Of a stretch of 64,000 nt of DNA, positions 1 through 64,000 are shown piece after piece. Made by a program: the position numbers and the translations under genes. The DNA is from Streptomyces violaceusniger Tu 4113 (lineage in GTDB: Bacteria > Actinomycetota > Actinomycetes > Streptomycetales > Streptomycetaceae). The notes beneath the pieces are model-generated. The model saw nothing but the letters and a program-made list of their open reading frames with translations, ran no database searches and was not told the DNA's origin. The stretch spans positions 682,001-746,000 of the forward strand of contig NC_015957.1 of assembly GCF_000147815.2 (NCBI RefSeq), written 5' to 3'. The first letter of the stretch is position 1. The number at the start of each line of letters is the position of its first letter.

Positions 1-2
1 CC

Positions 3-530
3 ATCACCGGTCGCGGTACGGTCGTCACCGGCCGTATCGAGCGCGGTGTGCTGAAGGTCAACGAGAACGTCGACATCGTGGGCATCAAGCAGGAGAAGAC
101 CTCCACCACGGTCACCGGCATCGAGATGTTCCGCAAGCTGCTCGATGAGGGCCAGGCCGGTGAGAACGTCGGTCTGCTGCTCCGTGGCATCAAGCGCGAG
201 GACGTCGAGCGCGGCCAGGTCATCATCAAGCCGGGTTCGGTCACGCCGCACACCGAGTTCGAGGCCCAGGCGTACATCCTGTCCAAGGACGAGGGTGGCC
301 GCCACACGCCGTTCTTCAACAACTACCGTCCGCAGTTCTACTTCCGTACCACGGACGTGACGGGCGTTGTGACCCTCCCCGAGGGCACCGAGATGGTCAT
401 GCCGGGCGACAACACCGAGATGTCGGTCAGCCTGATCCAGCCGGTCGCCATGGAGGAGGGCCTGAAGTTCGCCATCCGTGAGGGTGGCCGGACCGTCGGC
501 GCCGGCCAGGTCACCAAGATCAACAAGTGA
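3..530 (+). CDS. tuf: Elongation factor Tu, C-terminal part (truncated by window start)
   Basis: EF-Tu delivers aminoacyl-tRNA to the ribosome as a GTP complex. Only the last ~175 residues are present. The frame is open from the first bases and begins with [15 protein letters not shown], the start of EF-Tu domain 2, and it continues through domain 3 ([12 protein letters not shown], the MVMPGDN loop) to the usual ending [11 protein letters not shown]. The GTPase domain lies upstream of the window. A strong hairpin 20 bp after the stop ends the transcript. tuf sits just upstream of the S10 region in Streptomyces, as here. The family call is certain; the 5' end cannot be given. Confidence 0.98.
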
Positions 531-549
531 CCTGACGCTCCCCGGAGCA

Positions 550-585
550 AAGAGCCCCATTCGCCACTGGCGGGTGGGGCTCTTT
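550..585 (+). terminator. Intrinsic terminator after tuf
   Basis: Ten-base-pair stem AAGAGCCCCA/TGGGGCTCTT with a 15-nt loop, followed by TCG. It lies 20 bp after the tuf stop, so it most likely terminates the fusA-tuf transcript. Confidence 0.85.
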
Positions 586-643
586 CGTATGTGGGTACCC
601 GGCCGTCCACATCGAAGCCGCGTTCGACTTCGGGAGCGAACAG

Positions 644-1234
644 ATGATGACAAATGGCAAGATCACGGTCGCGATCGTGGGAGGCTACCTCCTCGGGCGC
701 ACCAAGAAGGCGAAACTCGCCTTCGGGCTGGGCATGTTGCTGGCCGGTAAGAAGATCACGCTGGATCCGCAGCAGCTGAAGAAGTCCCTCGCCGAGATGC
801 CGCTGCTGAGCGGCCTCAACGGACAGGTGCGCCAGGAACTCGTCGACGCCACCCGGCAGGCCGCGACCAAGGCGGTGTCCGACCGGGTGGGCGGCCTCGC
901 CGATTCGCTGCATGAGCGCACCGCGTTGCTGCGCGGTGCGGGCGAGGAGGAGCGGGGCGAGGACGAGGACGACGCCCGGGACGAGGACCGCGCCGAGGGC
1001 GAGGACCGCGCCGAGGACGATGAACCCGCCCAGACGGAGGATGCCGACGCGGAATCCGAGCCGAAGCGGAAACCGAGGCCGCCGAAGCCTCCGCGCAAGG
1101 CGGCGGCCAAGGCCCCGGCCCGCCCGGCGAAGAAGACCGCCGCCTCCGGCTCCGGCAAGGCGAAGAAGACCGCCTCCTCCGGTGCCGCCCGGGCCAAGAA
1201 GACCGCCAGCACCGCGGGGGGCCGCAATGGCTGA
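644..1234 (+). CDS. Hypothetical protein with membrane-like N-terminus and charged Lys/Ala tail
   Basis: 196 aa of unknown function. Residues ~5-38 are fairly hydrophobic ([25 protein letters not shown]) and could touch the membrane. A helical middle follows. Residues ~95-196 are low complexity: first Glu/Asp-rich, then repeats of the form KKTAS in a Lys/Ala/Pro-rich, histone-like tail. The tail suggests binding to nucleic acid or another polyanion, which is inference only. The stop overlaps the start of the next gene by 8 bp, so the two are almost surely co-transcribed and translationally coupled. Similar proteins precede an SRPBCC gene in other streptomycetes. Codon bias supports coding. 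Confidence 0.8.
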
Positions 1235-2390
1235 CACGCTGGGCAAGCTCAAGGACGACATCGTCAGGAACCCGGCCACCGACCGCCTCAAGGACGAGCT
1301 GCGCCACTACGTCCAGGCGCGGGCGACGCATGCGATCTCCGGTCTCGGCACCGGTCTCGCCAAGGGCGCGCAGTCCCTCGCCGAGGGCAAGTCGCCTGGG
1401 CAGGCGCTGATGAAGGCCGGCTCGTCCCAGTTGAAGGATTCACTCAAGGAGTCGCTGAAGGAGAAGGTCAAGGGCGCCTTCGGCAAGGGCCGGGGCAAGA
1501 GCGGAGGCGGCAAGTCGAAGAGCGTGACGGTCGTCGAGGACATCGACGTCGGCGTGCCGGTCCGCGAGGCGTACGACCAGTGGACCCAGTTCCAGGAGTT
1601 CAGCACCTTCGCCAAGGGGGTCGTCAGCGTCGAGAAGGCCGACGACACCAGCAGCAACTGGAAGGTGAAGGTCGCCAAGTCCACCCGTAGCTGGCGGGCG
1701 AACGTCACCGAGCAGGTGCCCGACGAGCGGATCACCTGGACCACCGAGGGTGCGAAGGGCACCGTCAAGGGCGTCGTCACCTTCCATCCGCTCGGCGACA
1801 ACCTCACCCGGGTGCTGCTGGTCCTGGAGTACTTCCCCAAGGGCCTCTTCGAGAAGACCGGCAACATCTGGCGGGCCCAGGGCCGACGGGCGCGCCTCGA
1901 CCTGAAGCTCTACCGCAAGTTCATCATGATGCGCGGCGAGGCCACGGACGGCTGGCGCGGCGAGATCCGGGACGGCGAGGTCGTGCGGGACCACGAGACG
2001 GCCGTGGAAGAGGAAGAGCGCGACAAGGCCGGGGACGAGGCCGAGGCCGGGGGAGAAGCCGATGAGCCGCGGGCCGAGTCCGGCGACGAGGGCGAAGTCG
2101 AAGGCGACGCCGGGGAAGAGCGCGCGGACGAGGCGGAGGACGCGTACGAGGACGACGACGGCGCGGCCGCGGATGCGGATGAGGACGAGGCGCCGGAGGA
2201 GGAGTACGAGGAGGAGCCCGAAGACGCCGAGTCCGAGCCGGAATCCGGTTTCGAGGAGGACGAGGAGGAGCCGGAGGACGCCGAGGCGTACGAGGAGTCC
2301 GAGCAGCCCGAAGAGCCCGAACTGCCCGAAGAGGCCGAGGAATCCAAGGTCCCCCGCCAGCGACGGCGCGCCGCCGCGGCCCGGCGCTGA
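1227..2390 (+). CDS. SRPBCC (cyclase/dehydrase-like) protein with long acidic C-terminal tail
   Basis: 387 aa. The ATG at 1227 lies inside the end of the upstream gene, and the protein begins [11 protein letters not shown]. Residues ~1-95 are Lys/Gly-rich (KGAFGKGRGKSGGGKSK). Residues ~100-240 form an SRPBCC/START-like fold: VVEDIDVGVPVREAYDQWTQ, a central WRANVTEQVPDERITWTTEG, and a TRVLLVLEY strand. Such helix-grip folds bind hydrophobic ligands. The last ~130 residues are almost all Glu/Asp/Ala and probably disordered. With the basic-tailed partner upstream, an electrostatic interaction between the two tails is conceivable but not shown. The ligand is unknown. Confidence 0.85.
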   Translation: MADTLGKLKDDIVRNPATDRLKDELRHYVQARATHAISGLGTGLAKGAQSLAEGKSPGQALMKAGSSQLKDSLKESLKEKVKGAFGKGRGKSGGGKSKSVTVVEDIDVGVPVREAYDQWTQFQEFSTFAKGVVSVEKADDTSSNWKVKVAKSTRSWRANVTEQVPDERITWTTEGAKGTVKGVVTFHPLGDNLTRVLLVLEYFPKGLFEKTGNIWRAQGRRARLDLKLYRKFIMMRGEATDGWRGEIRDGEVVRDHETAVEEEERDKAGDEAEAGGEADEPRAESGDEGEVEGDAGEERADEAEDAYEDDDGAAADADEDEAPEEEYEEEPEDAESEPESGFEEDEEEPEDAEAYEESEQPEEPELPEEAEESKVPRQRRRAAAARR

Positions 2391-2426
2391 GCGCGCACAC
2401 CAACGCGCCCCCGGCCGAGAGCCGGA

Positions 2427-2476
2427 CATGACCGGGCCCCACCCGGACCGGAGACGGCGGGTGGGGCCCGGTCATG
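2427..2476. terminator. Bidirectional terminator, 19-bp perfect stem
   Basis: Left arm 2427-2445 and right arm 2458-2476 are perfect 19-bp complements (starting CATGACCGGGCC) around a 12-nt loop. It lies between a + strand gene ending at 2390 and a - strand gene ending at 2960, so it can serve both converging transcripts. Confidence 0.85.
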
Positions 2477-2489
2477 CCGTACGGCGGGA

Positions 2490-2940
2490 AGGTCTGCCGG
2501 ACGCGGATCGGGAAGGCCGCACCGGGTACGCGGATCGGGGTGGCCGCACCAGGCCCGCGGATCGGCGTGCCCCTTTCATGGGCGCCGCACTGGGACGCGG
2601 ACCGAGGATCGCTGCACCGGGTACGCGGCCCGGGGCAGCCGCCTAGCGGCGCACCGGGGGCGCTGCCCACCGGGGGCACCGGACAGGAGGGCACCGCACC
2701 GGGGCGTGGACCAGGGATGCCGCCCGGGGGCACTCCCGGGGGATGAGGCGCCGGGGATGCGGGTTGGGGAGGCCGTCCAGGGGCGCCGCACTGGTACGTG
2801 GACTGAGGGTCGCTGCACCGCGCCCGTGCGTACTGGGGCGTGGACCAGGGATGCCGCCCGGGGGCACCCCGGGGGCATGAGGCGCCGGGGATGCGGGCCC
2901 GGACGTGCACCGGGGATGCCGCCCCGGGCCCCGCCCGCTG
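2490..2940. repeat. Gene-free degenerate GC-rich repeat region
   Basis: No credible gene lies between 2390 and 2960. The stretch holds imperfect repeats of two kinds. One is a ~25-bp motif around ACGCGGATCGGG (about 2508-2570). The other is a 63-bp direct repeat at 2701-2763 and 2835-2897 that begins GGGGCGTGGACCAGGGATGC and differs only by a small shift in a C/G run. A partial third copy begins near 2911. Open frames through it are by-products of the GC content. Confidence 0.7.
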
Positions 2941-2959
2941 AGCGGGGTCCGGGAGGGCG

Positions 2960-5116
2960 CTATGCGCGCGACGTGGGGCGTGGGCGCCAGATCCATGGGG
3001 TGGCGTCCGGGGCCATGCCCACCACGCAGACGCCCTGGTGCCCGTCGTCCGCCAGCAGTGCCGGCGCGCCGACCGGGATCAGGCGGCCGGGGGAGCGCAG
3101 GGGCCTGGCGTCCGGGCCGGTGCCGTACTGGACCTGGACCTCCCCGCCCAGGTCGCGGCCGACCAGCAGCAGCGTCTTCGCCTCGCGTCGGCCGGAGGGT
3201 TCGGCCACGGTGTGCGCGGCGATCGCCCCGTAGCCCTCGAAGTGCCGCACCGTGAGCGAGGTGTCGTCGCCGTGGACGGCGGGCACGGTGGCCGCGGGGG
3301 TGCGGTAGACCAGTGTGAGCGAGCCGTCGGGGGCCACCGCGGCGCCCAGCGGATCCCCGCCGGGGCGCGGCAGACCGGTCGGCGGGCGCAGGGCGACCGG
3401 GCCACCGGCCCACTCCTGGGCCCAGTGGTGGACGGTGTCGCGGCCGGGGGCGAGGACATGGACCCGCTCCTCCGCGTCCAGCAGCGCGGTCATCCCGTCC
3501 TGGACCTCGGCGCCGCCGAGCCGCTGCCAGGGACTCCAGTGGCCGCTCCCGTCCCGTACTCGGGTGGCCAGGCCCTTGTCCGCGGTCCGTACGAAGAGAT
3601 GGACCCGGCCGTCGGGGGTGGCGACCGCCGCCGGGCAGCCGACCCGGCGGCCGTGTTCGGTGCTGGTCTCGGGGGTGCCGAGTCCGGTCCAGGCGCGGAA
3701 CGGGCCGTCCGGGCGGCGCTGTTCCAGCACCACGATCTCGCGCAGGCCGGCCGCGCCTTGGCCGCCCAGCGCAGCGAACCGCAGGGCGAACAGCACCTGC
3801 CGCCCCGCGCTGTCCCGCACCGCGGTGAGGGCCGGGGCGAGCGGTCCGCCGCCGAGCCCCAGCGGCGCACCGAACCGCCCGCTGCCGGGTGCCGTCTCGC
3901 GCCACCGCACGGCCTGGGCGCCGAGCACGCCGTACGCCACGAGCCGGCCCTGGGCGTCGGTGGTGGGGGCGGGCAGGGCGGTGGGGTAGCGGTAGTGGGT
4001 GGAGCGGATCCAGCCCTTACGGTTCCGCAGCGGGCGCACGCCGCCCTGGCCGTAGTCGCCGCAACCGGCCGCGTTGCCGCAGTCCCAGTCCGGGGCGCCG
4101 CCGTAGGACTTGATCACCCGCGCCTTCCGGGCGAGCACCGCGGGCGGCAGATTGTGCGGCCAGCGCTGGTTGTAGTAGCCGCGGAACGCGGTGGTGGTGA
4201 AGCGCGGGGCGTGCTTGTCCCGCTGGGCGGACGCGGCCACCCACTGGGCGATCGCCTTCCAGGTGAACAGTGCGACCGGGGTGTGGTCGCGGTGGTCCGA
4301 GCACCCCGGCTGATCGTTGTCCTTGGGGTGCAGCACGTCGTGCACCTGGAAGTCGGGGTCCGGGTCCAGCGTGTGGATCAGCGTGGGCCGATAGCGGTCC
4401 ATGATCTCGGCGAGCACGTCGACCAGCGTCTGATGGCCGTACGAACTCGGGTGCGGAACCGGGGACCCGGCGGCTCGGAGGGTGCTCATCACGGCGCCCG
4501 GGGTGCTCCACAGCGCGGGGATCCGTACGCCGCCCTCCGACAGCATCGCGATGTTGAGGAAGACCAGCCGGACCCTGCGGGCCCCGTTCGCGAGGGTGTT
4601 GGTCTCCGCGGTGACCCCGCCGGGCAGCCGCAGCGCCGACCGCTGCCAGGGCGCGAACTGGTTCAGCCCGATCATCCGCGCGTACGCCTGCCGCAGCCCC
4701 TGATGGCGGGAGGCGGAGTAGGCGGCCTTGTCGGCGGGCGGGATCGGCGTCCCCGCCTGGTGGTTGATCCCCCGGGCCTCACCGGCCGTGACGTACACGC
4801 ACACCACCGGGACGCCGGAGCGCAGCACCTGCTCGGCGTCCGGGTTCATGAAGTACAGATCGTCGTCGGGGTGCGCCATGACCTGCAGCAGCAGCGCCTG
4901 CTTGTCGCCCACCGTCGAGGTGAAGGGCTCCGCCGCCCCGGGGCCATCGGCCCGCGCGGGCCCGGCGGGCACGGATGCCGTGCCACGCGAGCCTCCACCC
5001 CCGCAACCGGCGACCCCGGCGACCCCGGCCGCTCCGGCCGCGGTGAGTGCCGCCAGCGCGGCCAGCGTCTGCCTGCGGGTGGTGCCCGTTCCCCGCACTG
5101 TCCATCGACTGTTCAA
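2960..5116 (-). CDS. PIG-L family deacetylase, Tat-type lipoprotein with C-terminal propeller-like domain
   Basis: 718 aa, probably an exported zinc-dependent N-deacetylase of the GlcNAc-PI/MshB (LmbE) family acting on an amino-sugar substrate. The N-terminus has a twin arginine (R14-R15), a hydrophobic stretch and a lipobox-like VAGC with Cys38, so the protein is likely anchored outside. The zinc motif AHPDDDLYF starts at residue 81; the distal ligand region is GCSDHRDH. After residue ~390 there is a repeat-rich region (e.g. GHWSPWQRLGG, LLLVGRDLGGEVQVQY) like the sugar-binding beta-propeller or tectonin domains of secreted hydrolases. The start is TTG at 5116, with AGGG upstream; GTG at 5098 is the alternative. 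The substrate is not determined. Confidence 0.85.
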   Translation of the reverse strand: MNSRWTVRGTGTTRRQTLAALAALTAAGAAGVAGVAGCGGGGSRGTASVPAGPARADGPGAAEPFTSTVGDKQALLLQVMAHPDDDLYFMNPDAEQVLRSGVPVVCVYVTAGEARGINHQAGTPIPPADKAAYSASRHQGLRQAYARMIGLNQFAPWQRSALRLPGGVTAETNTLANGARRVRLVFLNIAMLSEGGVRIPALWSTPGAVMSTLRAAGSPVPHPSSYGHQTLVDVLAEIMDRYRPTLIHTLDPDPDFQVHDVLHPKDNDQPGCSDHRDHTPVALFTWKAIAQWVAASAQRDKHAPRFTTTAFRGYYNQRWPHNLPPAVLARKARVIKSYGGAPDWDCGNAAGCGDYGQGGVRPLRNRKGWIRSTHYRYPTALPAPTTDAQGRLVAYGVLGAQAVRWRETAPGSGRFGAPLGLGGGPLAPALTAVRDSAGRQVLFALRFAALGGQGAAGLREIVVLEQRRPDGPFRAWTGLGTPETSTEHGRRVGCPAAVATPDGRVHLFVRTADKGLATRVRDGSGHWSPWQRLGGAEVQDGMTALLDAEERVHVLAPGRDTVHHWAQEWAGGPVALRPPTGLPRPGGDPLGAAVAPDGSLTLVYRTPAATVPAVHGDDTSLTVRHFEGYGAIAAHTVAEPSGRREAKTLLLVGRDLGGEVQVQYGTGPDARPLRSPGRLIPVGAPALLADDGHQGVCVVGMAPDATPWIWRPRPTSRA

Positions 5117-5329
5117 TTTGGTGACCCTGTCACTTCGGCAGCGCGTAGTCGCCGGCTGCTCCGAGTGAAAGGACGGGCGATGATCTTGACAGGTTGCCCT
5201 ATGGCCGGGAGGTATCGGTCACAGTCCGGACACATCGTCCTTCGCTACGAGGGCGCGAGGGCGCGAGGGCGCGAGGACGTGCGGGCGCACGGGCGCACGA
5301 GGGCGCCCATGACGATGGAGCCGGGTCGC

Positions 5330-6334
5330 TCAGTCGGAGATCAGCACCCCGAGCACCGCGAGCCAGCAGGCCGCCACCAGCACGGGCAGCAGCATCATGA
5401 TCGCGCCGGTCGGGGAGACCTTCAGATAGGCGGAGCCGGGGTCGTCGGTGCGGCGATTCACTATCCGCTCGCCACCGTGCCAGGCCATGTACTCCTCGAG
5501 CTCGATCACCGTCTCCTTGCGCGCCAGAAGGTACTGACGGCCGAAGCGCAGCATCAGCGAGAAGCCCAGCGATAACCCGATGCCGATGATCGCGATGATC
5601 ATCGCAAGCCCCTTGCCCAGGGTGCCTCCCGCGCCTTCCTTGCCGAGGCAGAAGGCGGTGGCGGCAGCGAGGCCCGCCGTGATGTAGAAGAAGTTGTTCA
5701 GCTTCTGCCAGTTGAGGTTGTCCTCGTGCTTGTAGAGGTCCACCGCGATCCCGTACTGCGCGTGCAGCATCGCCTCACGTGGTTTGCGCCACACCCACAC
5801 CACCCGGGGCAGCCCGTCCGGCGGGGTCAGCCGGGTCAGCTCCTGGAAGCCGAGCTTGTGGTGGAAGCGCGCGGACGCGTCGTTGGGCGGATCGTTGACC
5901 ACGGCGGCGATCACCGGGCTCTCGTGCCACTGGTCGAGGACGTGGTAGTAGAGCATCGAGGCGATCCCGCCCCGTGCCGCGTCCCGGGCCACGCAGATCT
6001 GCTTGATCACCAGGAAGCTGCCGAGCGCCGTCTTGATCCGGCGGTTCAGCCATTCGTCCGGCTCGACCCGGTCGGAGCTGTAGGCCAGCAGGAACGCCAG
6101 CACCTGCCCGCCCTTGACCGCCACATAGAAGTGCTCGGCGCTCTCCAGCCGGGCGCGGTAGTCGGCCTCGGTGTACGCCGAGACCAGGAAGCCGCCCTCC
6201 GTCGAGCCGCCCTGCACCGGGCCTCGGGCGCCGTCCGGCCCGTTCAGACTCCGTGACCTGGCGAGGCGCGCGATCTGCTCCACGTGCTCCTCGCCCGCCC
6301 GTAAGATCTCCACCCGCAGCGGCATACCGGCCAT
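5330..6334 (-). CDS. GNAT acetyltransferase fused to a C-terminal two-TM module
   Basis: 334 aa. The start is set at the ATG at 6334 because a G-rich SD (AGGGGGG) precedes it; an in-frame GTG/ATG farther upstream lacks one. Residues ~5-200 form a GNAT domain: AEHFYVAVKGGQVLAFLLAY, the acetyl-CoA loop ICVARDAARGGIASML, and FHHKLGFQEL. After a linker (LYKHEDNLNWQKLNNFF) come two hydrophobic helices (FYITAGLAAATAFCL and MIIAIIGIGLSLGFSLML), then a cytoplasmic stretch and a final TM segment (IMMLLPVLVAACWLAVLG). The LNWQK plus 2TM layout resembles SLATT/RipA-like 2TM membrane modules. The acetylated substrate is unknown. It is transcribed divergently from the S10 operon. Confidence 0.8.
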   Translation of the reverse strand: MAGMPLRVEILRAGEEHVEQIARLARSRSLNGPDGARGPVQGGSTEGGFLVSAYTEADYRARLESAEHFYVAVKGGQVLAFLLAYSSDRVEPDEWLNRRIKTALGSFLVIKQICVARDAARGGIASMLYYHVLDQWHESPVIAAVVNDPPNDASARFHHKLGFQELTRLTPPDGLPRVVWVWRKPREAMLHAQYGIAVDLYKHEDNLNWQKLNNFFYITAGLAAATAFCLGKEGAGGTLGKGLAMIIAIIGIGLSLGFSLMLRFGRQYLLARKETVIELEEYMAWHGGERIVNRRTDDPGSAYLKVSPTGAIMMLLPVLVAACWLAVLGVLISD

Positions 6335-6427
6335 TCCGATCCCCCCTCTTCTCGGCGCGCCGAAACTACCGTGGGCGGGATACGCCGCACCAGCATGCGA
6401 AGGGGCCACGGTAGAGCTGGCCGCGGG

Positions 6428-6456
6428 TTTGCGGGCTCACTCGTAGGGGGTATGCT
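6428..6456 (+). promoter_or_regulatory. Candidate promoter of the S10 ribosomal operon
   Basis: TTTGCG (6428-6433), a 17-bp spacer and TATGCT (6451-6456) make a plausible housekeeping-type promoter ~360 bp before rpsJ. A weaker alternative is TTGGCG (6471-6476) with CACACT (6496-6501). There is no gene between 6334 and 6815; the stretch holds this promoter and a long leader. Confidence 0.45.
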
Positions 6457-6578
6457 TCCCCGCTCCCTGATTGGCGTCGGCGGTGCCCGCTATGGCACAC
6501 TGACCAGGTTGCTCGGTTGAGTGCCGATGCTGCGCGCCTCTCGCCGGGAGGACTGGAAGCGAGTCCCACGGTACTCGT

Positions 6579-6596
6579 CGCCCCTGATCAGGGGCG
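6579..6596 (+). promoter_or_regulatory. 18-bp perfect palindrome in the rpsJ leader
   Basis: CGCCCCTGATCAGGGGCG is an exact palindrome. As RNA it forms a 7-bp stem with a GATC loop ~220 nt before rpsJ. S10 leaders often carry autoregulatory structures (L4 in E. coli), but no specific mechanism can be assigned here. Confidence 0.4.
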
Positions 6597-6814
6597 GAAG
6601 TACGGGAATCTTCCGGGAAGCGTCAGCGGGGCCCCAGCCAGGCGCCCGGTGGGTGACTTTCTCCCCCAGCAACCCCCTTCACCAGGGATCTCCGCATGGA
6701 GATCTATGAGAAGGACTGCGACACACCCGACCGCGTGGGTCGGAAGTGGGTGGAGAAGGACGCGCACGCCACCGGGTCCCAGAGCGTTACGAGAGACAGG
6801 ACTACGAAGTAGCC

Positions 6815-7123
6815 ATGGCGGGACAGAAGATCCGCATCCGGCTCAAGGCCTACGACCACGAGGTCATCGACTCCTCGGCGAAGAAGATCGTCGAGACGGT
6901 GACGCGCACTGGTGCGTCGGTCGCGGGCCCGGTGCCGCTGCCCACAGAGAAGAACGTGTACTGCGTCATCAAGTCGCCGCACAAGTACAAGGACGCGCGC
7001 GAGCACTTTGAGATGCGTACGCACAAGCGCCTCATCGACATCCTCGACCCCACGCCGAAGACCGTCGACTCGCTGATGCGTCTCGACCTGCCGGCGGGCG
7101 TCGACATCGAGATCAAGCTCTGA
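6815..7123 (+). CDS. rpsJ: 30S ribosomal protein S10
   Basis: 102 aa, full family length, beginning [19 protein letters not shown] and containing [12 protein letters not shown] and [14 protein letters not shown]10 sits in the 30S head and, as NusE, also joins antitermination complexes. It is the first gene of the S10 operon. The ATG at 6815 is chosen because the S10 consensus starts there; an in-frame upstream ATG at 6746 has no homology support. rplC follows 13 bp after the stop. Confidence 0.99.
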
Positions 7124-7136
7124 GGTGACGCGCGAG

Positions 7137-7781
7137 ATGGCTAAGCAGATCAAGGGCGTCCTGGGCGAGAAGCTCGGCATGACGCAGGTGTGGGACGAGA
7201 ACAACCGTGTCGTCCCGGTCACCGTCGTCAAGGCCGGTCCGTGCGTCGTGACCCAGGTCCGTACCGATGACGCGGACGGCTACAGCGCCGTCCAGATCGC
7301 CTTCGGCGAGATCGACCCGCGCAAGGTGAACAAGCCCCTCAAGGGCCACTTCGCCAAGGCCGATGTGACCCCGCGCCGCCACCTGGTGGAGCTGCGTACC
7401 ACCGACGCCGGTGAGTACACGCTCGGCCAGGAAGTCACGGCCGAGGTGTTCGAGTCCGGTGTCAGGGTCGACGTGACCGGCACCAGCAAGGGCAAGGGCA
7501 CCGCCGGTGTCATGAAGCGCCACGGCTTCGCCGGCCTCGGCGCCGGCCACGGCACCCAGCGCAAGCACCGCTCGCCGGGCTCCATCGGTGGCTGCGCCAC
7601 CCCGGGCCGCGTGTTCAAGGGCCTGCGCATGGCCGGCCGCATGGGCAATGAGCGGGTCACCACCCAGAACCTGACCGTCCACGCCGTTGACGCGGAGAAG
7701 GGTCTGCTCCTGATCAAGGGAGCGGTTCCTGGTCCGAACGGCGGCCTCGTCCTGGTCCGTACCGCGGCCAAGGGGGCCTGA
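7137..7781 (+). CDS. rplC: 50S ribosomal protein L3
   Basis: 214 aa starting [20 protein letters not shown]; it contains the L3 signature around [17 protein letters not shown] and the long loop region [15 protein letters not shown] that reaches toward the peptidyl transferase centre. The ATG at 7137 is preferred to the in-frame GTG at 7125, because the AGGTG at 7123-7127 is then a correctly spaced SD and the family starts at MAKQ. Second gene of the S10 operon. Confidence 0.99.
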
Positions 7782-7789
7782 GGTAACCG

Positions 7790-8443
7790 ATGAGCACCAT
7801 TGACATCCTTTCGCCGGCAGGCGACAAGGCCGGGACCGTCGAGCTCCCCGCGGAGATCTTCGACACGCAGGTCAGCATTCCGCTGATCCACCAGGTCGTC
7901 GTCGCCCAGCTGGCCGCTGCCCGCCAGGGCACGCACAAGACCAAGACCCGCGGCGAGGTCCGGGGCGGTGGCAAGAAGCCCTACCGCCAGAAGGGCACCG
8001 GCCGCGCGCGCCAGGGCTCGACCCGCGCGCCGCAGTTCGCCGGCGGTGGCGTCGTGCACGGTCCCGTGCCGCGCGACTACAGCCAGCGCACCCCGAAGAA
8101 GATGAAGGCCGCCGCGCTGCGCGGTGCCCTCTCCGACCGGGCGCGCCACGAGCGGATCCACGTCGTGACCGGCGTGGTCGACGGCGACATCTCCACCAAG
8201 GCCGCGAAGACCCTGCTGGGCAAGATCAGCGAGCGCAAGAACCTGCTCCTGGTCGCCGAGCGGAGCGACGAGGCCGCGTGGCTGTCCGCCCGCAACCTGC
8301 CCCAGGTGCACATCCTGGAGCCGGGCCAGCTGAACACGTACGACGTGCTCGTCTCCGACGACGTGGTCTTCACCAAGGCCGCCTTCGAGTCCTTCGTGGC
8401 TGGTCCCAAGGCCGCTGAGAAGACCGAAGGGAGCGCCGCCTGA
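7790..8443 (+). CDS. rplD: 50S ribosomal protein L4
   Basis: 217 aa, beginning [15 protein letters not shown]. The exit-tunnel loop is visible as [31 protein letters not shown] lies 5 nt before the ATG. In E. coli L4 represses its own operon; whether that applies here is unknown. The stop overlaps the rplW start in a TGATG arrangement, indicating translational coupling. Confidence 0.99.
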
Positions 8444-8769
8444 TGAGTGAGGCGACCGCTGTCACCAGCAAGACCTTCACCGACCCCCGAGACATTCTCG
8501 TCAAGCCGGTGGTCTCGGAGAAGAGCTACGCGCTGCTCGACGAGAACAAGTACACGTTCATCGTCGCGCCCGGCGCCAACAAGACCCAGATCAAGCAGGC
8601 CGTCGAGGCGGTCTTCTCGGTCAAGGTCACCGGGGTCAACACGATCAACCGGCAGGGTAAGCGCAAGCGCACCAAGACCGGTTACGGCAAGCGCAAGGAC
8701 ACCAAGCGCGCCATCGTGACCCTCGCCGAGGGCGACCGCATCGACATCTTCGGCGGCCCGGTCTCCTAA
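8443..8769 (+). CDS. rplW: 50S ribosomal protein L23
   Basis: 108 aa with the L23 core [18 protein letters not shown] and the extended loop [18 protein letters not shown]23 lines the tunnel exit and is the docking point for trigger factor and SRP. Its ATG overlaps the last base of rplD. The N-terminal ~15 residues ([14 protein letters not shown]) are a short actinobacterial extension. Confidence 0.99.
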
Positions 8770-8816
8770 CGGAGATCGGAACGTCCAGAAGTCCGGAATC
8801 TTCCGAGGACTGAGAA

Positions 8817-9653
8817 ATGGGTATCCGCAAGTACAAGCCGACGACCCCGGGCCGTCGTGGCTCCAGCGTCGCCGACTTCGTCGAGATCACGCGGTCCACG
8901 CCGGAGAAGTCGCTGGTCCGCCCGCTGCACAGCAAGGGTGGTCGTAACAACGCCGGCCGCATCACGGTCCGCCACCAGGGTGGCGGTCACAAGCGTGCGT
9001 ACCGCGTGATCGACTTCCGCCGTCACGACAAGGACGGCGTCCCGGCGAAGGTCGCACACATCGAATACGACCCCAACCGCACCGCGCGCATCGCGCTGCT
9101 GCACTACGCCGACGGCGAGAAGCGCTACGTCCTCGCGCCGCGCGGCCTGAAGCAGGGCGACCGGATCGAGAACGGCCCCGGCGCCGACATCAAGCCCGGT
9201 AACAACCTCTCGCTGCGCAACATCCCGGTTGGTACCACGCTCCACGCCATCGAGCTGCGGCCCGGCGGCGGCGCGAAGTTCGCCCGCTCCGCGGGTGCCT
9301 CCGTGCAGCTGCTGGCGAAGGAGGGCTCCATGGCCCACCTCCGCATGCCGTCCGGTGAGATCCGCCTGGTCGACGTCCGCTGCCGCGCCACCGTCGGCGA
9401 GGTCGGCAACGCCGAGCAGTCGAACATCAACTGGGGCAAGGCCGGCCGCATGCGCTGGAAGGGCGTCCGCCCGACCGTTCGTGGTGTGGTCATGAACCCC
9501 GTCGACCACCCGCACGGTGGTGGTGAGGGCAAGACCTCCGGTGGTCGCCACCCGGTCTCGCCGTGGGGTCAGAAGGAGGGCCGTACGCGCTCGCCGAAGA
9601 AGGCCAGCAACAAGTACATCGTCCGCCGCCGCAAGACGAACAAGAAGCGCTAG
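8817..9653 (+). CDS. rplB: 50S ribosomal protein L2
   Basis: 278 aa, full length. It starts [14 protein letters not shown] and carries the conserved C-terminal segment [19 protein letters not shown], whose His is close to the peptidyl transferase centre and the tRNA-binding sites. A GAGGA SD lies 7 nt upstream. Fifth gene of the S10 operon, 47 bp after rplW. Confidence 0.99.
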
Positions 9654-9665
9654 GAGCGGGTTTAG

Positions 9666-9947
9666 ATGCCGCGCAGTCTCAAGAAGGGGCCCTTCGTCGA
9701 CGACCACCTGAGCAAGAAGGTGGATGTCCAGAACGAAGCCGGCACCAAGAACGTCATCAAGACCTGGTCCCGCCGCTCGATGATCGTCCCGGCCATGCTC
9801 GGCCACACGATCGCGGTGCACGACGGCCGCAAGCACGTCCCGGTGTTCGTCACCGAGTCGATGGTCGGCCACAAGCTCGGCGAATTCGCGCCGACCCGCA
9901 CCTTCCGCGGCCACGAGAAGGACGACCGTAAGTCGCGTCGTCGCTGA
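9666..9947 (+). CDS. rpsS: 30S ribosomal protein S19
   Basis: 93 aa, beginning [15 protein letters not shown], with the S19 signature [16 protein letters not shown]19 binds 16S rRNA in the 30S head with S13. SD GGAG is 9 nt upstream. Position between rplB and rplV is the universal one. Confidence 0.99.
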
Positions 9948-9987
9948 TCGGCGGAAAAGACTCATGACAGACACCGAAGGGACAACC

Positions 9988-10334
9988 ATGGAAGCCAGGG
10001 CCCAGGCGCGGTACATCCGCGTCACGCCCATGAAGGCCCGCCGCGTGGTGGACCTCATCCGTGGCATGAGTGCCACGGAGGCTCAGGCGGTCCTGCGTTT
10101 CGCCCCGCAGGCCGCGAGCGTGCCGGTCGGCAAGGTGCTGGACAGCGCCATTGCCAACGCCGCGCACAACTACGACCACACCGACGCCGACAGCCTCGTC
10201 ATCTCCGAGGCGTACGTCGACGAGGGCCCGACCCTGAAGCGGTTCCGTCCGCGTGCCCAGGGCCGCGCCTACCGGATCCGCAAGCGGACCAGCCACATCA
10301 CCGTGGTCGTCAGCAGCAAGGAAGGAACCCGGTA

Positions 10335-10335
<1 letters not shown>
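9988..10335 (+). CDS. rplV: 50S ribosomal protein L22
   Basis: 115 aa from [20 protein letters not shown], with the tunnel beta-hairpin and the [19 protein letters not shown] signature. L22 lines the exit tunnel. The ATG at 9988 (SD AAGGGA) fits the usual family start; an in-frame ATG at 9964 would add MTDTEGTT and cannot be excluded. The stop overlaps rpsC as TAATG. Confidence 0.97.
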
Positions 10336-11162
<827 letters not shown>

Positions 11163-11167
11163 CCGAC

Positions 11168-11587
11168 ATGCTGATCCCTCGCAGGGTCAAGCACCGCAAG
11201 CAGCACCACCCCAAGCGGTCCGGCATGGCCAAGGGCGGCACGGAGCTGGCGTTCGGCGAGTACGGCATCCAGGCCGTCACCCCGGCGTACGTCACCAACC
11301 GTCAGATCGAGGCCGCTCGTATCGCGATGACCCGCCACATCAAGCGTGGCGGCAAGGTCTGGATCAACATCTACCCGGACCGTCCGCTGACGAAGAAGCC
11401 TGCCGAGACCCGCATGGGTTCCGGTAAGGGTTCGCCGGAGTGGTGGGTCGCGAACGTCAAGCCCGGCCGGGTGATGTTCGAGCTGTCCTTCCCGAACGAG
11501 AAGACTGCGCGTGAGGCGCTCACCCGCGCTGCTCACAAGCTCCCGATGAAGTGCCGGATCGTGCGGCGCGAGGCAGGTGAGTCGTGA
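11168..11587 (+). CDS. rplP: 50S ribosomal protein L16
   Basis: 139 aa, starting [19 protein letters not shown] and containing [16 protein letters not shown] and the conserved RMGSGKG loop. L16 helps shape the A site and peptidyl transferase region. A GGAGG SD lies within the end of rpsC. Its stop overlaps the next start (GTGATG). Confidence 0.99.
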
Positions 11588-11811
11588 TGGCGGCCGGTAC
11601 CAAGGCGTCCGAGCTGCGTGAGCTGAACAACGAGGACCTCGTTGGCAAGCTCAGTGAGGCCAAGGAAGAGCTGTTCAACCTCCGCTTCCAGGCGGCGACC
11701 GGACAGCTTGAGAACCACGGCCGGCTGAAGGCCGTCCGCAAGGACATCGCCCGGATCTACACCCTGATGCGGGAGCGCGAGCTCGGCATCGAGACGGTGG
11801 AGAGCGCCTGA
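11587..11811 (+). CDS. rpmC: 50S ribosomal protein L29
   Basis: 74 aa: [13 protein letters not shown], then [18 protein letters not shown], the L29 signature. L29 sits at the tunnel exit beside L23. The ATG at 11587 shares its A with the rplP stop; a GTG at 11584 would add one Met. The length matches the streptomycete protein. rpsQ starts on the last base of the stop. Confidence 0.98.
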
Positions 11812-12098
11812 TGAGCGAGACGAATGTGACTGAGAACGCAACGCAGAACCGCGGCTTCCGCAAGACCCGTGAGGGTCTGGTCGTCAGCGACAAGATGGAC
11901 AAGACCGTCGTCGTCGCCGTCGAGGACCGCGTCAAGCACGCGCTGTACGGCAAGGTCATCCGCCGTACGAACAAGCTCAAGGCGCACGACGAGCAGAACG
12001 CCGCGGGTGTCGGCGACCGTGTCCTCCTGATGGAGACCCGGCCGCTGTCCGCGACCAAGCGCTGGCGCGTCGTGGAGATCCTCGAGAAGGCCAAGTAG
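11811..12098 (+). CDS. rpsQ: 30S ribosomal protein S17
   Basis: 95 aa with the S17 core [20 protein letters not shown] and [17 protein letters not shown]. It is a primary 16S rRNA binder. The N-terminal [13 protein letters not shown] is a short low-complexity extension. It is the last gene of the S10 segment; 130 bp with three hairpins separate it from rplN. Confidence 0.99.
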
Positions 12099-12100
12099 GT

Positions 12101-12200
12101 AATTCCCGCAAGGGAATTCCAAGTAACGCAGCCTGCGGGCAATAGTCCGCAGGACAGTTCCGCCAGGCTCGGCAGGGGCTGGACAATTCAGCCCCTGCCG
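12101..12200 (+). promoter_or_regulatory. Three consecutive hairpins between rpsQ and rplN
   Basis: Hairpin 1: AATTCCC/GGGAATT (12101-12118) closed by a GCAA tetraloop. Hairpin 2: CCTGCGG/CCGCAGG (12132-12153). Hairpin 3: CGGCAGGGGCTG/CAGCCCCTGCCG (12170-12200), 12 perfect pairs with a 7-nt loop. No T-run follows. They sit at the S10/spc boundary and could attenuate, process or stabilise the transcript. Confidence 0.65.
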
Positions 12201-12228
12201 GGAACCGGCAGACGATCAGGAGATAGAC

Positions 12229-12597
12229 GTGATCCAGCAGGAGTCGCGACTGCGCGTCGCCGACAACACGGGCGCGAAGGAAATCCTTTGCATCCGTGTT
12301 CTCGGTGGCTCCGGTCGCCGCTACGCGGGCATCGGTGACGTCATCGTCGCCACCGTCAAGGACGCGATCCCCGGTGGCAACGTGAAGAAGGGTGACGTCG
12401 TCAAGGCGGTCATCGTGCGCACCGTCAAGGAGCGCCGCCGCCCGGACGGTTCGTACATTCGCTTCGACGAGAACGCGGCCGTCATCCTCAAGAACGATGG
12501 CGACCCCCGTGGCACCCGTATCTTCGGCCCGGTGGGCCGTGAGCTGCGCGAGAAGAAGTTCATGAAGATCATCTCGCTCGCGCCGGAGGTGCTGTAA
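12229..12597 (+). CDS. rplN: 50S ribosomal protein L14
   Basis: 122 aa, full length, starting at GTG ([18 protein letters not shown]) with SD AGGAGA upstream, and containing [20 protein letters not shown]14 forms an intersubunit bridge with 16S rRNA helix 44. It is the first gene of the spc segment, after the triple-hairpin spacer. rplX begins 3 bp after the stop. Confidence 0.99.
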
Positions 12598-12600
12598 CCG

Positions 12601-12924
12601 ATGAAGATCAAGAAGGGCGACCTGGTCCAGGTCATCACCGGTAAGGACAAGGGCAAGCAGGGCAAGGTCATCGCGGCCTTCCCGCGCGAGGACCGGGTCC
12701 TGGTCGAGGGTGTCAACCGGGTCAAGAAGCACACCAAGGCCGGACAGACCGCTCGTGGTTCGAAGACCGGCGGCATCGTGACGACCGAAGCCCCGATCCA
12801 CGTGAGCAACGTACAGCTCGTGGTGGAGAAGGACGGCAACAAGGTCGTCACCCGCGTCGGGTACCGCTTCGACGACGAGGGCAACAAGATCCGCGTTGCC
12901 AAGCGGACCGGTGAGGACATCTGA
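12601..12924 (+). CDS. rplX: 50S ribosomal protein L24
   Basis: 107 aa with the KOW motif [20 protein letters not shown] at the N-terminus and [15 protein letters not shown] in the middle. L24 initiates 50S assembly. The SD GGAGGT lies inside the end of rplN. The stop overlaps the rplE start (TGATG). Confidence 0.99.
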
Positions 12925-13484
12925 TGACTGCCACCACCACTGCACCGCGCCTCAAGGCGCGCTACCGCGAAGAGATCCAGGGCAAGCTGCAGGAGCAGTT
13001 CTCCTACGAGAACGTCATGCAGATCCCGGGTCTGACCAAGGTCGTGGTCAACATGGGTGTGGGCGACGCCGCCCGCGACTCCAAGCTGATCGAGGGCGCC
13101 ATCCGCGACCTCTCCACGATCACCGGCCAGAAGCCCGCCGTCACCAAGGCCCGTAAGTCCATCGCGCAGTTCAAGCTGCGTGAGGGCCAGCCGATCGGCG
13201 CCCACGTCACCCTCCGCGGTGACCGCATGTGGGAGTTCCTGGACCGTCTGGTGTCGCTCGCGCTGCCGCGCATCCGCGACTTCCGCGGTCTGTCGCCGAA
13301 GCAGTTCGACGGCCGGGGCAACTACACCTTCGGTCTCACGGAGCAGGTCATGTTCCACGAGATCGACCAGGACAAGATCGACCGCGTCCGAGGTATGGAC
13401 ATCACCGTGGTGACCACGGCGACCAACGACGACGAGGGCCGCGCCCTGCTGCGTCACCTCGGCTTCCCGTTCAAGGAGGCGTGA
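12924..13484 (+). CDS. rplE: 50S ribosomal protein L5
   Basis: 186 aa. It contains [18 protein letters not shown], the L5 signature [19 protein letters not shown] and [16 protein letters not shown]5 binds 5S rRNA in the central protuberance. The ATG overlaps the rplX stop by one base; rpsN follows after 3 bp. Confidence 0.99.
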
Positions 13485-13487
13485 GCC

Positions 13488-13673
13488 GTGGCGAAGAAGG
13501 CTCTCATTGCCAAGGCCGCCCGCAAGCCCAAGTTCGGCGTGCGTGGATACACGCGCTGCCAGCGTTGCGGACGTCCGCACTCTGTCTACCGTAAGTTCGG
13601 CCTGTGCCGCGTGTGCCTTCGTGAGATGGCTCACCGTGGCGAGCTGCCGGGCGTGACCAAGAGCTCCTGGTAA
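13488..13673 (+). CDS. rpsN: 30S ribosomal protein S14 type Z (zinc-binding)
   Basis: 61 aa, the short zinc-binding form, starting at GTG. Four cysteines (C24, C27, C40, C43, pattern CxxC-x12-CxxC) form a zinc ribbon around RCQRCGRP and LCRVCLRE. It lies in the 30S head. In actinomycetes a longer zinc-free S14 is often encoded elsewhere and replaces this one under zinc starvation. A 260-bp spacer with a small inverted repeat (CCCGCCA at 13688, TGGCGGG at 13714) follows. Confidence 0.99.
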
Positions 13674-13933
13674 CAGCCCACCCGTCTCCCGCCACCGCCC
13701 TCAACGGACGCTCTGGCGGGCGAAAGATGGAATTTTGGGCTGGTACCGGACTCTCGGTAAGTAAATGGATGGCGAGCCCCGCCCGTCCACTCCCGTAGAG
13801 TGGAACGGTTGGGCGCTCGCCGCCCAGAATCCTTACTACGCCGTAGGTCCCCGCGCCGCACCCGTGCCCACCGTGAGTGGGTGAGAGGGATGGCGCATAC
13901 AGGAAACCCCGGCGAGAGAGGCCGAAGGCCATC

Positions 13934-14332
13934 ATGACCATGACCGATCCGATCGCAGACATGCTGACACGTCTGCGAAACGCGAACTCGGCGTATCACG
14001 ACTCCGTCCAGATGCCCCACAGCAAGATCAAGTCGCATATCGCGGAGATCCTCCAGCAGGAGGGCTACATCACCGGCTGGAAGGTCGAGGACGCCGAGGT
14101 TGGCAAGAACCTCACCCTCGAGCTGAAGTTCGGCCCGAACCGCGAGCGCTCGATCGCCGGCATCAAGCGGATTTCGAAGCCGGGTCTGCGGGTCTACGCA
14201 AAGTCCACCAGCCTGCCGAAGGTGCTCGGCGGCCTGGGCGTGGCGATCATCTCCACGTCGCACGGGCTCCTCACCGACAAGCAGGCCGGCAAGAAGGGCG
14301 TGGGCGGGGAAGTCCTCGCCTACGTCTGGTAA
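13934..14332 (+). CDS. rpsH: 30S ribosomal protein S8
   Basis: 132 aa from [18 protein letters not shown], with the S8 C-terminal signature [21 protein letters not shown]8 binds the central 16S domain and in E. coli represses the spc operon. The ATG at 13934 gives the family length; an upstream in-frame GTG-type extension to 13877 lacks homology. A second ATG at 13940 (MTDPIAD) is an alternative. The 260-bp gap before it could contain a promoter. Confidence 0.99.
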
Positions 14333-14352
14333 CCAGGGAACGGAGGAAGCAC

Positions 14353-14892
14353 ATGTCGCGCATTGGCAAGCTGCCCATCCAGGTTCCCGCTGGTGTGGAC
14401 GTCACCATCGATGGCCGGACGGTCGCCGTGAAGGGCCCCAAGGGTTCTCTCTCGCACACCGTCGCCGCGCCGATCGATGTCGCCAAGGGTGAGGACAACA
14501 CGCTCGTTGTCATCCGCCCCAACGACGAGCGTCAGAACAAGGCCCTGCACGGCCTGTCCCGCACGCTGGTGGCGAACATGATCACCGGCGTGACCCAGGG
14601 CTACAGCAAGGCGCTCGAGATCAGCGGTGTTGGTTACCGCGTCCAGGCCAAGGGCTCCAACCTGGAGTTCGCCCTGGGCTACAGCCACCCGATCCTGGTC
14701 GAGGCCCCCGAGGGCATCACCTTCAAGGTGGAGTCCCCGACCAAGCTGAGCGTCGAGGGCATCGACAAGCAGAAGGTCGGCGAGGTCGCCGCGAACATCC
14801 GCAAGCTGCGTAAGCCCGATCCGTACAAGGCCAAGGGCGTGAAGTACGCGGGCGAGGTCATCCGCCGCAAGGTCGGAAAGGCTGGTAAGTAA
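14353..14892 (+). CDS. rplF: 50S ribosomal protein L6
   Basis: 179 aa with the tandem L6 repeats ([40 protein letters not shown]) and the C-terminal signature [20 protein letters not shown]6 is near the factor-binding site of the 50S. SD GGAGGA is 5 nt upstream of the ATG. rplR follows after 3 bp. Confidence 0.99.
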
Positions 14893-14895
14893 GCC

Positions 14896-15279
14896 ATGGC
14901 ATACGGTGTGAAGATTGCCAAGGGCAACGCCCGTAAGGCTGCTGCCGTCAAGCGGCGTCACATCCGCGTCCGCAAGCGGGTCTCCGGCACGCCGGTCCGC
15001 CCTCGCCTCGTGGTGACGCGGTCCAACCGTCACATGGTGGCGCAGGTCATCGACGACATCGCGGGCCACACGCTGGCCTCGGCGTCGACGCTGGACAGCG
15101 CCGTCCGGGCGGCCGAGGGCGACAAGAGCGCCCTGGCGCAGCAGGTGGGCGCCCTGGTGGCCGAGCGGGCGAAGGCCGCGGGCATCGAGGCCGTCGTGTT
15201 CGACCGTGGTGGCAACAAGTACGCCGGGCGGATTGCCGCTCTGGCGGACGCCGCCCGCGAGGCCGGGCTGAAGTTCTGA
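14896..15279 (+). CDS. rplR: 50S ribosomal protein L18
   Basis: 127 aa: [20 protein letters not shown], then [20 protein letters not shown] and [19 protein letters not shown], the L18 core that binds 5S rRNA with L5. Spacing and orientation are those of the standard spc order L6-L18-S5. Confidence 0.99.
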
Positions 15280-15322
15280 GCCCCGGTTCCAACGCAAAGC
15301 GGAAACGAGAGAGGTAAATCCA

Positions 15323-15928
15323 ATGGCTGGACCCCAGCGCCGCGGTGGCGGCGCCGGTGGCGGCGAGCGGCGGGACCGGAAGGACCGGCGGGACGGTGGC
15401 GCTGCCGCCGAGAAGACCGCTTACGTCGAGCGTGTTGTCGCGATCAACCGCGTCGCCAAGGTTGTGAAGGGTGGTCGTCGCTTCAGCTTCACCGCGCTGG
15501 TCGTGGTGGGCGACGGTGACGGCACCGTGGGTGTCGGTTACGGCAAGGCCAAGGAGGTGCCGGCCGCGATCGCCAAGGGCGTGGAGGAGGCCAAGAAGCA
15601 CTTCTTCAAGGTCCCCCGGATCGCCGGCACCATCCCGCACCCGATCCAGGGCGAGAAGGCCGCGGGTGTCGTGCTGCTGAAGCCGGCGTCCCCCGGTACC
15701 GGTGTGATCGCCGGTGGCCCGGTGCGCGCCGTGCTGGAGTGCGCGGGCATCCACGACGTGCTCAGCAAGTCGCTCGGTTCGTCGAACCCGATCAACATCG
15801 TGCACGCCACGGTGGCCGCTCTGCAGGGCCTTCAGCGCCCCGAGGAGATCGCCGCCCGTCGTGGTCTGCCGCTGGAGGACGTCGCTCCCGCCGCTCTGCT
15901 GCGGGCGCGTGCCGGGGTGGGTGCGTGA
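15323..15928 (+). CDS. rpsE: 30S ribosomal protein S5
   Basis: 201 aa. A Gly/Arg-rich N-terminal extension (~1-30) precedes the dsRBD-like S5 domain ([19 protein letters not shown]) and the C-terminal domain ([18 protein letters not shown]). S5 acts in translational accuracy and mRNA unwinding. The N-terminal extension is a streptomycete feature. The stop is 2 bp before the rpmD ATG. Confidence 0.99.
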
Positions 15929-15930
15929 GC

Positions 15931-16113
15931 ATGGCCCGCCTGAAGATCACGCAGACGAAGTCCTACATCGGCAGCAAGCAGAACCACCGCGACACCCTGC
16001 GTTCGCTCGGGCTGAAGAAGCTCGGCGACGTGGTTGTCAAGGAGGACCGCCCCGAGTTCCGCGGCATGGCGACCACCGTGCGGCACCTCGTGACGGTCGA
16101 GGAGGTCGACTGA
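15931..16113 (+). CDS. rpmD: 50S ribosomal protein L30
   Basis: 60 aa, full family length: [20 protein letters not shown], then [24 protein letters not shown] at 15925 overlapping the rpsE stop would add two residues; the ATG at 15931 matches the family start. rplO begins 1 bp after the stop. Confidence 0.98.
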
Positions 16114-16114
16114 G

Positions 16115-16570
16115 ATGGCGGAGAACAACCCGCTGAAGGTCCACAACCTCCGGCCCGCCCCGGGCGCCAAGACCGCCAAGACCCGTGTCGGTCGTGGTGA
16201 GGCGTCCAAGGGTAAGACCGCTGGTCGTGGCACCAAGGGCACCAAGGCCCGCTACCAGGTTCCGGAGCGCTTCGAGGGTGGGCAGATGCCCCTCCACATG
16301 CGGCTCCCGAAGCTCAAGGGCTTCAAGAACCCCTTCCGCACCGAGTACCAGGTCGTGAACCTGGACAAGCTGGCCGCGCTCTACCCGCAGGGTGGCGAGG
16401 TCACGGTGGCCGATCTGGTCGCCAAGGGCGCGGTGCGCAAGAACCAGCTCGTCAAGGTGCTGGGCTCCGGTGAGGTCTCCGTGGCGCTCCAGGTGACGGT
16501 CGACGCCGTCTCCGGCTCCGCCAAGGAGAAGATCACCGGTGCCGGTGGCACCGTCACCGAGCTCGTCTGA
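16115..16570 (+). CDS. rplO: 50S ribosomal protein L15
   Basis: 151 aa with the L15 features [36 protein letters not shown] and a C-terminal [21 protein letters not shown]15 is a late 50S assembly protein. SD GAGGAGG lies in the end of rpmD. A terminator-like hairpin follows, separating it from secY. Confidence 0.99.
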
Positions 16571-16586
16571 GCACGGTGCACACCCG

Positions 16587-16620
16587 ACCGGGGATGCTCC
16601 AGATACGGGGCATCCCCGGT
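16587..16620 (+). terminator. Hairpin terminator after rplO
   Basis: An 11-bp stem, ACCGGGGATGC/GCATCCCCGGT, with a 12-nt loop, 17 bp after the rplO stop. There is no long T-run, but the structure is typical of streptomycete terminators. It may separate ribosomal genes from secY-adk. Confidence 0.75.
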
Positions 16621-16774
16621 TGGTCGTTCCAAGCGGGGCCGGGTCGCCGGTAAGGTGGCGTGCGTTGTTACCTTCCGCGCGGTACGCCTTCGCGCGGGTC
16701 CTGGCTGATAAGTATTCGTCGATCCTCAAGACCGTCACCTCTCGCGCACGCACGCGGGGGGCGCAGGAGGCACC

Positions 16775-18088
16775 GTGCTCACCGCGTTCGCCCGGGCGTT
16801 CAAGACGCCCGACCTGCGCAAGAAGCTGCTGTTCACGCTGGCCATCATCGTGCTCTTCAGGCTCGGGCAACATATCCCGATCCCGGGCATCAATTACAAG
16901 AATGTCCAGACGTGCATGGACCTCGCCAAGGGCCAGCAGGGGCTGTTCGGCCTGGTCAACATGTTCAGTGGTGGCGCACTGCTCCAGATCACCATCTTCG
17001 CGCTCGGGATCATGCCGTACATCACGGCGAGCATCATCCTGCAGCTGCTGACCGTGGTGATCCCGCGCCTCGAAGCCCTCAAGAAGGAGGGCCAGGCCGG
17101 GCAGTCGAAGATCACGCAGTACACCCGCTATCTGACCATCGCGCTGGCGATCCTGCAGGGCACCGGCCTGGTGGCCACCGCCCGCAGCGGCTCGCTCTTC
17201 CAGAGCTGCCCCGTGGGCGGCCAGATCGTCCGGGACGACTCGATCTTCACCACCGCCGTGATGGTCATCACGATGACCGCCGGCACCGCGCTGATCATGT
17301 GGCTCGGTGAGCTGGTGACCGACCGCGGCATCGGCAACGGCATGTCGATCCTGATGTTCGTCTCGATCGCCGCCGGGTTCCCGAGCGCGATGTGGAGCAT
17401 CAAGCAGCAGGGCAAGATCATGGGCGGCTGGCTGGAGTTCGGCCTGGTGATCCTCTGTGGTCTGGCCATGGTCGGCCTGGTGGTCTTCGTCGAGCAGGCC
17501 CAGCGCCGGATCCCGGTGCAATACGCCAAGCGCATGATCGGCCGTCGCTCGTACGGCGGTACGTCCACCTACATCCCGATGAAGGTGAACCAGGCGGGTG
17601 TGATCCCCGTGATCTTCGCCTCATCGCTGCTGTACATTCCGGCGCTGATCGTCCAGTTCTCCAATTCGAAGGCCGGCTGGGCGACCTGGATCTCGCAGAA
17701 CTTCGTCAAGGGCGACCACCCGATCTACATCGCCACGTACTTCCTGCTGATCGTCTTCTTCGCATTCTTCTATGTCGCCATCAGCTTCAACCCCGAAGAA
17801 GTTGCCGACAACATGAAGAAGTATGGTGGGTTCATCCCGGGTATCCGGGCTGGTCGTCCCACCGCGGAGTACCTGAGCTACGTGCTGAACCGCATCACGT
17901 GGCCCGGTGCGCTCTATCTGGGCTTGATCGCCCTGGTGCCCACGGTGGCACTGGTGACGCTCAACGCCAATCAGAACTTCCCGTTCGGCGGCACGAGCAT
18001 CCTGATCATCGTGGGTGTCGGCCTGGAGACTGTGAAGCAGATCGAGAGCCAGCTTCAGCAGCGACACTACGAAGGGTTCCTCCGCTGA
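16775..18088 (+). CDS. secY: Preprotein translocase subunit SecY
   Basis: 437 aa, ten predicted membrane helices, the channel of the SecYEG translocon. Signature stretches are FSGGALLQITIFALGIMPYI, the TM2 plug region, GIGNGMSILMFVSIAAGFPS and GGTSILIIVGVGLETVKQIE. It starts at GTG with an AGGAGG SD 4 nt upstream. The ~200-bp gap after rplO suggests its own promoter. Its stop overlaps adk (TGATG), so the two are coupled. Confidence 0.99.
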   Translation: MLTAFARAFKTPDLRKKLLFTLAIIVLFRLGQHIPIPGINYKNVQTCMDLAKGQQGLFGLVNMFSGGALLQITIFALGIMPYITASIILQLLTVVIPRLEALKKEGQAGQSKITQYTRYLTIALAILQGTGLVATARSGSLFQSCPVGGQIVRDDSIFTTAVMVITMTAGTALIMWLGELVTDRGIGNGMSILMFVSIAAGFPSAMWSIKQQGKIMGGWLEFGLVILCGLAMVGLVVFVEQAQRRIPVQYAKRMIGRRSYGGTSTYIPMKVNQAGVIPVIFASSLLYIPALIVQFSNSKAGWATWISQNFVKGDHPIYIATYFLLIVFFAFFYVAISFNPEEVADNMKKYGGFIPGIRAGRPTAEYLSYVLNRITWPGALYLGLIALVPTVALVTLNANQNFPFGGTSILIIVGVGLETVKQIESQLQQRHYEGFLR

Positions 18089-18744
18089 TGCGAATCGTCC
18101 TCGTCGGGCCTCCGGGAGCCGGCAAGGGTACGCAGGCCGCGTACCTTGCCGAGAAGCTGTCGATCCCGCATATCTCCACCGGCGACCTGTTCCGCGCGAA
18201 CATCAGCCAGGGCACCCCCCTCGGCAAGCAGGCGCAGGAGTACATGCGGGCCGGGCAGCTGGTACCGGACGAGGTCACCATCGCCATGGCGGAGGACCGG
18301 CTGGACCAGCCGGACGCACAGTCGGGCTTCCTGCTGGACGGGTTCCCGAGGAACCTGGTCCAGGCCGAGGCCCTGGACGCCTATTTGGCTGAGCGCGGGG
18401 TCTCGCTGGACGCGGTGCTGGACCTGGAGGTCCCCGAGTCCGAGGTGATCAAGCGCATCGCGGGCCGGCGTACCTGCCGTAATGACAGCTCGCACACGTT
18501 CCACGTGGAGTACAAGCCGCCGAAGGTCCCCGGAGTGTGCGACGTCTGCGGCGGCGAGCTGTACCAGCGCGAGGACGACAGCGAGGATACGGTCCGCAAA
18601 CGACTGGAGGTCTACCACCGGGAGACCGAGCCGATCATCGACTACTACAAGGCCAAGGGCCTGGTCGTGACGATCTCGGCGCTCGGCAAGGTGTCCGAGG
18701 TCACCCAGCGGGCGATGGACGCCCTGGCCGCCAAGGCGGCCTAG
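18088..18744 (+). CDS. adk: Adenylate kinase
   Basis: 218 aa; it balances ATP + AMP with 2 ADP. P-loop GPPGAGKGT at residues 8-16, NMP-binding STGDLFRANI, and DGFPRN at 84-89. The long LID (residues ~127-165) carries C130, C151 and C154 plus nearby His, as in zinc-binding Gram-positive adenylate kinases. The ATG overlaps the secY stop. A very stable hairpin follows 15 bp after the stop. Confidence 0.99.
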   Translation: MRIVLVGPPGAGKGTQAAYLAEKLSIPHISTGDLFRANISQGTPLGKQAQEYMRAGQLVPDEVTIAMAEDRLDQPDAQSGFLLDGFPRNLVQAEALDAYLAERGVSLDAVLDLEVPESEVIKRIAGRRTCRNDSSHTFHVEYKPPKVPGVCDVCGGELYQREDDSEDTVRKRLEVYHRETEPIIDYYKAKGLVVTISALGKVSEVTQRAMDALAAKAA

Positions 18745-18759
18745 CAAACAGAGTGTGTG

Positions 18760-18794
18760 ACGGCCGCGACGCCCGCCCCGGGCGTCGCGGCCGT
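18760..18794 (+). terminator. Terminator after adk
   Basis: Sixteen perfect base pairs (arms 18760-18775 and 18779-18794, starting ACGGCCGCGACG) with a CCC loop. It lies between adk and map and should end most secY-adk transcripts. Confidence 0.85.
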
Positions 18795-18833
18795 ACTGTT
18801 GAGCAGAATCGATGGACCGCGGAAGGCTGAGTG

Positions 18834-19670
18834 ATGGTGGAGATCAAGACTCCCGAGCAGATCGCGAAGATGCGTGAGGCGGGACTGGTCGTCGCCGCCA
18901 TCCATGAGGCGACGCGGGCGGCTGCCGTCCCCGGCGCCACCACCAAGGACCTGGACGACGTCGCCCGTAAGGTCATCGCCGACCACGGCGCCAAGTCGAA
19001 CTTCCTGGGCTACGGCGGCTTCCCCGCCACGATCTGCACCTCGGCGAACGACATCGTGGTGCATGGCATCCCGGACCAGGAGACCGTCCTCAAGGACGGC
19101 GACATCATCTCCATCGACGCGGGCGCGATCGTGGACGGATGGCACGGCGACGCCGCCTTCACCGCCTTCGTGGGCACCGGTCACGCCCCGGAGCTGTACG
19201 AGCTGAGCCGGGTGACCGAGGAGTCGATGTGGGCCGGGATCGCGGCGGTCCGCAAGGGCCACCGGCTCATCGACATCTCCAAGGCCATCGAGGGCTACAT
19301 CCGCCGCCAGCCCCGCCCCGCCTCCGGCAGGTACGGGATCATCGAGGACTACGGCGGCCATGGCATCGGCTCCCAGATGCATATGGACCCGCATCTGCTG
19401 AACTACGTCTCCCGGAAGCGCGGCAAGGGCCCGCGGCTGGGCCCCGGCTTCTGCATCGCGATCGAGCCCATGGTGAGCCTGGGCACCGCGAAGACGCATG
19501 TGCTGTCCGACGACTGGACCGTCAAGACGGACGACGGCACCTGGTCCAGCCACTGGGAGCACTCGGTCGCGCTGACCGAGGAGGGCCCGCTGGTGCTGAC
19601 CGCCGTGGACGGCGGCAAGGCCAAGCTGGCCGAGCTGGGCGTGGAGACCGCGCCCGATCCCCTGGCCTGA
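18834..19670 (+). CDS. map: Methionine aminopeptidase, type I
   Basis: 278 aa; it removes the initiator Met from nascent proteins. All catalytic and metal residues are visible: H77 (NDIVVHGIP), D95 and D106 (SIDAGAIVDGWHGD), H176 (GGHGIG), E211 (IAIEP) and E242 (HWEHSV). The start is the ATG at 18834; the adjacent GTG at 18831 has a better-spaced GGAAGG SD and would add one residue. Flanking hairpins suggest it is transcribed on its own. Confidence 0.98.
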   Translation: MVEIKTPEQIAKMREAGLVVAAIHEATRAAAVPGATTKDLDDVARKVIADHGAKSNFLGYGGFPATICTSANDIVVHGIPDQETVLKDGDIISIDAGAIVDGWHGDAAFTAFVGTGHAPELYELSRVTEESMWAGIAAVRKGHRLIDISKAIEGYIRRQPRPASGRYGIIEDYGGHGIGSQMHMDPHLLNYVSRKRGKGPRLGPGFCIAIEPMVSLGTAKTHVLSDDWTVKTDDGTWSSHWEHSVALTEEGPLVLTAVDGGKAKLAELGVETAPDPLA

Positions 19671-19698
19671 CGATCTCTGTGGGCATAAAGATCTCGAT

Positions 19699-19719
19699 TC
19701 CGGGGCATCATGCCCCGGA
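19699..19719 (+). terminator. Terminator after map
   Basis: Nine-base-pair stem TCCGGGGCA/TGCCCCGGA with a 3-nt TCA loop, 28 bp after the map stop and followed by TTCGTGTTTCG. It separates map from infA. A possible -10 (TAGACT, 19744-19749) for infA lies just beyond. Confidence 0.8.
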
Positions 19720-19820
19720 TTCGTGTTTCGGGATGCCCTGACGTAGACTGACACGTCGGCTCACGCATGCCCTCCCGCATGTTGCGAGCCGATCAAGGTA
19801 GCCGATCCCGAAAGCAGGAC

Positions 19821-20042
19821 ATGGCCAAGAAGCAAGGCGCCATCGAAATTGAGGGCACCGTGATCGAATCTCTGCCGAACGCGATGTTCAAGGTGGAGCT
19901 TCAGAACGGTCACAAGGTCCTCGCGCACATCAGTGGCAAGATGCGCATGCACTACATCCGCATCCTGCCCGATGACCGGGTCGTGGTGGAGCTGTCTCCG
20001 TACGACCTCACGCGCGGACGGATCGTCTACCGCTACAAGTAG
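19821..20042 (+). CDS. infA: Translation initiation factor IF-1
   Basis: 73 aa, full length, one S1-like OB fold: [41 protein letters not shown]-1 blocks the A site during initiation. The ATG at 19821 follows an AGCAGG SD; an upstream in-frame ATG at 19767 is outside the homologous region. It begins the alpha-operon segment, with rpmJ 27 bp downstream. Confidence 0.99.
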
Positions 20043-20069
20043 ATCTCACGACCCGGAGAACCTCACACC

Positions 20070-20183
20070 ATGAAGGTCAAGCCGAGCGTCAAGAAGATCT
20101 GCGACAAGTGCAAGGTGATCCGCCGCCACGGCCGGGTCATGGTCATTTGCGACAACCTGCGCCACAAGCAGCGCCAGGGCTGA
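20070..20183 (+). CDS. rpmJ: 50S ribosomal protein L36 (zinc-binding form)
   Basis: 37 aa, read directly from the sequence: it starts [16 protein letters not shown] and ends [11 protein letters not shown]. Zinc ligands C11, C14, C27 and H32 are all present, so this is the Zn-containing C+ form that cells replace by a zinc-free paralogue under zinc limitation. SD GGAG is 10 nt upstream. It lies between infA and rpsM as expected. Confidence 0.98.
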
Positions 20184-20378
20184 CGCACACCGGCCGGAAT
20201 CCTGCATCACTCGCAGCATCTTCGCGCGACGTCATAACTTTGCGTACATACGCAGTCACCCGTTCCCGCCTCGCGGGGACGACACCCCCGGTCGGAGGCC
20301 GGGGACCCGGTAGCCGTGCGAACGGTGGCCGGGAGTGGTGCTGCGGAAGACCTCCGACAACCATCTGGAGCCAGATTC

Positions 20379-20759
20379 ATGGCACGCCTCGCAGGCGTTG
20401 ATCTCCCGCGCGAAAAGCGCGTCGAGGTCGCCCTCACTTACGTCTTCGGCATCGGTCGCACCCTTGCCCAGCAGACGCTCGCCAACACCGGTGTGAACCC
20501 GGACACCCGCGTTCGTGACCTGGGCGAAGAAGACCTGGTCAAGATCCGCGAGTACGTGGACAACAACATCAAGACCGAGGGTGACCTCCGTCGCGAGATC
20601 CAGGCCGACATCCGCCGCAAGGTCGAGATCGGCTGCTACCAGGGTCTGCGCCACCGCCGCGGCCTTCCGGTCCACGGCCAGCGCACCAGCACCAACGCCC
20701 GCACCCGCAAGGGCCCGCGTCGCGCCATCGCCGGTAAGAAGAAGCCGGGCAAGAAGTAG
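20379..20759 (+). CDS. rpsM: 30S ribosomal protein S13
   Basis: 126 aa starting [20 protein letters not shown], with the helix-two-turns-helix region and the C-terminal signature [16 protein letters not shown] followed by a Lys-rich tail. S13 contacts the P-site tRNA and the 50S. The ATG at 20379 follows a CTGGAG-type SD. A 195-bp spacer upstream without an obvious gene could hold a promoter. Confidence 0.99.
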
Positions 20760-20825
20760 TCCGCACCGGACGCTGTCAAGCGGTCCGAGCTGTAGGACCG
20801 ACCACCTCCACGGGAGAATTCAGGA

Positions 20826-21230
20826 ATGCCTCCGAAGAGCAGGACGGCCGGCGCCAAGAAGGTGCGCCGCAAGGAAAAGAAGAACGTCGCCCACGGGCAC
20901 GCTCACATCAAGAGCACGTTCAACAACACCATCGTCTCGATCACGGACCCGACCGGGAATGTGATCTCTTGGGCCTCTGCCGGCCACGTCGGCTTCAAGG
21001 GCTCGCGCAAGTCCACTCCGTTCGCCGCGCAGATGGCCGCCGAGTCGGCCGCCCGCCGCGCACAGGAGCACGGCATGCGCAAGGTCGACGTGTTCGTCAA
21101 GGGTCCGGGCTCCGGCCGTGAGACCGCGATCCGCTCGCTCCAGGCCACCGGCCTGGAGGTGGGTTCGATCCAGGACGTCACTCCGACTCCGCACAACGGA
21201 TGCCGCCCGCCCAAGCGTCGGCGCGTCTGA
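20826..21230 (+). CDS. rpsK: 30S ribosomal protein S11
   Basis: 134 aa: [20 protein letters not shown] and the signature [20 protein letters not shown], ending [13 protein letters not shown]11 lies on the 30S platform by the E-site mRNA. The N-terminal [19 protein letters not shown] is basic. It follows rpsM by 66 bp. Confidence 0.99.
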
Positions 21231-21257
21231 CCGGCTGAAGTAGGAGACAACAGAAAC

Positions 21258-21884
21258 ATGGCGCGTTACACCGGGGCCGACTGCAAGCGTTGCCGTCGGG
21301 AGAAGCAGAAGCTCTTCCTCAAGGGGAGCAAGTGCGAGAGCGCGAAGTGCCCGATCGAGATCCGTCCTTACCCCCCGGGTGAGCACGGTCGCGGGCGCAC
21401 CAAGGACAGCGAGTACCTGCTGCAGCTCCGTGAGAAGCAGAAGGCGACCCGCATCTACGGCGTCCTTGAGAAGCAGTTCCGTGGCTACTACGCGGAGGCG
21501 AACAAGAAGTCCGGCAAGACCGGTGAGAACTTGCTTCGCATCCTCGAGACCCGCCTCGACAACGTGGTCTACCGGGCCGGCTTCGCCAAGTCCCGCGACC
21601 ACGCACGTCAGCTCGTCCGCCACGGACACATCACCGTGAACGGCCGCAAGACCGACATCCCGTCGGCCCGCGTCACCGTGAACGACATCATCGAGGTCCG
21701 CACGAAGTCCCGGACCCTGACCCCCTTCCAGGTGGCTCAGGCCGAGGCGGGCGAGCGCACGGTGCCGGCGTGGCTGGAGGCCATTCCGTCGCAGCTTCGG
21801 ATCCTCGTGCACTCCATGCCCGAGCGCCAGGTGATCGACACCCAGGTGCAGGAGCAGCTCATCGTCGAGCTCTACTCCAAGTAG
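21258..21884 (+). CDS. rpsD: 30S ribosomal protein S4 (four-Cys form)
   Basis: 208 aa. The N-terminus carries four cysteines (C9, C12, C26, C31) that form the zinc-binding motif of C+ S4 proteins. The S4 RNA-binding domain is RLDNVVYRAGFAKSRDHARQ with HGHITVNGRK. S4 starts 30S assembly. SD AGGAGA precedes the ATG. Its place between rpsK and rpoA is the usual alpha-operon one. Confidence 0.99.
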   Translation: MARYTGADCKRCRREKQKLFLKGSKCESAKCPIEIRPYPPGEHGRGRTKDSEYLLQLREKQKATRIYGVLEKQFRGYYAEANKKSGKTGENLLRILETRLDNVVYRAGFAKSRDHARQLVRHGHITVNGRKTDIPSARVTVNDIIEVRTKSRTLTPFQVAQAEAGERTVPAWLEAIPSQLRILVHSMPERQVIDTQVQEQLIVELYSK

Positions 21885-21899
21885 TAGACCGCTGGACGA

Positions 21900-21938
21900 T
21901 ACGGGCGGTACGGAGCCGTTTGGCGCGTACCGCCCGTA
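21900..21938 (+). terminator. Hairpin between rpsD and rpoA
   Basis: A 13-bp perfect stem (arms 21900-21912 and 21926-21938, starting TACGGGCGGTACG) with a 13-nt loop, 16 bp after rpsD. Because rpoA follows on the same strand 54 bp later, it may be a partial terminator or attenuator setting ribosomal-protein versus RNA-polymerase levels. Confidence 0.7.
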
Positions 21939-21991
21939 CCATTGAAGGGTTCGGCGTCAAATAGCGGGCGCCGAAGACTGGAGGCAAACCC

Positions 21992-23014
21992 ATGCTGATC
22001 GCTCAGCGTCCCTCGTTGACCGAAGAGGTCGTCGACGAGTTCCGCTCCCGGTTCGTGATCGAGCCGCTGGAGCCGGGCTTCGGCTACACCCTCGGAAACT
22101 CCCTGCGTCGTACGCTCCTCTCCTCGATCCCCGGTGCGGCCGTCACCAGCATCCGGGTCGATGGGGTCCTGCACGAGTTCACCACCGTGCCGGGCGTCAA
22201 GGAGGACGTCACCGACCTGATCCTCAACATCAAGCAGCTCGTCGTCTCCTCGGAGCACGACGAGCCGGTCGTGATGTACCTGCGCAAGCAGGGCCCGGGT
22301 CTGGTCACCGCCGCCGACATCGCCCCGCCGGCCGGTGTCGAGGTGCACAACCCCGACCTGGTCCTGGCCACGCTGAACGGCAAGGGCAAGCTGGAGATGG
22401 AGCTCACGGTCGAGCGTGGCCGCGGTTACGTCTCCGCCGTGCAGAACAAGCAGGTCGGCCAGGAGATCGGCCGGATCCCGGTCGACTCCATCTACTCGCC
22501 GGTGCTCAAGGTCACCTACAAGGTCGAGGCGACCCGTGTCGAGCAGCGCACCGACTTCGACAAGCTGATCGTCGACGTCGAGACCAAGCAGGCCATGCGG
22601 CCGCGTGACGCCATGGCGTCGGCCGGTAAGACCCTGGTCGAGCTGTTCGGCCTGGCCCGCGAGCTGAACGTGGACGCCGAGGGCATCGACATGGGCCCGT
22701 CCCCGACGGACGCCGCCCTCGCCGCCGATCTGGCGCTGCCGATCGAGGAGCTCGAGCTCACCGTCCGCTCGTACAACTGCCTCAAGCGCGAGGGCATCCA
22801 CTCCGTGGGTGAGCTCGTGGCGCGGTCCGAGGCGGACCTGCTCGACATCCGGAACTTCGGCGCCAAGTCGATCGACGAGGTCAAGGCGAAGCTGGCCGGT
22901 ATGGGCCTGGCGCTCAAGGACAGCCCGCCCGGATTCGACCCGACCGCCGCCGCTGACGCCTTCGGCGCCGATGACGACGCGGATGCCGGTTTCGTCGAGA
23001 CCGAGCAGTACTGA
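21992..23014 (+). CDS. rpoA: DNA-directed RNA polymerase alpha subunit
   Basis: 340 aa. The N-terminal domain (residues ~1-230) drives assembly ([33 protein letters not shown]). A flexible linker follows, then the C-terminal domain for UP elements and activators ([30 protein letters not shown]). The tail is acidic. SD GGAGG is 7 nt from the ATG. The hairpin upstream and a repeat-bearing spacer downstream set it somewhat apart from its neighbours. Confidence 0.99.
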
Positions 23015-23044
23015 TCGTTGCCCCGCCGCTGGGGCTGAGGCGCT

Positions 23045-23073
23045 GTCCTCAATCGCCGGACGGGCTTGATTTT
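23045..23073. repeat. Streptomycete intergenic repeat unit
   Basis: The segment containing CAATCGCCGGACGGGCTTGA resembles a short unit that is scattered through intergenic spaces of many Streptomyces chromosomes. It lies in the 175-bp rpoA-rplQ spacer. A second structure, a near-perfect 22-bp palindrome (CCGGCGGGCGGCCGCTCGCC...), lies at 23115-23136. Confidence 0.5.
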
Positions 23074-23189
23074 GCTGAGCTTGATCGAGTCCGTGCGGCG
23101 GGCGACGAAAATTTCCGGCGGGCGGCCGCTCGCCGGTAACTGACACTGGTACCTGATACGGCCGGTGCAGACACCTAGGAGATACACCA

Positions 23190-23741
23190 ATGCCGAAGCC
23201 CGCCAAGGGCGCCCGTCTGGGCGGCAGCGCTGCGCACGAGCGGCTCCTGCTGGCGAACCTCGCCACCGCGCTGTTCGAGCACGGCCGGATCACCACCACC
23301 GAGGCGAAGGCCCGCCGCCTGCGCCCGGTCGCGGAGAAGCTGGTCACCAAGGCGAAGAAGGGCGACCTTCACAACCGCCGTCTGGTGCTCCAGACCGTCC
23401 GCGACAAGAGCGTCGTGCACACCCTCTTCACCGAGATCGGCCCGCGCTACGAGAACCGGCCGGGTGGCTACACCCGGATCACCAAGATCGGTAACCGTCG
23501 TGGCGACAACGCCCCGATGGCGGTCATCGAGCTGGTCGAGGCGCTGACCGTGCAGCAGGAGGCCGTCGGCGAGGCCGAGGCCGCCACCAAGCGCACCGCC
23601 AAGGACGCTGCCGGTGACACGGCCGCCGCGAACCTCAAGAAGGACGAGGCCACCGAGGCCCCGGCCGCTGAGGCCGAGGCGACCGAGACTCCGGCCGAGC
23701 CCGCCGCGGACGCGGCTGATGAGGCCGCGAAGGACGCCTGA
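23190..23741 (+). CDS. rplQ: 50S ribosomal protein L17
   Basis: 183 aa. Residues ~1-118 are the L17 domain ([40 protein letters not shown]). The remaining ~60 residues are an Ala/Glu/Thr-rich tail absent from E. coli L17 but usual in streptomycetes. SD AGGAG lies 8 nt before the ATG. L17 surrounds the tunnel exit. The transcript ends at the hairpin before truA. Confidence 0.98.
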
Positions 23742-23769
23742 GGCGTCGCTACGGCTTTCGTTGTCACGG

Positions 23770-23804
23770 ACGGGCCCGCCCCCAGAATCTGGGAGCGGGC
23801 CCGT
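23770..23804 (+). terminator. Terminator-like hairpin between rplQ and truA
   Basis: Outer stem ACGGGCCCGC/GCGGGCCCGT (10 bp) plus an inner stem CCCAG/CTGGG. It begins 28 bp after the rplQ stop and ends 23 bp before the truA GTG, so truA expression may depend on read-through. Confidence 0.75.
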
Positions 23805-23827
23805 TCCGCATGGAGAGGAACGGCCCA

Positions 23828-24694
23828 GTGAGTGACGAGGCGGCGCCCGGTTTCGTACGGGTCCGGCTGGATCTGAGTTACGACGGCAAGGACTTCTCGG
23901 GCTGGGCCAAGCAGCGCGAGCGGCGCACCGTGCAGGGCGAGCTGGAGAGCGCGCTGCGGACGGTGACGCGCTCCTCGGAGACCTTCGAGCTGACCGTCGC
24001 GGGCCGCACGGACGCGGGGGTCCATGCCCGCGGCCAGGTGGCGCATGTGGATCTGCCCGAGGCGCTGTGGGCCGAGCACCGGGACAGGCTGCTGCGGCGG
24101 CTCGCCGGCCGGCTGCCCCATGACGTACGGGTCTGGAAGGTCGCGCAGGCCCCGCCCGGGTTCAATGCCCGCTTCTCCGCGATCTGGCGGCGCTACGCCT
24201 ACCGGGTCACCGACCACCCCGGCGGGGTCGATCCGCTGCTGCGCGGCCATGTGCTGTGGCATGACTGGCCGTTGGACGTGGCCGCCATGAACGCGGCCTC
24301 CGAACGGCTCCTGGGCGAGCACGACTTCGCCGCGTACTGCAAGAAGCGTGACGGCGCGACCACCATCCGCACCCTCCAGCGGCTGGACTGGGTGCGCGGC
24401 GCGGACGGTGTCATCACGGCGACCGTGCGGGCGGACGCCTTCTGCCACAACATGGTGCGCTCGCTGGTGGGCGCCCTGCTCTTCGTCGGCGACGGCCACC
24501 GTCCCTGGGACTGGCCGGCCAAGGTGCTCGCCGCGGGGGTGCGCGACTCCGCCGTCCATGTCGTCCGTCCTCATGGTCTGACCCTGGAGGAGGTCGGCTA
24601 TCCGGCCGATGACCAACTCGCCGCCCGTAACCGGGAGTCCCGCAACAAGCGCTCCCTGCCGGGCGCGACGGCGATCGGTTCCGGCTGCTGCTGA
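23828..24694 (+). CDS. truA: tRNA pseudouridine(38-40) synthase TruA
   Basis: 288 aa; it converts U38-U40 of the anticodon arm to pseudouridine. The catalytic Asp lies in [19 protein letters not shown], and later conserved segments are RRYAYRVTD and [17 protein letters not shown]. The start is GTG 23828, because a GGAGAGGA SD sits 8 nt upstream; the ATG at 23810 lies over that SD. truA follows rplQ in many bacteria. The C-terminus is short and Arg-rich, ending SGCC. Confidence 0.97.
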
Positions 24695-24868
24695 AAACGG
24701 CGGGTGTGGGCGGCCGATCATTGGGTACTCGCCACGCGCCTCGTGTGCCGACGACTGGAAGACTGAGTCAAGGCGGCGGGGCGATCGGCATGATGCGACT
24801 TCCGGGGCCTCCGGAAGATCGATAAAATTTGCCAACCGACAACGGTCGCCGACCGCGAAGGGATCCGC

Positions 24869-25747
24869 GTGAGTACCAGCGAGGCCGCTGTGCGAGAGCG
24901 CCTGACCAGGGCTCTGCAGGAGCGCGACGAGGAAATCGCCGATCGCTGGGTCGAGCTGCAGATGGAGCAGGCCCTGCTTGACACCGACATCGGCGAGGCC
25001 GAACTCCGCGAGGAGGCCGACGCCTTGATCGAGGCGCTGGTTCCCGGCCTGCAGAGCGGTGTGCCGGTGGACCGGGTGGTGACCACCACCCCGGGGCTGC
25101 ACGAGGCCGTGGTGGGGCTGTCGATGCGCCGGGCGCGGGCGGGGGCCACGCCGACGGCGACCTCGCTCGCGGTGCTCGCGCTCAAGGAGGCGCTGCTCAA
25201 GGCGGTGCAGCGGGACACCCGGGACGCCGAGGAGCTGTTCGCCTCGGCCGTCTTCATGAACCGGCTGCTGGATGTGGCCGGGGCGCTGTCCTTCGAGACG
25301 TATGTGGAGGGCCGGGAGGAGATCATCCGCCGGCAGAGCCAGCAGTTGATGGAGCAGTCGACACCGGTGGTGCGGCTGTGGCGGCAGGTGCTGGCGGTGC
25401 CGCTGATCGGCACGCTGGACACCGCCCGGACCCAGGTGGTGATGGAGAATCTGCTCCAGGCCATCCAGGACCATGAGGCGCTGGTCGCGATCATCGACAT
25501 CACGGGTGTGCCGACGGTGGACACCGCCGTCGCCCAGCATCTGATGCAGACCGTGAACGCGGTGCGGCTGATGGGCGCGGACTGCGTGATCAGCGGGGTC
25601 CGCCCCTCGATCGCCCAGACCATCGCCCAGCTCGGCATCGATCTGTCCACCATCCTCACGCGGGCGACGCTGGCCGACGCGCTGGCCGCCGCGATCAAGC
25701 TGATCGACGGGCCCGGTCCCGACGGTGACGAAGGAGATGGTCGGTGA
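24869..25747 (+). CDS. rsbR: RsbR-like stressosome protein (STAS domain)
   Basis: 292 aa. Residues ~1-160 are a helical, globin-like sensory region, the part that varies among RsbR paralogues and receives signals. Residues ~172-285 are a STAS domain. VDT (T219, in DITGVPTVDTAVAQHL) and AQT (T251, in GVRPSIAQTIAQLGIDLS) match the two RsbT-phosphorylated Thr regions of Bacillus RsbR. It starts at GTG with a GAAGGGA SD. The stop overlaps the rsbS start (GTGA). By homology RsbR and RsbS build the stressosome that holds RsbT. The ligand sensed is unknown. Confidence 0.92.
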   Translation: MSTSEAAVRERLTRALQERDEEIADRWVELQMEQALLDTDIGEAELREEADALIEALVPGLQSGVPVDRVVTTTPGLHEAVVGLSMRRARAGATPTATSLAVLALKEALLKAVQRDTRDAEELFASAVFMNRLLDVAGALSFETYVEGREEIIRRQSQQLMEQSTPVVRLWRQVLAVPLIGTLDTARTQVVMENLLQAIQDHEALVAIIDITGVPTVDTAVAQHLMQTVNAVRLMGADCVISGVRPSIAQTIAQLGIDLSTILTRATLADALAAAIKLIDGPGPDGDEGDGR

Positions 25748-26154
25748 ACGGTCATCGCTCACCCGGCGTTCCGATTCTGCGACTGGGAGATGTCCTGGTC
25801 ACCGGCCTGCTCAATGAGCTCGACGACCGGACCGCCATCGCCTTCACCGAGGAGCTCACCGAGCGGATCTCGGCCGAGGGCGCCCGTGGGGTGCTCATCG
25901 ACATCTCCCGGCTGGAGGTCATCGACTCCTTCGTGGCCCGGACGCTGATGGAGCTGACCACGGTGGCCCGGCTGCTGGGGGCCCGGGTGATCGTGGCCGG
26001 GATGCGACCGCCGGTGGCGATCACCCTGGTCGAGCTGGGGATCGAACTGGTCGGTGTGGAGACCGCACTCAATCCGGAGCAGGGGATGGCCGCGCTGGGG
26101 TGGCGTCAGGCCCCGCAGCCCCTGGAAGGGGCCCGACGTGGCACTGCCCGGTGA
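25744..26154 (+). CDS. rsbS: RsbS-like STAS antagonist
   Basis: 136 aa, a single STAS domain matching RsbS. The phosphorylation site is S62 in DISRLEVIDSFVARTL, followed by GARVIVAGMRPPVAITLVEL. RsbS binds and restrains the kinase RsbT until that Ser is phosphorylated. It starts at GTG, overlapping the rsbR stop by 4 bp. The C-terminal ~15 residues (PQPLEGARRGTAR) lie beyond the domain because the frame overlaps rsbT by 17 bp. Confidence 0.93.
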   Translation: MNGHRSPGVPILRLGDVLVTGLLNELDDRTAIAFTEELTERISAEGARGVLIDISRLEVIDSFVARTLMELTTVARLLGARVIVAGMRPPVAITLVELGIELVGVETALNPEQGMAALGWRQAPQPLEGARRGTAR

Positions 26155-26617
26155 ATCCACCCTCGCCTCCCACGGGCCCAAGCGGCCCGCGCGGGCCGAG
26201 AGCCGGCGTATGCCCGCGCCGGCCACGTATCCGGTGCGCACCGAGGAGGACCTGCTGACGGTCCGCCATGCGGTGCGCGCGGCCACCGTCGAGGTGGGCT
26301 TCGGCCTGGTGGACCAGACCCGTGTGGTCACGGCCGCCAGCGAGCTCGCCCGTAACGCCTATGTCCACGGGGGCGGCGGCACGGTCACCCTCGACTATCC
26401 GCGCGAGCCCTCCGGGCGGCGGGGGCTGCGGCTGACCGTCAAGGACGAGGGGCCGGGCATCGCGGACCTCGAGGCGGCGCTCACCGACGGGTTCACCACC
26501 GGCTCGGGCCTGGGGCACGGGCTGGGCGGCGCCCGGCGGCTGATGGACGAGTTCACCGTGCGCACCGGCCCGGGCGAGGGCACCGTCGTGGTCGTCATCC
26601 GCTGGGCGGCCCGGTGA
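26138..26617 (+). CDS. rsbT: RsbT-like serine/threonine kinase (switch protein)
   Basis: 159 aa, HATPase/GHKL fold of the RsbT/RsbW/SpoIIAB type. N-box E69 and N73 in ASELARNAYVHGGG, G1 box D103 in KDEGPGI, and G2 GLGHGLGGARRLMDEF are intact, so it should bind ATP. It starts at GTG 26138 with a GGAAGGGG SD, giving a ~25-residue non-conserved N-terminus. It is placed directly after rsbS as in Bacillus, which favours RsbT over a generic anti-sigma factor. Its stop overlaps the next start by 4 bp. Confidence 0.92.
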   Translation: MALPGESTLASHGPKRPARAESRRMPAPATYPVRTEEDLLTVRHAVRAATVEVGFGLVDQTRVVTAASELARNAYVHGGGGTVTLDYPREPSGRRGLRLTVKDEGPGIADLEAALTDGFTTGSGLGHGLGGARRLMDEFTVRTGPGEGTVVVVIRWAAR

Positions 26618-27633
26618 CCCGTATCTTCACGGTGCCCACCGCCCAGGTGCGCGTCGATCACCACAGCGCCGTGCATCTGGCCGCCGAGACGGCGCGTGCG
26701 GTGGCCCGGGAGTGCGAGCTGCCGGGGGCGCTGCCCGATCAGGCGGCGGTGATCGCCTCCGAGCTGGCGACCAACCTGGACAAGCACGCCAGCGACGGCA
26801 CGCTCTACGTCCAGCCGCTGCCGCTGGGCCACGGGGTGGAGATCCTCGCCGCCGACCGCGGCCCCGGTATGCACGACCCCGAGCGCTGTCTGGCCGACGG
26901 CTACACCACCTCCGGCACGCTGGGGGTCGGGCTCGGCGCCGTCAGAAGGATGGCGACCCACTTCACCATGCGCAGCGCCGACGGCACCGACGTGGGCACC
27001 TGGGCCTGCGCCCGCCTGACCGCGCCGGGCGAGCAGCGGCCGGAGTGGCAGGGGGTGGGCGCGATCTGTCTGCCCGCCGAAGGGGAGGAGGGCTGTGGCG
27101 ACGCCCGCGGGATCGTCGACACGGACGCCGCCCGCACCGCGGTCGTCCTCGACGGCCTCGGCCACGGCCGGGCCGCCGAGGAGGCGGCCCAGGCGGCGCT
27201 GCGGACCTTCCACACCGACCCCGACCGTCCGCTGCCGGACGTGCTCACCCGGATGAACCGGGCCCTGCGGCACACCCGCGGCGCCGCCGTGGGGCTGCTG
27301 CGGCTGCACCACGATCGCGCCGACTACTGCGGCATCGGCAACATCCGGGCCCTCGCCCTGACCCCGGGCGGGGTCGAGCACCGGCTGACCGGACAGCCGG
27401 GGATCGTCGGCTGGGGCATGCCCACCCCGCGCGTCCACGGCTTCCCGCTGTCCCAGGGCGCCACGGCGGTGCTGCACAGCGACGGTATAGACGCCCGCTG
27501 GGCGCTGGACCCGCCCCCGTCCGTGCTCCGTCTTCCGCCGTCCCTGCTGTCCGCCGCACTCGCCCATGGCCATCGCCGCGTCCGCGACGACGCCACGGTG
27601 CTCGCGGCCAGGTCACCCTTAAGGCTTCCATGA
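26614..27633 (+). CDS. Anti-sigma-like ATPase fused to an RsbX-type PP2C phosphatase
   Basis: 339 aa with two domains. Residues ~1-133 form a GHKL ATPase (N-box E50/N54 in ASELATNLDKHAS, G1 D81 in AADRGPGM, G2 LGVGLGAVRRM). Residues ~145-339 form a short PP2C/SpoIIE-like phosphatase resembling RsbX: metal Asp D180 (VVLDGLGHG), CGIGNIRAL and D290 (LHSDGID). In Bacillus RsbX dephosphorylates RsbR/RsbS and resets the stressosome; here it is joined to a kinase-like ATPase. It starts at GTG, overlapping rsbT by 4 bp, and overlaps the next gene by 4 bp. Whether the ATPase half phosphorylates an anti-anti-sigma factor is unknown. Confidence 0.9.
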   Translation: MTRIFTVPTAQVRVDHHSAVHLAAETARAVARECELPGALPDQAAVIASELATNLDKHASDGTLYVQPLPLGHGVEILAADRGPGMHDPERCLADGYTTSGTLGVGLGAVRRMATHFTMRSADGTDVGTWACARLTAPGEQRPEWQGVGAICLPAEGEEGCGDARGIVDTDAARTAVVLDGLGHGRAAEEAAQAALRTFHTDPDRPLPDVLTRMNRALRHTRGAAVGLLRLHHDRADYCGIGNIRALALTPGGVEHRLTGQPGIVGWGMPTPRVHGFPLSQGATAVLHSDGIDARWALDPPPSVLRLPPSLLSAALAHGHRRVRDDATVLAARSPLRLP

Positions 27634-28835
27634 CGACGAGGAACCTCACCTGCGCCACGACGGCCCGGCTCAGCCGGGCCGTTCGGGCGCTGGCCCGGGA
27701 GCACGCCCTGGACCCGGAGGTCCGGGGGCGCCTTGTGCTGTCCGCCGCCGAGGCCGCCGGGACGGCGCTGCGCGCCGGGCGGGAAACCGTCCTGGAGTGG
27801 GCGTACGACCCGGACGACGGGCTGCTCACGGTGGTGCTGCGGACGCCGGGCGATACGGGCCCGGCGGCGGAGCTGCCGATGGCCCCCGAGGCGGTGACCC
27901 AGGACGAGGTGGTCTGGCGCCTTCCGGCGGGCCCGCCGGCGGACGCCGCCGAGGAGGCCCTCGGCGAGGAGGCCCTCGCCGCGGAGGAGTTGCGCGCCGT
28001 GCTGGCCGCCGCCGACGCGCTCACCGCCGAGCACCGCCGCCTCAAGGACGAACTCGAGGAGACCAACAGCGGGGTGCTCGCGCTCTACGTCCAGCTCGAC
28101 GAGCGGGACAAGCAGTTGCGCACCGCGCACGGCCAGACCCTGCGGGAGCTGGAGGACGCGCTGCGCCCGCCGCTCATCGAGGCCGACGGCCTCGAACTCG
28201 CCGTGCACTACGAACCGGCCGGCACCGACGCGCCGACCGGCGGGGATCTGTACGACTGGTTCGTGCTGCCCGACGGCACCGTCCACATCACCATCGTGGA
28301 CGCGCTGGGCCATGGGGTGACCAGTACGCGCAGCGCGCTCAACGTCACCCACGCGGTGCGCACCCTGGCGCTGGAGGGCCACCGCCTCCAGTCGATCGTG
28401 GCCCGCACCGACGAGATCCTGCACCCCTTCGACCGGGCCGTGATGGCCACCGTGCTGCTCGCCCGGATCCATCCGGCCACCGGTGAGCTGTGGCTGGCCA
28501 ACGGGAGCCATCCGCCCGCGCTGCTGCTGCGCCGCGACGGATCGGCCCGCTATCTGGAGGCCCGGGGGCGCGGGATCGGCTTTCCGCTGCCCGGGAGCGA
28601 GACACCGCTGACCGAGCGGCTGGCCCCCGGGGACCTCCTCCTGCTCTACACCGACGGGCTCACCGAGAGCCGCCGGGACCCGATCGAGGGCGAGAGGCGC
28701 CTGATCGAGGCCGCGCACAAGCATCTGCAGAGCCCGATCGAGGAGGTCCCCGGCGCCATCGCGGAGGATATGCACACGGTGATCCTGCATCCGGATGACA
28801 CCCTCGCGCTGGCGGTGCGGCTCACCGGTCAGTGA
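27630..28835 (+). CDS. RsbU/SpoIIE-type PP2C phosphatase with degenerate ATPase-like N-terminus
   Basis: 401 aa. Residues ~1-80 resemble the RsbT fold, but the N-box position reads SAAEAAGTALRAG and lacks the Asn, so ATP binding is doubtful. Residues ~108-180 form a Glu/Leu-rich coiled coil. Residues ~180-401 form the SpoIIE/RsbU phosphatase (PF07228): D206 (TGGDLYDW), D224 (IVDALGHGV), and the LLLYTDGLTESR motif. In the paradigm RsbT activates RsbU, which dephosphorylates an anti-anti-sigma factor. It starts at ATG 27630 in ATGA overlap with the previous stop. It is the last gene of the module, and its stop overlaps a convergent gene by 7 bp. Confidence 0.9.
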   Translation: MTTRNLTCATTARLSRAVRALAREHALDPEVRGRLVLSAAEAAGTALRAGRETVLEWAYDPDDGLLTVVLRTPGDTGPAAELPMAPEAVTQDEVVWRLPAGPPADAAEEALGEEALAAEELRAVLAAADALTAEHRRLKDELEETNSGVLALYVQLDERDKQLRTAHGQTLRELEDALRPPLIEADGLELAVHYEPAGTDAPTGGDLYDWFVLPDGTVHITIVDALGHGVTSTRSALNVTHAVRTLALEGHRLQSIVARTDEILHPFDRAVMATVLLARIHPATGELWLANGSHPPALLLRRDGSARYLEARGRGIGFPLPGSETPLTERLAPGDLLLLYTDGLTESRRDPIEGERRLIEAAHKHLQSPIEEVPGAIAEDMHTVILHPDDTLALAVRLTGQ

Positions 28836-29365
28836 TCGGCGGCCGGGCCGAGGCGCTGCCCCGGGATACGGCTCTGCTGAAGATCCCGCTGACGGGGGAC
28901 CGGGGGCGGGAGCGGGCGCTCGTCGTGCGGCTGTGCGCGCACGAGTTGCTCGAACAGGGGCCGCGCGGCGACCAGCGCCTCCCGCATCCGCTCGGTGGCG
29001 GCTTCGGCGGTCTGGCCCTCGGGTACCTGCGCCGCCATGGCGTGCAGCCGGCGGTAGCCGTCGATCTCCCCGGGGTGACGGATGGACAGCGCGTCCATCC
29101 GCTTGTCGTCGGACTCGGCCGGATAGCCGCGGTCGACGGCCAAGGCGCCCAGCAGCCGGTCGGCTTCGCGCAGCGCCCAGCCGGGAGAGTCGACGAATCG
29201 CTCCTGCACTCCCGCCCACCGCGCCGCGTACTGCTCCCTGGCTTCCGAGGGCAGGCTTCGGACCGGCAGTTCGCCCTTGCGGCCCTGCCGGACCGAGGGG
29301 GCGATCACAAGGCCGGCCATGGCGGCCAGGGCCGCCACCAGGATGATGAGCGTGACAGTTGACAT
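28829..29365 (-). CDS. Membrane-anchored hypothetical protein
   Basis: 178 aa. One N-terminal TM helix (residues ~3-22, TLIILVAALAAMAGLVIA) is followed by a soluble helical domain (REQYAARWAGVQERFVDSPG, LREADRLLGALAVDRGYP) of the kind found in secreted or membrane-anchored actinobacterial proteins. The C-terminal 25 residues are Pro/Arg/Gln-rich. The start is ATG 29365 with a GGAAGG SD; a GTG at 29410 is a weaker option. It converges on the stress module and overlaps its last gene by 7 bp, which may allow antisense interference. No function is assigned. Confidence 0.8.
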   Translation of the reverse strand: MSTVTLIILVAALAAMAGLVIAPSVRQGRKGELPVRSLPSEAREQYAARWAGVQERFVDSPGWALREADRLLGALAVDRGYPAESDDKRMDALSIRHPGEIDGYRRLHAMAAQVPEGQTAEAATERMREALVAARPLFEQLVRAQPHDERPLPPPVPRQRDLQQSRIPGQRLGPAADH

Positions 29366-29463
29366 CGTTGTGCCTTCCGCAGAGTTTTCCTCGCTCGAGG
29401 CTGGTATCACCGAGTGTTACCGGTGATCTCCGCGGCAAACACCGCACCCATGACTCACGTCTC

Positions 29464-31551
29464 TCAATTGTCTCTGATGGGGGAGATGATGGTGAGGTCT
29501 CCGGTGCGGGTGAGGTGGGGTCGGACACCGTGGGTGACCGGGAAGAGGTCCGTTTTGTCGCGGTCCACAATGTCGCCCACGATGCGGCCGATCGGGATCG
29601 GGGTCTCTGCCCCCGCGGACTTATGGAGCGTCAGGGTCCAGGCGGCGGCGCCCTCGTCGTCCGTACGGGCCTGCTGGATCCGCTCGTACGGGACGGTGAA
29701 GCGGAACCGGCCGCCGTCCAGCGCCGTGGCGCCGGTGAGGAACGAGCGGGCCGGGCCGCGGGACGGGGTGGCCACCGCGGTCGGGGCGGCGTCGGGCCCG
29801 AAGCGCGCCCCGTACAGGGTGCCTTCGACGGCGAGTCCCTCGGAGTCCATGCGGATCACCTGGGCCTCGGCATGGACCGGGCGCCGCCAGGCGCGCAGCG
29901 CGAGATAGCCGTCGACGGTGGCGTAGGGGATCCACCAGGCGACGGGGGAGCCGGGCAGCGGCTCCAGGCCCAACAGCCCGCGCCCTTCCGCGAAGCGGCA
30001 GCCGACCCGGCGGCGGACGCCGTCGGAGCGGCGGACCACATGCAGATCCCAGCGGCCCTCGGCCAGATCGAGCGTCGCCCGGTCGAGCGTGGCCGTCCAG
30101 GGCTCGGACGGCGCGATGCTCGCCGGGGGCTGAAGCGGAACGCGGAGGGGAGGCTCGTCGCTCTTCCGGCGGGTGACGGTCAGTTCGAGCTCGCCGCCGC
30201 GCACCTCGGCGGGCTCCAGCAGCACCGACAGATTGCCCTCGGCGGTGACCCGGCAGGACGCGACAGGCCGCAGCGGCCTGCGGACCAGTCGCTTGACCGC
30301 GCCCTTGAGGGTGGCGGTCAGCGGCGTCCCGGCCGTACGGCCCCGCAGGGGTGCGACCGTACGGCGCCGCCCGGCCGGGGCCTCGGTGCCGCGGGCGGTG
30401 TGGAGTTCCTCGATGAGGCGCTCGTAGGAGGCCGCCACGCGCTCCGGGGCGTACCGCCGCGCCGCGATACGGGCCGCCTCGCCCATCGAGCGGCGCAGTT
30501 CGCCGTCCTCGATCAGGGTCAGCAGCCCCTTGGCGATCCCGTCGGCGTCGCCGGGCGGCACCAGCAGCCCGTCCCGGCCGTCGGTGATGATCTCGCCCGG
30601 CCCGTGCGGGCAGTCGGTGGCGACCACGGGCACCGCGCAGTGCATCGCCTCGACGATCGTCATGCCGAAGGACTCCTCGCGGGAGGTGACGGCGGCGATC
30701 GCGCCCTTGGCCCACTCGGTCTCGATGGGGGAGTGGGCGCCCATCAGGGTGATGTGGTCGGCCAGCCCGAGCCCGTCGATCTGGCGGCGCAGCGCGGGGA
30801 GTTGGGGGCCGCGGCCGTAGATGCGCAATCGCCAGTCGGGGTGTTTGGCGGCGACCGTCTCCCAGGCGGCCACCAGCAGGTCGTAGCGCTTGACCGGGAT
30901 CAGCCGGCCCGCGGCCACGACCAGTTTGGCGCGGCCGTCGGAGGGCTCGATCCCGGTGGCGGGCACCCCGTTGGGCAGGGCGGTCAGCCGGGTGGTGACA
31001 CCGGGGAGGTGGGCCCGGTGGGTGGCCGCGTCGGCTTCGGAGACGGAGGTGTACGCGTCGAGGTGGGGTATGGCGGCGTCGCAGGCGGCGCGGATCTCGG
31101 CGCGGTGGGTGCCGTAGAGGCGGTGCTCCTGGCCGATCCGCAGAAAGCGGCCGGTGCGGCCGAGCGTGGCGAGGTAGATGACCAGACCGGGGCGGGTGGC
31201 GATGACGACATCGGCGTCGGTGCGGTCGAGATACCCGGCGACGCGTTCATCGGTGAGGGCGTTGAAGTTGGTGGTGCCCCTGGCCTCGGCGTCCGGGATA
31301 TGGGCGCTGGGCCGCATCAGCAGCGGATGGCCGAGGTCGTTGGCCCGGGCTCCGTCGGCGTGGGGGCGCAGGTCGATCAGGGGTCTGAGCCGTACGGCGG
31401 GGTGGAGGGGGAGATTCGGGGCGTCGATGGTGCGGATCAGGGAGACGATCTCCACGGTGTGGTGAGCGGCGAGCGCCGCGGCCACATTGAAGGTCGACCG
31501 GATGGTGCCACCGATGCCATAGGCGTTGTGGAGCAGGAAAGAAATCTTCAC
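29464..31551 (-). CDS. GT4-family glycosyltransferase with C-terminal beta-rich domain
   Basis: 695 aa. Residues ~1-390 are a GT-B glycosyltransferase of family 4: MKISFLLHNAYGIGGTIRST, the nucleotide-sugar lobe start KLVVAAGRLIPVKRYDLLVA, and the E(x7)E motif in SREESFGMTIVEAMHCAVPV. Residues ~420-695 are a predicted beta-rich domain (LSVLLEPAEVRGGELELTVT, WDLHVVRRSDG). Comparable two-part proteins add sugars or polyols to wall polymers, so a wall-polymer or exopolysaccharide role is plausible but unproven. It starts at GTG with a poor SD. It stands alone and divergent from the downstream lipoprotein gene. Confidence 0.88.
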   Translation of the reverse strand: MKISFLLHNAYGIGGTIRSTFNVAAALAAHHTVEIVSLIRTIDAPNLPLHPAVRLRPLIDLRPHADGARANDLGHPLLMRPSAHIPDAEARGTTNFNALTDERVAGYLDRTDADVVIATRPGLVIYLATLGRTGRFLRIGQEHRLYGTHRAEIRAACDAAIPHLDAYTSVSEADAATHRAHLPGVTTRLTALPNGVPATGIEPSDGRAKLVVAAGRLIPVKRYDLLVAAWETVAAKHPDWRLRIYGRGPQLPALRRQIDGLGLADHITLMGAHSPIETEWAKGAIAAVTSREESFGMTIVEAMHCAVPVVATDCPHGPGEIITDGRDGLLVPPGDADGIAKGLLTLIEDGELRRSMGEAARIAARRYAPERVAASYERLIEELHTARGTEAPAGRRRTVAPLRGRTAGTPLTATLKGAVKRLVRRPLRPVASCRVTAEGNLSVLLEPAEVRGGELELTVTRRKSDEPPLRVPLQPPASIAPSEPWTATLDRATLDLAEGRWDLHVVRRSDGVRRRVGCRFAEGRGLLGLEPLPGSPVAWWIPYATVDGYLALRAWRRPVHAEAQVIRMDSEGLAVEGTLYGARFGPDAAPTAVATPSRGPARSFLTGATALDGGRFRFTVPYERIQQARTDDEGAAAWTLTLHKSAGAETPIPIGRIVGDIVDRDKTDLFPVTHGVRPHLTRTGDLTIISPIRDN

Positions 31552-31683
31552 GGTGATGTACGCCCGGCGAAGCTGATCCGCCGCGGCGTGCCCTCCCCTC
31601 CGAGGCCGTGCTCTGTTGTGGTTCCGAACCAGGCTGCATTACGCCGATATGGGGCTGGTGTGATGCCGGTATGGAGCCAGTAA

Positions 31684-31697
31684 GGACCGATCGGTCC
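31684..31697. promoter_or_regulatory. 14-bp perfect palindrome in a divergent intergenic region
   Basis: GGACCGATCGGTCC lies in the 306-bp gap between the divergent glycosyltransferase (start 31551) and lipoprotein (start 31858) genes. Position and symmetry suit a regulator-binding site for either gene. Apart from this the gap shows no gene or strong promoter match. Confidence 0.4.
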
Positions 31698-31857
31698 GTA
31701 AGACTGGTCAGGGCCGCGAAGGTTGCTTATGCGCATGGTGATATGGGATCCACCACATTCGGGAAAGGGAGTACAACCCTCCCGGTGTTCTGGGAGTCTG
31801 CGGGGTGTCCGTGCGGTGGCCGTACGGGCCCGATATCGACCAGGGGTGGACAGAGAA

Positions 31858-32613
31858 ATGAACGAGTCCGGTGCGAAGCGGACCATGGGCGCGGCCATCG
31901 CGGCGGTGGCGGCGCTGGGGCTGATGACCGGATGCGGCAGCGACTCCGGTGACGACAAGTCCGACGGCGCCAGGCAGGACGACAAGCCCGCGAGCACCGC
32001 CTCGGCCGCGAAGGCGCTGTCCGCGTCCGCCCTGGAGCGGGCCACCCTGGCGAGCGGTGAGCTCAAGGGGTTCGAAATCCAGAAGATGACCGACAAGGAG
32101 GTCAGCGAGGGCGGGTCGGCCAAGTCCGGGAAGGCCGAGTGCCAGCCGCTGGCCGCGCTGATGGGGTCCCAGTACGACCCGGCGCCGAAGGCCAGCGTCC
32201 ACCGCGCCTTCGCCACCGGCCTCACCAAGGCGAAGATCGGCGGCGCCGGCCTGATCCGGGTCTCCTCCTACGGGCCGGGCGACGCCGAGCGGACGATCAA
32301 GGACCTGCGCGAGGCGGTGACCGCCTGCCAGGGCGGATTCCCGGCGAAGGACGGCACCGGGGAGAAGTCGGACGTCAAGAAGGTGGCACCGCTCGAAGCG
32401 CCGAAGGCGGGGGACGAGGCGCTGGCCTTCAGCCTGCATGACGCGAGCGAGGCAAAGGCCGTCGTCAAGTTCACGGCGGTGCGGTCCGGGTCGCAGCTCA
32501 TGGTGTTCTTCGGGACGAACATCTCGGACCCCACGAAGTCCGAGGTCCCGGCCGCTCTGGTGGACGCCCAGGTGGCGAAGGTGGAGAAGGCCGTGCGGGG
32601 CGCCGCGTCGTAG
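31858..32613 (+). CDS. Secreted lipoprotein, unknown function
   Basis: 251 aa. Signal peptide with lipobox: MNESGAKRTMGAAIAAVAAL then GLMTGC, with Cys26 as the lipidation site. A Ser/Asp/Lys-rich linker follows, then a ~190-residue domain with ALERATLASGELKGFEIQKM and YGPGDAERTIKDLREAVTAC. Such domains are common among Streptomyces lipoproteins with no assigned role. The ATG at 31858 is chosen because the signal peptide starts there. It converges with the next gene on a strong hairpin. Confidence 0.85.
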   Translation: MNESGAKRTMGAAIAAVAALGLMTGCGSDSGDDKSDGARQDDKPASTASAAKALSASALERATLASGELKGFEIQKMTDKEVSEGGSAKSGKAECQPLAALMGSQYDPAPKASVHRAFATGLTKAKIGGAGLIRVSSYGPGDAERTIKDLREAVTACQGGFPAKDGTGEKSDVKKVAPLEAPKAGDEALAFSLHDASEAKAVVKFTAVRSGSQLMVFFGTNISDPTKSEVPAALVDAQVAKVEKAVRGAAS

Positions 32614-32620
32614 CGGATCC

Positions 32621-32645
32621 CCGGTCCCCCCGGCGGGGGGACCGG
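32621..32645. terminator. Bidirectional terminator
   Basis: Eleven perfect base pairs, CCGGTCCCCCC/GGGGGGACCGG, with a 3-nt GGC loop, between two convergent genes ending at 32613 and 32650. Confidence 0.85.
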
Positions 32646-32649
32646 CGGC

Positions 32650-33510
32650 TCAGTTGGCGGTGGTGGCGGACGCCTCCGCCGACGCCTGGGCGCTGCCGCG
32701 GGCCAGGATGCGGCGGAAGGTGTAGTCGGCCACATCGCGCCCGGCCTGGAGGGCGGCGGTGTCCGACGCCGTGACCGCCTTGCCCGACGTATAGCCGGAG
32801 ATCGTGAAGTAGGCGTACCGCCCGATCGCGTTCGCCGAGCTCTGGCAGGCGGTCCGGCGGCAGAAGGCCGGCACGCCCCCGCCCGTCAGCGAGGCGATAT
32901 TGGGCTTGTACTGGTTCTTGGCCTTCTCGGCCGCCGCCTTGCCGTCGAAGACGGCGACGCCGACCGTCACCGCGACGCCGTCCCGGGAGAAGGTGGCCCG
33001 GAGCAGCTTGCGGCAGCCGTTGTTCGTCAGCACCGAGCCGAGCGCCCCCTGGGTGCCGGCGGCGCAGCTCGTCGTGGAGGCGGACGCCGCCTTGGTGTAC
33101 GAGCGGTCGTCCTTCGCGGCGCGCTTCTCCGGGAAGAGGGTGGCCGCGGACAGCGGCGCCTTGTCCCGCCGGGCGCTGGAGATGATGTCCAGCGGCTTCG
33201 GCGGCGCGGGCGGCGCGACATCGGAGAAGGTGGGCTCGGGCGCCGCCGACTCGCTGGGGAGGTCCTGGGGGGTGGGCAGCCCGCCGGCCGAGTCGCCGCC
33301 GCCCTTGTCCTTGTGGCCGCTGCTGACCACGGCGGTGGCCACGATCGCGGCGACGGCGGCGGTGGCCAGCGCCCCGCCGCCGATGAAGAGCAGCTTGCGG
33401 CGCCGGCCCGCGCGGGCGGACTGGTCGGCGAGCGCCGACCAGTCCGGTGCCGACGGCTGAGGCGGCTGAGATCCCCCGGGCCCGTAAGGCCCCCCTTGCC
33501 CAAAGCTCAT
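32650..33510 (-). CDS. Single-pass membrane protein with extracellular domain
   Basis: 286 aa. A cytoplasmic Gly/Pro-rich start (MSFGQGGPYGPGGSQPPQ) is followed by Arg-rich RAGRRRKLLF, a TM helix (residues ~40-62, FIGGGALATAAVAAIVATAV) and an Asp/Ser/Pro linker. The outer domain has four cysteines (TTSCAAGT, NNGCRKLL, AFCRRTACQ) that probably pair. It is a common architecture of uncharacterised Streptomyces cell-surface proteins. The start is ATG 33510; ATG 33519 (MRAMSF) is an alternative. It ends 5 bp from the shared terminator. Confidence 0.82.
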   Translation of the reverse strand: MSFGQGGPYGPGGSQPPQPSAPDWSALADQSARAGRRRKLLFIGGGALATAAVAAIVATAVVSSGHKDKGGGDSAGGLPTPQDLPSESAAPEPTFSDVAPPAPPKPLDIISSARRDKAPLSAATLFPEKRAAKDDRSYTKAASASTTSCAAGTQGALGSVLTNNGCRKLLRATFSRDGVAVTVGVAVFDGKAAAEKAKNQYKPNIASLTGGGVPAFCRRTACQSSANAIGRYAYFTISGYTSGKAVTASDTAALQAGRDVADYTFRRILARGSAQASAEASATTAN

Positions 33511-33592
33511 GGCGCGCATCTTAGACCGGCCGGGTGACGCTTTGGACCCACCGGCGAGACGCCGGGCGCGGCCCGGGACCGGCCCGCGTCGG

Positions 33593-33887
33593 GGACCCCA
33601 TCCGCGGCGCGCGGGCGTTTTGACTCGCGGGAGTGCGGTCGCCTCCACCGCTCCCGCCGCCGTACTCGCTGGCGGGCGGAGGTGCGGTGATGTCGCGTTC
33701 GGCCAGGATGGCCCGTGGTGTCCCGGTGGGCAGGCGCCTCCCGGCGGTGGGCGGAGCCCCCTGTGAGGCGGGTGGGCGGAGCCCCTGTGAGGCGCGCGGG
33801 GGCTCGGTCGGCGCTCCAGGGATGCGGGCCGCGATGGGATGCGGTCGACGGACCCATCCGCAAGCGCGGGGGCGTTTTGACCCGCGG
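33593..33887 (+). repeat. Duplicated -35-like block upstream of rplM (gene-free region 33511-34119)
   Basis: Two ~37-bp copies, 33593-33630 and 33851-33887, share GACCC(C)ATCCGC, a GCGCGGGCG-like run and GTTTTGACYCGCGG. Only the second is followed by a good -10. Between them a ~25-bp tandem unit (GGCGGAGCCCC...GTGAGGCG) occurs twice near 33757 and 33777. No gene is seen in this 600-bp stretch. Confidence 0.55.
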
Positions 33888-33906
33888 TGGGGCGGGCCGG
33901 TATTCT
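33877..33906 (+). promoter_or_regulatory. Promoter of rplM-rpsI
   Basis: -35 TTGACC (33877-33882), 18-bp spacer, -10 TATTCT (33901-33906): a near-consensus housekeeping (HrdB-type) promoter. It predicts a ~205-nt 5' leader before rplM, long enough for a leader-based control element. Confidence 0.75.
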
Positions 33907-34119
33907 GCCAGTTCGTTATGCGTATTGGCTTGCTCGTTCTCACGTGAGAGGCCGTTACGCCGGTCCACCGGGCCGATGACCAGCGGCAGGCACTCGGATG
34001 CGTCACCGAGGTGCGGCCAAGGCTGTCGTGATCGTCCGGGTGGCCTTGTCCGGACCCGTCCCCTCGGTCCTAGCGGATCCGGGGAGACCCCACTCACTGA
34101 AGAAGCGAAGGCTACGACC

Positions 34120-34563
34120 GTGCGTACGTTCAGCCCCAAGCCCGGCGACGTCCAGCGTCAGTGGCACGTCATCGACGCCACCGACGTTGTTCTCGGCCGT
34201 CTGGCCACTCAGGCCGCCACCCTCTTGCGGGGCAAGCACAAGCCGGTGTACGCGCCGCATGTCGACACTGGTGACTTCGTCATCATCATCAACGCCGACA
34301 AGGTGCACCTCTCCGGCAACAAGCGGACCCAGAAGATGGCGTACCGCCACTCCGGCTACCCGGGTGGTCTGCGCTCCATCCGCTACGACGAGCTGCTGGA
34401 GAAGAACCCGGAGAAGGCCGTCGAGAAGGCCATCAAGGGCATGCTCCCCAAGAACACCCTGGGCCGTCAGATGCTCTCGAAGCTGAAGGTGTACTCGGGC
34501 GGCCAGCACCCGCACACCGCTCAGCAGCCGGTCCCGTTCGAGATCACCCAGGTCGCGCAGTAG
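34120..34563 (+). CDS. rplM: 50S ribosomal protein L13
   Basis: 147 aa, full length, starting at [23 protein letters not shown], then [19 protein letters not shown] and the signature [31 protein letters not shown]13 is an early 50S assembly protein. It is encoded with rpsI, as in nearly all bacteria, under the strong promoter ~240 bp upstream. rpsI begins 41 bp downstream with its own GAGGAG SD. Confidence 0.99.
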
Positions 34564-34604
34564 TCCCGGCCACCCCTTACGACGAAGAGAATCTGAGGAG
34601 CATC

Positions 34605-35132
34605 GTGGCCGAGACCACCGCCGAGACCCCCGCCGAGACCCCCGCCGAGACCCCCCTCGATGTCGAGCAGTACACCACCGAGAGCGTTGAGACGGTCGAG
34701 TCGGAGTACACCTCCGAGTCGCTCGCTTCCCGCTTCGGTGACCCGCAGCCGGCCGCCGGCACCGGGCGTCGCAAGAACGCCGTGGCGCGCGTCCGCATCG
34801 TGCCGGGCAGCGGGCAGTGGAAGATCAACGGTCGTACTCTGGAGGAGTACTTCCCCAACAAGGTTCACCAGCAGGAAGTCAACGAGCCCTTCAAGGTGCT
34901 CGAGCTGGACGACCGCTACGACGTGATCGCCCGCATCGCGGGTGGTGGCGTGTCCGGCCAGGCCGGTGCGCTCCGTCTGGGCGTCGCCCGCGCGCTGAAC
35001 GAGGCGGACGTGGACAACAACCGCGCCCCGCTCAAGAAGGCCGGCTTCCTGACCCGTGACGACCGCGCCACCGAGCGTAAGAAGGCCGGACTGAAGAAGG
35101 CCCGCAAGGCGCCTCAGTACAGCAAGCGCTGA
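34605..35132 (+). CDS. rpsI: 30S ribosomal protein S9 with N-terminal acidic extension
   Basis: 175 aa. The S9 domain (residues ~50-175) includes [38 protein letters not shown] and the C-terminal KAPQYSKR that reaches the P-site tRNA. The first ~45 residues are an acidic, Thr/Glu-rich extension with AETP repeated three times (a 12-bp DNA unit in tandem), absent from E. coli S9 but seen in actinomycetes. It starts at GTG with SD GAGGAG. A strong terminator follows. Confidence 0.98.
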
Positions 35133-35159
35133 CGCCCATCGCGGCACCGCTGCTTCACC

Positions 35160-35200
35160 CGAACGCCCCGGCGGCACCACCAGTGCCCCCGGGGCGTTCG
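35160..35200 (+). terminator. Terminator after rpsI
   Basis: A 12-bp stem, CGAACGCCCCGG/CCGGGGCGTTCG (35160-35171, 35189-35200), extended by an inner GGCAC/GTGCC, 27 bp after the rpsI stop. Confidence 0.88.
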
Positions 35201-35272
35201 GCTATCGCCACCAGGGGGCGTATACCTACAAGCAAGCTTCTGCCCCCCAGCTCGTAACTTCGGAGGACACCA

Positions 35273-36631
35273 GTGGGACGACTCTTCGGTACGGATGGTG
35301 TGCGCGGCGTCGCCAACGCCGATCTGACGGCTGAGATGGCGCTCGGCCTGTCGGTAGCGGCGGCGCATGTGCTCGCCGAGGCGGGAACCTTCGAGGGCCA
35401 TCGGCCGGTGGCGGTGGTCGGGCGGGATCCGCGAGCGTCCGGGGAGTTCCTGGAGGCGGCCGTGGTGGCGGGGCTGGCCAGCGCCGGAGTCGACGTCCTG
35501 CGGGTCGGCGTGCTGCCCACACCGGCCGTCGCGCATCTGACCGGGGCGCTGGAAGCGGACCTCGGGGTGATGCTCTCCGCGAGCCACAACCCGATGCCCG
35601 ACAACGGGATCAAGTTCTTCGCCCGCGGCGGCCACAAGCTGGCCGACGAGCTGGAAGACCGTATCGAGACCATCTACCGCTCACATGCCTCCGGTGAGCC
35701 GTGGGACCGGCCGACGGGCGCCGGGGTGGGCCGGCTCCGGCCCTACGAGGAGGGCTTCGACGCCTACGTGGCCCACCTGGTCAACGCCCTCCCCAACCGG
35801 CTCGACGGCCTCAAGGTCGTCATCGACGGGGCGCACGGCGCCGCCGCCCGCGTCTCCCCGGAGGCGTTCGCCCGCGCCGGGGCCGAGGTCGTCACGATCG
35901 GCACCGACCCGGACGGCCTCAACATCAACGACGGCTACGGCTCCACCCACCTCGCCCGGCTCCAGGCCGCCGTCGTGGAGCACCGCGCCGACCTCGGCAT
36001 CGCCCACGACGGGGACGCCGACCGCTGTCTCGCGGTGGACGCGAGTGGCCGCGAGGTCGACGGCGACCAGATCCTCGCCGTCCTCGCCCTGGCCATGCGC
36101 GAGGCGGGCGAGCTGCGGGGGGACGCGGTGGTCGGCACCGTGATGTCCAACCTCGGCTTCAAGCTGGCCATGAAGCGCGAGGGCGTCGAGCTGGTCCAGA
36201 CGGCGGTCGGGGACCGCTATGTCCTGGAGGAGATGAAGACCCGCGGCTACGCGCTCGGCGGCGAGCAGTCCGGCCATGTGATCGTCCTCGACCACGCCAC
36301 GACCGGTGACGGCACGCTCACCGGACTCCTGCTGGCGGCCCGCGTCGCCGCGACCGGCCGCACCCTGGCCGACCTCGCCGCCGTCATGGAGCGACTGCCC
36401 CAGGTCCTGGTCAACGTCCCCGACGTGGACAGGTCCCGCGTAGCCTCCAGCGCCGACCTGGCCGCGGCCGTCGCCGAGGCGGAGCGCGAGCTGGGCGAGA
36501 CCGGCCGCGTACTCCTCCGCCCGTCGGGCACCGAGCCGCTGGTGCGGGTCATGGTCGAGGCGGCCGACATCGAACAGGCCCGCTCGGTCGCGGGGCGCCT
36601 GGCGGACGCGGTGAAGTCGGCCCTGGGCTAG
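35273..36631 (+). CDS. glmM: Phosphoglucosamine mutase
   Basis: 452 aa; it converts glucosamine-6-P to glucosamine-1-P on the way to UDP-GlcNAc. N-terminal [11 protein letters not shown], active-site phosphoserine S104 in [17 protein letters not shown], the Mg2+ loop AHDGDADRC, sugar-binding GGEQSGH and the C-terminal phosphate loop [12 protein letters not shown] are all intact. It starts at GTG with SD GGAGGA. glmS, the previous step of the pathway, lies ~2.4 kb downstream. Confidence 0.99.
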
Positions 36632-36660
36632 CGGATCTTTCCCCTCCCCGCCCCTTCCCG

Positions 36661-36940
36661 CTAACGGGGCTCTGCCCCAGACCCCGGCCGGGGCTCCGCC
36701 CCTGGACCCCGCTCCTCAAATGCCGGAGGGGCTGGATTGGCTCCCCGTCCCTTCCCGAAGGCGGGGCCCAGCCCTGGCCCCTGCCGGGGCTTCGCCTCTC
36801 CCTGGGCCCCGTTCCTCAAACGCCGGAGGGGCTGGATTGCGTCGATATGCGGCGCCGCCGTGCGACAGGGGCTTCGCCCGTGGATCCCGGGGTCCGGGGC
36901 GGAGCCCCACCACGCGGCGGAGCCGCACATCGATGCTGCG
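36661..36940. repeat. Gene-free intergenic repeat cluster
   Basis: Between glmM and the DUF389 gene there is no gene. A ~33-bp unit (CCTCAAAYGCCGGAGGGGCT core) occurs at 36707-36739 and 36807-36839, 100 bp apart, with two mismatches. The unit resembles a family common between Streptomyces genes. An imperfect ~22-bp inverted repeat (TCGATATGCGGCGCCGCC at 36842; its complement near 36914-36934) follows and can fold as a bidirectional terminator. Confidence 0.6.
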
Positions 36941-36962
36941 GGAAGGGGCGGGGTGGGGGAAG

Positions 36963-37883
36963 CTACCCCCGCCGCCCCCACAAAACCTTCTGCACACCCA
37001 ACGTCAGCGTCCCCGCCACCACAATCCCCACCAGATTCAGCAGCAACTGCTCCGTAGAGCCCCACATCTGCTCGATGTCCCCATACCCGAGCGCCACCGC
37101 CGCATTGGCCGCCGCCGGCACCGTCGTCACCGAGATCGCCACACCCACCAGCGCCCCGGACTTCGCCGACGTCAGCGAAAGCGTTCCCGCGATCCCCGCG
37201 AGCACGGCGACCACGAACGAGAACATGTCCGGCTTCCAGATGAAGTCCGTGTTCGGCCGGGCGCGTTCCAGCATGTCCCTGCTGAAGAGGTCCAAGGCGT
37301 CCATCACGATGCTGAAGCCGGTGGTCAGCGCCATCGCCGCCGCGAACCCGACCAGCAGCGCGATCGCCGAGCGCGCGGCCAGCCGCGGCGCGCGCCGCAC
37401 CAGCGCCGTGCACAGCCCCGCCAGCGGCCCGAACTCCGGGCCCACCGCCATCGCGCCGACGATCAGGATCGCGTTGTCCAGCACCACACCGCACGCCGCG
37501 ATCATCGTCGCGATGACGAGGAAGGCGAGATAGGTGACCGAGAGCGTGGACTCCTCATGGGTGGCGTCCGCCAGTTGCTCCCACAGGACCGCGTCCGCTC
37601 CCTCGCCGGGCGCCTCCTCCTCCGCCTTGTCGGCGCGCTTGGACAGCGACAGGTCGATGTTCTCCACCGCGATCGACCCGGTCTCGTCAAGACCCAGCTC
37701 GCGCAGCTCGCCCAGCAGACCGTCCCCGGCCTCGCGCGCCACGTCGCACATGACGACGTCCCCCGCGGGCTCGCGGGCGGCGCCCGGCAGCACCACCAGA
37801 TGAGTGGCGCCGACCGTCTTCCCGACGGTGCGTACCACCGCCTCGGTGCGGTCAGCGGGGACGATCAACCGCAAGTGCAGCAT
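36963..37883 (-). CDS. DUF389 family membrane protein
   Basis: 306 aa. Residues ~1-105 are a cytosolic ferredoxin-like domain (MLHLRLIVPADRTEAVVRTV). About six TM helices follow, with the DUF389 hallmark LDNAILIVGAMAVGPEFGPL. The family is widespread but has no established biochemical role; a transporter-like function has been suggested for relatives. ATG start, 16 bp after coaA on the same strand, so probably co-transcribed with coaA. The C-terminus abuts the repeat cluster. Confidence 0.9.
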   Translation of the reverse strand: MLHLRLIVPADRTEAVVRTVGKTVGATHLVVLPGAAREPAGDVVMCDVAREAGDGLLGELRELGLDETGSIAVENIDLSLSKRADKAEEEAPGEGADAVLWEQLADATHEESTLSVTYLAFLVIATMIAACGVVLDNAILIVGAMAVGPEFGPLAGLCTALVRRAPRLAARSAIALLVGFAAAMALTTGFSIVMDALDLFSRDMLERARPNTDFIWKPDMFSFVVAVLAGIAGTLSLTSAKSGALVGVAISVTTVPAAANAAVALGYGDIEQMWGSTEQLLLNLVGIVVAGTLTLGVQKVLWGRRG

Positions 37884-37899
37884 GGCGTACGTACGCTCC

Positions 37900-38910
37900 T
37901 CACAGCTTGCGCAGGGACAGCCGCTGGACCTTGTGGTCCGGCCCCTTGCGCAGCACCAGCGTCGCCCGGCCCCGCGTGGGCTGGACGTTCTGCTTCAGAT
38001 TGGGCTTGTTGATGGTCCGCCAGATCATTTTGCCGTAGTCCAGCGCCTCCTCCTCGGAGACCTGGGTGTACTTGCGGAAGTACGAGGAGGGGTCCTGGAA
38101 GGCCGTCTCCCGCAGCTTCCTGAAGCGGCCCAGATACCAGCGCTCGATGTCCTCGGTCCGGGCGTCCACGTACACGCTGAAGTCGAAGAAGTCCGCGAGC
38201 CCCACCCGGGTCAGCCCGTCGTTCCCCGGCAGCGCGGGCTGCAGCACATTGAGCCCCTCGACGATCAGGATGTCGGGGTGGTGCACGGTCTGCCGCTCGT
38301 CCGGCACGATGTCGTAGATCAGGTGCGAGTAGACCGGCGCCGACACCTCCGCCCGGCCCGCCTTCACATCGGCGACGAAGCGGGTCAGCGCCCTGCGGTC
38401 GTAGCTCTCGGGGAACCCCTTGCGGGACATCAGCCCGCGGCGCCGCAGCTCGGCGTTGGGGTACAGAAAGCCGTCGGTGGTGATCAGCTCCACCCGCGGA
38501 TGCTCGGGCCAGCGGGCCAGCAGCGCCTGGAGCAGCCGGGCGGTGGTCGACTTGCCGACCGCGACACTGCCCGCCACGCCGATGACGAAGGGCGTACCTG
38601 GCTGGGCGCCGTTGCCCCGCTTGGTGTCGCCGAGGAAGGTGTTGAGCGCGCCGCGCAGATTGCCGGTGGCGGCCACGTAGAGGTTGAGCAGCCGGGACAG
38701 CGGCAGATAGACGTCCCGCACCTCTTCGAGGTCGATGACGTCGCCGAGTCCCCGCAGCTTCTCCACCTCCTCGGCGGTCAGCGGCAGCGGGGTCTTGTCC
38801 CGCAGCGCGCTCCACTCGGCGCGGGACAGATCCACATACGGGGTCGCCTCGCCGCTCCGCCGCTGCGGGCCGCGCACGGTGCGCGCCGCGCGCGCGCTTG
38901 ACGTGATCAC
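37900..38910 (-). CDS. coaA: Type I pantothenate kinase
   Basis: 336 aa; it phosphorylates pantothenate, the first and usually limiting step of CoA synthesis. P-loop [12 protein letters not shown] at residues 111-122, [13 protein letters not shown], the catalytic region [15 protein letters not shown], and the C-terminal [17 protein letters not shown]. It starts at GTG with SD GAGGGG; the first ~20 residues are a poorly conserved extension. It is transcribed divergently from glmS across ~95 bp. Confidence 0.98.
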
Positions 38911-38993
38911 CCCCTCATTGTCATGGCAGGGACCGGCCGAGTGAGCGCGGTTGCGGCGTGGGGTCGGTCACCCCGGCCCGGGGCCGGGGGTCG

Positions 38994-38999
38994 TACGCT
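38994..38999 (+). promoter_or_regulatory. -10 element of glmS; leaderless transcript suggested
   Basis: TACGCT lies 6 nt before the glmS ATG, and no SD is present, so transcription would begin at or next to the start codon. A CCCCGG..CCGGGG dyad occupies the expected spacer region. No good -35 is seen. Confidence 0.4.
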
Positions 39000-39005
39000 G
39001 CGTCC

Positions 39006-40853
39006 ATGTGCGGAATCGTTGGTTATGTGGGAGGGCGGTCGGCCCTCGATGTCGTCCTCGCCGGACTCAAGCGGCTGGAGTACCGCGGCTATGACTCGGC
39101 GGGCGTCGCCGTGCTGGCCGATGGCGGGTTGGCGGCCGCCAAGAAGGCGGGCAAGCTGGCCAACCTGGAGAAGGAGCTGGCCGACCGGCCGCTGCCCACC
39201 GGCAGTACCGGCATCGGCCATACCCGGTGGGCCACCCACGGCGGCCCGACCGACGCCAACGCCCATCCGCACCTGGACAACGCGGGCCGGGTCTCGGTCG
39301 TCCACAACGGCATCATCGAGAACTTCGCCGCGCTCCGCGCCGAGCTGGCCGAGCGCGGCCACGACCTGGCCTCCGAGACCGACACCGAGGTCGTGGCGCA
39401 TCTGCTCGCCGAGTCGTTCTCCTCCTGCGGCGACCTCGCCGAGGCGATGCGGCAGGTCTGCCGCCGCCTGGACGGCGCCTTCACCCTGGTCGCGGTGCAC
39501 GCGGACGCGCCCGATGTGGTGGTCGGGGCGCGCCGCAACTCGCCTCTGGTCGTCGGCGTCGGCGAGGACGAGGCGTTCCTCGCCTCCGACGTGGCCGCCT
39601 TCATCGCCCACACCCGCGAGGCCATCGAGCTGGGCCAGGACCAGGTCGTGGAGGCCCGCCGGGAGGGTGTGGTCGTCACCGACTTCGACGGGGCGCCGGC
39701 CGAGGTCCGCCCGTACCACGTGGACTGGGACGCCTCCGCCGCCGAGAAGGGCGGCTACGACTACTTCATGCTCAAGGAGATCGCCGAGCAGCCGAAGGCC
39801 GTCGCGGACACCCTGCTCGGCCGGATCGACCTGGCCGGGAACCTCTGCCTGGACGAGGTGCACATCCCCGCCTCGGTGCTGCGCGAGGTCAGCAAGGTCG
39901 TGATCGTCGCGTGCGGCACCGCCTACCACGCCGGAATGATCGCCAAATACGCCATCGAGCACTGGACCCGGATCCCCTGCGAGACGGAGCTGGCCAGCGA
40001 GTTCCGCTACCGCGATCCGATCCTGGACCAGCGGACGCTGGTGATCGCCATCTCCCAGTCCGGCGAGACCATGGACACCCTGATGGCGCTGCGGCACGCG
40101 CGGGAGCAGGGCGCGAAGGTGCTGGCCATCTGCAATACGAACGGCTCCACCATCCCGCGCGAGTCGGACGCGGTGCTCTACACCCACGCCGGGCCCGAGG
40201 TCGCCGTCGCCTCCACCAAGGCGTTCCTCACCCAGTTGGTGGCCTGCTACCTGGTGGCGCTCTACCTGGGCCAGGTGCGCGGCACCAAGTGGGGCGACGA
40301 GATCCTCTCCGTGATCCGCGAGCTGTCGGAGATCGCGACCCAGGTGGACCAGGTCCTGGAGACCATGGAGCCGGTACGCGAGCTGGCCCGCACCCTGGCG
40401 GACAAGAACACGGTCCTGTTCCTGGGCCGTCACGTGGGCTACCCGGTCGCCCTGGAGGGCGCGCTCAAGCTCAAGGAGCTCGCGTACATGCACGCCGAGG
40501 GCTTCGCGGCGGGCGAGCTCAAGCACGGGCCGATCGCGCTGATCGAGCACGACGTACCGGTCGTGGTGGTCGTCCCATCCCCGCGCGGACGCTCGGTCCT
40601 CCACGACAAGATCGTCTCCAACATCCAGGAGATCCGGGCACGCGGCGCCCGCACGATCGTCATCGCCGAGCGCGGGGACGAGACGGTGGCCCCCTACGCC
40701 GACCACCTGATCGAGATCCCCGCCACCCCCACCCTGCTGCAGCCCCTGGTCGCGACCGTCCCGCTGCAGGTCTTCGCATGCGAGCTGGCCACGGCGCGCG
40801 GCAACGAGGTCGACCAGCCGAGGAACCTCGCCAAGTCGGTGACCGTGGAGTGA
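39006..40853 (+). CDS. glmS: Glutamine-fructose-6-phosphate aminotransferase (isomerizing)
   Basis: 615 aa; it makes glucosamine-6-P from fructose-6-P and glutamine. The N-terminal glutaminase begins [10 protein letters not shown] (Cys2 becomes the nucleophile after Met removal), with [19 protein letters not shown]. Two SIS domains follow ([38 protein letters not shown]), ending LAKSVTVE. The start is fixed by the need for an N-terminal Cys. No SD precedes it. acpS follows 16 bp downstream, so the two are likely co-transcribed. Confidence 0.99.
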
Positions 40854-40869
40854 CCCGACGGATGACGGC

Positions 40870-41238
40870 GTGATCGTCGGCGTGGGCATCGACGTGGCCG
40901 GTATCGACCGTTTCGCGGAGGCGCTGGAACGCACGCCCGGCCTGGCGGACCGCCTCTTCGTCGAGCGCGAGCTGTGGCTGCCGAGCGGGGAACGCCGCGG
41001 CATGGCCTCCCTGGCAGCCCGCTTCGCGGCCAAGGAGGCCCTGGCCAAGTCCCTGGGCGCCCCCGGCGGCCTCCGCTGGACGGACGCCGAGATCCTCACC
41101 GAACCCAGCGGCCGCCCCCGTCTCTCCGTCCGCGGCACGGTCGCCGTATGCGCGGAGCGGCTGGGGGTGCGGGGACTGCACGTCTCACTGAGCCATGACG
41201 CGGGGGTCGCGTCGGCGGTGGTGATCGCGGAGGGGTGA
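40870..41238 (+). CDS. acpS: Holo-[acyl-carrier-protein] synthase
   Basis: 122 aa; it transfers 4'-phosphopantetheine from CoA to ACP. Mg2+/CoA-binding motifs are both present: [12 protein letters not shown] (D8) and [15 protein letters not shown] (the conserved Glu). The C-terminal [19 protein letters not shown] is typical. GTG start. It sits with glmS and close to coaA, which makes its substrate precursor. It converges on nnr across a very long inverted repeat. Confidence 0.97.
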
Positions 41239-41426
41239 GGGTTCCGCTGGGTGCGGCTTGCGGGTGCGGTTTGCGAGTGCGGGTGCGTGGTGGTTGCTGG
41301 GGTGCGCGGTCGGTTGTGTGGTGGGTGCCGGGGGCGGGGCCTCCGGCACCCACCACGAACACCAGGCGCACCACCCACGCACCCGCACCCGCACCCGCAA
41401 CGACGCACCCGCACCCAGCGGAACCC
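41239..41426. terminator. 188-nt foldback between convergent acpS and nnr
   Basis: The outer arms are 18 perfect base pairs (41239-41256 and 41409-41426, starting GGGTTCCGCTGGGTGC). The inner arms are 14 perfect pairs (GTGGTGGGTGCCGG at 41318-41331 and its complement at 41343-41356). Between them GGGTGCG-type runs pair imperfectly. The ends abut the acpS stop and lie 10 bp from the nnr stop, so it serves both genes. Confidence 0.8.
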
Positions 41427-41435
41427 GCGGAACCC

Positions 41436-42920
41436 TCAGGCCAGCACGTCCCGCCACGTGTCCGTCAGCGCCGTCGACACGTCGTACGCCGCGATAGGGG
41501 CGCCATGCGGGGCCGTGGTGCGGCGGGGGGCCAGGCCGTGGAGGTAGGCGCCGACGGAGGCGGCATCGCGGGCGGGGAGGCCCGTGGCGAGCAGGGAACC
41601 GATCAGGCCGGAGAGCACGTCGCCGCTGCCCGCCGTGGCCAGCCAGCCGGTGCCGGTGGGGTTGACGCGTACCGGCTGGTGCTCGGCGGCGATCAGCGTG
41701 GTGGACCCCTTCAGGAGGACGGTCGCGCCGTAGCGTTCGGACAGGGCCCGGACGGCGGCGAGGCGGCCCGACTCGACCTCCTCGCGGCTCACGCCGAGCA
41801 GCGCCGCGGCCTCGCCCGCATGCGGGGTGAGGACGGTCGCCGCCTCGCGTTTGCGCAGGTCGCTCCCGGTGGGCAGCAGGTGGAGCCCATCGGCGTCGAC
41901 CAGGACCGGGACGTCGGAGGCGAGGACGTCGTCCAGGGAGTGCTTGGCCGCCGCGCCGTCGCCGAGGCCGGGGCCGACGACCCACGACTGGACGCGGCCC
42001 GCCTTGGCCGGGGGCCCGGTGTGGACGAGGGTCTCGGGGAAGCGCGAGATGACGTTGTCGGCGGCGGGGCCGACGTAGCGCACCGCCCCCGCGCCGCCCC
42101 GCAGCGCGCCAGAGACGGCCAGGACGGCCGCGCCCGGGTAGCGGGCGGAGCCCGCGACGACGCCCACCACGCCGCGCCGGTACTTGTCGCTCTCGGGTGT
42201 GGGCCGGGGCAGCAGCGCCGCGACGTCCTCGTGCTGGAGCGCCTCCACGTCGGGGTCGGCCGGAAGATGGGCGTCCAGGCCGATGTCGATCAGCCGCAGG
42301 GCGCCCGCGTGGGTGTGGGCGGGGTCGATGAGCAGCCCCGGCTTGTACGTGCCGAAGGTGATCGTGGCGTTGGCGCGCACGGCGGAGCCGCGCACCTCGC
42401 CGGTGTCGGCGTCGACCCCGCTGGGCAGATCCACGGCGACGACGATGCCGCGCACCGCCCGGACCAGCCGCTCCGCGTCGGGCCGCAGCCCGCCCTTGCC
42501 GCCGATGCCGACGATTCCGTCGATGACGAGGTCGGCGCGGGCCACGGCAGCCTCGGCGTCGTCGGAGGCCGCTTCGCCTCGGTCAGTGCCGGCCTGGCCG
42601 CCCTCGGCCGGAACCGTGCGCCCGCCGGCGGCGCGCAGCGCCGCGAGCCCGCCCTGGTGCGCCCGTTCGGGGTTGAGCAGCACCGCCGTGACCCCGGCGC
42701 CGCGCCGGGCCAGCCGGGCGCCCGCGTAGAGCGCGTCACCGCCGTTGTCGCCGCTGCCGACGAGCAGGGCCACCCGGGAGCCGTACACCCGGCCCAGCAG
42801 ATCGGCGCACGCGGCCGCGAGCCCCGCCGCCGCGCGCTGCATGAGCGCTCCTTCGGGCAGCCGCGCCATCAGTTGGCGCTCGGCGGTCCTTACGGTCTCC
42901 ACGCTGTAGGCAATCCTCAT
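41436..42920 (-). CDS. nnr: Bifunctional NAD(P)H-hydrate epimerase / ADP-dependent dehydratase
   Basis: 494 aa; it repairs hydrated NAD(P)H. The N-terminal YjeF-like epimerase (residues ~1-215) carries VGSGDNGGDALYAGARLARR and GIVVAVDLPSGVDADTGEV. The C-terminal ribokinase-like dehydratase (~225-494) carries LTPHAGEAAALLG, LLKGSTTLIA and TAGSGDVLSGLIGSLLA. The start is ATG 42920 (MRIAYSVETVR); a longer frame upstream has no homology. Divergent from alr by 83 bp. Confidence 0.97.
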   Translation of the reverse strand: MRIAYSVETVRTAERQLMARLPEGALMQRAAAGLAAACADLLGRVYGSRVALLVGSGDNGGDALYAGARLARRGAGVTAVLLNPERAHQGGLAALRAAGGRTVPAEGGQAGTDRGEAASDDAEAAVARADLVIDGIVGIGGKGGLRPDAERLVRAVRGIVVAVDLPSGVDADTGEVRGSAVRANATITFGTYKPGLLIDPAHTHAGALRLIDIGLDAHLPADPDVEALQHEDVAALLPRPTPESDKYRRGVVGVVAGSARYPGAAVLAVSGALRGGAGAVRYVGPAADNVISRFPETLVHTGPPAKAGRVQSWVVGPGLGDGAAAKHSLDDVLASDVPVLVDADGLHLLPTGSDLRKREAATVLTPHAGEAAALLGVSREEVESGRLAAVRALSERYGATVLLKGSTTLIAAEHQPVRVNPTGTGWLATAGSGDVLSGLIGSLLATGLPARDAASVGAYLHGLAPRRTTAPHGAPIAAYDVSTALTDTWRDVLA

Positions 42921-43003
42921 GCTCTTAGTCTCTCGAACAGAGGGCACTCCGTGCGTGGAAGCACGCACTCCGGTCGGCTGATCGGCCTGAGAGACTGACG
43001 GAG

Positions 43004-44158
43004 ATGGACGAGACACCGATGCGCGCCCGTGCCGTGGTCGATCTGGCCGCCCTACGGGCCAACGTAAGGGCGCTGCGCGACGCGGCACCCACGGCCGAGC
43101 TGATGGCCGTGGTCAAGGCGGACGCCTATGGCCACGGCATGATCCCGTGCGCGCGCGCCGCCCGTAAGGCGGGCGCGAGCTGGCTGGGCGCGGCCACGCC
43201 CGAGGAGGCGCTCGGGCTGCGGGCGGCGGGGGACACGGGCCGGCTGATGTGCTGGCTGTGGACGCCCGGCGGGCCCTGGCGGCAGGCGATCGAGGCGGAT
43301 ATCGACGTTTCGGCCAGCGGGCTGTGGGCGCTGCGCGAGGCCGTCGCGGCGGCGCGCGCGTGCGGCCGTACGGCGCGGCTCCACCTCAAGGCGGACACCG
43401 GGCTCGGTCGTAGCGGCTGCCAGCCCGCCGACTGGCCCGCCCTGGTCGACGAGGCCCGCGCGGCCGAGGCGGAAGGGGCCATTCGGGTGACGGGGCTGTG
43501 GTCCCACTTCGCCTGCGCGGACGAGCCGGGCCATCCGTCCATCGGCGCCCAGCTATCCGTCTTCCGCGAAATGGTGGCACACGCCGAACAGGCGGGGCTG
43601 CGGCCGGAGGTGCGCCACCTGGCCAACTCCCCGGCGACCCTGACCGTGCCCGAGTCCCACTTCGACCTCGTCCGGACCGGCATCGCCACCTACGGCATCT
43701 CCCCGAGCCCCGAACTCGGCACGGCCGCCGACTTCGGCCTGCGGCCGGTGATGACGCTCTCCGCCGCGCTCGCCTCCGTCAAGCGGGTGCCGGGCGGGCA
43801 CGGCGTCTCCTACGGGCACCGCTATGTGACCCCCGGCGAGACGACTCTCGCGCTGGTGCCCGTCGGATACGGGGACGGCATTCCGCGCCATGCCTCGGGC
43901 ACCGGCCCGGTGCTGGTCGCGGGAAAGTGGCGGACCATCGCGGGTACGGTCGCCATGGACCAGTTCGTGGTGGACTTGGGCGGGGACACCGCCGCCCCGG
44001 GGGACGAGGCGGTGCTGTTCGGTCCGGGTGACCGGGGCGAGCCGACCGCCGAGGACTGGGCACGTGCCGTGGGCTCGATCGCCTATGAGATCGTGACGCG
44101 AATCTCGGCCCGGATCCCCCGCGTTTATGTAGGTGAGGACGGGGGCACAGGGAACTGA
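43004..44158 (+). CDS. alr: Alanine racemase
   Basis: 384 aa; it makes D-Ala for peptidoglycan. PLP lysine K38 lies in AVVKADAYGHGM; the catalytic Tyr region is HGVSYGHRYVTPG; substrate-region segments include RTGIATYGISP and GTVAMDQFVVDLGGD. The start is ATG 43004, although its SD-like GGAG abuts the codon; ATG 43019 (MRARAVVDL) is a possible alternative. The next gene starts 2 bp after the stop, so they form an operon. Confidence 0.98.
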   Translation: MDETPMRARAVVDLAALRANVRALRDAAPTAELMAVVKADAYGHGMIPCARAARKAGASWLGAATPEEALGLRAAGDTGRLMCWLWTPGGPWRQAIEADIDVSASGLWALREAVAAARACGRTARLHLKADTGLGRSGCQPADWPALVDEARAAEAEGAIRVTGLWSHFACADEPGHPSIGAQLSVFREMVAHAEQAGLRPEVRHLANSPATLTVPESHFDLVRTGIATYGISPSPELGTAADFGLRPVMTLSAALASVKRVPGGHGVSYGHRYVTPGETTLALVPVGYGDGIPRHASGTGPVLVAGKWRTIAGTVAMDQFVVDLGGDTAAPGDEAVLFGPGDRGEPTAEDWARAVGSIAYEIVTRISARIPRVYVGEDGGTGN

Positions 44159-44160
44159 CC

Positions 44161-45384
44161 ATGGGCGACGAGAGCACGGCCGGCAGTACGGCAGAGATGG
44201 CGACGAGAGTCGCGGCGGGGGCCACAGCCGTGAGCTGGCGCCGGGGCGCCGGATTCGCGGGAGCCACGATCGGCGTGCTCGCGGCGGGGGCGGCCGCGGG
44301 CGTCGCGCTGGAGCGGCTGACGGTCGGCCGCGGCGTACGACGCAAGGCGCGCCTCGCACTGGACGCCGAGGGCCCTTACGGCACCCTGCGCGGCACTCCG
44401 GGCAGGGCGATCGCCGACGACGGCACCGAGCTCTACTACGAGGTCGAAGAGGTGCGGGAGAACGCCGCCGCGCCCTCGCCGCGACGCAAGCGGCGGTTCG
44501 GGCGCCGCACCCCCACCCCCGTCACCATGGTCTTCAGCCATGGCTACTGCCTCGGCCAGGACTCCTGGCACTTCCAGCGCTCAGCGCTGCGCGAGGTGGT
44601 CCGCACCGTCTACTGGGACCAGCGCTGCCATGGCCGCTCGGCGCGCGGCTGCTCCCAGGCGGACGGCGAGGCGATCAGCATCGACCAGCTCGGCCGCGAT
44701 CTGAAGGCGGTCATAGACGCGGCCGCGCCCGAGGGCCCGCTGGTGCTGGTCGGCCACTCCATGGGCGGGATGACGATGATGGCGCTCGCCGCGCAGTTCC
44801 CCGACCTGATCCGCGAACGCGTGATCGGCGCGGCCTTCATCGGCACCTCGGCGGGCCGGCTGGGCGAGGTCAGCTTCGGCCTCCCGGTGGTCGGGGTGAA
44901 CGCGGTGCGGCGGGTGCTGCCGGGGCTGCTCAAGGCGCTGGGCTGGCAGGCCGACCTGGTCGAGCGGGGGCGGCGGGCGACCGCCGATCTCTTCGCGGGG
45001 CTGATCAAGCGCTATTCGTTCGGCTCGAAGGACGTGGACCCGGGGGTCGCACGGTTCGCCGAGCGGCTGATCGAGGCCACGCCGATCGATGTGGTGGCGG
45101 AGTTCTACCCGGCGTTCATCGCCCACGACAAGGCGGCCGCGCTGCCGCACTTCGACGGGCGGCCGGTGCTGGTGCTCGCGGGCGACAAGGACCTCATCAC
45201 CCCGATGGAACACAGCGAGGCGATCGCGGAGCTGCTTCCCGGCGCTGAGCTGGTGATCCTCGAAGAGGCCGGGCATCTGGTGATCCTCGAGCATCCCGAG
45301 GTGGTCAACGGCCACCTGACCGAGCTGCTCTCGCGGGCCGTGGACGGGGCGGGCGACCGGGCGAAGTGGGGCGTGTCGGGCTGA
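44161..45384 (+). CDS. Alpha/beta hydrolase with N-terminal membrane segment
   Basis: 407 aa. A hydrophobic segment (residues ~30-50, AGFAGATIGVLAAGAAAGVA) suggests membrane association. The hydrolase domain has VTMVFSHGYCLGQDSWHF (oxyanion region), DQRCHGRS, the nucleophile elbow VGHSMGGMT and a late His in EEAGHLVILEHP. The family spans esterases, lipases and peptidases, so the substrate is unknown. It follows alr by 2 bp and, in other streptomycetes, is followed closely by tsaE; here a 1.8-kb segment intervenes. The last 75 bp shared with a second copy lie at 45265-45339. Confidence 0.93.
   Translation: MGDESTAGSTAEMATRVAAGATAVSWRRGAGFAGATIGVLAAGAAAGVALERLTVGRGVRRKARLALDAEGPYGTLRGTPGRAIADDGTELYYEVEEVRENAAAPSPRRKRRFGRRTPTPVTMVFSHGYCLGQDSWHFQRSALREVVRTVYWDQRCHGRSARGCSQADGEAISIDQLGRDLKAVIDAAAPEGPLVLVGHSMGGMTMMALAAQFPDLIRERVIGAAFIGTSAGRLGEVSFGLPVVGVNAVRRVLPGLLKALGWQADLVERGRRATADLFAGLIKRYSFGSKDVDPGVARFAERLIEATPIDVVAEFYPAFIAHDKAAALPHFDGRPVLVLAGDKDLITPMEHSEAIAELLPGAELVILEEAGHLVILEHPEVVNGHLTELLSRAVDGAGDRAKWGVSG
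45265..45339 (+). repeat. 75-bp direct repeat, copy 1 (hydrolase 3' end)
   Basis: 72 of 75 bases match 47113-47187. It encodes EAGHLVILEHPEVVNGHLTE at the C-terminus of the hydrolase. Together with copy 2 it brackets the MBL/TetR gene pair. Confidence 0.95.
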
Positions 45385-45618
45385 GGGGCGGGGGCCTGCG
45401 GGGGCCGCCGTGGCGGCCTGGTGCCGAGGTCGGTCGCCGGCGGCGTATCGCTCGCGCGGCTCGGCGAGTTCTGCCCGGCCGAGGCCGGCAACCTCAGGGA
45501 GCCGGGCGCCGTCGTGCTCCAGCGCCCGGCGTGACCAGTGGAAGTCGTGGTCTCCTTCGTGCGCGTCGGACCTATGTCCTGTTGCTGCCTGGGCCCGTTG
45601 GCACGGCGGAGTTTCCGG

Positions 45619-46401
45619 TCATGTGGCCAGGTCCAGCCATTCCCCGACGGCCAGCACGTGTGCGCGGCGTCCGGCGTGCGTGCGGAACTCCTTCTCCGGG
45701 TCGGATACCTCGACGTAGCCCTCGATCTTGTCCGGCTGCTCCGTCTCGTAGTGCATGGGCACTGCGTACCGGGCGTCGAGGATCTCCGCGGCCGCGGCGG
45801 CCTGCCTCGGGTCCATCGCGGCGGGCAGCGGGCTCGGCGGCTGCAGGTGCGGCGCGTCGACCACCGCGCCGTTGGCGGGCAGGAACACCGCGTCGAACGG
45901 GCTGAACCGGCGCGCGATGCGCCACCAGTAGCCGTGGAACATCGTGTCGCCGCCGTGGAAGACCCGCTGCCCGTCGGCCTGCACCACCCAGTTCAGCTGG
46001 GGGTCGCCCAGCCCGTCGACGGAGGGGACCGCGGTGACGCGGAACGGCCCGACGTCGCGGGCGGACCAGGCATCCACGACCTCGGCGGCCAGCCGGTGCA
46101 GGGCCAGTTCGCGCTCGGCCGGCAGCGTCGTCACGTTGTCCACGTCGTCGCCGTGACCGGGCGCCGGTCGCAGCACCGGCGCCCCCGGCGTCAGCGCGTT
46201 CGCGAGCGCGGACGCGTCGGTGTGGTCCCGGTGCAGGTGGGTGACCAGTGCGGCGGTGACCATCCCGCTCGGCACCGCCAGCCCCTCGCCGGGCTTCCAC
46301 CCCGTGAACAGCGGTGAGAGGTCCCGCACGTAGTCGATCACCAGTCGCTTGCCGCCTGCCTCGATCTCCAGTCCGGCCCAGCCCAGTCGTCGCACCCGCA
46401 T
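45619..46401 (-). CDS. Metallo-beta-lactamase-fold hydrolase
   Basis: 260 aa of the UlaG-like/MBL superfamily. The metal motif THLHRDH gives H55, H57, D59 and H60; later ligand regions are VFHGGDTMFHG (Asp) and VPMHYETEQPDKIEGY (His). It begins MRVRRLGWAGLEIEAGGKRL. The start is ATG 46401, because GAAGGAG lies 6 nt upstream; the ATG at 46431 lies almost on the predicted -10. The substrate is unknown. It is divergent from a TetR gene with a shared inverted operator, which suggests TetR control. The pair lies between two copies of a 75-bp repeat. Confidence 0.9.
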   Translation of the reverse strand: MRVRRLGWAGLEIEAGGKRLVIDYVRDLSPLFTGWKPGEGLAVPSGMVTAALVTHLHRDHTDASALANALTPGAPVLRPAPGHGDDVDNVTTLPAERELALHRLAAEVVDAWSARDVGPFRVTAVPSVDGLGDPQLNWVVQADGQRVFHGGDTMFHGYWWRIARRFSPFDAVFLPANGAVVDAPHLQPPSPLPAAMDPRQAAAAAEILDARYAVPMHYETEQPDKIEGYVEVSDPEKEFRTHAGRRAHVLAVGEWLDLAT

Positions 46402-46437
46402 CCCGCACTCCTTCGTCCCGGTGGTTGCCATGGAATT

Positions 46438-46483
46438 TAGCGTACGGCCGTTCTCTAAAGCAATAGCGAACGGCCGTACGCTA
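46438..46483. promoter_or_regulatory. Divergent operator between MBL and TetR genes; leaderless tetR promoter
   Basis: A 16-bp perfect inverted repeat: TAGCGTACGGCCGTTC (46438-46453) and its complement (46468-46483), 14 nt apart. Each arm contains the dyad GNACGGCCGTNC, so two sites for a dimer are likely. For tetR, TATCCT (46482-46487) lies 6 nt before the ATG, implying a leaderless mRNA. For the MBL gene, TAAATT (complement of 46434-46439) fits a -10 with a ~26-nt leader. Both -10 elements overlap the operator, which suits repression. Confidence 0.7.
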
Positions 46484-46493
46484 TCCTCGTCGC

Positions 46494-47096
46494 ATGTCAC
46501 CACGACGCTCAGCGGTGGAAGCGCAGGCCACCAGGGGCCGGATCCTCGGCCGTGCCGCCGAGATCGCCTCCGAGGAAGGGCTGGACGGCATCACCATCGG
46601 CCGGCTCGCCGAGGAGCTGGAGATGAGCAAGTCCGGGGTGCACAAGCACTTCGGCACCAAGGAGACGCTGCAGATCTCCACGCTGGACAAGGCGTTCGTG
46701 GACTTCTGGCACCGGGTGGTCGAGCCCGCACTGGCCGAGCCGCCGGGTCTGCGGCGGCTGCGCGCGGTGTGCGCCAACTCCGTGGGCTACCTGGAAGCGC
46801 CGCTGCTGCCCGGCGGCTGTCTGATGACCGCGGCGCTCAGCGAGTACGACGGCCGCCCCGGCCTGGTCCGCGACGCGGTGGCCGAGGTGTGGTCGCGCTG
46901 GCGGGAACGGCTGCGGGCGGACCTGGCCGCGGCGGTGGAGAGCGGCGAGCTACCCGCCGGGTTCGACATCGAGCAGGCGCTGTTCGAGATCGTCGCCGCC
47001 GGACTGGCGCTGAACGCGGCCATGCAGCTCCAGCACGATCGGGCGGCCGCGGGCCGGGCCCGCCGCGCGATCGAACGGGCCTTGGGCCAGCCCTGA
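46494..47096 (+). CDS. TetR/AcrR family transcriptional regulator
   Basis: 200 aa. The N-terminal HTH (residues ~12-60) reads RILGRAAEIASEEGLDGITI, then GRLAEELEMSKSGVHKHFGT, a textbook TetR domain. The C-terminal domain (~75-195, CANSVGYLEAPLLPGGCLMT) resembles the TetR_C family found near hydrolases and oxidoreductases. It is expected to repress itself and the divergent MBL gene through the inverted operator. No SD is visible and the -10 is 6 nt upstream, so translation is probably leaderless. The inducer is unknown. Confidence 0.93.
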   Translation: MSPRRSAVEAQATRGRILGRAAEIASEEGLDGITIGRLAEELEMSKSGVHKHFGTKETLQISTLDKAFVDFWHRVVEPALAEPPGLRRLRAVCANSVGYLEAPLLPGGCLMTAALSEYDGRPGLVRDAVAEVWSRWRERLRADLAAAVESGELPAGFDIEQALFEIVAAGLALNAAMQLQHDRAAAGRARRAIERALGQP

Positions 47097-47112
47097 CCGC
47101 ACGCCGGACCGG

Positions 47113-47187
47113 GAGGCCGGGCATCTGGTGATCATGGGGCATCCCGAGGTGGTCAACGGCCACCTGACCGAGCTGCTCTCGCGGGCC
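47113..47187 (+). pseudogene. Copy 2 of the 75-bp repeat: displaced 3' fragment of the alpha/beta hydrolase gene
   Basis: 72/75 identical to 45265-45339, in the same orientation, with three substitutions in CCTCGA versus CATGGG. It has no promoter or domain of its own. A 22-bp perfect palindrome (47185-47206, GCCGCGGGCCGCGGCCCGCG...) begins where the similarity ends. The simplest reading is a duplication formed when the MBL/TetR segment entered between the hydrolase and tsaE genes. Confidence 0.8.
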
Positions 47188-47251
47188 GCGGGCCGCGGCC
47201 CGCGGCCTGCTCTTGGCCGTCCGGCGTCTGGTCCCGGGCGGCTCGGTGCGC

Positions 47252-47581
47252 GTGCCCGGTGGCCGGGTGGGCGGTGCCCGGCGGTCCGGTGGCCCGTGCC
47301 CGGTGGCCGGGTGGGCGGTGCCCGGCGGTCCGGTGGCCTGTACCCGGTGGCTGGGTGGGCGGTGCCCGGCGGTCCGGTGGCCCGTGCCCGGTGGCTGGGT
47401 GGGCGGTGCCCGGCGGTCCGGTGGCCTGTGCCCGGTGGCTGGGTGGGCGGTGCCCGGCGGTCCGGTGGCCCGCGCCCGGCGGTCCGGTGGCCTGTGCCCG
47501 GTGGCTGGGTGGGCGGTGCCCGGCGGTCCGGTGGCCCGTACCCGGTGGCCGGGCGGGCCGTACCCGGTGGGCTCGGTGCCT
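47252..47581. repeat. Minisatellite with 22/44-bp units upstream of tsaE
   Basis: About 15 tandem 22-bp half-units alternate between GTGCCCGGTGGCYGGGTGGG-type and GTGCCCGGCGGTCCGGTGGC-type, giving a 44-bp period with starts at 47252, 47296, 47340, 47384, 47428, 47472, 47494, 47538 and 47560. Two single-half steps occur at 47472 and 47538. Because 44 is not a multiple of 3, the open frames crossing it are unlikely to be real proteins. The gap 47096-47687 holds no gene. Confidence 0.9.
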
Positions 47582-47686
47582 GTCCTGACGGTGTCCGCGT
47601 GGCCGTCCGGCCGGCTGTCCGACCGCCCGGCCAGGGCGTTCGTGCCGGTCCGCGCCGGGCTTTTCGTGCCCGTACCATCGGCGAGT

Positions 47687-48205
47687 ATGGACGTAGGCAC
47701 GCGCATCACCGTCACCTCTCCCGACCAGATGCGGGACCTGGGCCGCAGACTCGCCAAGCTGCTGCGCCCCGGCGATCTGGTCCTGCTCACCGGTGAACTC
47801 GGCGCGGGCAAGACGACCCTGACGCGGGGCCTGGGCGAGGGGCTCGGCGTCCGTGGCGCCGTCACCTCCCCCACCTTCGTGATCGCCCGGGTGCACCCCT
47901 CGCTGGGCGACGGTCCGCCGCTGGTCCATGTCGACGCGTACCGGCTGAACGGCGGCCTCGACGAGATGGAGGACCTGGACCTCGACGTCTCCCTGCCGGC
48001 TTCGGTGGTGGCCGTGGAGTGGGGCGAGGGGAAGGTCGAGGGGCTGGCGGAGGACCGGCTGCATGTGGTGATCCAGCGGACGGTGGGCAGCGACATGGCG
48101 GTCACGGACGCGATGGCCGCCGATGTGGACGACGTACGGGACGTGGTGGTGACCGGCGTCGGCCCCCGCTGGGCGGGGGAGGACCTGGCGTCGCTCGCGG
48201 GGTAG
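47687..48205 (+). CDS. tsaE: tRNA t6A biosynthesis ATPase TsaE
   Basis: 172 aa; with TsaB and TsaD it drives threonylcarbamoyl transfer to A37 of ANN-reading tRNAs. P-loop GELGAGKTTLTRGLGEG, VTSPTFVIARVH, the conserved HVDAYRLNG and VAVEWGEG. The start is ATG 47687 (MDVGTRITVTSP); no clear SD precedes it. A TACCAT hexamer lies 8 nt upstream and could be a -10. Three GGTAGCGC repeats (48201, 48213, 48226) begin at its stop. Confidence 0.95.
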   Translation: MDVGTRITVTSPDQMRDLGRRLAKLLRPGDLVLLTGELGAGKTTLTRGLGEGLGVRGAVTSPTFVIARVHPSLGDGPPLVHVDAYRLNGGLDEMEDLDLDVSLPASVVAVEWGEGKVEGLAEDRLHVVIQRTVGSDMAVTDAMAADVDDVRDVVVTGVGPRWAGEDLASLAG

Positions 48206-48366
48206 CGCCGGGGGTAGCGCAGCGAGGTAGCGCCGCGGGACGGTCCAGCCCGGCAGAGCCGCCGGGTAGAGCTCGCGTGCAGATGCCGAGTAGTTTCCGA
48301 CAAGCCGTCGGCATGCTGTTGCATTCCGGGCATCGCCCGTGGTCACATGGGGGGAGAAAGCGTGGG

Positions 48367-48381
48367 TTAGGTCTGCCTAAC
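48367..48381 (+). promoter_or_regulatory. Iron-box-like element (DtxR/DmdR-type)
   Basis: TTAGGTCTGCCTAAC matches 12 of 15 positions of the first part of the DtxR-family consensus TTAGGTTAGGCTAACCTAA, and contains the dyad TTAGG-N4-CCTAA. It lies 36 bp before the ATG of the next small gene, where a repressor would act. Confidence 0.4.
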
Positions 48382-48417
48382 TCCGCTCGACTGCCCCAGC
48401 ACCCTCAGGAGGCATCC

Positions 48418-48636
48418 ATGTCGGCCCACGACCCCGTGGCCGGGACCGGCGCGCGCGAGGACCGGTCACCGTCGATGTCGGAGCTCCTGGCAGCGTGTGC
48501 GGCGGCGAGCGCGGTCTCGACGCCTCCTCGGCCGGCCGAGGAGGAGACTCCCGCGTCCGCCCAGACGCCCGCGTCAGCCGAGTCCGAGTCCGAGTCCGAG
48601 CCCGCGGCGGACGACGAGGAGCGCGACGCGGCATAG
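48418..48636 (+). CDS. Small acidic protein of unknown function
   Basis: 72 aa, MSAHDPVAGTGAREDRSPSM, then SELLAACAAASAVSTPP, then an acidic Glu/Ser/Asp tail (ESESESEPAADDEERDAA). The AGGAGG SD 5 nt before the ATG is perfect, which argues that this is a real, well-translated gene despite its size. No known domain. The SELLAACAAASAVSTP stretch could be a short amphipathic helix. A candidate iron box precedes it. Confidence 0.7.
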   Translation: MSAHDPVAGTGAREDRSPSMSELLAACAAASAVSTPPRPAEEETPASAQTPASAESESESEPAADDEERDAA

Positions 48637-48693
48637 CGCCCGTCGGGGCTGCGTCATCTCCGCTACGGACTACGGGACTACCGGACTACCGGG

Positions 48694-49260
48694 CTACGGG
48701 ATGACGACGACCTTCGTGTCCACCTGGGCGAAGTCCCACATCGCCGCACTGTCCGCCCGGCTCTCCCGGACGGCCCCGGTCCGCTTGCGCGCGTTCGGGT
48801 CCGGCATCGACCCGTCCACCGCCGCACTGAAACCGAACACGACCCCCCCTTCCGAGTGGAAGACGACGACGTGCTCGACCTGCACTCCGTCCGATCCGAC
48901 CCCGCCCTTGTTGCGCGAGGTCACGGAGTAGGTTCCCGGGTCGGGGCTGGCCGGGCTCGGGCCCACCTGAAAGGTGTGGGTGGCCTTACCGTCGGCACCG
49001 ACCAGCCAGACCCGCTTGTCGCCCAGTGCGTAGACGATCCGTACGCCGGTGCCGGAGCCGGCCGGAAGGGCGGTGGACTTCTGCTTCGACGCCGCGCCGT
49101 CCTTGTCCTTCTTCTTGGACTCGGCGGCGTGCGACCCGGGCCGGGCCTGGGTCGGATGGTCGGGCGCGGTCGCGGCGGCCTGGTAGCCGAGGAATCCGAC
49201 GACGCCCAGCGCGGCGGCGGTGAGTACGACCACAGCGGGCCCGGTACTGCTCCTTGGCAC
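48694..49260 (-). CDS. Membrane-anchored L,D-transpeptidase-like protein lacking the catalytic Cys/His
   Basis: 188 aa. N-terminal TM anchor (residues ~8-30, AVVVLTAAALGVVGFLGYQA), a Lys/Ala linker, then a domain like YkuD L,D-transpeptidases: KRVWLVGADGKATHTFQVG, DPGTYSVTSR, EHVVVFHSEGGVVFGFSAAV. Where active enzymes have HG...SHGCVR, this reads TGAVRESRADSAAMWDFA (161-178), with neither Cys nor His. It may bind peptidoglycan rather than cross-link it. GTG start with SD GGAGAGGG. Divergent from tsaB. Confidence 0.75.
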   Translation of the reverse strand: MPRSSTGPAVVVLTAAALGVVGFLGYQAAATAPDHPTQARPGSHAAESKKKDKDGAASKQKSTALPAGSGTGVRIVYALGDKRVWLVGADGKATHTFQVGPSPASPDPGTYSVTSRNKGGVGSDGVQVEHVVVFHSEGGVVFGFSAAVDGSMPDPNARKRTGAVRESRADSAAMWDFAQVDTKVVVIP

Positions 49261-49381
49261 GGCGGCAACCCTCTCCTGCGGTCAGTACGTGCTGACGGCC
49301 CGTACACACTTACGGCGACGGTAGCACCGGCGCCCGCCGCCCCGCCGCGCTCCGGCCGACCGGTGACCGAGCTGTTCCACC

Positions 49382-49407
49382 GTCGGTACGAAAGGTCGGT
49401 ACGAAAG
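49382..49407 (+). repeat. Perfect 13-bp tandem duplication upstream of tsaB
   Basis: GTCGGTACGAAAG occurs twice head to tail, 33-58 bp before the tsaB GTG. TAGGCT (49428-49433), 6 nt before that GTG, is a plausible -10 for a leaderless transcript. The duplication lies near the -35/upstream region and could be a pair of activator or repressor half-sites. Confidence 0.5.
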
Positions 49408-49439
49408 AACGACCTTCCGGCGCGCCGTAGGCTGTTCTC

Positions 49440-50108
49440 GTGCTGTTGCTCGCTCTTGATACCGCCACCCCCGCCGTGACCGTCGCCCTGCACGACGGCT
49501 CCGCAGTGATCGCCGAATCCTCGGACGTGGACGCCCGGCGCCACGGCGAGCTGCTGCTGCCCGCCGTGCACCGGACGCTGAAAGAGGCGGGCACCGAGCT
49601 GGCCGCGGTGACGGAGATCGTCGTCGGGGCGGGTCCCGGCCCGTACACCGGACTGCGCGTGGGCCTGGTGACCGCGGCCACCTTCGGGTCGGCCCTCGGC
49701 GTCCCCGTCCACGGGCTGTGCACCCTGGACGGGATCGCGTACGCCGCCGGGCGGGCCGGTCTGGACGGCCCCTTCGTCGTGGCCACGGACGCGCGGCGCA
49801 AGGAGGTCTACTGGGCGCGCTACGACGACGCCCGGACCCGCGTCACCGAGCCCGCCGTCGACCACCCCGCCGATCTCGCCGAGCGGGTCGCCGGGCTGCC
49901 CGCGGTCGGCGCGGGCGCGCTGCTCTACCCGGCGGCCTTCGCCGACGTACCGCCCGGGATGCCGGAGTACCAGTCGGCCGGGGCGCTCGCCTCGCTCGCC
50001 GCCGAGAAGCTGGCGCGCGGCGAGGAGCTGCCGCCGCCCCGGCCCCTGTACCTGCGCCGGCCCGACGCCAAGGTGCCCGCCAACTACAAGGTGGTCACCC
50101 CGAAGTGA
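49440..50108 (+). CDS. tsaB: tRNA t6A biosynthesis protein TsaB
   Basis: 222 aa, an ASKHA-fold partner that binds TsaD and TsaE. MLLLALDTATPAVTVALHDG, the conserved VVGAGPGPYTGLRVGLVTAA and the middle ATDARRKEVYWARYD are typical. GTG start with a weak SD (TAGG), which a leaderless promoter would explain. Its stop overlaps the rimI start by 4 bp (GTGA). Confidence 0.96.
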   Translation: MLLLALDTATPAVTVALHDGSAVIAESSDVDARRHGELLLPAVHRTLKEAGTELAAVTEIVVGAGPGPYTGLRVGLVTAATFGSALGVPVHGLCTLDGIAYAAGRAGLDGPFVVATDARRKEVYWARYDDARTRVTEPAVDHPADLAERVAGLPAVGAGALLYPAAFADVPPGMPEYQSAGALASLAAEKLARGEELPPPRPLYLRRPDAKVPANYKVVTPK

Positions 50109-50809
50109 GCGGCGCGACCGTGACGCTGCGCGAGATGCGCTGGTGGGACCTGGGTCGGGTGATGGAGCTCGAAGAGGAGCTGTTCCCCGAGGACGCCTGG
50201 TCGCGGGGGATGTTCTGGTCCGAGCTCGCCCATGCCCGGGGCCGGGACGCCACCCGGCACTATGTGGTGGCGGAGAGCGGGCCCCGGCTGGTCGGATACG
50301 CCGGGCTCGCCGTCTTCGACCGCACCGGCGACGTCCAGACCATCGCCTCCGCCCGCGACCACTGGGGCACCGGACTCGGCGCCCGCCTCCTCACCGACCT
50401 CCTTACGGCCGCCACCGCCTTCGAATGCCGTGAGGTGCTGCTGGAGGTGCGGGTCGACAACGCCCGCGCGCAGCGGCTGTACGAGCGCTTCGGCTTCGAG
50501 CCCATCGGCATACGCAGGGGCTACTACCAGCCCGGCAATGTGGACGCCCTGGTCATGCGGCTGTCCGACCCGGCGGCGCCGGGTGTGACGGCGGGGGGCA
50601 TCGTGACTGCCGCGGATGGCGAGGCGGGTGTGTCCCCCGAGAGGGTTGTGTCCCCCGAGGCTGGTGTGCCCACCGAGACCAGCGCGCCCGTTGACGTCGG
50701 CGCGTCCCCTGACACGAACGGGTCCCCCGAGACCAGCACGTTCACCGCGAACCCCGCGAATTCCGCGAACCCCGCGACCTCAGTACAAGGAACCGAGACC
50801 CATGGCTGA
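50105..50809 (+). CDS. rimI: Ribosomal-protein S18 alanine N-acetyltransferase with C-terminal tail
   Basis: 234 aa. Residues ~1-155 are the GNAT domain of Rim[60 protein letters not shown] and [13 protein letters not shown]. Residues ~160-234 are a Ser/Pro/Thr-rich tail with VSPE/SPET-type repeats and no domain. GTG start inside the tsaB stop. The tail runs 8 bp into tsaD and may exist because of that overlap. The tsaB-rimI-tsaD order is conserved. Confidence 0.95.
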
Positions 50810-51908
50810 CGAACCCCTCGTCCTCGGCATCGAGACCTCCTGCGACGAGACCGGCGTCGGCATCGTCCGCGGCCACACCCTCCTCGCCGACGCCGTCGCC
50901 TCCAGCGTGGACGAGCACGCCCGCTTCGGCGGTGTCGTCCCCGAGGTCGCCAGCCGCGCCCATCTGGAGGCGATGGTCCCCACGATCCAGCGTGCGCTGA
51001 AGGAGGCCGGGGTCGCCGCCTCCGACCTCGACGGCATCGCCGTCACCGCGGGCCCCGGGCTCGCCGGCGCGCTGCTGGTCGGCGTCTCGGCCGCCAAGGC
51101 GTACGCCTACGCCCTCGGCAAGCCGCTCTACGGCGTCAACCACCTCGCCTCCCACATCTGCGTCGATCAGTTGGAGCACGGTCCGCTGCCCGAGCCGACG
51201 ATGGCGCTGCTGGTGAGCGGCGGCCACTCCTCGCTGCTCCTCGCGCCCGACATCACCTCCGACGTCCGCCCGCTCGGCTCGACCATCGACGACGCGGCGG
51301 GCGAGGCGTTCGACAAGATCGCCCGGGTGCTGAACCTGGGCTTCCCCGGCGGCCCCGTCATCGACCGCATCGCCCGCGAGGGCGACCCGGACGCGATCGC
51401 CTTCCCGCGTGGGCTGACCGGTCCGCGGGATGCCGCGTACGACTTCTCCTTCTCGGGGCTGAAGACCGCTGTCGCCCGCTGGATCGAGGCGAAGCGGGCG
51501 GCGGGCGAGGAGGTCCCGATCGCCGATGTCTCGGCCTCCTTCCAGGAGGCGGTCGTGGACGTGCTGACCCGTAAGGCCGTCCGCGCCTGCAAGGACGAGG
51601 GCGTGGCGCATCTGATGATCGGCGGCGGCGTCGCCGCCAACTCCCGGCTGCGGGCCTTGGCCGAACGCCGCTGCGAGGACGCGGGCCTCACCCTGCGGGT
51701 GCCGCGGCCGAAGCTGTGCACGGACAACGGGGCGATGGTCGCGGCGCTCGGCGCGGAGATGGTGACGCGGGGACGGTCCGCCTCGGCCTGGGACCTGTCG
51801 GCGGACTCCTCGCTTCCGGTGACGGATCCGCACGTCCCGGACCCGAACGCGCACGCCCACTCCCATGACCATGTGCACGAGCTGAGCCGGAAGAACCTGT
51901 ACGCATGA
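50802..51908 (+). CDS. tsaD: tRNA N6-adenosine threonylcarbamoyltransferase TsaD
   Basis: 368 aa, the catalytic subunit of t6A synthesis. [18 protein letters not shown], the metal ligands in GVNHLASHI (HxxxH), [34 protein letters not shown] and [11 protein letters not shown] are all present. The last ~30 residues are His-rich ([14 protein letters not shown]), a streptomycete feature that might bind metal. The ATG at 50802 overlaps the rimI stop. The next gene starts in ATGA overlap with its stop. Confidence 0.98.
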
Positions 51909-52168
51909 CCGTCGCGCTGATGTGGGAAGCCCGAGCCGTGGCGGGGAAGGGCGATGAGCTGCTGGCGTGGGCCACCCGCCAGCCCCTCGACCCGGCCCCG
52001 CTGCGCCGCGAGACCTTCCGCGCGCCCGAGGACCGCGTCCTCGTCATCACCTGGTGGGACGGTGCCTACGACACCCCGGACCTGCCGGAACTCCCCGAAC
52101 CGGGGGAGGACTTGGCCCGACGCGCGGTGCACCGCTGGCGCTTCGAGGCGGTCAAGGACGAGAACTGA
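51905..52168 (+). CDS. Small conserved hypothetical protein
   Basis: 87 aa, [20 protein letters not shown], then [20 protein letters not shown] and [16 protein letters not shown]. The beta-alpha-beta pattern with Trp-rich strands is reminiscent of small ferredoxin-like (antibiotic monooxygenase-type) folds, but this is not a firm assignment. It overlaps the tsaD stop by 4 bp, so it is the last gene of the tsaB-rimI-tsaD operon. Confidence 0.8.
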
Positions 52169-52500
52169 GCCGCACGGCTCGCCTCGGCCGCGCGGCGGCC
52201 CCGGCTGTGTCCCGCGCCTTGGCCGTACGGCGCGCCTCGCCGTACGGCGGCCCTGGCGCTGCCCCGCTCCCTGGCTGTGCTGCCTCGGCCCTACCGTGCG
52301 CCCCCGGCCGTGCCCCGCGCCCTGGCGGTGCGGCCCCCGGCCGTACCGCGCGCTCCGGCTGTGCCGTCCCGGGCCGTACCTCGAGCCCCGGCGTACCCCC
52401 GAGCCCCCGCCTGTAATGCTGCCCGGGCCGTGCCGTCTGCTGTCCCCGGCCGTACCGCCTCCCTGCCTTACGGCCCCCGGCCACGCCCTCACGCTCACCC
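52169..52500. other. Gene-free low-complexity spacer
   Basis: 332 bp between a + gene and the convergent SARP gene. It consists of degenerate C/G-rich repeats built on CCCCGGCCGTACC and GCCCCGCGCCCTGG variants. No gene, clear terminator or promoter is seen. Confidence 0.6.
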
Positions 52501-55032
52501 TCACCGGAGGGCATCCGTGAGATCGGCGAGGTGCCCGGAGACCGGGCCCAGGGTGAGCAGTCCGCTGCCCGCCCCGGCCAGCTCTGCCGCCGCCGGGGCG
52601 AGGGCGGTGCGGGCGCGCGCCATCGTTTCCCGGTCGCCGACGGCGATGGCCGCCCGCCCGGTGAGACACCACAGGGCCTCCAGCAGCAGATCGCGGGGCG
52701 GCTCCGGGACCGCGCGCAGCGCCGCCGCGGCCTCGGCGCGCTGGTCCCGGGCCAGCAGCACCAGCGGGCGGGCCCAGGGCGCGTACGGCCCCCAGTCGAG
52801 GTCCGCGTCGGTCGGGGCGGGCCGCCCTTGCTCCACGCGCAGACAGAGCAGCGCGAGCGGCAGCAGACCGTGTTCCAGACCGGGCATCCCGGCGCCGTCC
52901 AGCCGTGTGGCCGCGTCCCGGTAGGCCGCCTCGGCCTCGGCCGCCTGCCCGGTCGCGGCCAGCCGTAGTGCCCGGTACCACTCGGTGAACACGCTTACCA
53001 ACGGCCGCTCATGGCGTTCGCCCAGACGGTCGGCGGCGGCCGCGTGCCGGTCGGCAGAAGCGAAGTCCGCGAGCGCGCTGCGGGCCTGGAGCCGGATGAG
53101 ATGGCCGAGCACCTCGAAGGTGACCAGGCCGTGCCGGGCCGACAGGGCGATCAGCTCGGCCCCGGTCGCGTCCCGGCGCGGCGCCAGCCCCGCGTGGTCG
53201 AAGGTCTGCATGAAGACACCGTTCAGGGCGAACGCCAGCAGCGCGGGATCGTCCAGCCGCCGGGCGATCTCCTCGGCCTGCCGAGCCGCTTGGCGGCCAC
53301 GTTCGGAGCGACCCCCACGCGACTCGACGGCAACCGTGGCCAACAGCCGCGCCCGCACCGCCTCATGACGTGGCGCCACCTCGCCAGTAGCCCCGGGCGC
53401 GCCGAGGTTTCCCCCGGCGGAACTCCCGCGCCCGACGGCCTCGTAGCCGGAGGTCCAGCGGCTGGGCAACTCGTGCCCGGTCACCGCGCGCTCCGGCGCG
53501 CCGTGGCCAAGCGTGTCGCGGCCGGTTGCCCCATGGCTGGGGACCTCGTTGCTCAGCGCCTCGTGTCCGGGGCCCTCGTGTCCGGGGCCCTCGTGCCCGG
53601 TCACCGCGCGCCCCGGTGCTTCGTGGTCGGGCGCGTCGGGGCCGGTTGCCTCGTCCTCGGGCGCCCCATGGCCGGGGGTCTCATGACTGGGCGTCCCATG
53701 CCCGGGGGCCCCGTGAGCGCGCGCCTCCTGGCCTGAGGGCTCCTGGCTGATTCCCTTGCGAGCGCTGGCCGCGTGATCGGTTGCCCCATGTCCGGGGGCC
53801 TCATGACCGGGCGTCTCGTGAGCAGGCGCCGCATGCCCGGGGGCCTCATGACCGGGCGTCTCGTGAGCAGGCGCCGCATGGCCAGGCGCCCCATGGCCAG
53901 GGGGTTCAACCACAGGGGCCCCGTCGCCTGGCACCCCGGGACCGGCCGCGAGCGCGGCCAACGTGCGTTCGGCTGCGGCCACGATCGACGACGCCTGTTC
54001 CGGGTCGTCCAGGCGGGTCCAGATTGCCGGGACGTCGTAGGCGCCGATGACGCGGGCGGTCAGTTCGGGGTCGCCCAGTTCCTCCGCTGCCGCGACCGCG
54101 GCCACGCGTTGCTGTCGGGCTGTCCGGAGGCCGCCGCCTCCGGTCATCGAGAGGTCGCGGAGGAGGCCGACCGTGGACTCCAGGCGGGCCCGTGCGCCGG
54201 AGGCCACCGTGCGGTCGTAGGCGGCGGCGGCTTCCGCCCATACCCGGGCGGCTGCCCCGCCCCCGGCCGTGGCGGGGTCGAGGTGGGGCGCCTGGGCGAG
54301 GATGTCGGTCTGCAGGCGGCGCAGTTCCGGGCCCGGGTCCACGCCCAGTTGCTCGACCAGCAGCGTCCGGGCCCGGCGCAGGACCGCCAGCGCGTCGCCC
54401 TGGCGGCCGGTGCGGTACAGCGCGAGGGCCAGCGCCCGCCAGGCGCCCTCGCGCCAGGGGTGCTCGGCCAGATGCGCCTCCAGGTCCGGGACCGCCTCGG
54501 CGGCCCGGCCCAGCGCCAGGCGGGCCTCCGCCTGCCGTTCGACGGCGTGCAGCCGCAGCTCCGCCAGCCGGGAGCGTTCGCCCCGGGCCCAGTCCTCGTC
54601 GGCGAACTCCGCGTACGCGGGGCCGCGCCACCGGCTCAGCGCCTGCTCCAGCCGGGGCAGCGCGCCGTCCGGCGGCAGGGTCGCGGCGGCGGACACGTCC
54701 TGTTCGAAGCGCCAGGCGTCCACCGCGTCCGCATCGGCGCGCAGCGCGTACCCGGGCCCCTCGGTGACCAGCAGCCGGGCGGGGCTGCGGGGCGGGCGCT
54801 GCGGCTCCAGGGCGCGGCGCAGCGCGGCCACGAACGTACGTACCGCGCCGACCGCCCCCGGAGGCGGCTCCGTCCACAGGTCGTCGACCAGCCGGGATAC
54901 GGGTACGACGCGACGGCGGGCGACGATCAGCCGGGCCAGCACCGCGCGGTGCCGTGGCCCCTTCAGCGCGATGGCGCGCTCGTCGGCGTCCCAGGCCACC
55001 ACCGGCCCCAGCACCCCGAACCCGACCCGCAT
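52501..55032 (-). CDS. SARP-family transcriptional regulator with a His-rich repeat insertion
   Basis: 843 aa. Residues ~1-92 are an OmpR-like winged helix (MRVGFGVLGPVVAWDADERA, GPRHRAVLARLIVARRRVVP). Residues ~98-245 are the BTAD domain (RLAELRLHAVERQAEARLAL, DALAVLRRARTLLVEQLGVD). Residues ~370-550 are a low-complexity insertion rich in His, Pro, Gly and Ala (PGHEAPGHAAPAHETPGH). The C-terminal ~290 residues are TPR-like helices (GLVTFEVLGHLIRLQARSAL). SARPs activate antibiotic clusters, but none is visible nearby. The start is ATG 55032; a longer upstream frame overlaps the divergent hydrolase and is spurious. Confidence 0.9.
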   Translation of the reverse strand: MRVGFGVLGPVVAWDADERAIALKGPRHRAVLARLIVARRRVVPVSRLVDDLWTEPPPGAVGAVRTFVAALRRALEPQRPPRSPARLLVTEGPGYALRADADAVDAWRFEQDVSAAATLPPDGALPRLEQALSRWRGPAYAEFADEDWARGERSRLAELRLHAVERQAEARLALGRAAEAVPDLEAHLAEHPWREGAWRALALALYRTGRQGDALAVLRRARTLLVEQLGVDPGPELRRLQTDILAQAPHLDPATAGGGAAARVWAEAAAAYDRTVASGARARLESTVGLLRDLSMTGGGGLRTARQQRVAAVAAAEELGDPELTARVIGAYDVPAIWTRLDDPEQASSIVAAAERTLAALAAGPGVPGDGAPVVEPPGHGAPGHAAPAHETPGHEAPGHAAPAHETPGHEAPGHGATDHAASARKGISQEPSGQEARAHGAPGHGTPSHETPGHGAPEDEATGPDAPDHEAPGRAVTGHEGPGHEGPGHEALSNEVPSHGATGRDTLGHGAPERAVTGHELPSRWTSGYEAVGRGSSAGGNLGAPGATGEVAPRHEAVRARLLATVAVESRGGRSERGRQAARQAEEIARRLDDPALLAFALNGVFMQTFDHAGLAPRRDATGAELIALSARHGLVTFEVLGHLIRLQARSALADFASADRHAAAADRLGERHERPLVSVFTEWYRALRLAATGQAAEAEAAYRDAATRLDGAGMPGLEHGLLPLALLCLRVEQGRPAPTDADLDWGPYAPWARPLVLLARDQRAEAAAALRAVPEPPRDLLLEALWCLTGRAAIAVGDRETMARARTALAPAAAELAGAGSGLLTLGPVSGHLADLTDALR
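53792..53881 (-). repeat. 45-bp tandem repeat inside the SARP gene
   Basis: Two almost identical 45-bp copies (CCGGGGGCCTCATGACCGGG... starting at 53792 and 53837) encode a 15-residue unit of the type HAAPAHETPGHEAPG. Shorter, more diverged copies continue to about 53400. The unit is a multiple of three, so changes in copy number keep the frame. Confidence 0.85.
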
Positions 55033-55128
55033 GCGGTCACCGTAGCGCGCTGATCGGATGCTCATCCGCGCCCGGCAGGCTGACAGGCACCTGGTCACAC
55101 CTGGACCATCCACAGCAAGGGCGGAAAC

Positions 55129-56046
55129 ATGGGCCTTCTCATCTCCGGCTTCGACTACCGGCGCGTCCCCGTCGCCGACGGCGTGTCCCTGAACGCGGCC
55201 GTCGCGGGCTCGGGCAGCCCCCTCGTGCTGCTGCACGGCTTCCCGCAGACCCACCTGATGTGGCGGCATGTCGCCGCCGACCTCGCGGCCGACCACACCG
55301 TGATCTGCCCCGACCTGCGCGGCTACGGCGCCAGCGACAAACCGGCCGCCGATGCGGATGCCGACGCCGAAGCAGATGCCGACGCCGATGCCGACGGCGC
55401 CGCCTACGCCAAGCGCACCATGGCCGCCGACATCGTCGCCCTGGCCCGCGCCCTCGGCCATGACCGCTTCGCCCTGGCCGGGCATGACCGCGGCGCCCTG
55501 GTCGCCTTCCGGGCGGGTCTCGACCACCCTGCGGCGATCACCCATCTCGCCTGCCTGGACGTGCTGCCGACCCTCGACATGTGGGACGTGATGCGCGGCA
55601 CCACCGCCGCGGTCGGCTTCCATCTCTATCTGATGGCCCAGCCCCCGGGGCTGCCCGAACGGATGATCGCCGCCTGCCCCGACGATTTCTTCGGCCACTT
55701 CCTGGACCTGTGGGCGGGCGACCCCGACGCCATCCCCGCCGACGTCCGCACCGCCTATCTGGACGCCTGCCGCGCCGCGGTGCCCTCGATCGTGGCCGAC
55801 TACCGCGCCTCCGCCGGTGTCGACGTCGACCACGACCGGGCCGACCGGGACGCCGGGCGCCGGCTGACGATGCCGCTCACCGTGCTCCAGCAGGACTGGG
55901 GCGCCGCCCTCGGCTATGACGCGGCGGCGGTGTGGCGCGCCTGGGCCGACGACCTGAAGCACCGCACCGTGGGCTACGGCCACTTCATGGCCGAGGAGGC
56001 ACCCGCCGACATCGCCAAGCACCTGCGGGAGCTGCTCTCCCGCTAG
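55129..56046 (+). CDS. Alpha/beta hydrolase resembling fluoroacetate/haloacetate dehalogenases
   Basis: 305 aa. VLLHGFPQTHLMWRHVAADL (oxyanion/nucleotide-free HGFPQ motif), DLRGYGASDKP, nucleophile Asp in LAGHDRGALVAFR, and a C-terminal GYGHFMAEEAP with the catalytic His. The GHDRG elbow with Asp in place of Ser is the mark of haloacid dehalogenases and epoxide hydrolases. Between the RGYGASDKP loop and the cap, residues ~75-92 are a run of Asp-Ala repeats (ADADADAEADADADADG). ATG start; divergent from the SARP gene by ~95 bp. The substrate is not proven. Confidence 0.9.
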   Translation: MGLLISGFDYRRVPVADGVSLNAAVAGSGSPLVLLHGFPQTHLMWRHVAADLAADHTVICPDLRGYGASDKPAADADADAEADADADADGAAYAKRTMAADIVALARALGHDRFALAGHDRGALVAFRAGLDHPAAITHLACLDVLPTLDMWDVMRGTTAAVGFHLYLMAQPPGLPERMIAACPDDFFGHFLDLWAGDPDAIPADVRTAYLDACRAAVPSIVADYRASAGVDVDHDRADRDAGRRLTMPLTVLQQDWGAALGYDAAAVWRAWADDLKHRTVGYGHFMAEEAPADIAKHLRELLSR

Positions 56047-56079
56047 AGCCGGAGCCCCAACAGCACTAGAGCTTCGCCG

Positions 56080-56937
56080 TCACGCCGTCCGGGCGTAGTG
56101 CTCGGCGATCTCGTCGCTGGTCGTCACCCACACCCCGGGGTGGTTCACGACGTACTCCAGCGCCTGGTCCACGTACGTGTGCCGGAACGGCTGGTTGATC
56201 ACGAACGGATGCAGCACCAGGGACATCACCCGGCCGCTGGTGGCCGCGTCGGCGTAGAGCTGGTCCAACTGGTCCTTGACGATCCGGACGAAGTCCGGCC
56301 CGCTGAGGCTCTTGCCCACGAACAGCTGGACGTCGTTGACCTCGATCGAATACGGCACGCTCAGCATGCCCGGCACGTTCAGCCGGTACGGCTGGTCGTC
56401 GTTGGCCCAGTCCAGCACGTATCCCAGCCCCAGCTCGGCCAGGAGTTCCGGGGTGCGGAAGGTCTCGGTCAGGGCCGGTCCCAGCCAGCCGCGCGGCCTG
56501 CTGCCGGTGGCCTTCTCGATGGTGTCGATCACGTCGGTGAGGTAGGCGCGCTCCTCCTCGGGGGACATGTCCGCCTGGAGGACCGAGTTGTTCTTGCCGT
56601 GCGCCGCCCACACCCAGTTCCGCTCGCGGCCGGCCCGGATGATCTGGGGGTAGCGCTCGGCGACGTCGGAGTTGAGCATCACGCTCGCCCGCACCTGGTG
56701 CCGGTCCAGGCTCTCGATCAGCCGCCAGATGCCCACCCGGGGCCCGTAGTCCCGCCACCCGTAGTTCAGCGGGTCGGGCGCCAGCGCCCTGGTGTCGGCG
56801 AAGATACTGGTCGAGGGGCGGTCGACCTGGTAGTGCTCGACGTTCAGCCCGACGTAGAAGGCCACGCGGGCGCCGTCCGGCCAGTGGATCGGTTCGCGTT
56901 CGACGATGGGGCTGTAGTCGAAGAGCTGGTTGTCCAT
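56080..56937 (-). CDS. Polysaccharide deacetylase-fold protein (allantoinase PuuE-like)
   Basis: 285 aa, NodB-type fold of the carbohydrate esterase 4/PuuE group. ARVAFYVGLNVEHYQ, the region DYGPRVGIWRLIESLDRHQV, RASVMLNSDVAERYPQII, RNWVWAAHGKNNSVLQADMS (metal-binding His region) and LVLHPFVINQPFRHTYVDQA. PuuE-type proteins open allantoin without a canonical deacetylase metal site, so allantoinase-like or amidohydrolase activity is the likelier reading. ATG start; convergent with the upstream hydrolase by 34 bp. The biological substrate is unknown. Confidence 0.85.
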   Translation of the reverse strand: MDNQLFDYSPIVEREPIHWPDGARVAFYVGLNVEHYQVDRPSTSIFADTRALAPDPLNYGWRDYGPRVGIWRLIESLDRHQVRASVMLNSDVAERYPQIIRAGRERNWVWAAHGKNNSVLQADMSPEEERAYLTDVIDTIEKATGSRPRGWLGPALTETFRTPELLAELGLGYVLDWANDDQPYRLNVPGMLSVPYSIEVNDVQLFVGKSLSGPDFVRIVKDQLDQLYADAATSGRVMSLVLHPFVINQPFRHTYVDQALEYVVNHPGVWVTTSDEIAEHYARTA

Positions 56938-57179
56938 CAGAGCTCACCTCATAGGTGCGGTGCGGCGGTTCGGTTCGGTTCGCTTGATGGGCATCGTGAA
57001 ACCCTCACATCAGTGAGAAGGTCAAGCGGGGGCCTCGCATGCGGGGGCTTCGCTGCGGGGCTTCGCATGAGGAGTGGCCTCGCGAGCTGAGAGACTGCGT
57101 CGGCGTATCCCGCTGTGCTGTGAGTGCCACGAGTGACGTGCGTGCCAGCAGTGCCATGAGTGCCATGAGGAAGGACGTC

Positions 57180-57890
57180 ATGACGCCGCCCATCGAGCTT
57201 CCGCCACCGCCGCCCGGCCCGGACGAGCGGCCGTGGAAGGACCGCGCCGGGTTGCTGGAGGAGCGGGCGCGGGCGATGGGGGCGCTGGCGCGCTGGTACC
57301 TGGCGCCACATCGGGCGCTGCTGCTGTGGCTGTCCACGCTCGTCTTCGCGCTGGGGTGGAGCCTCGCGGTCTCGGGGTTCCAGTTCCTGGTGAAGGGCGA
57401 GATCATCGAGCACGTGCTGGGCGTGATCTTCCTGGGTCTCGCCCTGGGCGCCACGGTCCCCTCCAGCCTCGGGGTGGCCTCGGGCATCCGGCGCGACGTC
57501 TTCGTGGGCGCGTGCCTCCGCGACTGGGCGGAGCTGGAGCGTGACCCCCGGACGCTGCCGCACTGGCGAGTCTCCGGCGGCGCGCTCCTCTGGCTGGGCC
57601 CGTCCATCGTGCTGACCTGCCTCGGGCTGGCGCTGGGCGGGTTCGCCGTCTTCGCGGACATCGGTACGGAGAGCTTCGGCACCGTCGCCGGTATCGGCAT
57701 CGTCTTCGCGGTCGCCGGGGCGCTCGGCATGGCCAAGGCGATCGACTACTACCGCCTGGTCAGCCGCGAACTCCGCCCCGACACCGGCGTTCCGGATACC
57801 CACGGCCGGGATGCCTGCGCCCCGGACGCGCCCGGTCCCGGCTCCCCCTACGACGACGGCTTCTGTGACGACGGCTTCTGCAGTGACTGA
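57180..57890 (+). CDS. Multi-pass membrane protein, unknown function
   Basis: 236 aa. The N-terminus is Pro-rich (MTPPIELPPPPPGPDERPW), then four hydrophobic segments: ALLLWLSTLVFALGWSLAVS, HVLGVIFLGLALGATVP, LLWLGPSIVLTCLGLALGGF and GTVAGIGIVFAVAGALGMA. The C-terminus is acidic and Cys-containing (DDGFCDDGFCSD). The start is ATG 57180, since AGGAAGGA lies 4 nt upstream; upstream in-frame starts are weaker. Its 3' end overlaps the convergent next gene by 43 bp. Confidence 0.78.
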   Translation: MTPPIELPPPPPGPDERPWKDRAGLLEERARAMGALARWYLAPHRALLLWLSTLVFALGWSLAVSGFQFLVKGEIIEHVLGVIFLGLALGATVPSSLGVASGIRRDVFVGACLRDWAELERDPRTLPHWRVSGGALLWLGPSIVLTCLGLALGGFAVFADIGTESFGTVAGIGIVFAVAGALGMAKAIDYYRLVSRELRPDTGVPDTHGRDACAPDAPGPGSPYDDGFCDDGFCSD

Positions 57891-58180
57891 AAGCGGTGCC
57901 GCAGTTCCTCGTACCGCTCGTTCGGGCTCTCCCCGCGCTGCTTGGCCGTCTCCTCGATGCGGGTCAGCAGCTGCCTGATCCGCACGGCGTCCATATAGGC
58001 GTCGCGCTCCAGTTTCTTGTACGCGGCGGCGGCGGGCCCCTTGTGGTCGTCCGGGTCGACCGACTGCTTCAGGTGGCCGAGACGCTCGATCTGTTCCTCG
58101 AGGTAACTGAGCATTCCCTCAAGGTCTTTGATGAGATGCGACAGATCCTGGTCCGATACGGACAGTTTGTCATTACTCAT
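57848..58180 (-). CDS. Helical hypothetical protein (WXG100-like architecture)
   Basis: 110 aa, almost all helical and charged: VSDQDLSHLIKDLEGMLSYL, EEQIERLGHLKQSVDPDDHK, then KLERDAYMDAVRIRQLLTRI. Two long amphipathic helices joined by a short turn recall WXG100/ESAT-6-like proteins, but the WxG motif is absent. The start is ATG 58180 (MSNDKLSVSD). The last 14 codons overlap the convergent membrane-protein gene. No secretion locus is seen nearby. Confidence 0.65.
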   Translation of the reverse strand: MSNDKLSVSDQDLSHLIKDLEGMLSYLEEQIERLGHLKQSVDPDDHKGPAAAAYKKLERDAYMDAVRIRQLLTRIEETAKQRGESPNERYEELRHRFQSLQKPSSQKPSS

Positions 58181-58280
58181 GTTCCACCGTCTCTGCCATC
58201 CTCCCATCGGCCCAGTCGCGGGATGATCGTGCCATGACCGGGGCCGGTGTGGAGAGCCACCCGGAGTTTCTTACCGGAGG

Positions 58281-59117
58281 TCAGTCCGGCAGGACCGTGT
58301 CCGGGGGCAATTCGATGCAAAAGTCCGCCGCGAGAACGCCCAGCACCTCGTCGTTGTCGGCGAGTTGGCGCTCCTTACGGGTGCCGTCGCAGCCGGTCTC
58401 GACGAGGGTCCGCCCGGACAGGGAGAGATGGCGGTCCGGGGTGGCGCGCTGGACGTAGAGGCTGTGCTGGAAGGGCGAGCGCGGGCTGGTGGCGACGTAC
58501 CAGTTGATCACCACGTAGTCGGACGCGTGGCAGGGCTCCCGGGTGAAGGCGTACTGGTCCTGCCAGGAGCCGTCGAGGAACGCCTGGAACACCCACAGGT
58601 CCTCCAGCCCGCCGGGGTACGGCTCGCGGACGTAGCGATGGCGCCGGGTGCCGTCGTGGAACTCGGTGCCGGCCACGAGCGGCACGGCCTCCAGGAGGCT
58701 GCCGATGCTGCCGAAGCCCACATCGGCCACATAACGCCGCTCCTCGCCCGGGATCTCGACCAGCAGCAGCATGTGCGTACGCGGACGGACCGCCCCCGGG
58801 GCCGCTCCGACCCGGACCCGGCCGGAGAGGCCGGTGACGCCGAAGCCGAGGGCGGTGAGGGCGGCGGTCAGCAGCGTGTTGTGCTCGTAGCAGTAACCGC
58901 CGCGCCGACCGCGGACCAGCTTGGCCTCGAGGTCGGGGAGGGCGAGGGAGGGGGCCGAGCCGAGGACGGGCTCGAGGTTTTCGAACGGGATGGACATGAG
59001 GTGTGCCCGATGCACCGCCCGCAGCGTCTCCGCGGTGGGCACGGGGCGCCGGTCGCCGGTCCAGCCGATACGGGCCAGATAGGCGTCAAGATCGAGGTCG
59101 GTGCGGGTCGGTTCCAT
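58281..59117 (-). CDS. Arylamine N-acetyltransferase
   Basis: 278 aa of the NAT family; it transfers acetyl from acetyl-CoA to arylamines or hydrazines. The catalytic triad is complete: C76 (RGRRGGYCYEHN), H115 (RTHMLLLV) and D132 (RYVADVGFG). MSIPFENLEP, the conserved N-terminal region, is also present. Relatives (e.g. RifF) also close amide macrocycles, so an antibiotic-related role is possible but nothing nearby supports it. The start is ATG 59117 (MEPTRTDLDLDAYLARIGW). Confidence 0.95.
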   Translation of the reverse strand: MEPTRTDLDLDAYLARIGWTGDRRPVPTAETLRAVHRAHLMSIPFENLEPVLGSAPSLALPDLEAKLVRGRRGGYCYEHNTLLTAALTALGFGVTGLSGRVRVGAAPGAVRPRTHMLLLVEIPGEERRYVADVGFGSIGSLLEAVPLVAGTEFHDGTRRHRYVREPYPGGLEDLWVFQAFLDGSWQDQYAFTREPCHASDYVVINWYVATSPRSPFQHSLYVQRATPDRHLSLSGRTLVETGCDGTRKERQLADNDEVLGVLAADFCIELPPDTVLPD

Positions 59118-59199
59118 ACCGCCGACCGTAACGCCGCGGCCCCGGCACCGGCCTCCGCTCATGGTGGGGGGCGCACCTGGTCCCCTGGACGTAGGTCCG

Positions 59200-59412
59200 T
59201 TAGGCCTTCGGGGCCGCCGCGAGGTGATCGAGCTGGCCCGCCTTGATGGACCGGAGCAGGGCTCCCAGCTTCACGGGGGTCGTGGCGAGGACGGTGCGGG
59301 GGTCGTCGCTCTCGCGGAGGGCGACGGCCGTGCCTATGAGGGCGAGTTCTATGCAGGAGTTTCCGTCCCCCGCGCCGGAGTAGGAAGACTTGCGCCAGTT
59401 GGCCTCGGACAT
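59200..59412 (-). CDS. DUF397 domain protein
   Basis: 70 aa, MSEANWRKSSYSGAGDGNSC, then IELALIGTAVALRESDDPRT, a typical DUF397 protein. Such proteins are usually encoded next to an XRE regulator with DUF5753 and, in Streptomyces, act as its partner or antagonist, in some cases in development (WhiJ/BldB-like pairs). It lies 10 bp after the XRE gene on the same strand with SD GAGGG. Start ATG 59412. Confidence 0.93.
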   Translation of the reverse strand: MSEANWRKSSYSGAGDGNSCIELALIGTAVALRESDDPRTVLATTPVKLGALLRSIKAGQLDHLAAAPKA

Positions 59413-59422
59413 TCTTTCGCCC

Positions 59423-60274
59423 TCACATCTGTTGAACGGTCTCGCGGATGAAGTCACGTGACTCCTTCTCTGACAACGCCAGCTCTTCGGTCCGGTCCAT
59501 GACCGCCCGGTAGTTCAGAAGCTGGGACTCCCCGTCGAGGAACGCCGCGTCCTGCGCGACGTCGAGTTGAACGGTATCCAACTGCGGCACGGGGCCTGTG
59601 GCGTAGGTGACGGAGATGCCGGCGACGTGGAATCCTCCGGCCCCGATCGGGACGACCCGAACGGAGACGTTCGGGCGGTCCGAGGACTCCAGCAGGCTGT
59701 CGAGCTGCGCGCGGATCACGCGCTGATCGCCGAACCGTACGCGGAGCGCCGTCTCATGGATGATGAATGTGCAGGGCGGCGGGTCGTCCAGGTCCAGGAT
59801 GTCCCGGCGTTTCATGCGGTGGGAGAGTCTTCGGCGGAGCTCCGTGGGAGACCAGCCGGGGACGGCCGTGCTCAGTACCGACCGGGCGTAGTCCTCGGTC
59901 TGCAGGAGTCCGGGGATGTGCATCAGCTCCACGACGCGCAGGCTCGTGGCGAAGTACTCCAGTTCCGCCAGATCGAGACCGGCGGCGCCGAGCGTCCCCC
60001 GGTACTCCTCCCACCACCCACGCTTGCGCTCGGTCGCCATCGCGACCAGCGCGTCGACGTATGCCTTGTCCGGGCAGACGTAGTTGGCGGCGAGTGTGCG
60101 TACGCGCTCTTCGCTGACGCCGAACCGGGCCAGTTCCATGTTGGTGACGTGCGAGCGATTGGTGCCCAGCCGGTCGGCCGCTTCCTGGATGGTGAGACCC
60201 GCGTGCTCGCGCATCCTCCGAAGCTCCGTGCCAAGTCGGCGTTGACGTGCCGTGATGGTGGTCCTCGAAGCCAT
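59423..60274 (-). CDS. XRE-family regulator with DUF5753 domain
   Basis: 283 aa. The N-terminal HTH (residues ~13-68) reads LGTELRRMREHAGLTIQEAA and DRLGTNRSHVTNMELARFGV. The C-terminal DUF5753 (~85-275) includes VVELMHIPGLLQTEDYARSV and FIIHETALRVRFGD. This architecture belongs to the large Streptomyces group of WhiJ-like regulators, typically paired with a DUF397 gene and an ATPase. ATG start; the divergent ATPase lies 189 bp away. Confidence 0.95.
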   Translation of the reverse strand: MASRTTITARQRRLGTELRRMREHAGLTIQEAADRLGTNRSHVTNMELARFGVSEERVRTLAANYVCPDKAYVDALVAMATERKRGWWEEYRGTLGAAGLDLAELEYFATSLRVVELMHIPGLLQTEDYARSVLSTAVPGWSPTELRRRLSHRMKRRDILDLDDPPPCTFIIHETALRVRFGDQRVIRAQLDSLLESSDRPNVSVRVVPIGAGGFHVAGISVTYATGPVPQLDTVQLDVAQDAAFLDGESQLLNYRAVMDRTEELALSEKESRDFIRETVQQM

Positions 60275-60336
60275 GCCTGCCTTCCTCGTGGGTCGTCACC
60301 CAGTGTGGCGCGTGGCCACGAATGGGTCTATCTACT

Positions 60337-60367
60337 CACTAATTTCGGCGATCTGGTGGCACTAGTT
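60337..60367. promoter_or_regulatory. CACTARTT direct repeats between XRE and ATPase genes
   Basis: CACTAATT (60337-60344) and CACTAGTT (60360-60367) are 8-bp direct repeats whose starts lie 23 bp apart, with flanking TTAGGTGA/TCACTAA partial symmetry, in the divergent spacer. They are plausible operators for the XRE protein. Confidence 0.35.
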
Positions 60368-60463
60368 AGGTGACGGCCTCTACCGTAGGTGTCGTTTCCG
60401 CTACTGCGCGTTGATCGCCGTAACGGTACGCGCGCTGTCGGCCCCCTCACAGGGAGTTGCCCC

Positions 60464-60934
60464 ATGGATTCCGATCACGAGTCCGACGACCGTCCCCCAC
60501 GCCGCCCGCCCGTTCCCTCGAGGGACCCGTACGTCTACACCCTCCAGAGCAGCCGCCACGCGACCTCCCCCAAGGTCTGCCGGGACTTCGTGGCCTGCGT
60601 TCTGAACTCCGTGGGGCAGGAGGAACTGGTCGACACGGCGACGCTGTGCACCTCGGAGCTGGCGACCAACGCGTTTCTGCACGCCGAGGGCGACTCCCTG
60701 ATGCTGCGTGTGGTGATCGAGCCGCCGCGCTTCCGCGTCCTGGTCTACGACGCCTCCGCCGAACTCCCCACCGGGGCACGCCTGCCCGAGGGCGATCGTC
60801 TCCGCGGCCGCGGCCTCGGACTGGTGGCGGCCCTGGCCGACGCGTGGGGGACGGCGGAGGGGGACACGGTCGGGACGTACGCGAAGGGGGTCTGGTTCGA
60901 ACTCGCGGGCAAGGCGGAGGGCGACGAGGATTAA
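60464..60934 (+). CDS. Anti-sigma-factor-like ATP-binding protein
   Basis: 156 aa, HATPase/RsbW-like fold: VDTATLCTSELATNAFLHA (N-box), FRVLVYDASAELP (the G1 Asp-Gly motif is altered to DASAEL), RGRGLGLVAALADAWGT (G2). The first ~35 residues are Pro/Arg-rich. It is the third member of the XRE-DUF397-ATPase set often seen in Streptomyces. SD AGGGAG; start ATG 60464. The changed G1 motif makes kinase activity less certain than binding. Confidence 0.88.
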   Translation: MDSDHESDDRPPRRPPVPSRDPYVYTLQSSRHATSPKVCRDFVACVLNSVGQEELVDTATLCTSELATNAFLHAEGDSLMLRVVIEPPRFRVLVYDASAELPTGARLPEGDRLRGRGLGLVAALADAWGTAEGDTVGTYAKGVWFELAGKAEGDED

Positions 60935-60993
60935 CCTCGGCGTTTTATGGTCGCGGGACCTTCGGCACCGTTTTCCTCACCGCTCGGCTTTCC

Positions 60994-62403
60994 TCACCGC
61001 TTGGCTTTGGAGTCCATGAAAGTCAGCGGAAATGTCTCGCCGGACTCCGCGTAACGGTGGAACCGGCTCGCCCAGGACGGCTCCCGAAGGGCTCGGACCT
61101 GGGTGCGGGGCAGGGCCATGTGCACATCGCGGGCGCCGTTCTGGTCGGCAGGGGTCGGCGCTATGTGCACGGTCGAGGGAATGGGGGTCGAGGTGAAGTC
61201 GTACCAGAAGGGGGCGCCCTGGCCGAAATCGATGCGGTAGAAGGGGAGTTTCGACCAGTTGTTGATCGCGATGGTGCCGTCGAACGCGTCCAGGGCCATG
61301 GTGGTCATGACGCGCTTGAAGCGTCCCGCATCGCGTTCGGCGCAGAGGAATGCCGTTTCCTCGCGGATCCTCTCCTCCGTGTTCATGGCATGGCCCGCGC
61401 GGACCGCCGCGGCGACCTCGCCGAGAGGACGGGAGCGCAGTTCGGCCGCGGTCATTCCGGGCCGGGTGTTGGTGACGGCGTTGCCCCAGTAGTCATCCGG
61501 TACGGCTTCGCCGGCGGACGAACGGAAGTCGGCGATGAGGCCGAGCCTTTCCTCGCTCGCGTCGGGGCGGTCACGCAATTCGCCGAGCACTTTCCACAGA
61601 TGGGCGGTCAGCGCGTCATTGGTCGACACCCACCGCTCCGTGCCCGCGAGGTCGGCCATCGCGGTGTCCTTCATGGTGGCCAGTTCGGTGGCAGTGAAGC
61701 GGGTGGTCACCGTCGTCACATTGCCGAGGCTGCCCATCACGGTGCGGCCGATGAAGGCGGCCTTCTGGCCTCGCCCGGTGACCGTGAGATGGGCGCCGCC
61801 CGTACGGGTGTCACCTGTGGCCAAGGCGCCGAGCGTGTCGATGACGCCGCGGTCGTGGCTGGGTTTGGCGTATCCGAGGCCCCGGTGCTCGTTCACCCAG
61901 CTCTCCAGGAAGCTCATATAGCTGGACCCGTCGGCCACGGCGTGGTTCATCGTGAGGCCCAGGATGGAGCCCCCGCCCTTCATATGGGTGAGTTTCACCG
62001 TGAAAAGCGGCGTATCGTGGTCAACCACCCAGAACGGCATGGCGTGACTGAGATGGCGCTCCAGCCCCTTTTTCGCCGTATGCCGAGGCCCGTAGTCCGG
62101 CATGGGCTCGGATGCGTATGCCTCGACGAAGCGCACACCGCCATCGTCGCAGAGCACACTGAGACCGCCGTCGGAATCCCTCTTCATGCGGCCGGAAAGG
62201 ATCGGGAAGTTGCGCAATGTCCTGGTGAGGGAGGCGCGGAGCGCCTCGCCGTCGAGCGTCTCCCGATAGAAAAAGGCACGCGGTGTATAGATCGGACCGA
62301 TGAGCATGTCGTAGACGCTCAGCCGTAGGCGGTCACCGCTCGCTTCTCCGGCGCGCACGGTGAACGTTCGCTTGGCGCCGCTCTCGGTGGCGGATGCCGT
62401 CAT
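60994..62403 (-). CDS. BAHD-like acyltransferase (HXXXD/DFGXG)
   Basis: 469 aa from ATG 62403 (GTG 62409 would add two residues). Two diagnostic motifs are in the right places: H154-x3-D158 in TMNHAVADGSS, and D392FGQG396 in RIDFGQGAPFW, as in the plant/fungal BAHD family (PF02458), where the His deprotonates the acceptor and the acyl donor is a CoA thioester. N-terminal RLRLSVYDMLIGPIYTPRAF is also BAHD-like. No substrate gene is adjacent. Bacterial members are few. It is followed on the - strand by the ATPase gene's 3' end, so it is a single transcription unit. Confidence 0.8.
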   Translation of the reverse strand: MTASATESGAKRTFTVRAGEASGDRLRLSVYDMLIGPIYTPRAFFYRETLDGEALRASLTRTLRNFPILSGRMKRDSDGGLSVLCDDGGVRFVEAYASEPMPDYGPRHTAKKGLERHLSHAMPFWVVDHDTPLFTVKLTHMKGGGSILGLTMNHAVADGSSYMSFLESWVNEHRGLGYAKPSHDRGVIDTLGALATGDTRTGGAHLTVTGRGQKAAFIGRTVMGSLGNVTTVTTRFTATELATMKDTAMADLAGTERWVSTNDALTAHLWKVLGELRDRPDASEERLGLIADFRSSAGEAVPDDYWGNAVTNTRPGMTAAELRSRPLGEVAAAVRAGHAMNTEERIREETAFLCAERDAGRFKRVMTTMALDAFDGTIAINNWSKLPFYRIDFGQGAPFWYDFTSTPIPSTVHIAPTPADQNGARDVHMALPRTQVRALREPSWASRFHRYAESGETFPLTFMDSKAKR

Positions 62404-62558
62404 ACTCACACGCTCTTTCGTCGGGACCGAACACGCTGTCGCGTCGACGCGTCGACCCTAACGCCCCGGTCGCGAGCGGCCTCATGCACCGGAGCCGGGT
62501 TTAGGGAAATTCCGCACCTTCCGTTCGGCCTCGATCTTTCTCGGCGGTCGTGGCCGTG

Positions 62559-62727
62559 TTAGGCCCTGCCGTCAAAGGGGGCGCCCTGCTCCCGACGCCT
62601 GGCACGGCCGCTCGCCGCGTTGTCGCATCACCCGAGTACGCCCAGTACGGGGGCGACGCTCCGCCTTGCGATCGACCGCACCAGCCGCCGCTCGCGGCCG
62701 GGCGCCCCCTTTGACGACAGACCCTAA
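62559..62727. mobile_element. 169-bp MITE-like foldback element
   Basis: Terminal inverted repeats of 28 bp (62559-62586 and 62700-62727) match at 25 positions and share the block CGTCAAAGGGGGCGCCC. The element has no coding capacity, and its interior is itself partly palindromic. Ends read TTAG...CTAA, fitting the YTAR target type of some IS5-group elements. It fills most of the gap 62404-62723; the rest of that gap shows no gene. Similar sequence seems widespread in Streptomyces, from memory only. Confidence 0.75.
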
Positions 62728-63905
62728 GCCGGGTGCCCCAGGAGCATCGTGGGGGAGCCCTTCGAGCGCGTCAGCACGATGGTGCAGGCGTTCCCGCCCT
62801 CGAGCCGGAGCTTCTTGCGGAGCTGCTCCGGCTCGACCGCCGAACCGCGCTTCTTGATGGTCGCGATGCCGACCTCCCGCTCCCGCAGCAGCGCCTTGAG
62901 CCTCTTCAGGTTGAACGGCAGCACATCCGTGATCTCGTACGCGGTGGCGAACGGCGTCGGGCGCAGCTCGTCCGTCGTGATGTAGGCGATCGTCGGGTCG
63001 ATCAGCCGGCCGCCGACGCGGGCCGCGACATCGGCGACGAGATGGGCGCGGATGACGGCCCCGTCCGGCTCGTAGAGCCAGCGGCCGACCGGGCCGGGCT
63101 CGGGGGCGGGGAGGTGCGGGGTGCCGATGAGGGAGTGGGCGCTCGGCAGAAGGGTGGCGCGGCGCAGCCCGGGGCGGGCGGTGCCGAACCACAGGACGGC
63201 CTCCTTCACCTGGCCGTGGTCCGAGATCCACTCGGCCTCCGCGTCCTCGGGGACCGCCTCGTGCGGCACGCCGGGGGCGATCTTGAGGGCGGCGCGCGGG
63301 GTGGTGCGGGCGGCCTCGATGGCCCAGGAGAGGGGCGGGGAGTACGCCTCGGGGTCGAAGACGCGGCCCCGGCCGCCGCGCCGGGCCGGGTCGACGAAGA
63401 CCGCGTCGAAGGGCCGGGTGTCGATGTCGGTGACATCGGCGCAGCGGATCTCGATGAGCTCGGCCAGGCCGAGCGCCTGGGCGTTGGCGCGGGCGACGGC
63501 GCAGGTCAGCGGGTCGCGATCGACGGCGAGTACGGAGATCCCGGTACGGGCGAGCGCGATCGCGTCGCCGCCGATGCCGCAGCACAGATCGGCCATGCGG
63601 CGGACGCCGAACTCCGCGAAGCGGGCGGCGCGGTACGCCGCGACGGAGGTGCGGGTGGACTGCTCGACGCCGTTCGGCGTGAAGTACATGCGGTGCGCGT
63701 CCTCGGGGCCGAATTTGGCCACCGCCCGCTGCCGCAGCGTGGCCTGGGTCAGGGCCGCCGAGACCAGCGCCGGGGGGTGGTCCCGGCGCAGCCGCGTCGC
63801 GGTGGCGAGCTCCTTCGCCGGGTCGTAGTCGCGGAGCCCGGAGAGCAGCGCCTGCCCCTCGTCGCCGAGCAGTGAGTCGAAGGCGTCAACGTCCACATGG
63901 CCCAT
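62724..63905 (-). CDS. Class I SAM-dependent methyltransferase, THUMP-like
   Basis: 393 aa. SAM motif I DLCCGIGGDAIALA, VLAVDRDPLTCAVARANAQA, motif IV FVDPARRGGRGRVFDPE, then a C-terminal domain (VLPFNLKRLKALLREREVGI, NACTIVLTRSKG) resembling the THUMP-like domain attached to such methyltransferases. An RNA or small-molecule methylation role is plausible. ATG start. Its stop codon (TAG, 62724-62726) lies within the end of the MITE-like element, so the natural C-terminus may have been altered by a few residues. Confidence 0.9.
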   Translation of the reverse strand: MGHVDVDAFDSLLGDEGQALLSGLRDYDPAKELATATRLRRDHPPALVSAALTQATLRQRAVAKFGPEDAHRMYFTPNGVEQSTRTSVAAYRAARFAEFGVRRMADLCCGIGGDAIALARTGISVLAVDRDPLTCAVARANAQALGLAELIEIRCADVTDIDTRPFDAVFVDPARRGGRGRVFDPEAYSPPLSWAIEAARTTPRAALKIAPGVPHEAVPEDAEAEWISDHGQVKEAVLWFGTARPGLRRATLLPSAHSLIGTPHLPAPEPGPVGRWLYEPDGAVIRAHLVADVAARVGGRLIDPTIAYITTDELRPTPFATAYEITDVLPFNLKRLKALLREREVGIATIKKRGSAVEPEQLRKKLRLEGGNACTIVLTRSKGSPTMLLGHPA

Positions 63906-64000
63906 TCTCCCCGCTCCCGCGAGCGCATTCGCCCGCGTACGGCGCGCAGATGCGCGCCTCTGGACCGAAGATCACTTATGTGATGATGATCAAGACTGGA

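What the first reader, a model, noticed from the sequence alone, without database searches (positions are those of the whole stretch)
24869..28835. Five-gene stressosome-type module with a kinase-like/RsbX fusion and a degenerate-ATPase phosphatase
Five genes overlap by 4-17 bp each: RsbR-like, RsbS, RsbT, then a GHKL ATPase fused to an RsbX-type PP2C domain, then an RsbU/SpoIIE phosphatase whose N-terminus resembles RsbT but lacks the N-box Asn. In the Bacillus system RsbX is a separate short protein and RsbU has a different N-terminus. The fusion could place a partner kinase and the reset phosphatase in one protein. The degenerate ATPase could be a dedicated docking surface for RsbT. No sigma factor or RsbV/RsbW lies nearby, so the output is unknown.
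Basis: partly seen in the sequence, partly recalled or inferred. Interest (0 to 1): 0.75.

Follow-up and report, generated by a model that had tools for sequence, protein, structure and literature searches.

The report
Stressosome operon with swappable-output helix
This five-gene Streptomyces operon encodes a bacterial stress-sensing complex of a type found far beyond Bacillus, and its output enzyme carries a short conserved helix that also occurs in quite different enzymes placed behind the same genes, so the helix may be the plug through which the sensor switches its outputs.

Summary
In detail: RsbR-, RsbS- and RsbT-like genes, then a GHKL-RsbX fusion (TX), then a SpoIIE-type phosphatase (U) whose N-terminus is a GHKL-like fold without ATP-binding motifs. 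The fusion is not unusual: R-S-T-TX also occurs in Deinococcus, proteobacterial and one haloarchaeal plasmid. The fifth gene is an exchangeable output (PP2C, GAF-PP2C, HisKA hybrid kinase, PAS-HisKA_3 kinase), and most versions share a coiled-coil signature, ELxETNxGVxALYxxL or a close variant. It tracks TX: the same 10 of 296 Actinomycetota genomes have both; in 101 Streptomyces 49 have each, 48 both; 23 of 23 plasmid records hit by the window's helix carry TX. Modules with separate RsbX lack it, and six of their nine neighbouring SpoIIE genes have RsbU_N instead. The GHKL-like head is intact in few, eroded in most, absent in some. I propose that the helix, more than the degenerate ATPase, receives the stressosome signal; this is inferred, not shown. 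Against it: Paraburkholderia, Salipiger and Phaeobacter fifth genes lack the motif, and co-occurrence may reflect shared descent. Literature could not be searched, because the paper tools failed.

The parts
24869..25747 (+). RsbR-like co-antagonist: RsbRD_N + STAS (292 aa)
   Evidence: RsbRD_N 1.6e-13, STAS 4.4e-15; VDT motif in 39 of 39 loci
25744..26154 (+). RsbS-like single STAS protein (136 aa)
   Evidence: STAS 2.3e-11; [VI]DSF at the presumed phospho-serine in 37 of 39 loci (site recalled from Bacillus)
26138..26617 (+). RsbT-like GHKL kinase (159 aa, GTG start)
   Evidence: HATPase_c_2 6.3e-12; SE[LI][AV]RNA and D.GPGI in 39 of 39 loci; PDB SpoIIAB E 9e-13
26614..27633 (+). TX: GHKL domain (aa 19-127) fused to RsbX-type PP2C (aa 176-333)
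   Evidence: A2 invariants E50, N54, D81, G83, G85, D163, D180, D290 in 29 rows; PDB 3zt9 E 1.4e-33 and RsbX 3w40 E 1e-22
27630..28835 (+). U: output phosphatase, 401 aa
   Evidence: SpoIIE 1.5e-34; GGD.YD, DA[LV]GHG, YTDGLTE and DDT[LV]A each in 40 of 40 loci
27630..27929 (+). U aa 1-100: GHKL-like fold without N-box, lid helix or G boxes
   Evidence: models (E3-8 H11-24 H29-48 E53-60 E65-71 E93-99); RsbW/SpoIIAB kinases top the fold lists; mean identity to 31 aligned relatives 48%
27966..28160 (+). U aa 113-177: single long helix, presumed coiled coil, running into the PP2C domain
28050..28097 (+). U aa 141-156: signature helix ELEETNSGVLALYVQL
   Evidence: 40 of 40 loci; 19-row alignment A5 across phyla; specificity
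28185..28829 (+). U aa 186-400: SpoIIE/RsbU-type PP2C domain, metal-binding motifs intact

Best explanation
A complete stressosome operon of a non-Bacillus type (R-S-T-TX-output). R and S form the STAS scaffold and T is its kinase. On stress T phosphorylates R and S and is released (inferred by analogy with Bacillus). TX resets the scaffold: its PP2C half is an RsbX, and its GHKL half, still carrying ATP-binding residues, probably tethers it to the STAS surface or to T. U is the output. Its PP2C domain is probably held inactive until a GHKL protein of the module, most likely free T, engages the conserved helix ELxETNxGVxALYxxL, and the rigidified dimeric coiled coil switches on the phosphatase. 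The GHKL-like head of U no longer binds ATP and serves as an accessory dimerisation or docking cap. U would dephosphorylate an RsbV-like anti-anti-sigma encoded elsewhere and so free a SigB-family sigma factor. Shown here: the anatomy, the conservation, the helix's association with TX modules and the swapping of output domains. Inferred: who binds the helix, that it forms a dimeric coiled coil, activation through it, and the sigma output.
For: Helix and fused TX go together: 10 of 296 Actinomycetota genomes have the helix, the same 10 that have a one-ORF TX. In 101 Streptomyces the helix is in 49 and TX in 49, 48 shared; the helix-only genome has TX cut by a contig end and the TX-only genome has a weak helix (E 3e-4). 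48 of 51 helix places lie 77-660 bp downstream of TX. The window's own 39 residues hit 23 plasmid records at E<=1, all TX-bearing. The helix is kept before SpoIIE, GAF-SpoIIE, HisKA(-REC) and PAS-HisKA_3 outputs; a TX tree needs 4 changes of the PP2C-output label, 3 forced by well supported branches. Within U the motif is the most conserved part measured (88% v 79% for PP2C and 48% for the GHKL-like head). Free-RsbX modules lack it, and 6 of their 9 next-door SpoIIE genes have RsbU_N; 0 of 16 helix proteins scanned have RsbU_N. Sigma link: L055 R-S-T-TX-U-ATPase-SigBFG sigma, and a SigBFG gene near 3 more of 30 loci.
Against: No binding data. Helix and TX fusion may co-occur only because both descend from one ancestral module. 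Paraburkholderia (L064), Salipiger (L129) and Phaeobacter (L130) have R-S-T-TX and a GHKL-headed kinase without the helix. The plasmid test is one-way: 23 of the 105 TX-matching records were hit (58 of the rest are Phaeobacter; the Streptomyces records read have variant helices; Vibrio and Listeria records were not looked at). Four TX places have no helix next to them (L134, L142-L144). L058 has U with only a remnant of TX beside it. Three of nine SpoIIE genes beside free RsbX (L107-L109) show neither RsbU_N nor the helix. Four loci with a nearby SigBFG gene is thin, and in the other 26 none was found by a clustering that did not scan every gene. Counts are not corrected for relatedness. Rows of A5 were picked with a motif search, so part of its conservation is built in.
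Confidence: 0.5

Rival explanations
1. One reading: the degenerate GHKL head of U is the dedicated docking surface for RsbT (GHKL-GHKL pairing), and the helix is only a spacer.
For: The fold is kept without an N-box in 32 aligned sequences, with invariant R19, R34, L66 and W96; helix 1, helix 2 and the first strands remain while the lid region is gone. GHKL heads are the constant feature in the three records without the helix (L064, L129, L130).
Against: The head is the least conserved folded part of U (48%) and is not found in helix-bearing outputs of Xanthomonas, Variovorax, Halobaculum, Streptomyces L136-L138, or in the U orthologue of L042, which starts about 20 residues before the helix.
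Confidence: 0.2
2. The partner of the helix is TX's GHKL domain, not free T, so TX both resets the scaffold and gates the output.
For: The helix tracks fused TX, not R-S-T as such: 13 actinobacterial genomes with R-S-T and separate RsbX have no helix.
Against: The fusion and the helix may simply share ancestry; L058 keeps U beside a TX remnant without a PP2C match, although a second module sits elsewhere in that genome (L141).
Confidence: 0.2
3. The motif is a structural coiled-coil segment kept by descent from one ancestral output gene, without a binding role.
For: A long helix is predicted; tandem copies 18 residues apart occur in L066, L097 and L100, as a coiled-coil spacer would allow.
Against: A spacer need not keep T, N, G and A at fixed sites; seven of 39 columns are identical in 19 diverse rows (rows picked with a looser motif), and it outlives changes of both neighbouring domains.
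Confidence: 0.25
4. An ordinary Bacillus-like RsbRST-RsbU/RsbX module with unusual domain borders.
For: Gene order R-S-T then phosphatases; RsbX-like C-domain.
Against: No RsbU_N in U; no SigB-type sigma or further STAS_2 gene in the window; RsbX is fused to GHKL.
Confidence: 0.05

Closest known systems
Bacillus RsbRST stressosome with RsbU and RsbX (recalled)
   Same: R-S-T core, RsbX-type reset phosphatase, SpoIIE-type PP2C output
   Different: RsbX is fused behind a GHKL domain; U has a GHKL-like head and signature helix instead of RsbU_N; no linked RsbV/RsbW/SigB found in the window
Stressosome phosphatase of PDB 3zt9 (title seen; source organism Moorella recalled)
   Same: closest solved relative of TX's PP2C half
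   Different: 193-residue chain, PP2C only; the output there is recalled to be a cyclase
R-S-T-TX-kinase modules on plasmids of Deinococcus, Sphingomonas, Xanthomonas, Variovorax and Halobaculum (TX named 'ATP-binding SpoIIE family protein phosphatase', 'SpoIIE family protein phosphatase', 'anti-sigma regulatory factor' or 'ATP-binding protein' in the records)
   Same: same first four genes in the same order, same helix (a variant in Halobaculum) in the fifth product
   Different: fifth gene is a histidine kinase, not a PP2C phosphatase
Streptomyces goshikiensis / S. fungicidicus plasmid modules (L063, L065)
   Same: R-S-T-TX then an eroded GHKL head, helix and SpoIIE
   Different: separate branches of the TX tree, L065 with a GAF domain
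RsbW/SpoIIAB anti-sigma kinases
   Same: fold of U residues 1-101
   Different: no N-box, no lid helix, so no ATP site expected

Membership tests
RsbRST stressosome core | adjacent RsbR (STAS with own N-domain), RsbS (single STAS), RsbT (GHKL) | tested here: met
RsbRST stressosome core | phospho-acceptor sites on RsbS and RsbR (sites recalled) | tested here: met
   motif only: [VI]DSF 37 of 39, VDT 39 of 39, GTLD 37 of 39
RsbRST stressosome core | assembles into the megadalton complex | not testable with these tools
   needs purified proteins or cryo-EM
RsbX | PP2C domain closest to RsbX | tested here: met
   PDB profile search: 3zt9 1.4e-33, 3w40 RsbX 1e-22, next 1e-5
RsbX | stand-alone short protein | tested here: not met
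   339 aa with HATPase_c_2 in the same ORF
RsbU | SpoIIE-type PP2C with metal-binding motifs | tested here: met
RsbU | RsbU_N (PF08673) N-terminal domain | tested here: not met
   no match at E<=0.1 for U; 0 of 16 helix proteins scanned (cut-offs 0.001 to 10)
GHKL kinase (RsbT/RsbW) for U head | GHKL fold | tested here: met
   ATP-lid part missing
GHKL kinase (RsbT/RsbW) for U head | N-box Asn and G boxes | tested here: not met
   N-box 0 of 40; alignment A1
SigB partner-switching operon | linked RsbV, RsbW and SigB-type sigma | tested here: not met
   no SigBFG or further STAS_2 gene in the window; small ATPase + sigma follow U in L055 only; sigma near 4 of 30 loci

The most novel reading that the evidence does not exclude
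The ELxETNxGVxALYxxL helix is a portable receiver: the stressosome's freed switch protein clamps this coiled coil, so any enzyme grafted behind it (PP2C phosphatase, HisKA hybrid kinase, HisKA_3 kinase) becomes a stressosome output, across Actinomycetota, Deinococcota, Pseudomonadota and a haloarchaeon.
Probability: 0.4. Interest if true: 0.8.

Novelty: new variant of a known kind. Interest (0 to 1): 0.6.

Why it matters
How stressosomes in organisms without a linked SigB pass on their signal is, to my knowledge (recalled), an open question. A 16-residue signature that marks the output gene of TX-type modules gives a way to find outputs by sequence and a small target for binding and mutation tests. 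It also shows output enzymes being swapped behind a constant sensor. Possibly it finds unlinked outputs too: in genome G010 a lone U lies 4.3 Mb from an R-S-T-TX set, though that TX is of another branch of the tree than the TX usually found with U, so the two need not work together.

Tried and rejected
Single-domain TX: rejected by two Pfam domains and matches to two separate kinds of PDB protein. Unrelated N-terminus of U: rejected; the first fold search could not test it because the PP2C domain filled the list. A rare Streptomyces fusion: rejected, TX is in 49 of 101 Streptomyces and in several phyla. Search for a sigma, RsbV or RsbW output in the window: SigBFG, STAS_2 and HATPase_c_2 only; none near. 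Neighbourhood survey for a constant sixth gene: none; commonest gene families were a SpoIIE phosphatase (11 of 30 loci), one whose L033 member is MarR (8), one whose L055 member is a small ATPase (6) and SigBFG sigma (4), by a home-made gene caller, naming one or a few members per family, so misses are likely. Four R-S-T-TX places without the helix beside them were looked at; in the two whose downstream ORFs I read (L134, L143) no output-type gene was recognised by eye. Limits of the counts: one search scored at most 7 candidates per genome, at most 25 and at most 21, so misses are possible. Rows dropped: second tandem helix copies and T-only hits (including the one that makes one search's own tally 50) were left out before counting; A1 holds the window and 31 of 40 U loci (L001, L004, L005, L007, L009, L010, L042, L044, L057 left out, mostly near-copies, L042 as headless); A2, A3 and A5 are also selections made by me, A5 with a motif search.
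Full report
What is there. The window lies in an 11.1 Mb genome (G000:C3:682001-746000) that by its closest named relatives is a Streptomyces of the S. hygroscopicus/iranensis/antioxidans group. The five genes are R 24869-25747, S 25744-26154, T 26138-26617, TX 26614-27633 and U 27630-28835, with overlaps of 4, 17, 4 and 4 bp. Pfam gives RsbRD_N+STAS, STAS, HATPase_c_2, HATPase_c_2+SpoIIE, and SpoIIE with a sub-threshold HATPase_c_2 at E 0.0042.

Catalytic state. T keeps N-box and G1 box in 39 of 39 loci. In a 29-row alignment TX keeps invariant E50, N54, D81, G83, G85 in the GHKL part and D163, D180, D290 in the PP2C part, and its PP2C half is closest to the stressosome phosphatase 3zt9 (E 1.4e-33) and RsbX 3w40 (E 1e-22). 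U keeps its PP2C motifs in 40 of 40 loci and has the N-box in none.

How common. In 199 Streptomyces genomes 31 have a U orthologue at E <= 1.3e-129 (next best place 9e-48, a broken second copy). Of these 31, 29 keep R-S-T-TX-U in order; L040 has U alone and L058 has only a TX remnant; L047 has about 1.5 kb between R and S. In the window's relatives the cassette sits behind truA; in the other loci truA was not found beside it, so it seems to move.

Outside this subgroup. Plasmid records show R-S-T-TX followed by a kinase-like gene in Sphingomonas (L061), D. radiodurans MP1 (L062), Deinococcus KNUC1210 (L127), Paraburkholderia (L064), Xanthomonas (L126), Variovorax (L128), Salipiger (L129), Phaeobacter (L130), Caballeronia (L125) and the archaeon Halobaculum (L131) (kinase domains by Pfam for L061, L062, L064, L125, L126, by record name or sequence for the rest). 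S. goshikiensis and S. fungicidicus plasmids have a SpoIIE gene fifth. Thus the first four genes are constant and the fifth is the output.

The signature helix. Fifth proteins with otherwise different domains share ELxETNxGVxALYxxL or a variant (for example HQTNQGVLALH in L065 and L098, TETNEGMVALT in Halobaculum). In U it lies in one predicted 65-residue helix that runs into the PP2C domain; across 31 aligned relatives its identity is 88%, against 79% for PP2C and 48% for the head. Searching 7.3 Gb of plasmids with the Sphingomonas helix found 22 records (E<=0.01) and with the window's own 39 residues 23 records (E<=1); all are among the records with a TX match, and in the nine records of different strains or species whose coordinates I compared by eye the helix lies 55-920 bp behind the TX match. 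The reverse is not so: 82 of the 105 TX-matching records were not hit, 58 of them Phaeobacter. In 296 Actinomycetota genomes the 39-column profile rings in 10, the same 10 that have TX in one ORF. In 101 Streptomyces the helix is in 49 genomes and TX in 49, 48 shared (raw Fisher p 1e-26, not corrected for kinship); of the two misfits, G050 has the TX cut by the contig end and G047 has a weak helix match (3e-4). 48 of 51 helix places follow TX within 77-660 bp; 5 of 53 TX places (one of them G047) lack an adjacent helix at the cut-off.

Contrast. Thirteen of the 296 Actinomycetota genomes were seen to have RsbX separate from T, and none of these has the helix. Of nine such loci with a SpoIIE gene next to RsbX, six carry RsbU_N (L106, L110, L112, L113, L115, L116) and three do not (L107-L109). 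Of 16 helix proteins scanned by Pfam, none has RsbU_N. RsbU_N and the helix thus look like alternative input elements.

What varies. Of 58 helix-bearing fifth proteins in my loci, a motif search found an intact N-box in 3 (Sphingomonas and two Deinococcus); the others have an eroded, unrecognised or missing head. Missing: L126, L128 and L131, the Streptomyces L136-L138, where the helix lies 111-159 bp behind the TX match, and L042, a direct U orthologue of 300 aa that starts about 20 residues before the helix. Outputs: SpoIIE, GAF-SpoIIE, HisKA-HATPase with or without REC, PAS-HisKA_3-HATPase. A TX tree of 62 rows needs 4 changes of the PP2C label, 3 forced by well supported branches, although the root and long branches (Halobaculum, Variovorax, Salipiger, Xanthomonas) are unsure.

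Against the reading. L064, L129 and L130 lack the helix although TX and a GHKL head are present. So the helix is not required in every TX module; in those the head may do the work.

Likely target. G000 has 38 SpoIIE places and eight SigB/F/G-type sigma genes over the cut-off, none of the latter in the window. In L055 the order is R-S-T-TX-U, a 145-aa HATPase_c_2 protein, then a SigBFG sigma (272 bits, cut-off 234), on one strand; in L033, L038 and L041 such a sigma gene is within about 2.1 kb. This points to SigB-type partner switching but is thin.

Mechanism. See Best explanation. Anatomy, conservation, co-occurrence and output exchange are shown; binding partner, coiled-coil activation and sigma output are inferred. 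No paper could be read (searches failed), so the mechanism rests on recalled knowledge of Bacillus and the novelty of the helix in print is unchecked.

Noticed in passing
L131 (Halobaculum halophilum plasmid) 2847-7245: A haloarchaeal plasmid carries R-S-T-TX, a fifth gene with a variant of the helix and a response regulator: a stressosome module in an archaeon.
   Followed up: partly
L066, L097, L100, L141: The signature helix is duplicated in tandem (18-residue spacing where read, in L066, L097 and L100; two profile hits in L141) in these histidine-kinase outputs.
   Followed up: partly
L042 (genome G023) 5983-6885: A direct U orthologue without the GHKL-like head: the helix begins about 20 residues after the start codon, right behind TX.
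   Followed up: partly
L058 5171-5959 and L141: One genome (G058) has only a weak GHKL match of TX beside U, and a second module elsewhere.
   Followed up: partly
L040 and L134 (genome G010): U stands alone, 4.3 Mb away from an R-S-T-TX set that has no recognised output gene beside it; that TX belongs to another branch of the TX tree.
   Followed up: partly
L047, about 9159-10617: About 1.5 kb of unexamined sequence separates R from S in this otherwise conserved module.
   Followed up: no
G006:C8:898943-899854: A second, broken copy of U (pieces, one in-frame TGA).
   Followed up: no
L032, L033, L035, L038, L041, L042, L048, L053, L056, L057, L060: A SpoIIE-family gene of about 400 aa lies within about 2.5 kb of the module in 11 of 30 loci; a MarR-like gene in 8 of 30.
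   Followed up: partly
window 28829-29410 (-): A 193-aa ORF without a Pfam match runs tail to tail into the end of U; a relative follows U in the five truA-linked loci compared.
   Followed up: no
window 60389-60934 (+): A separate small HATPase_c_2 protein, 32 kb from the module.
   Followed up: no
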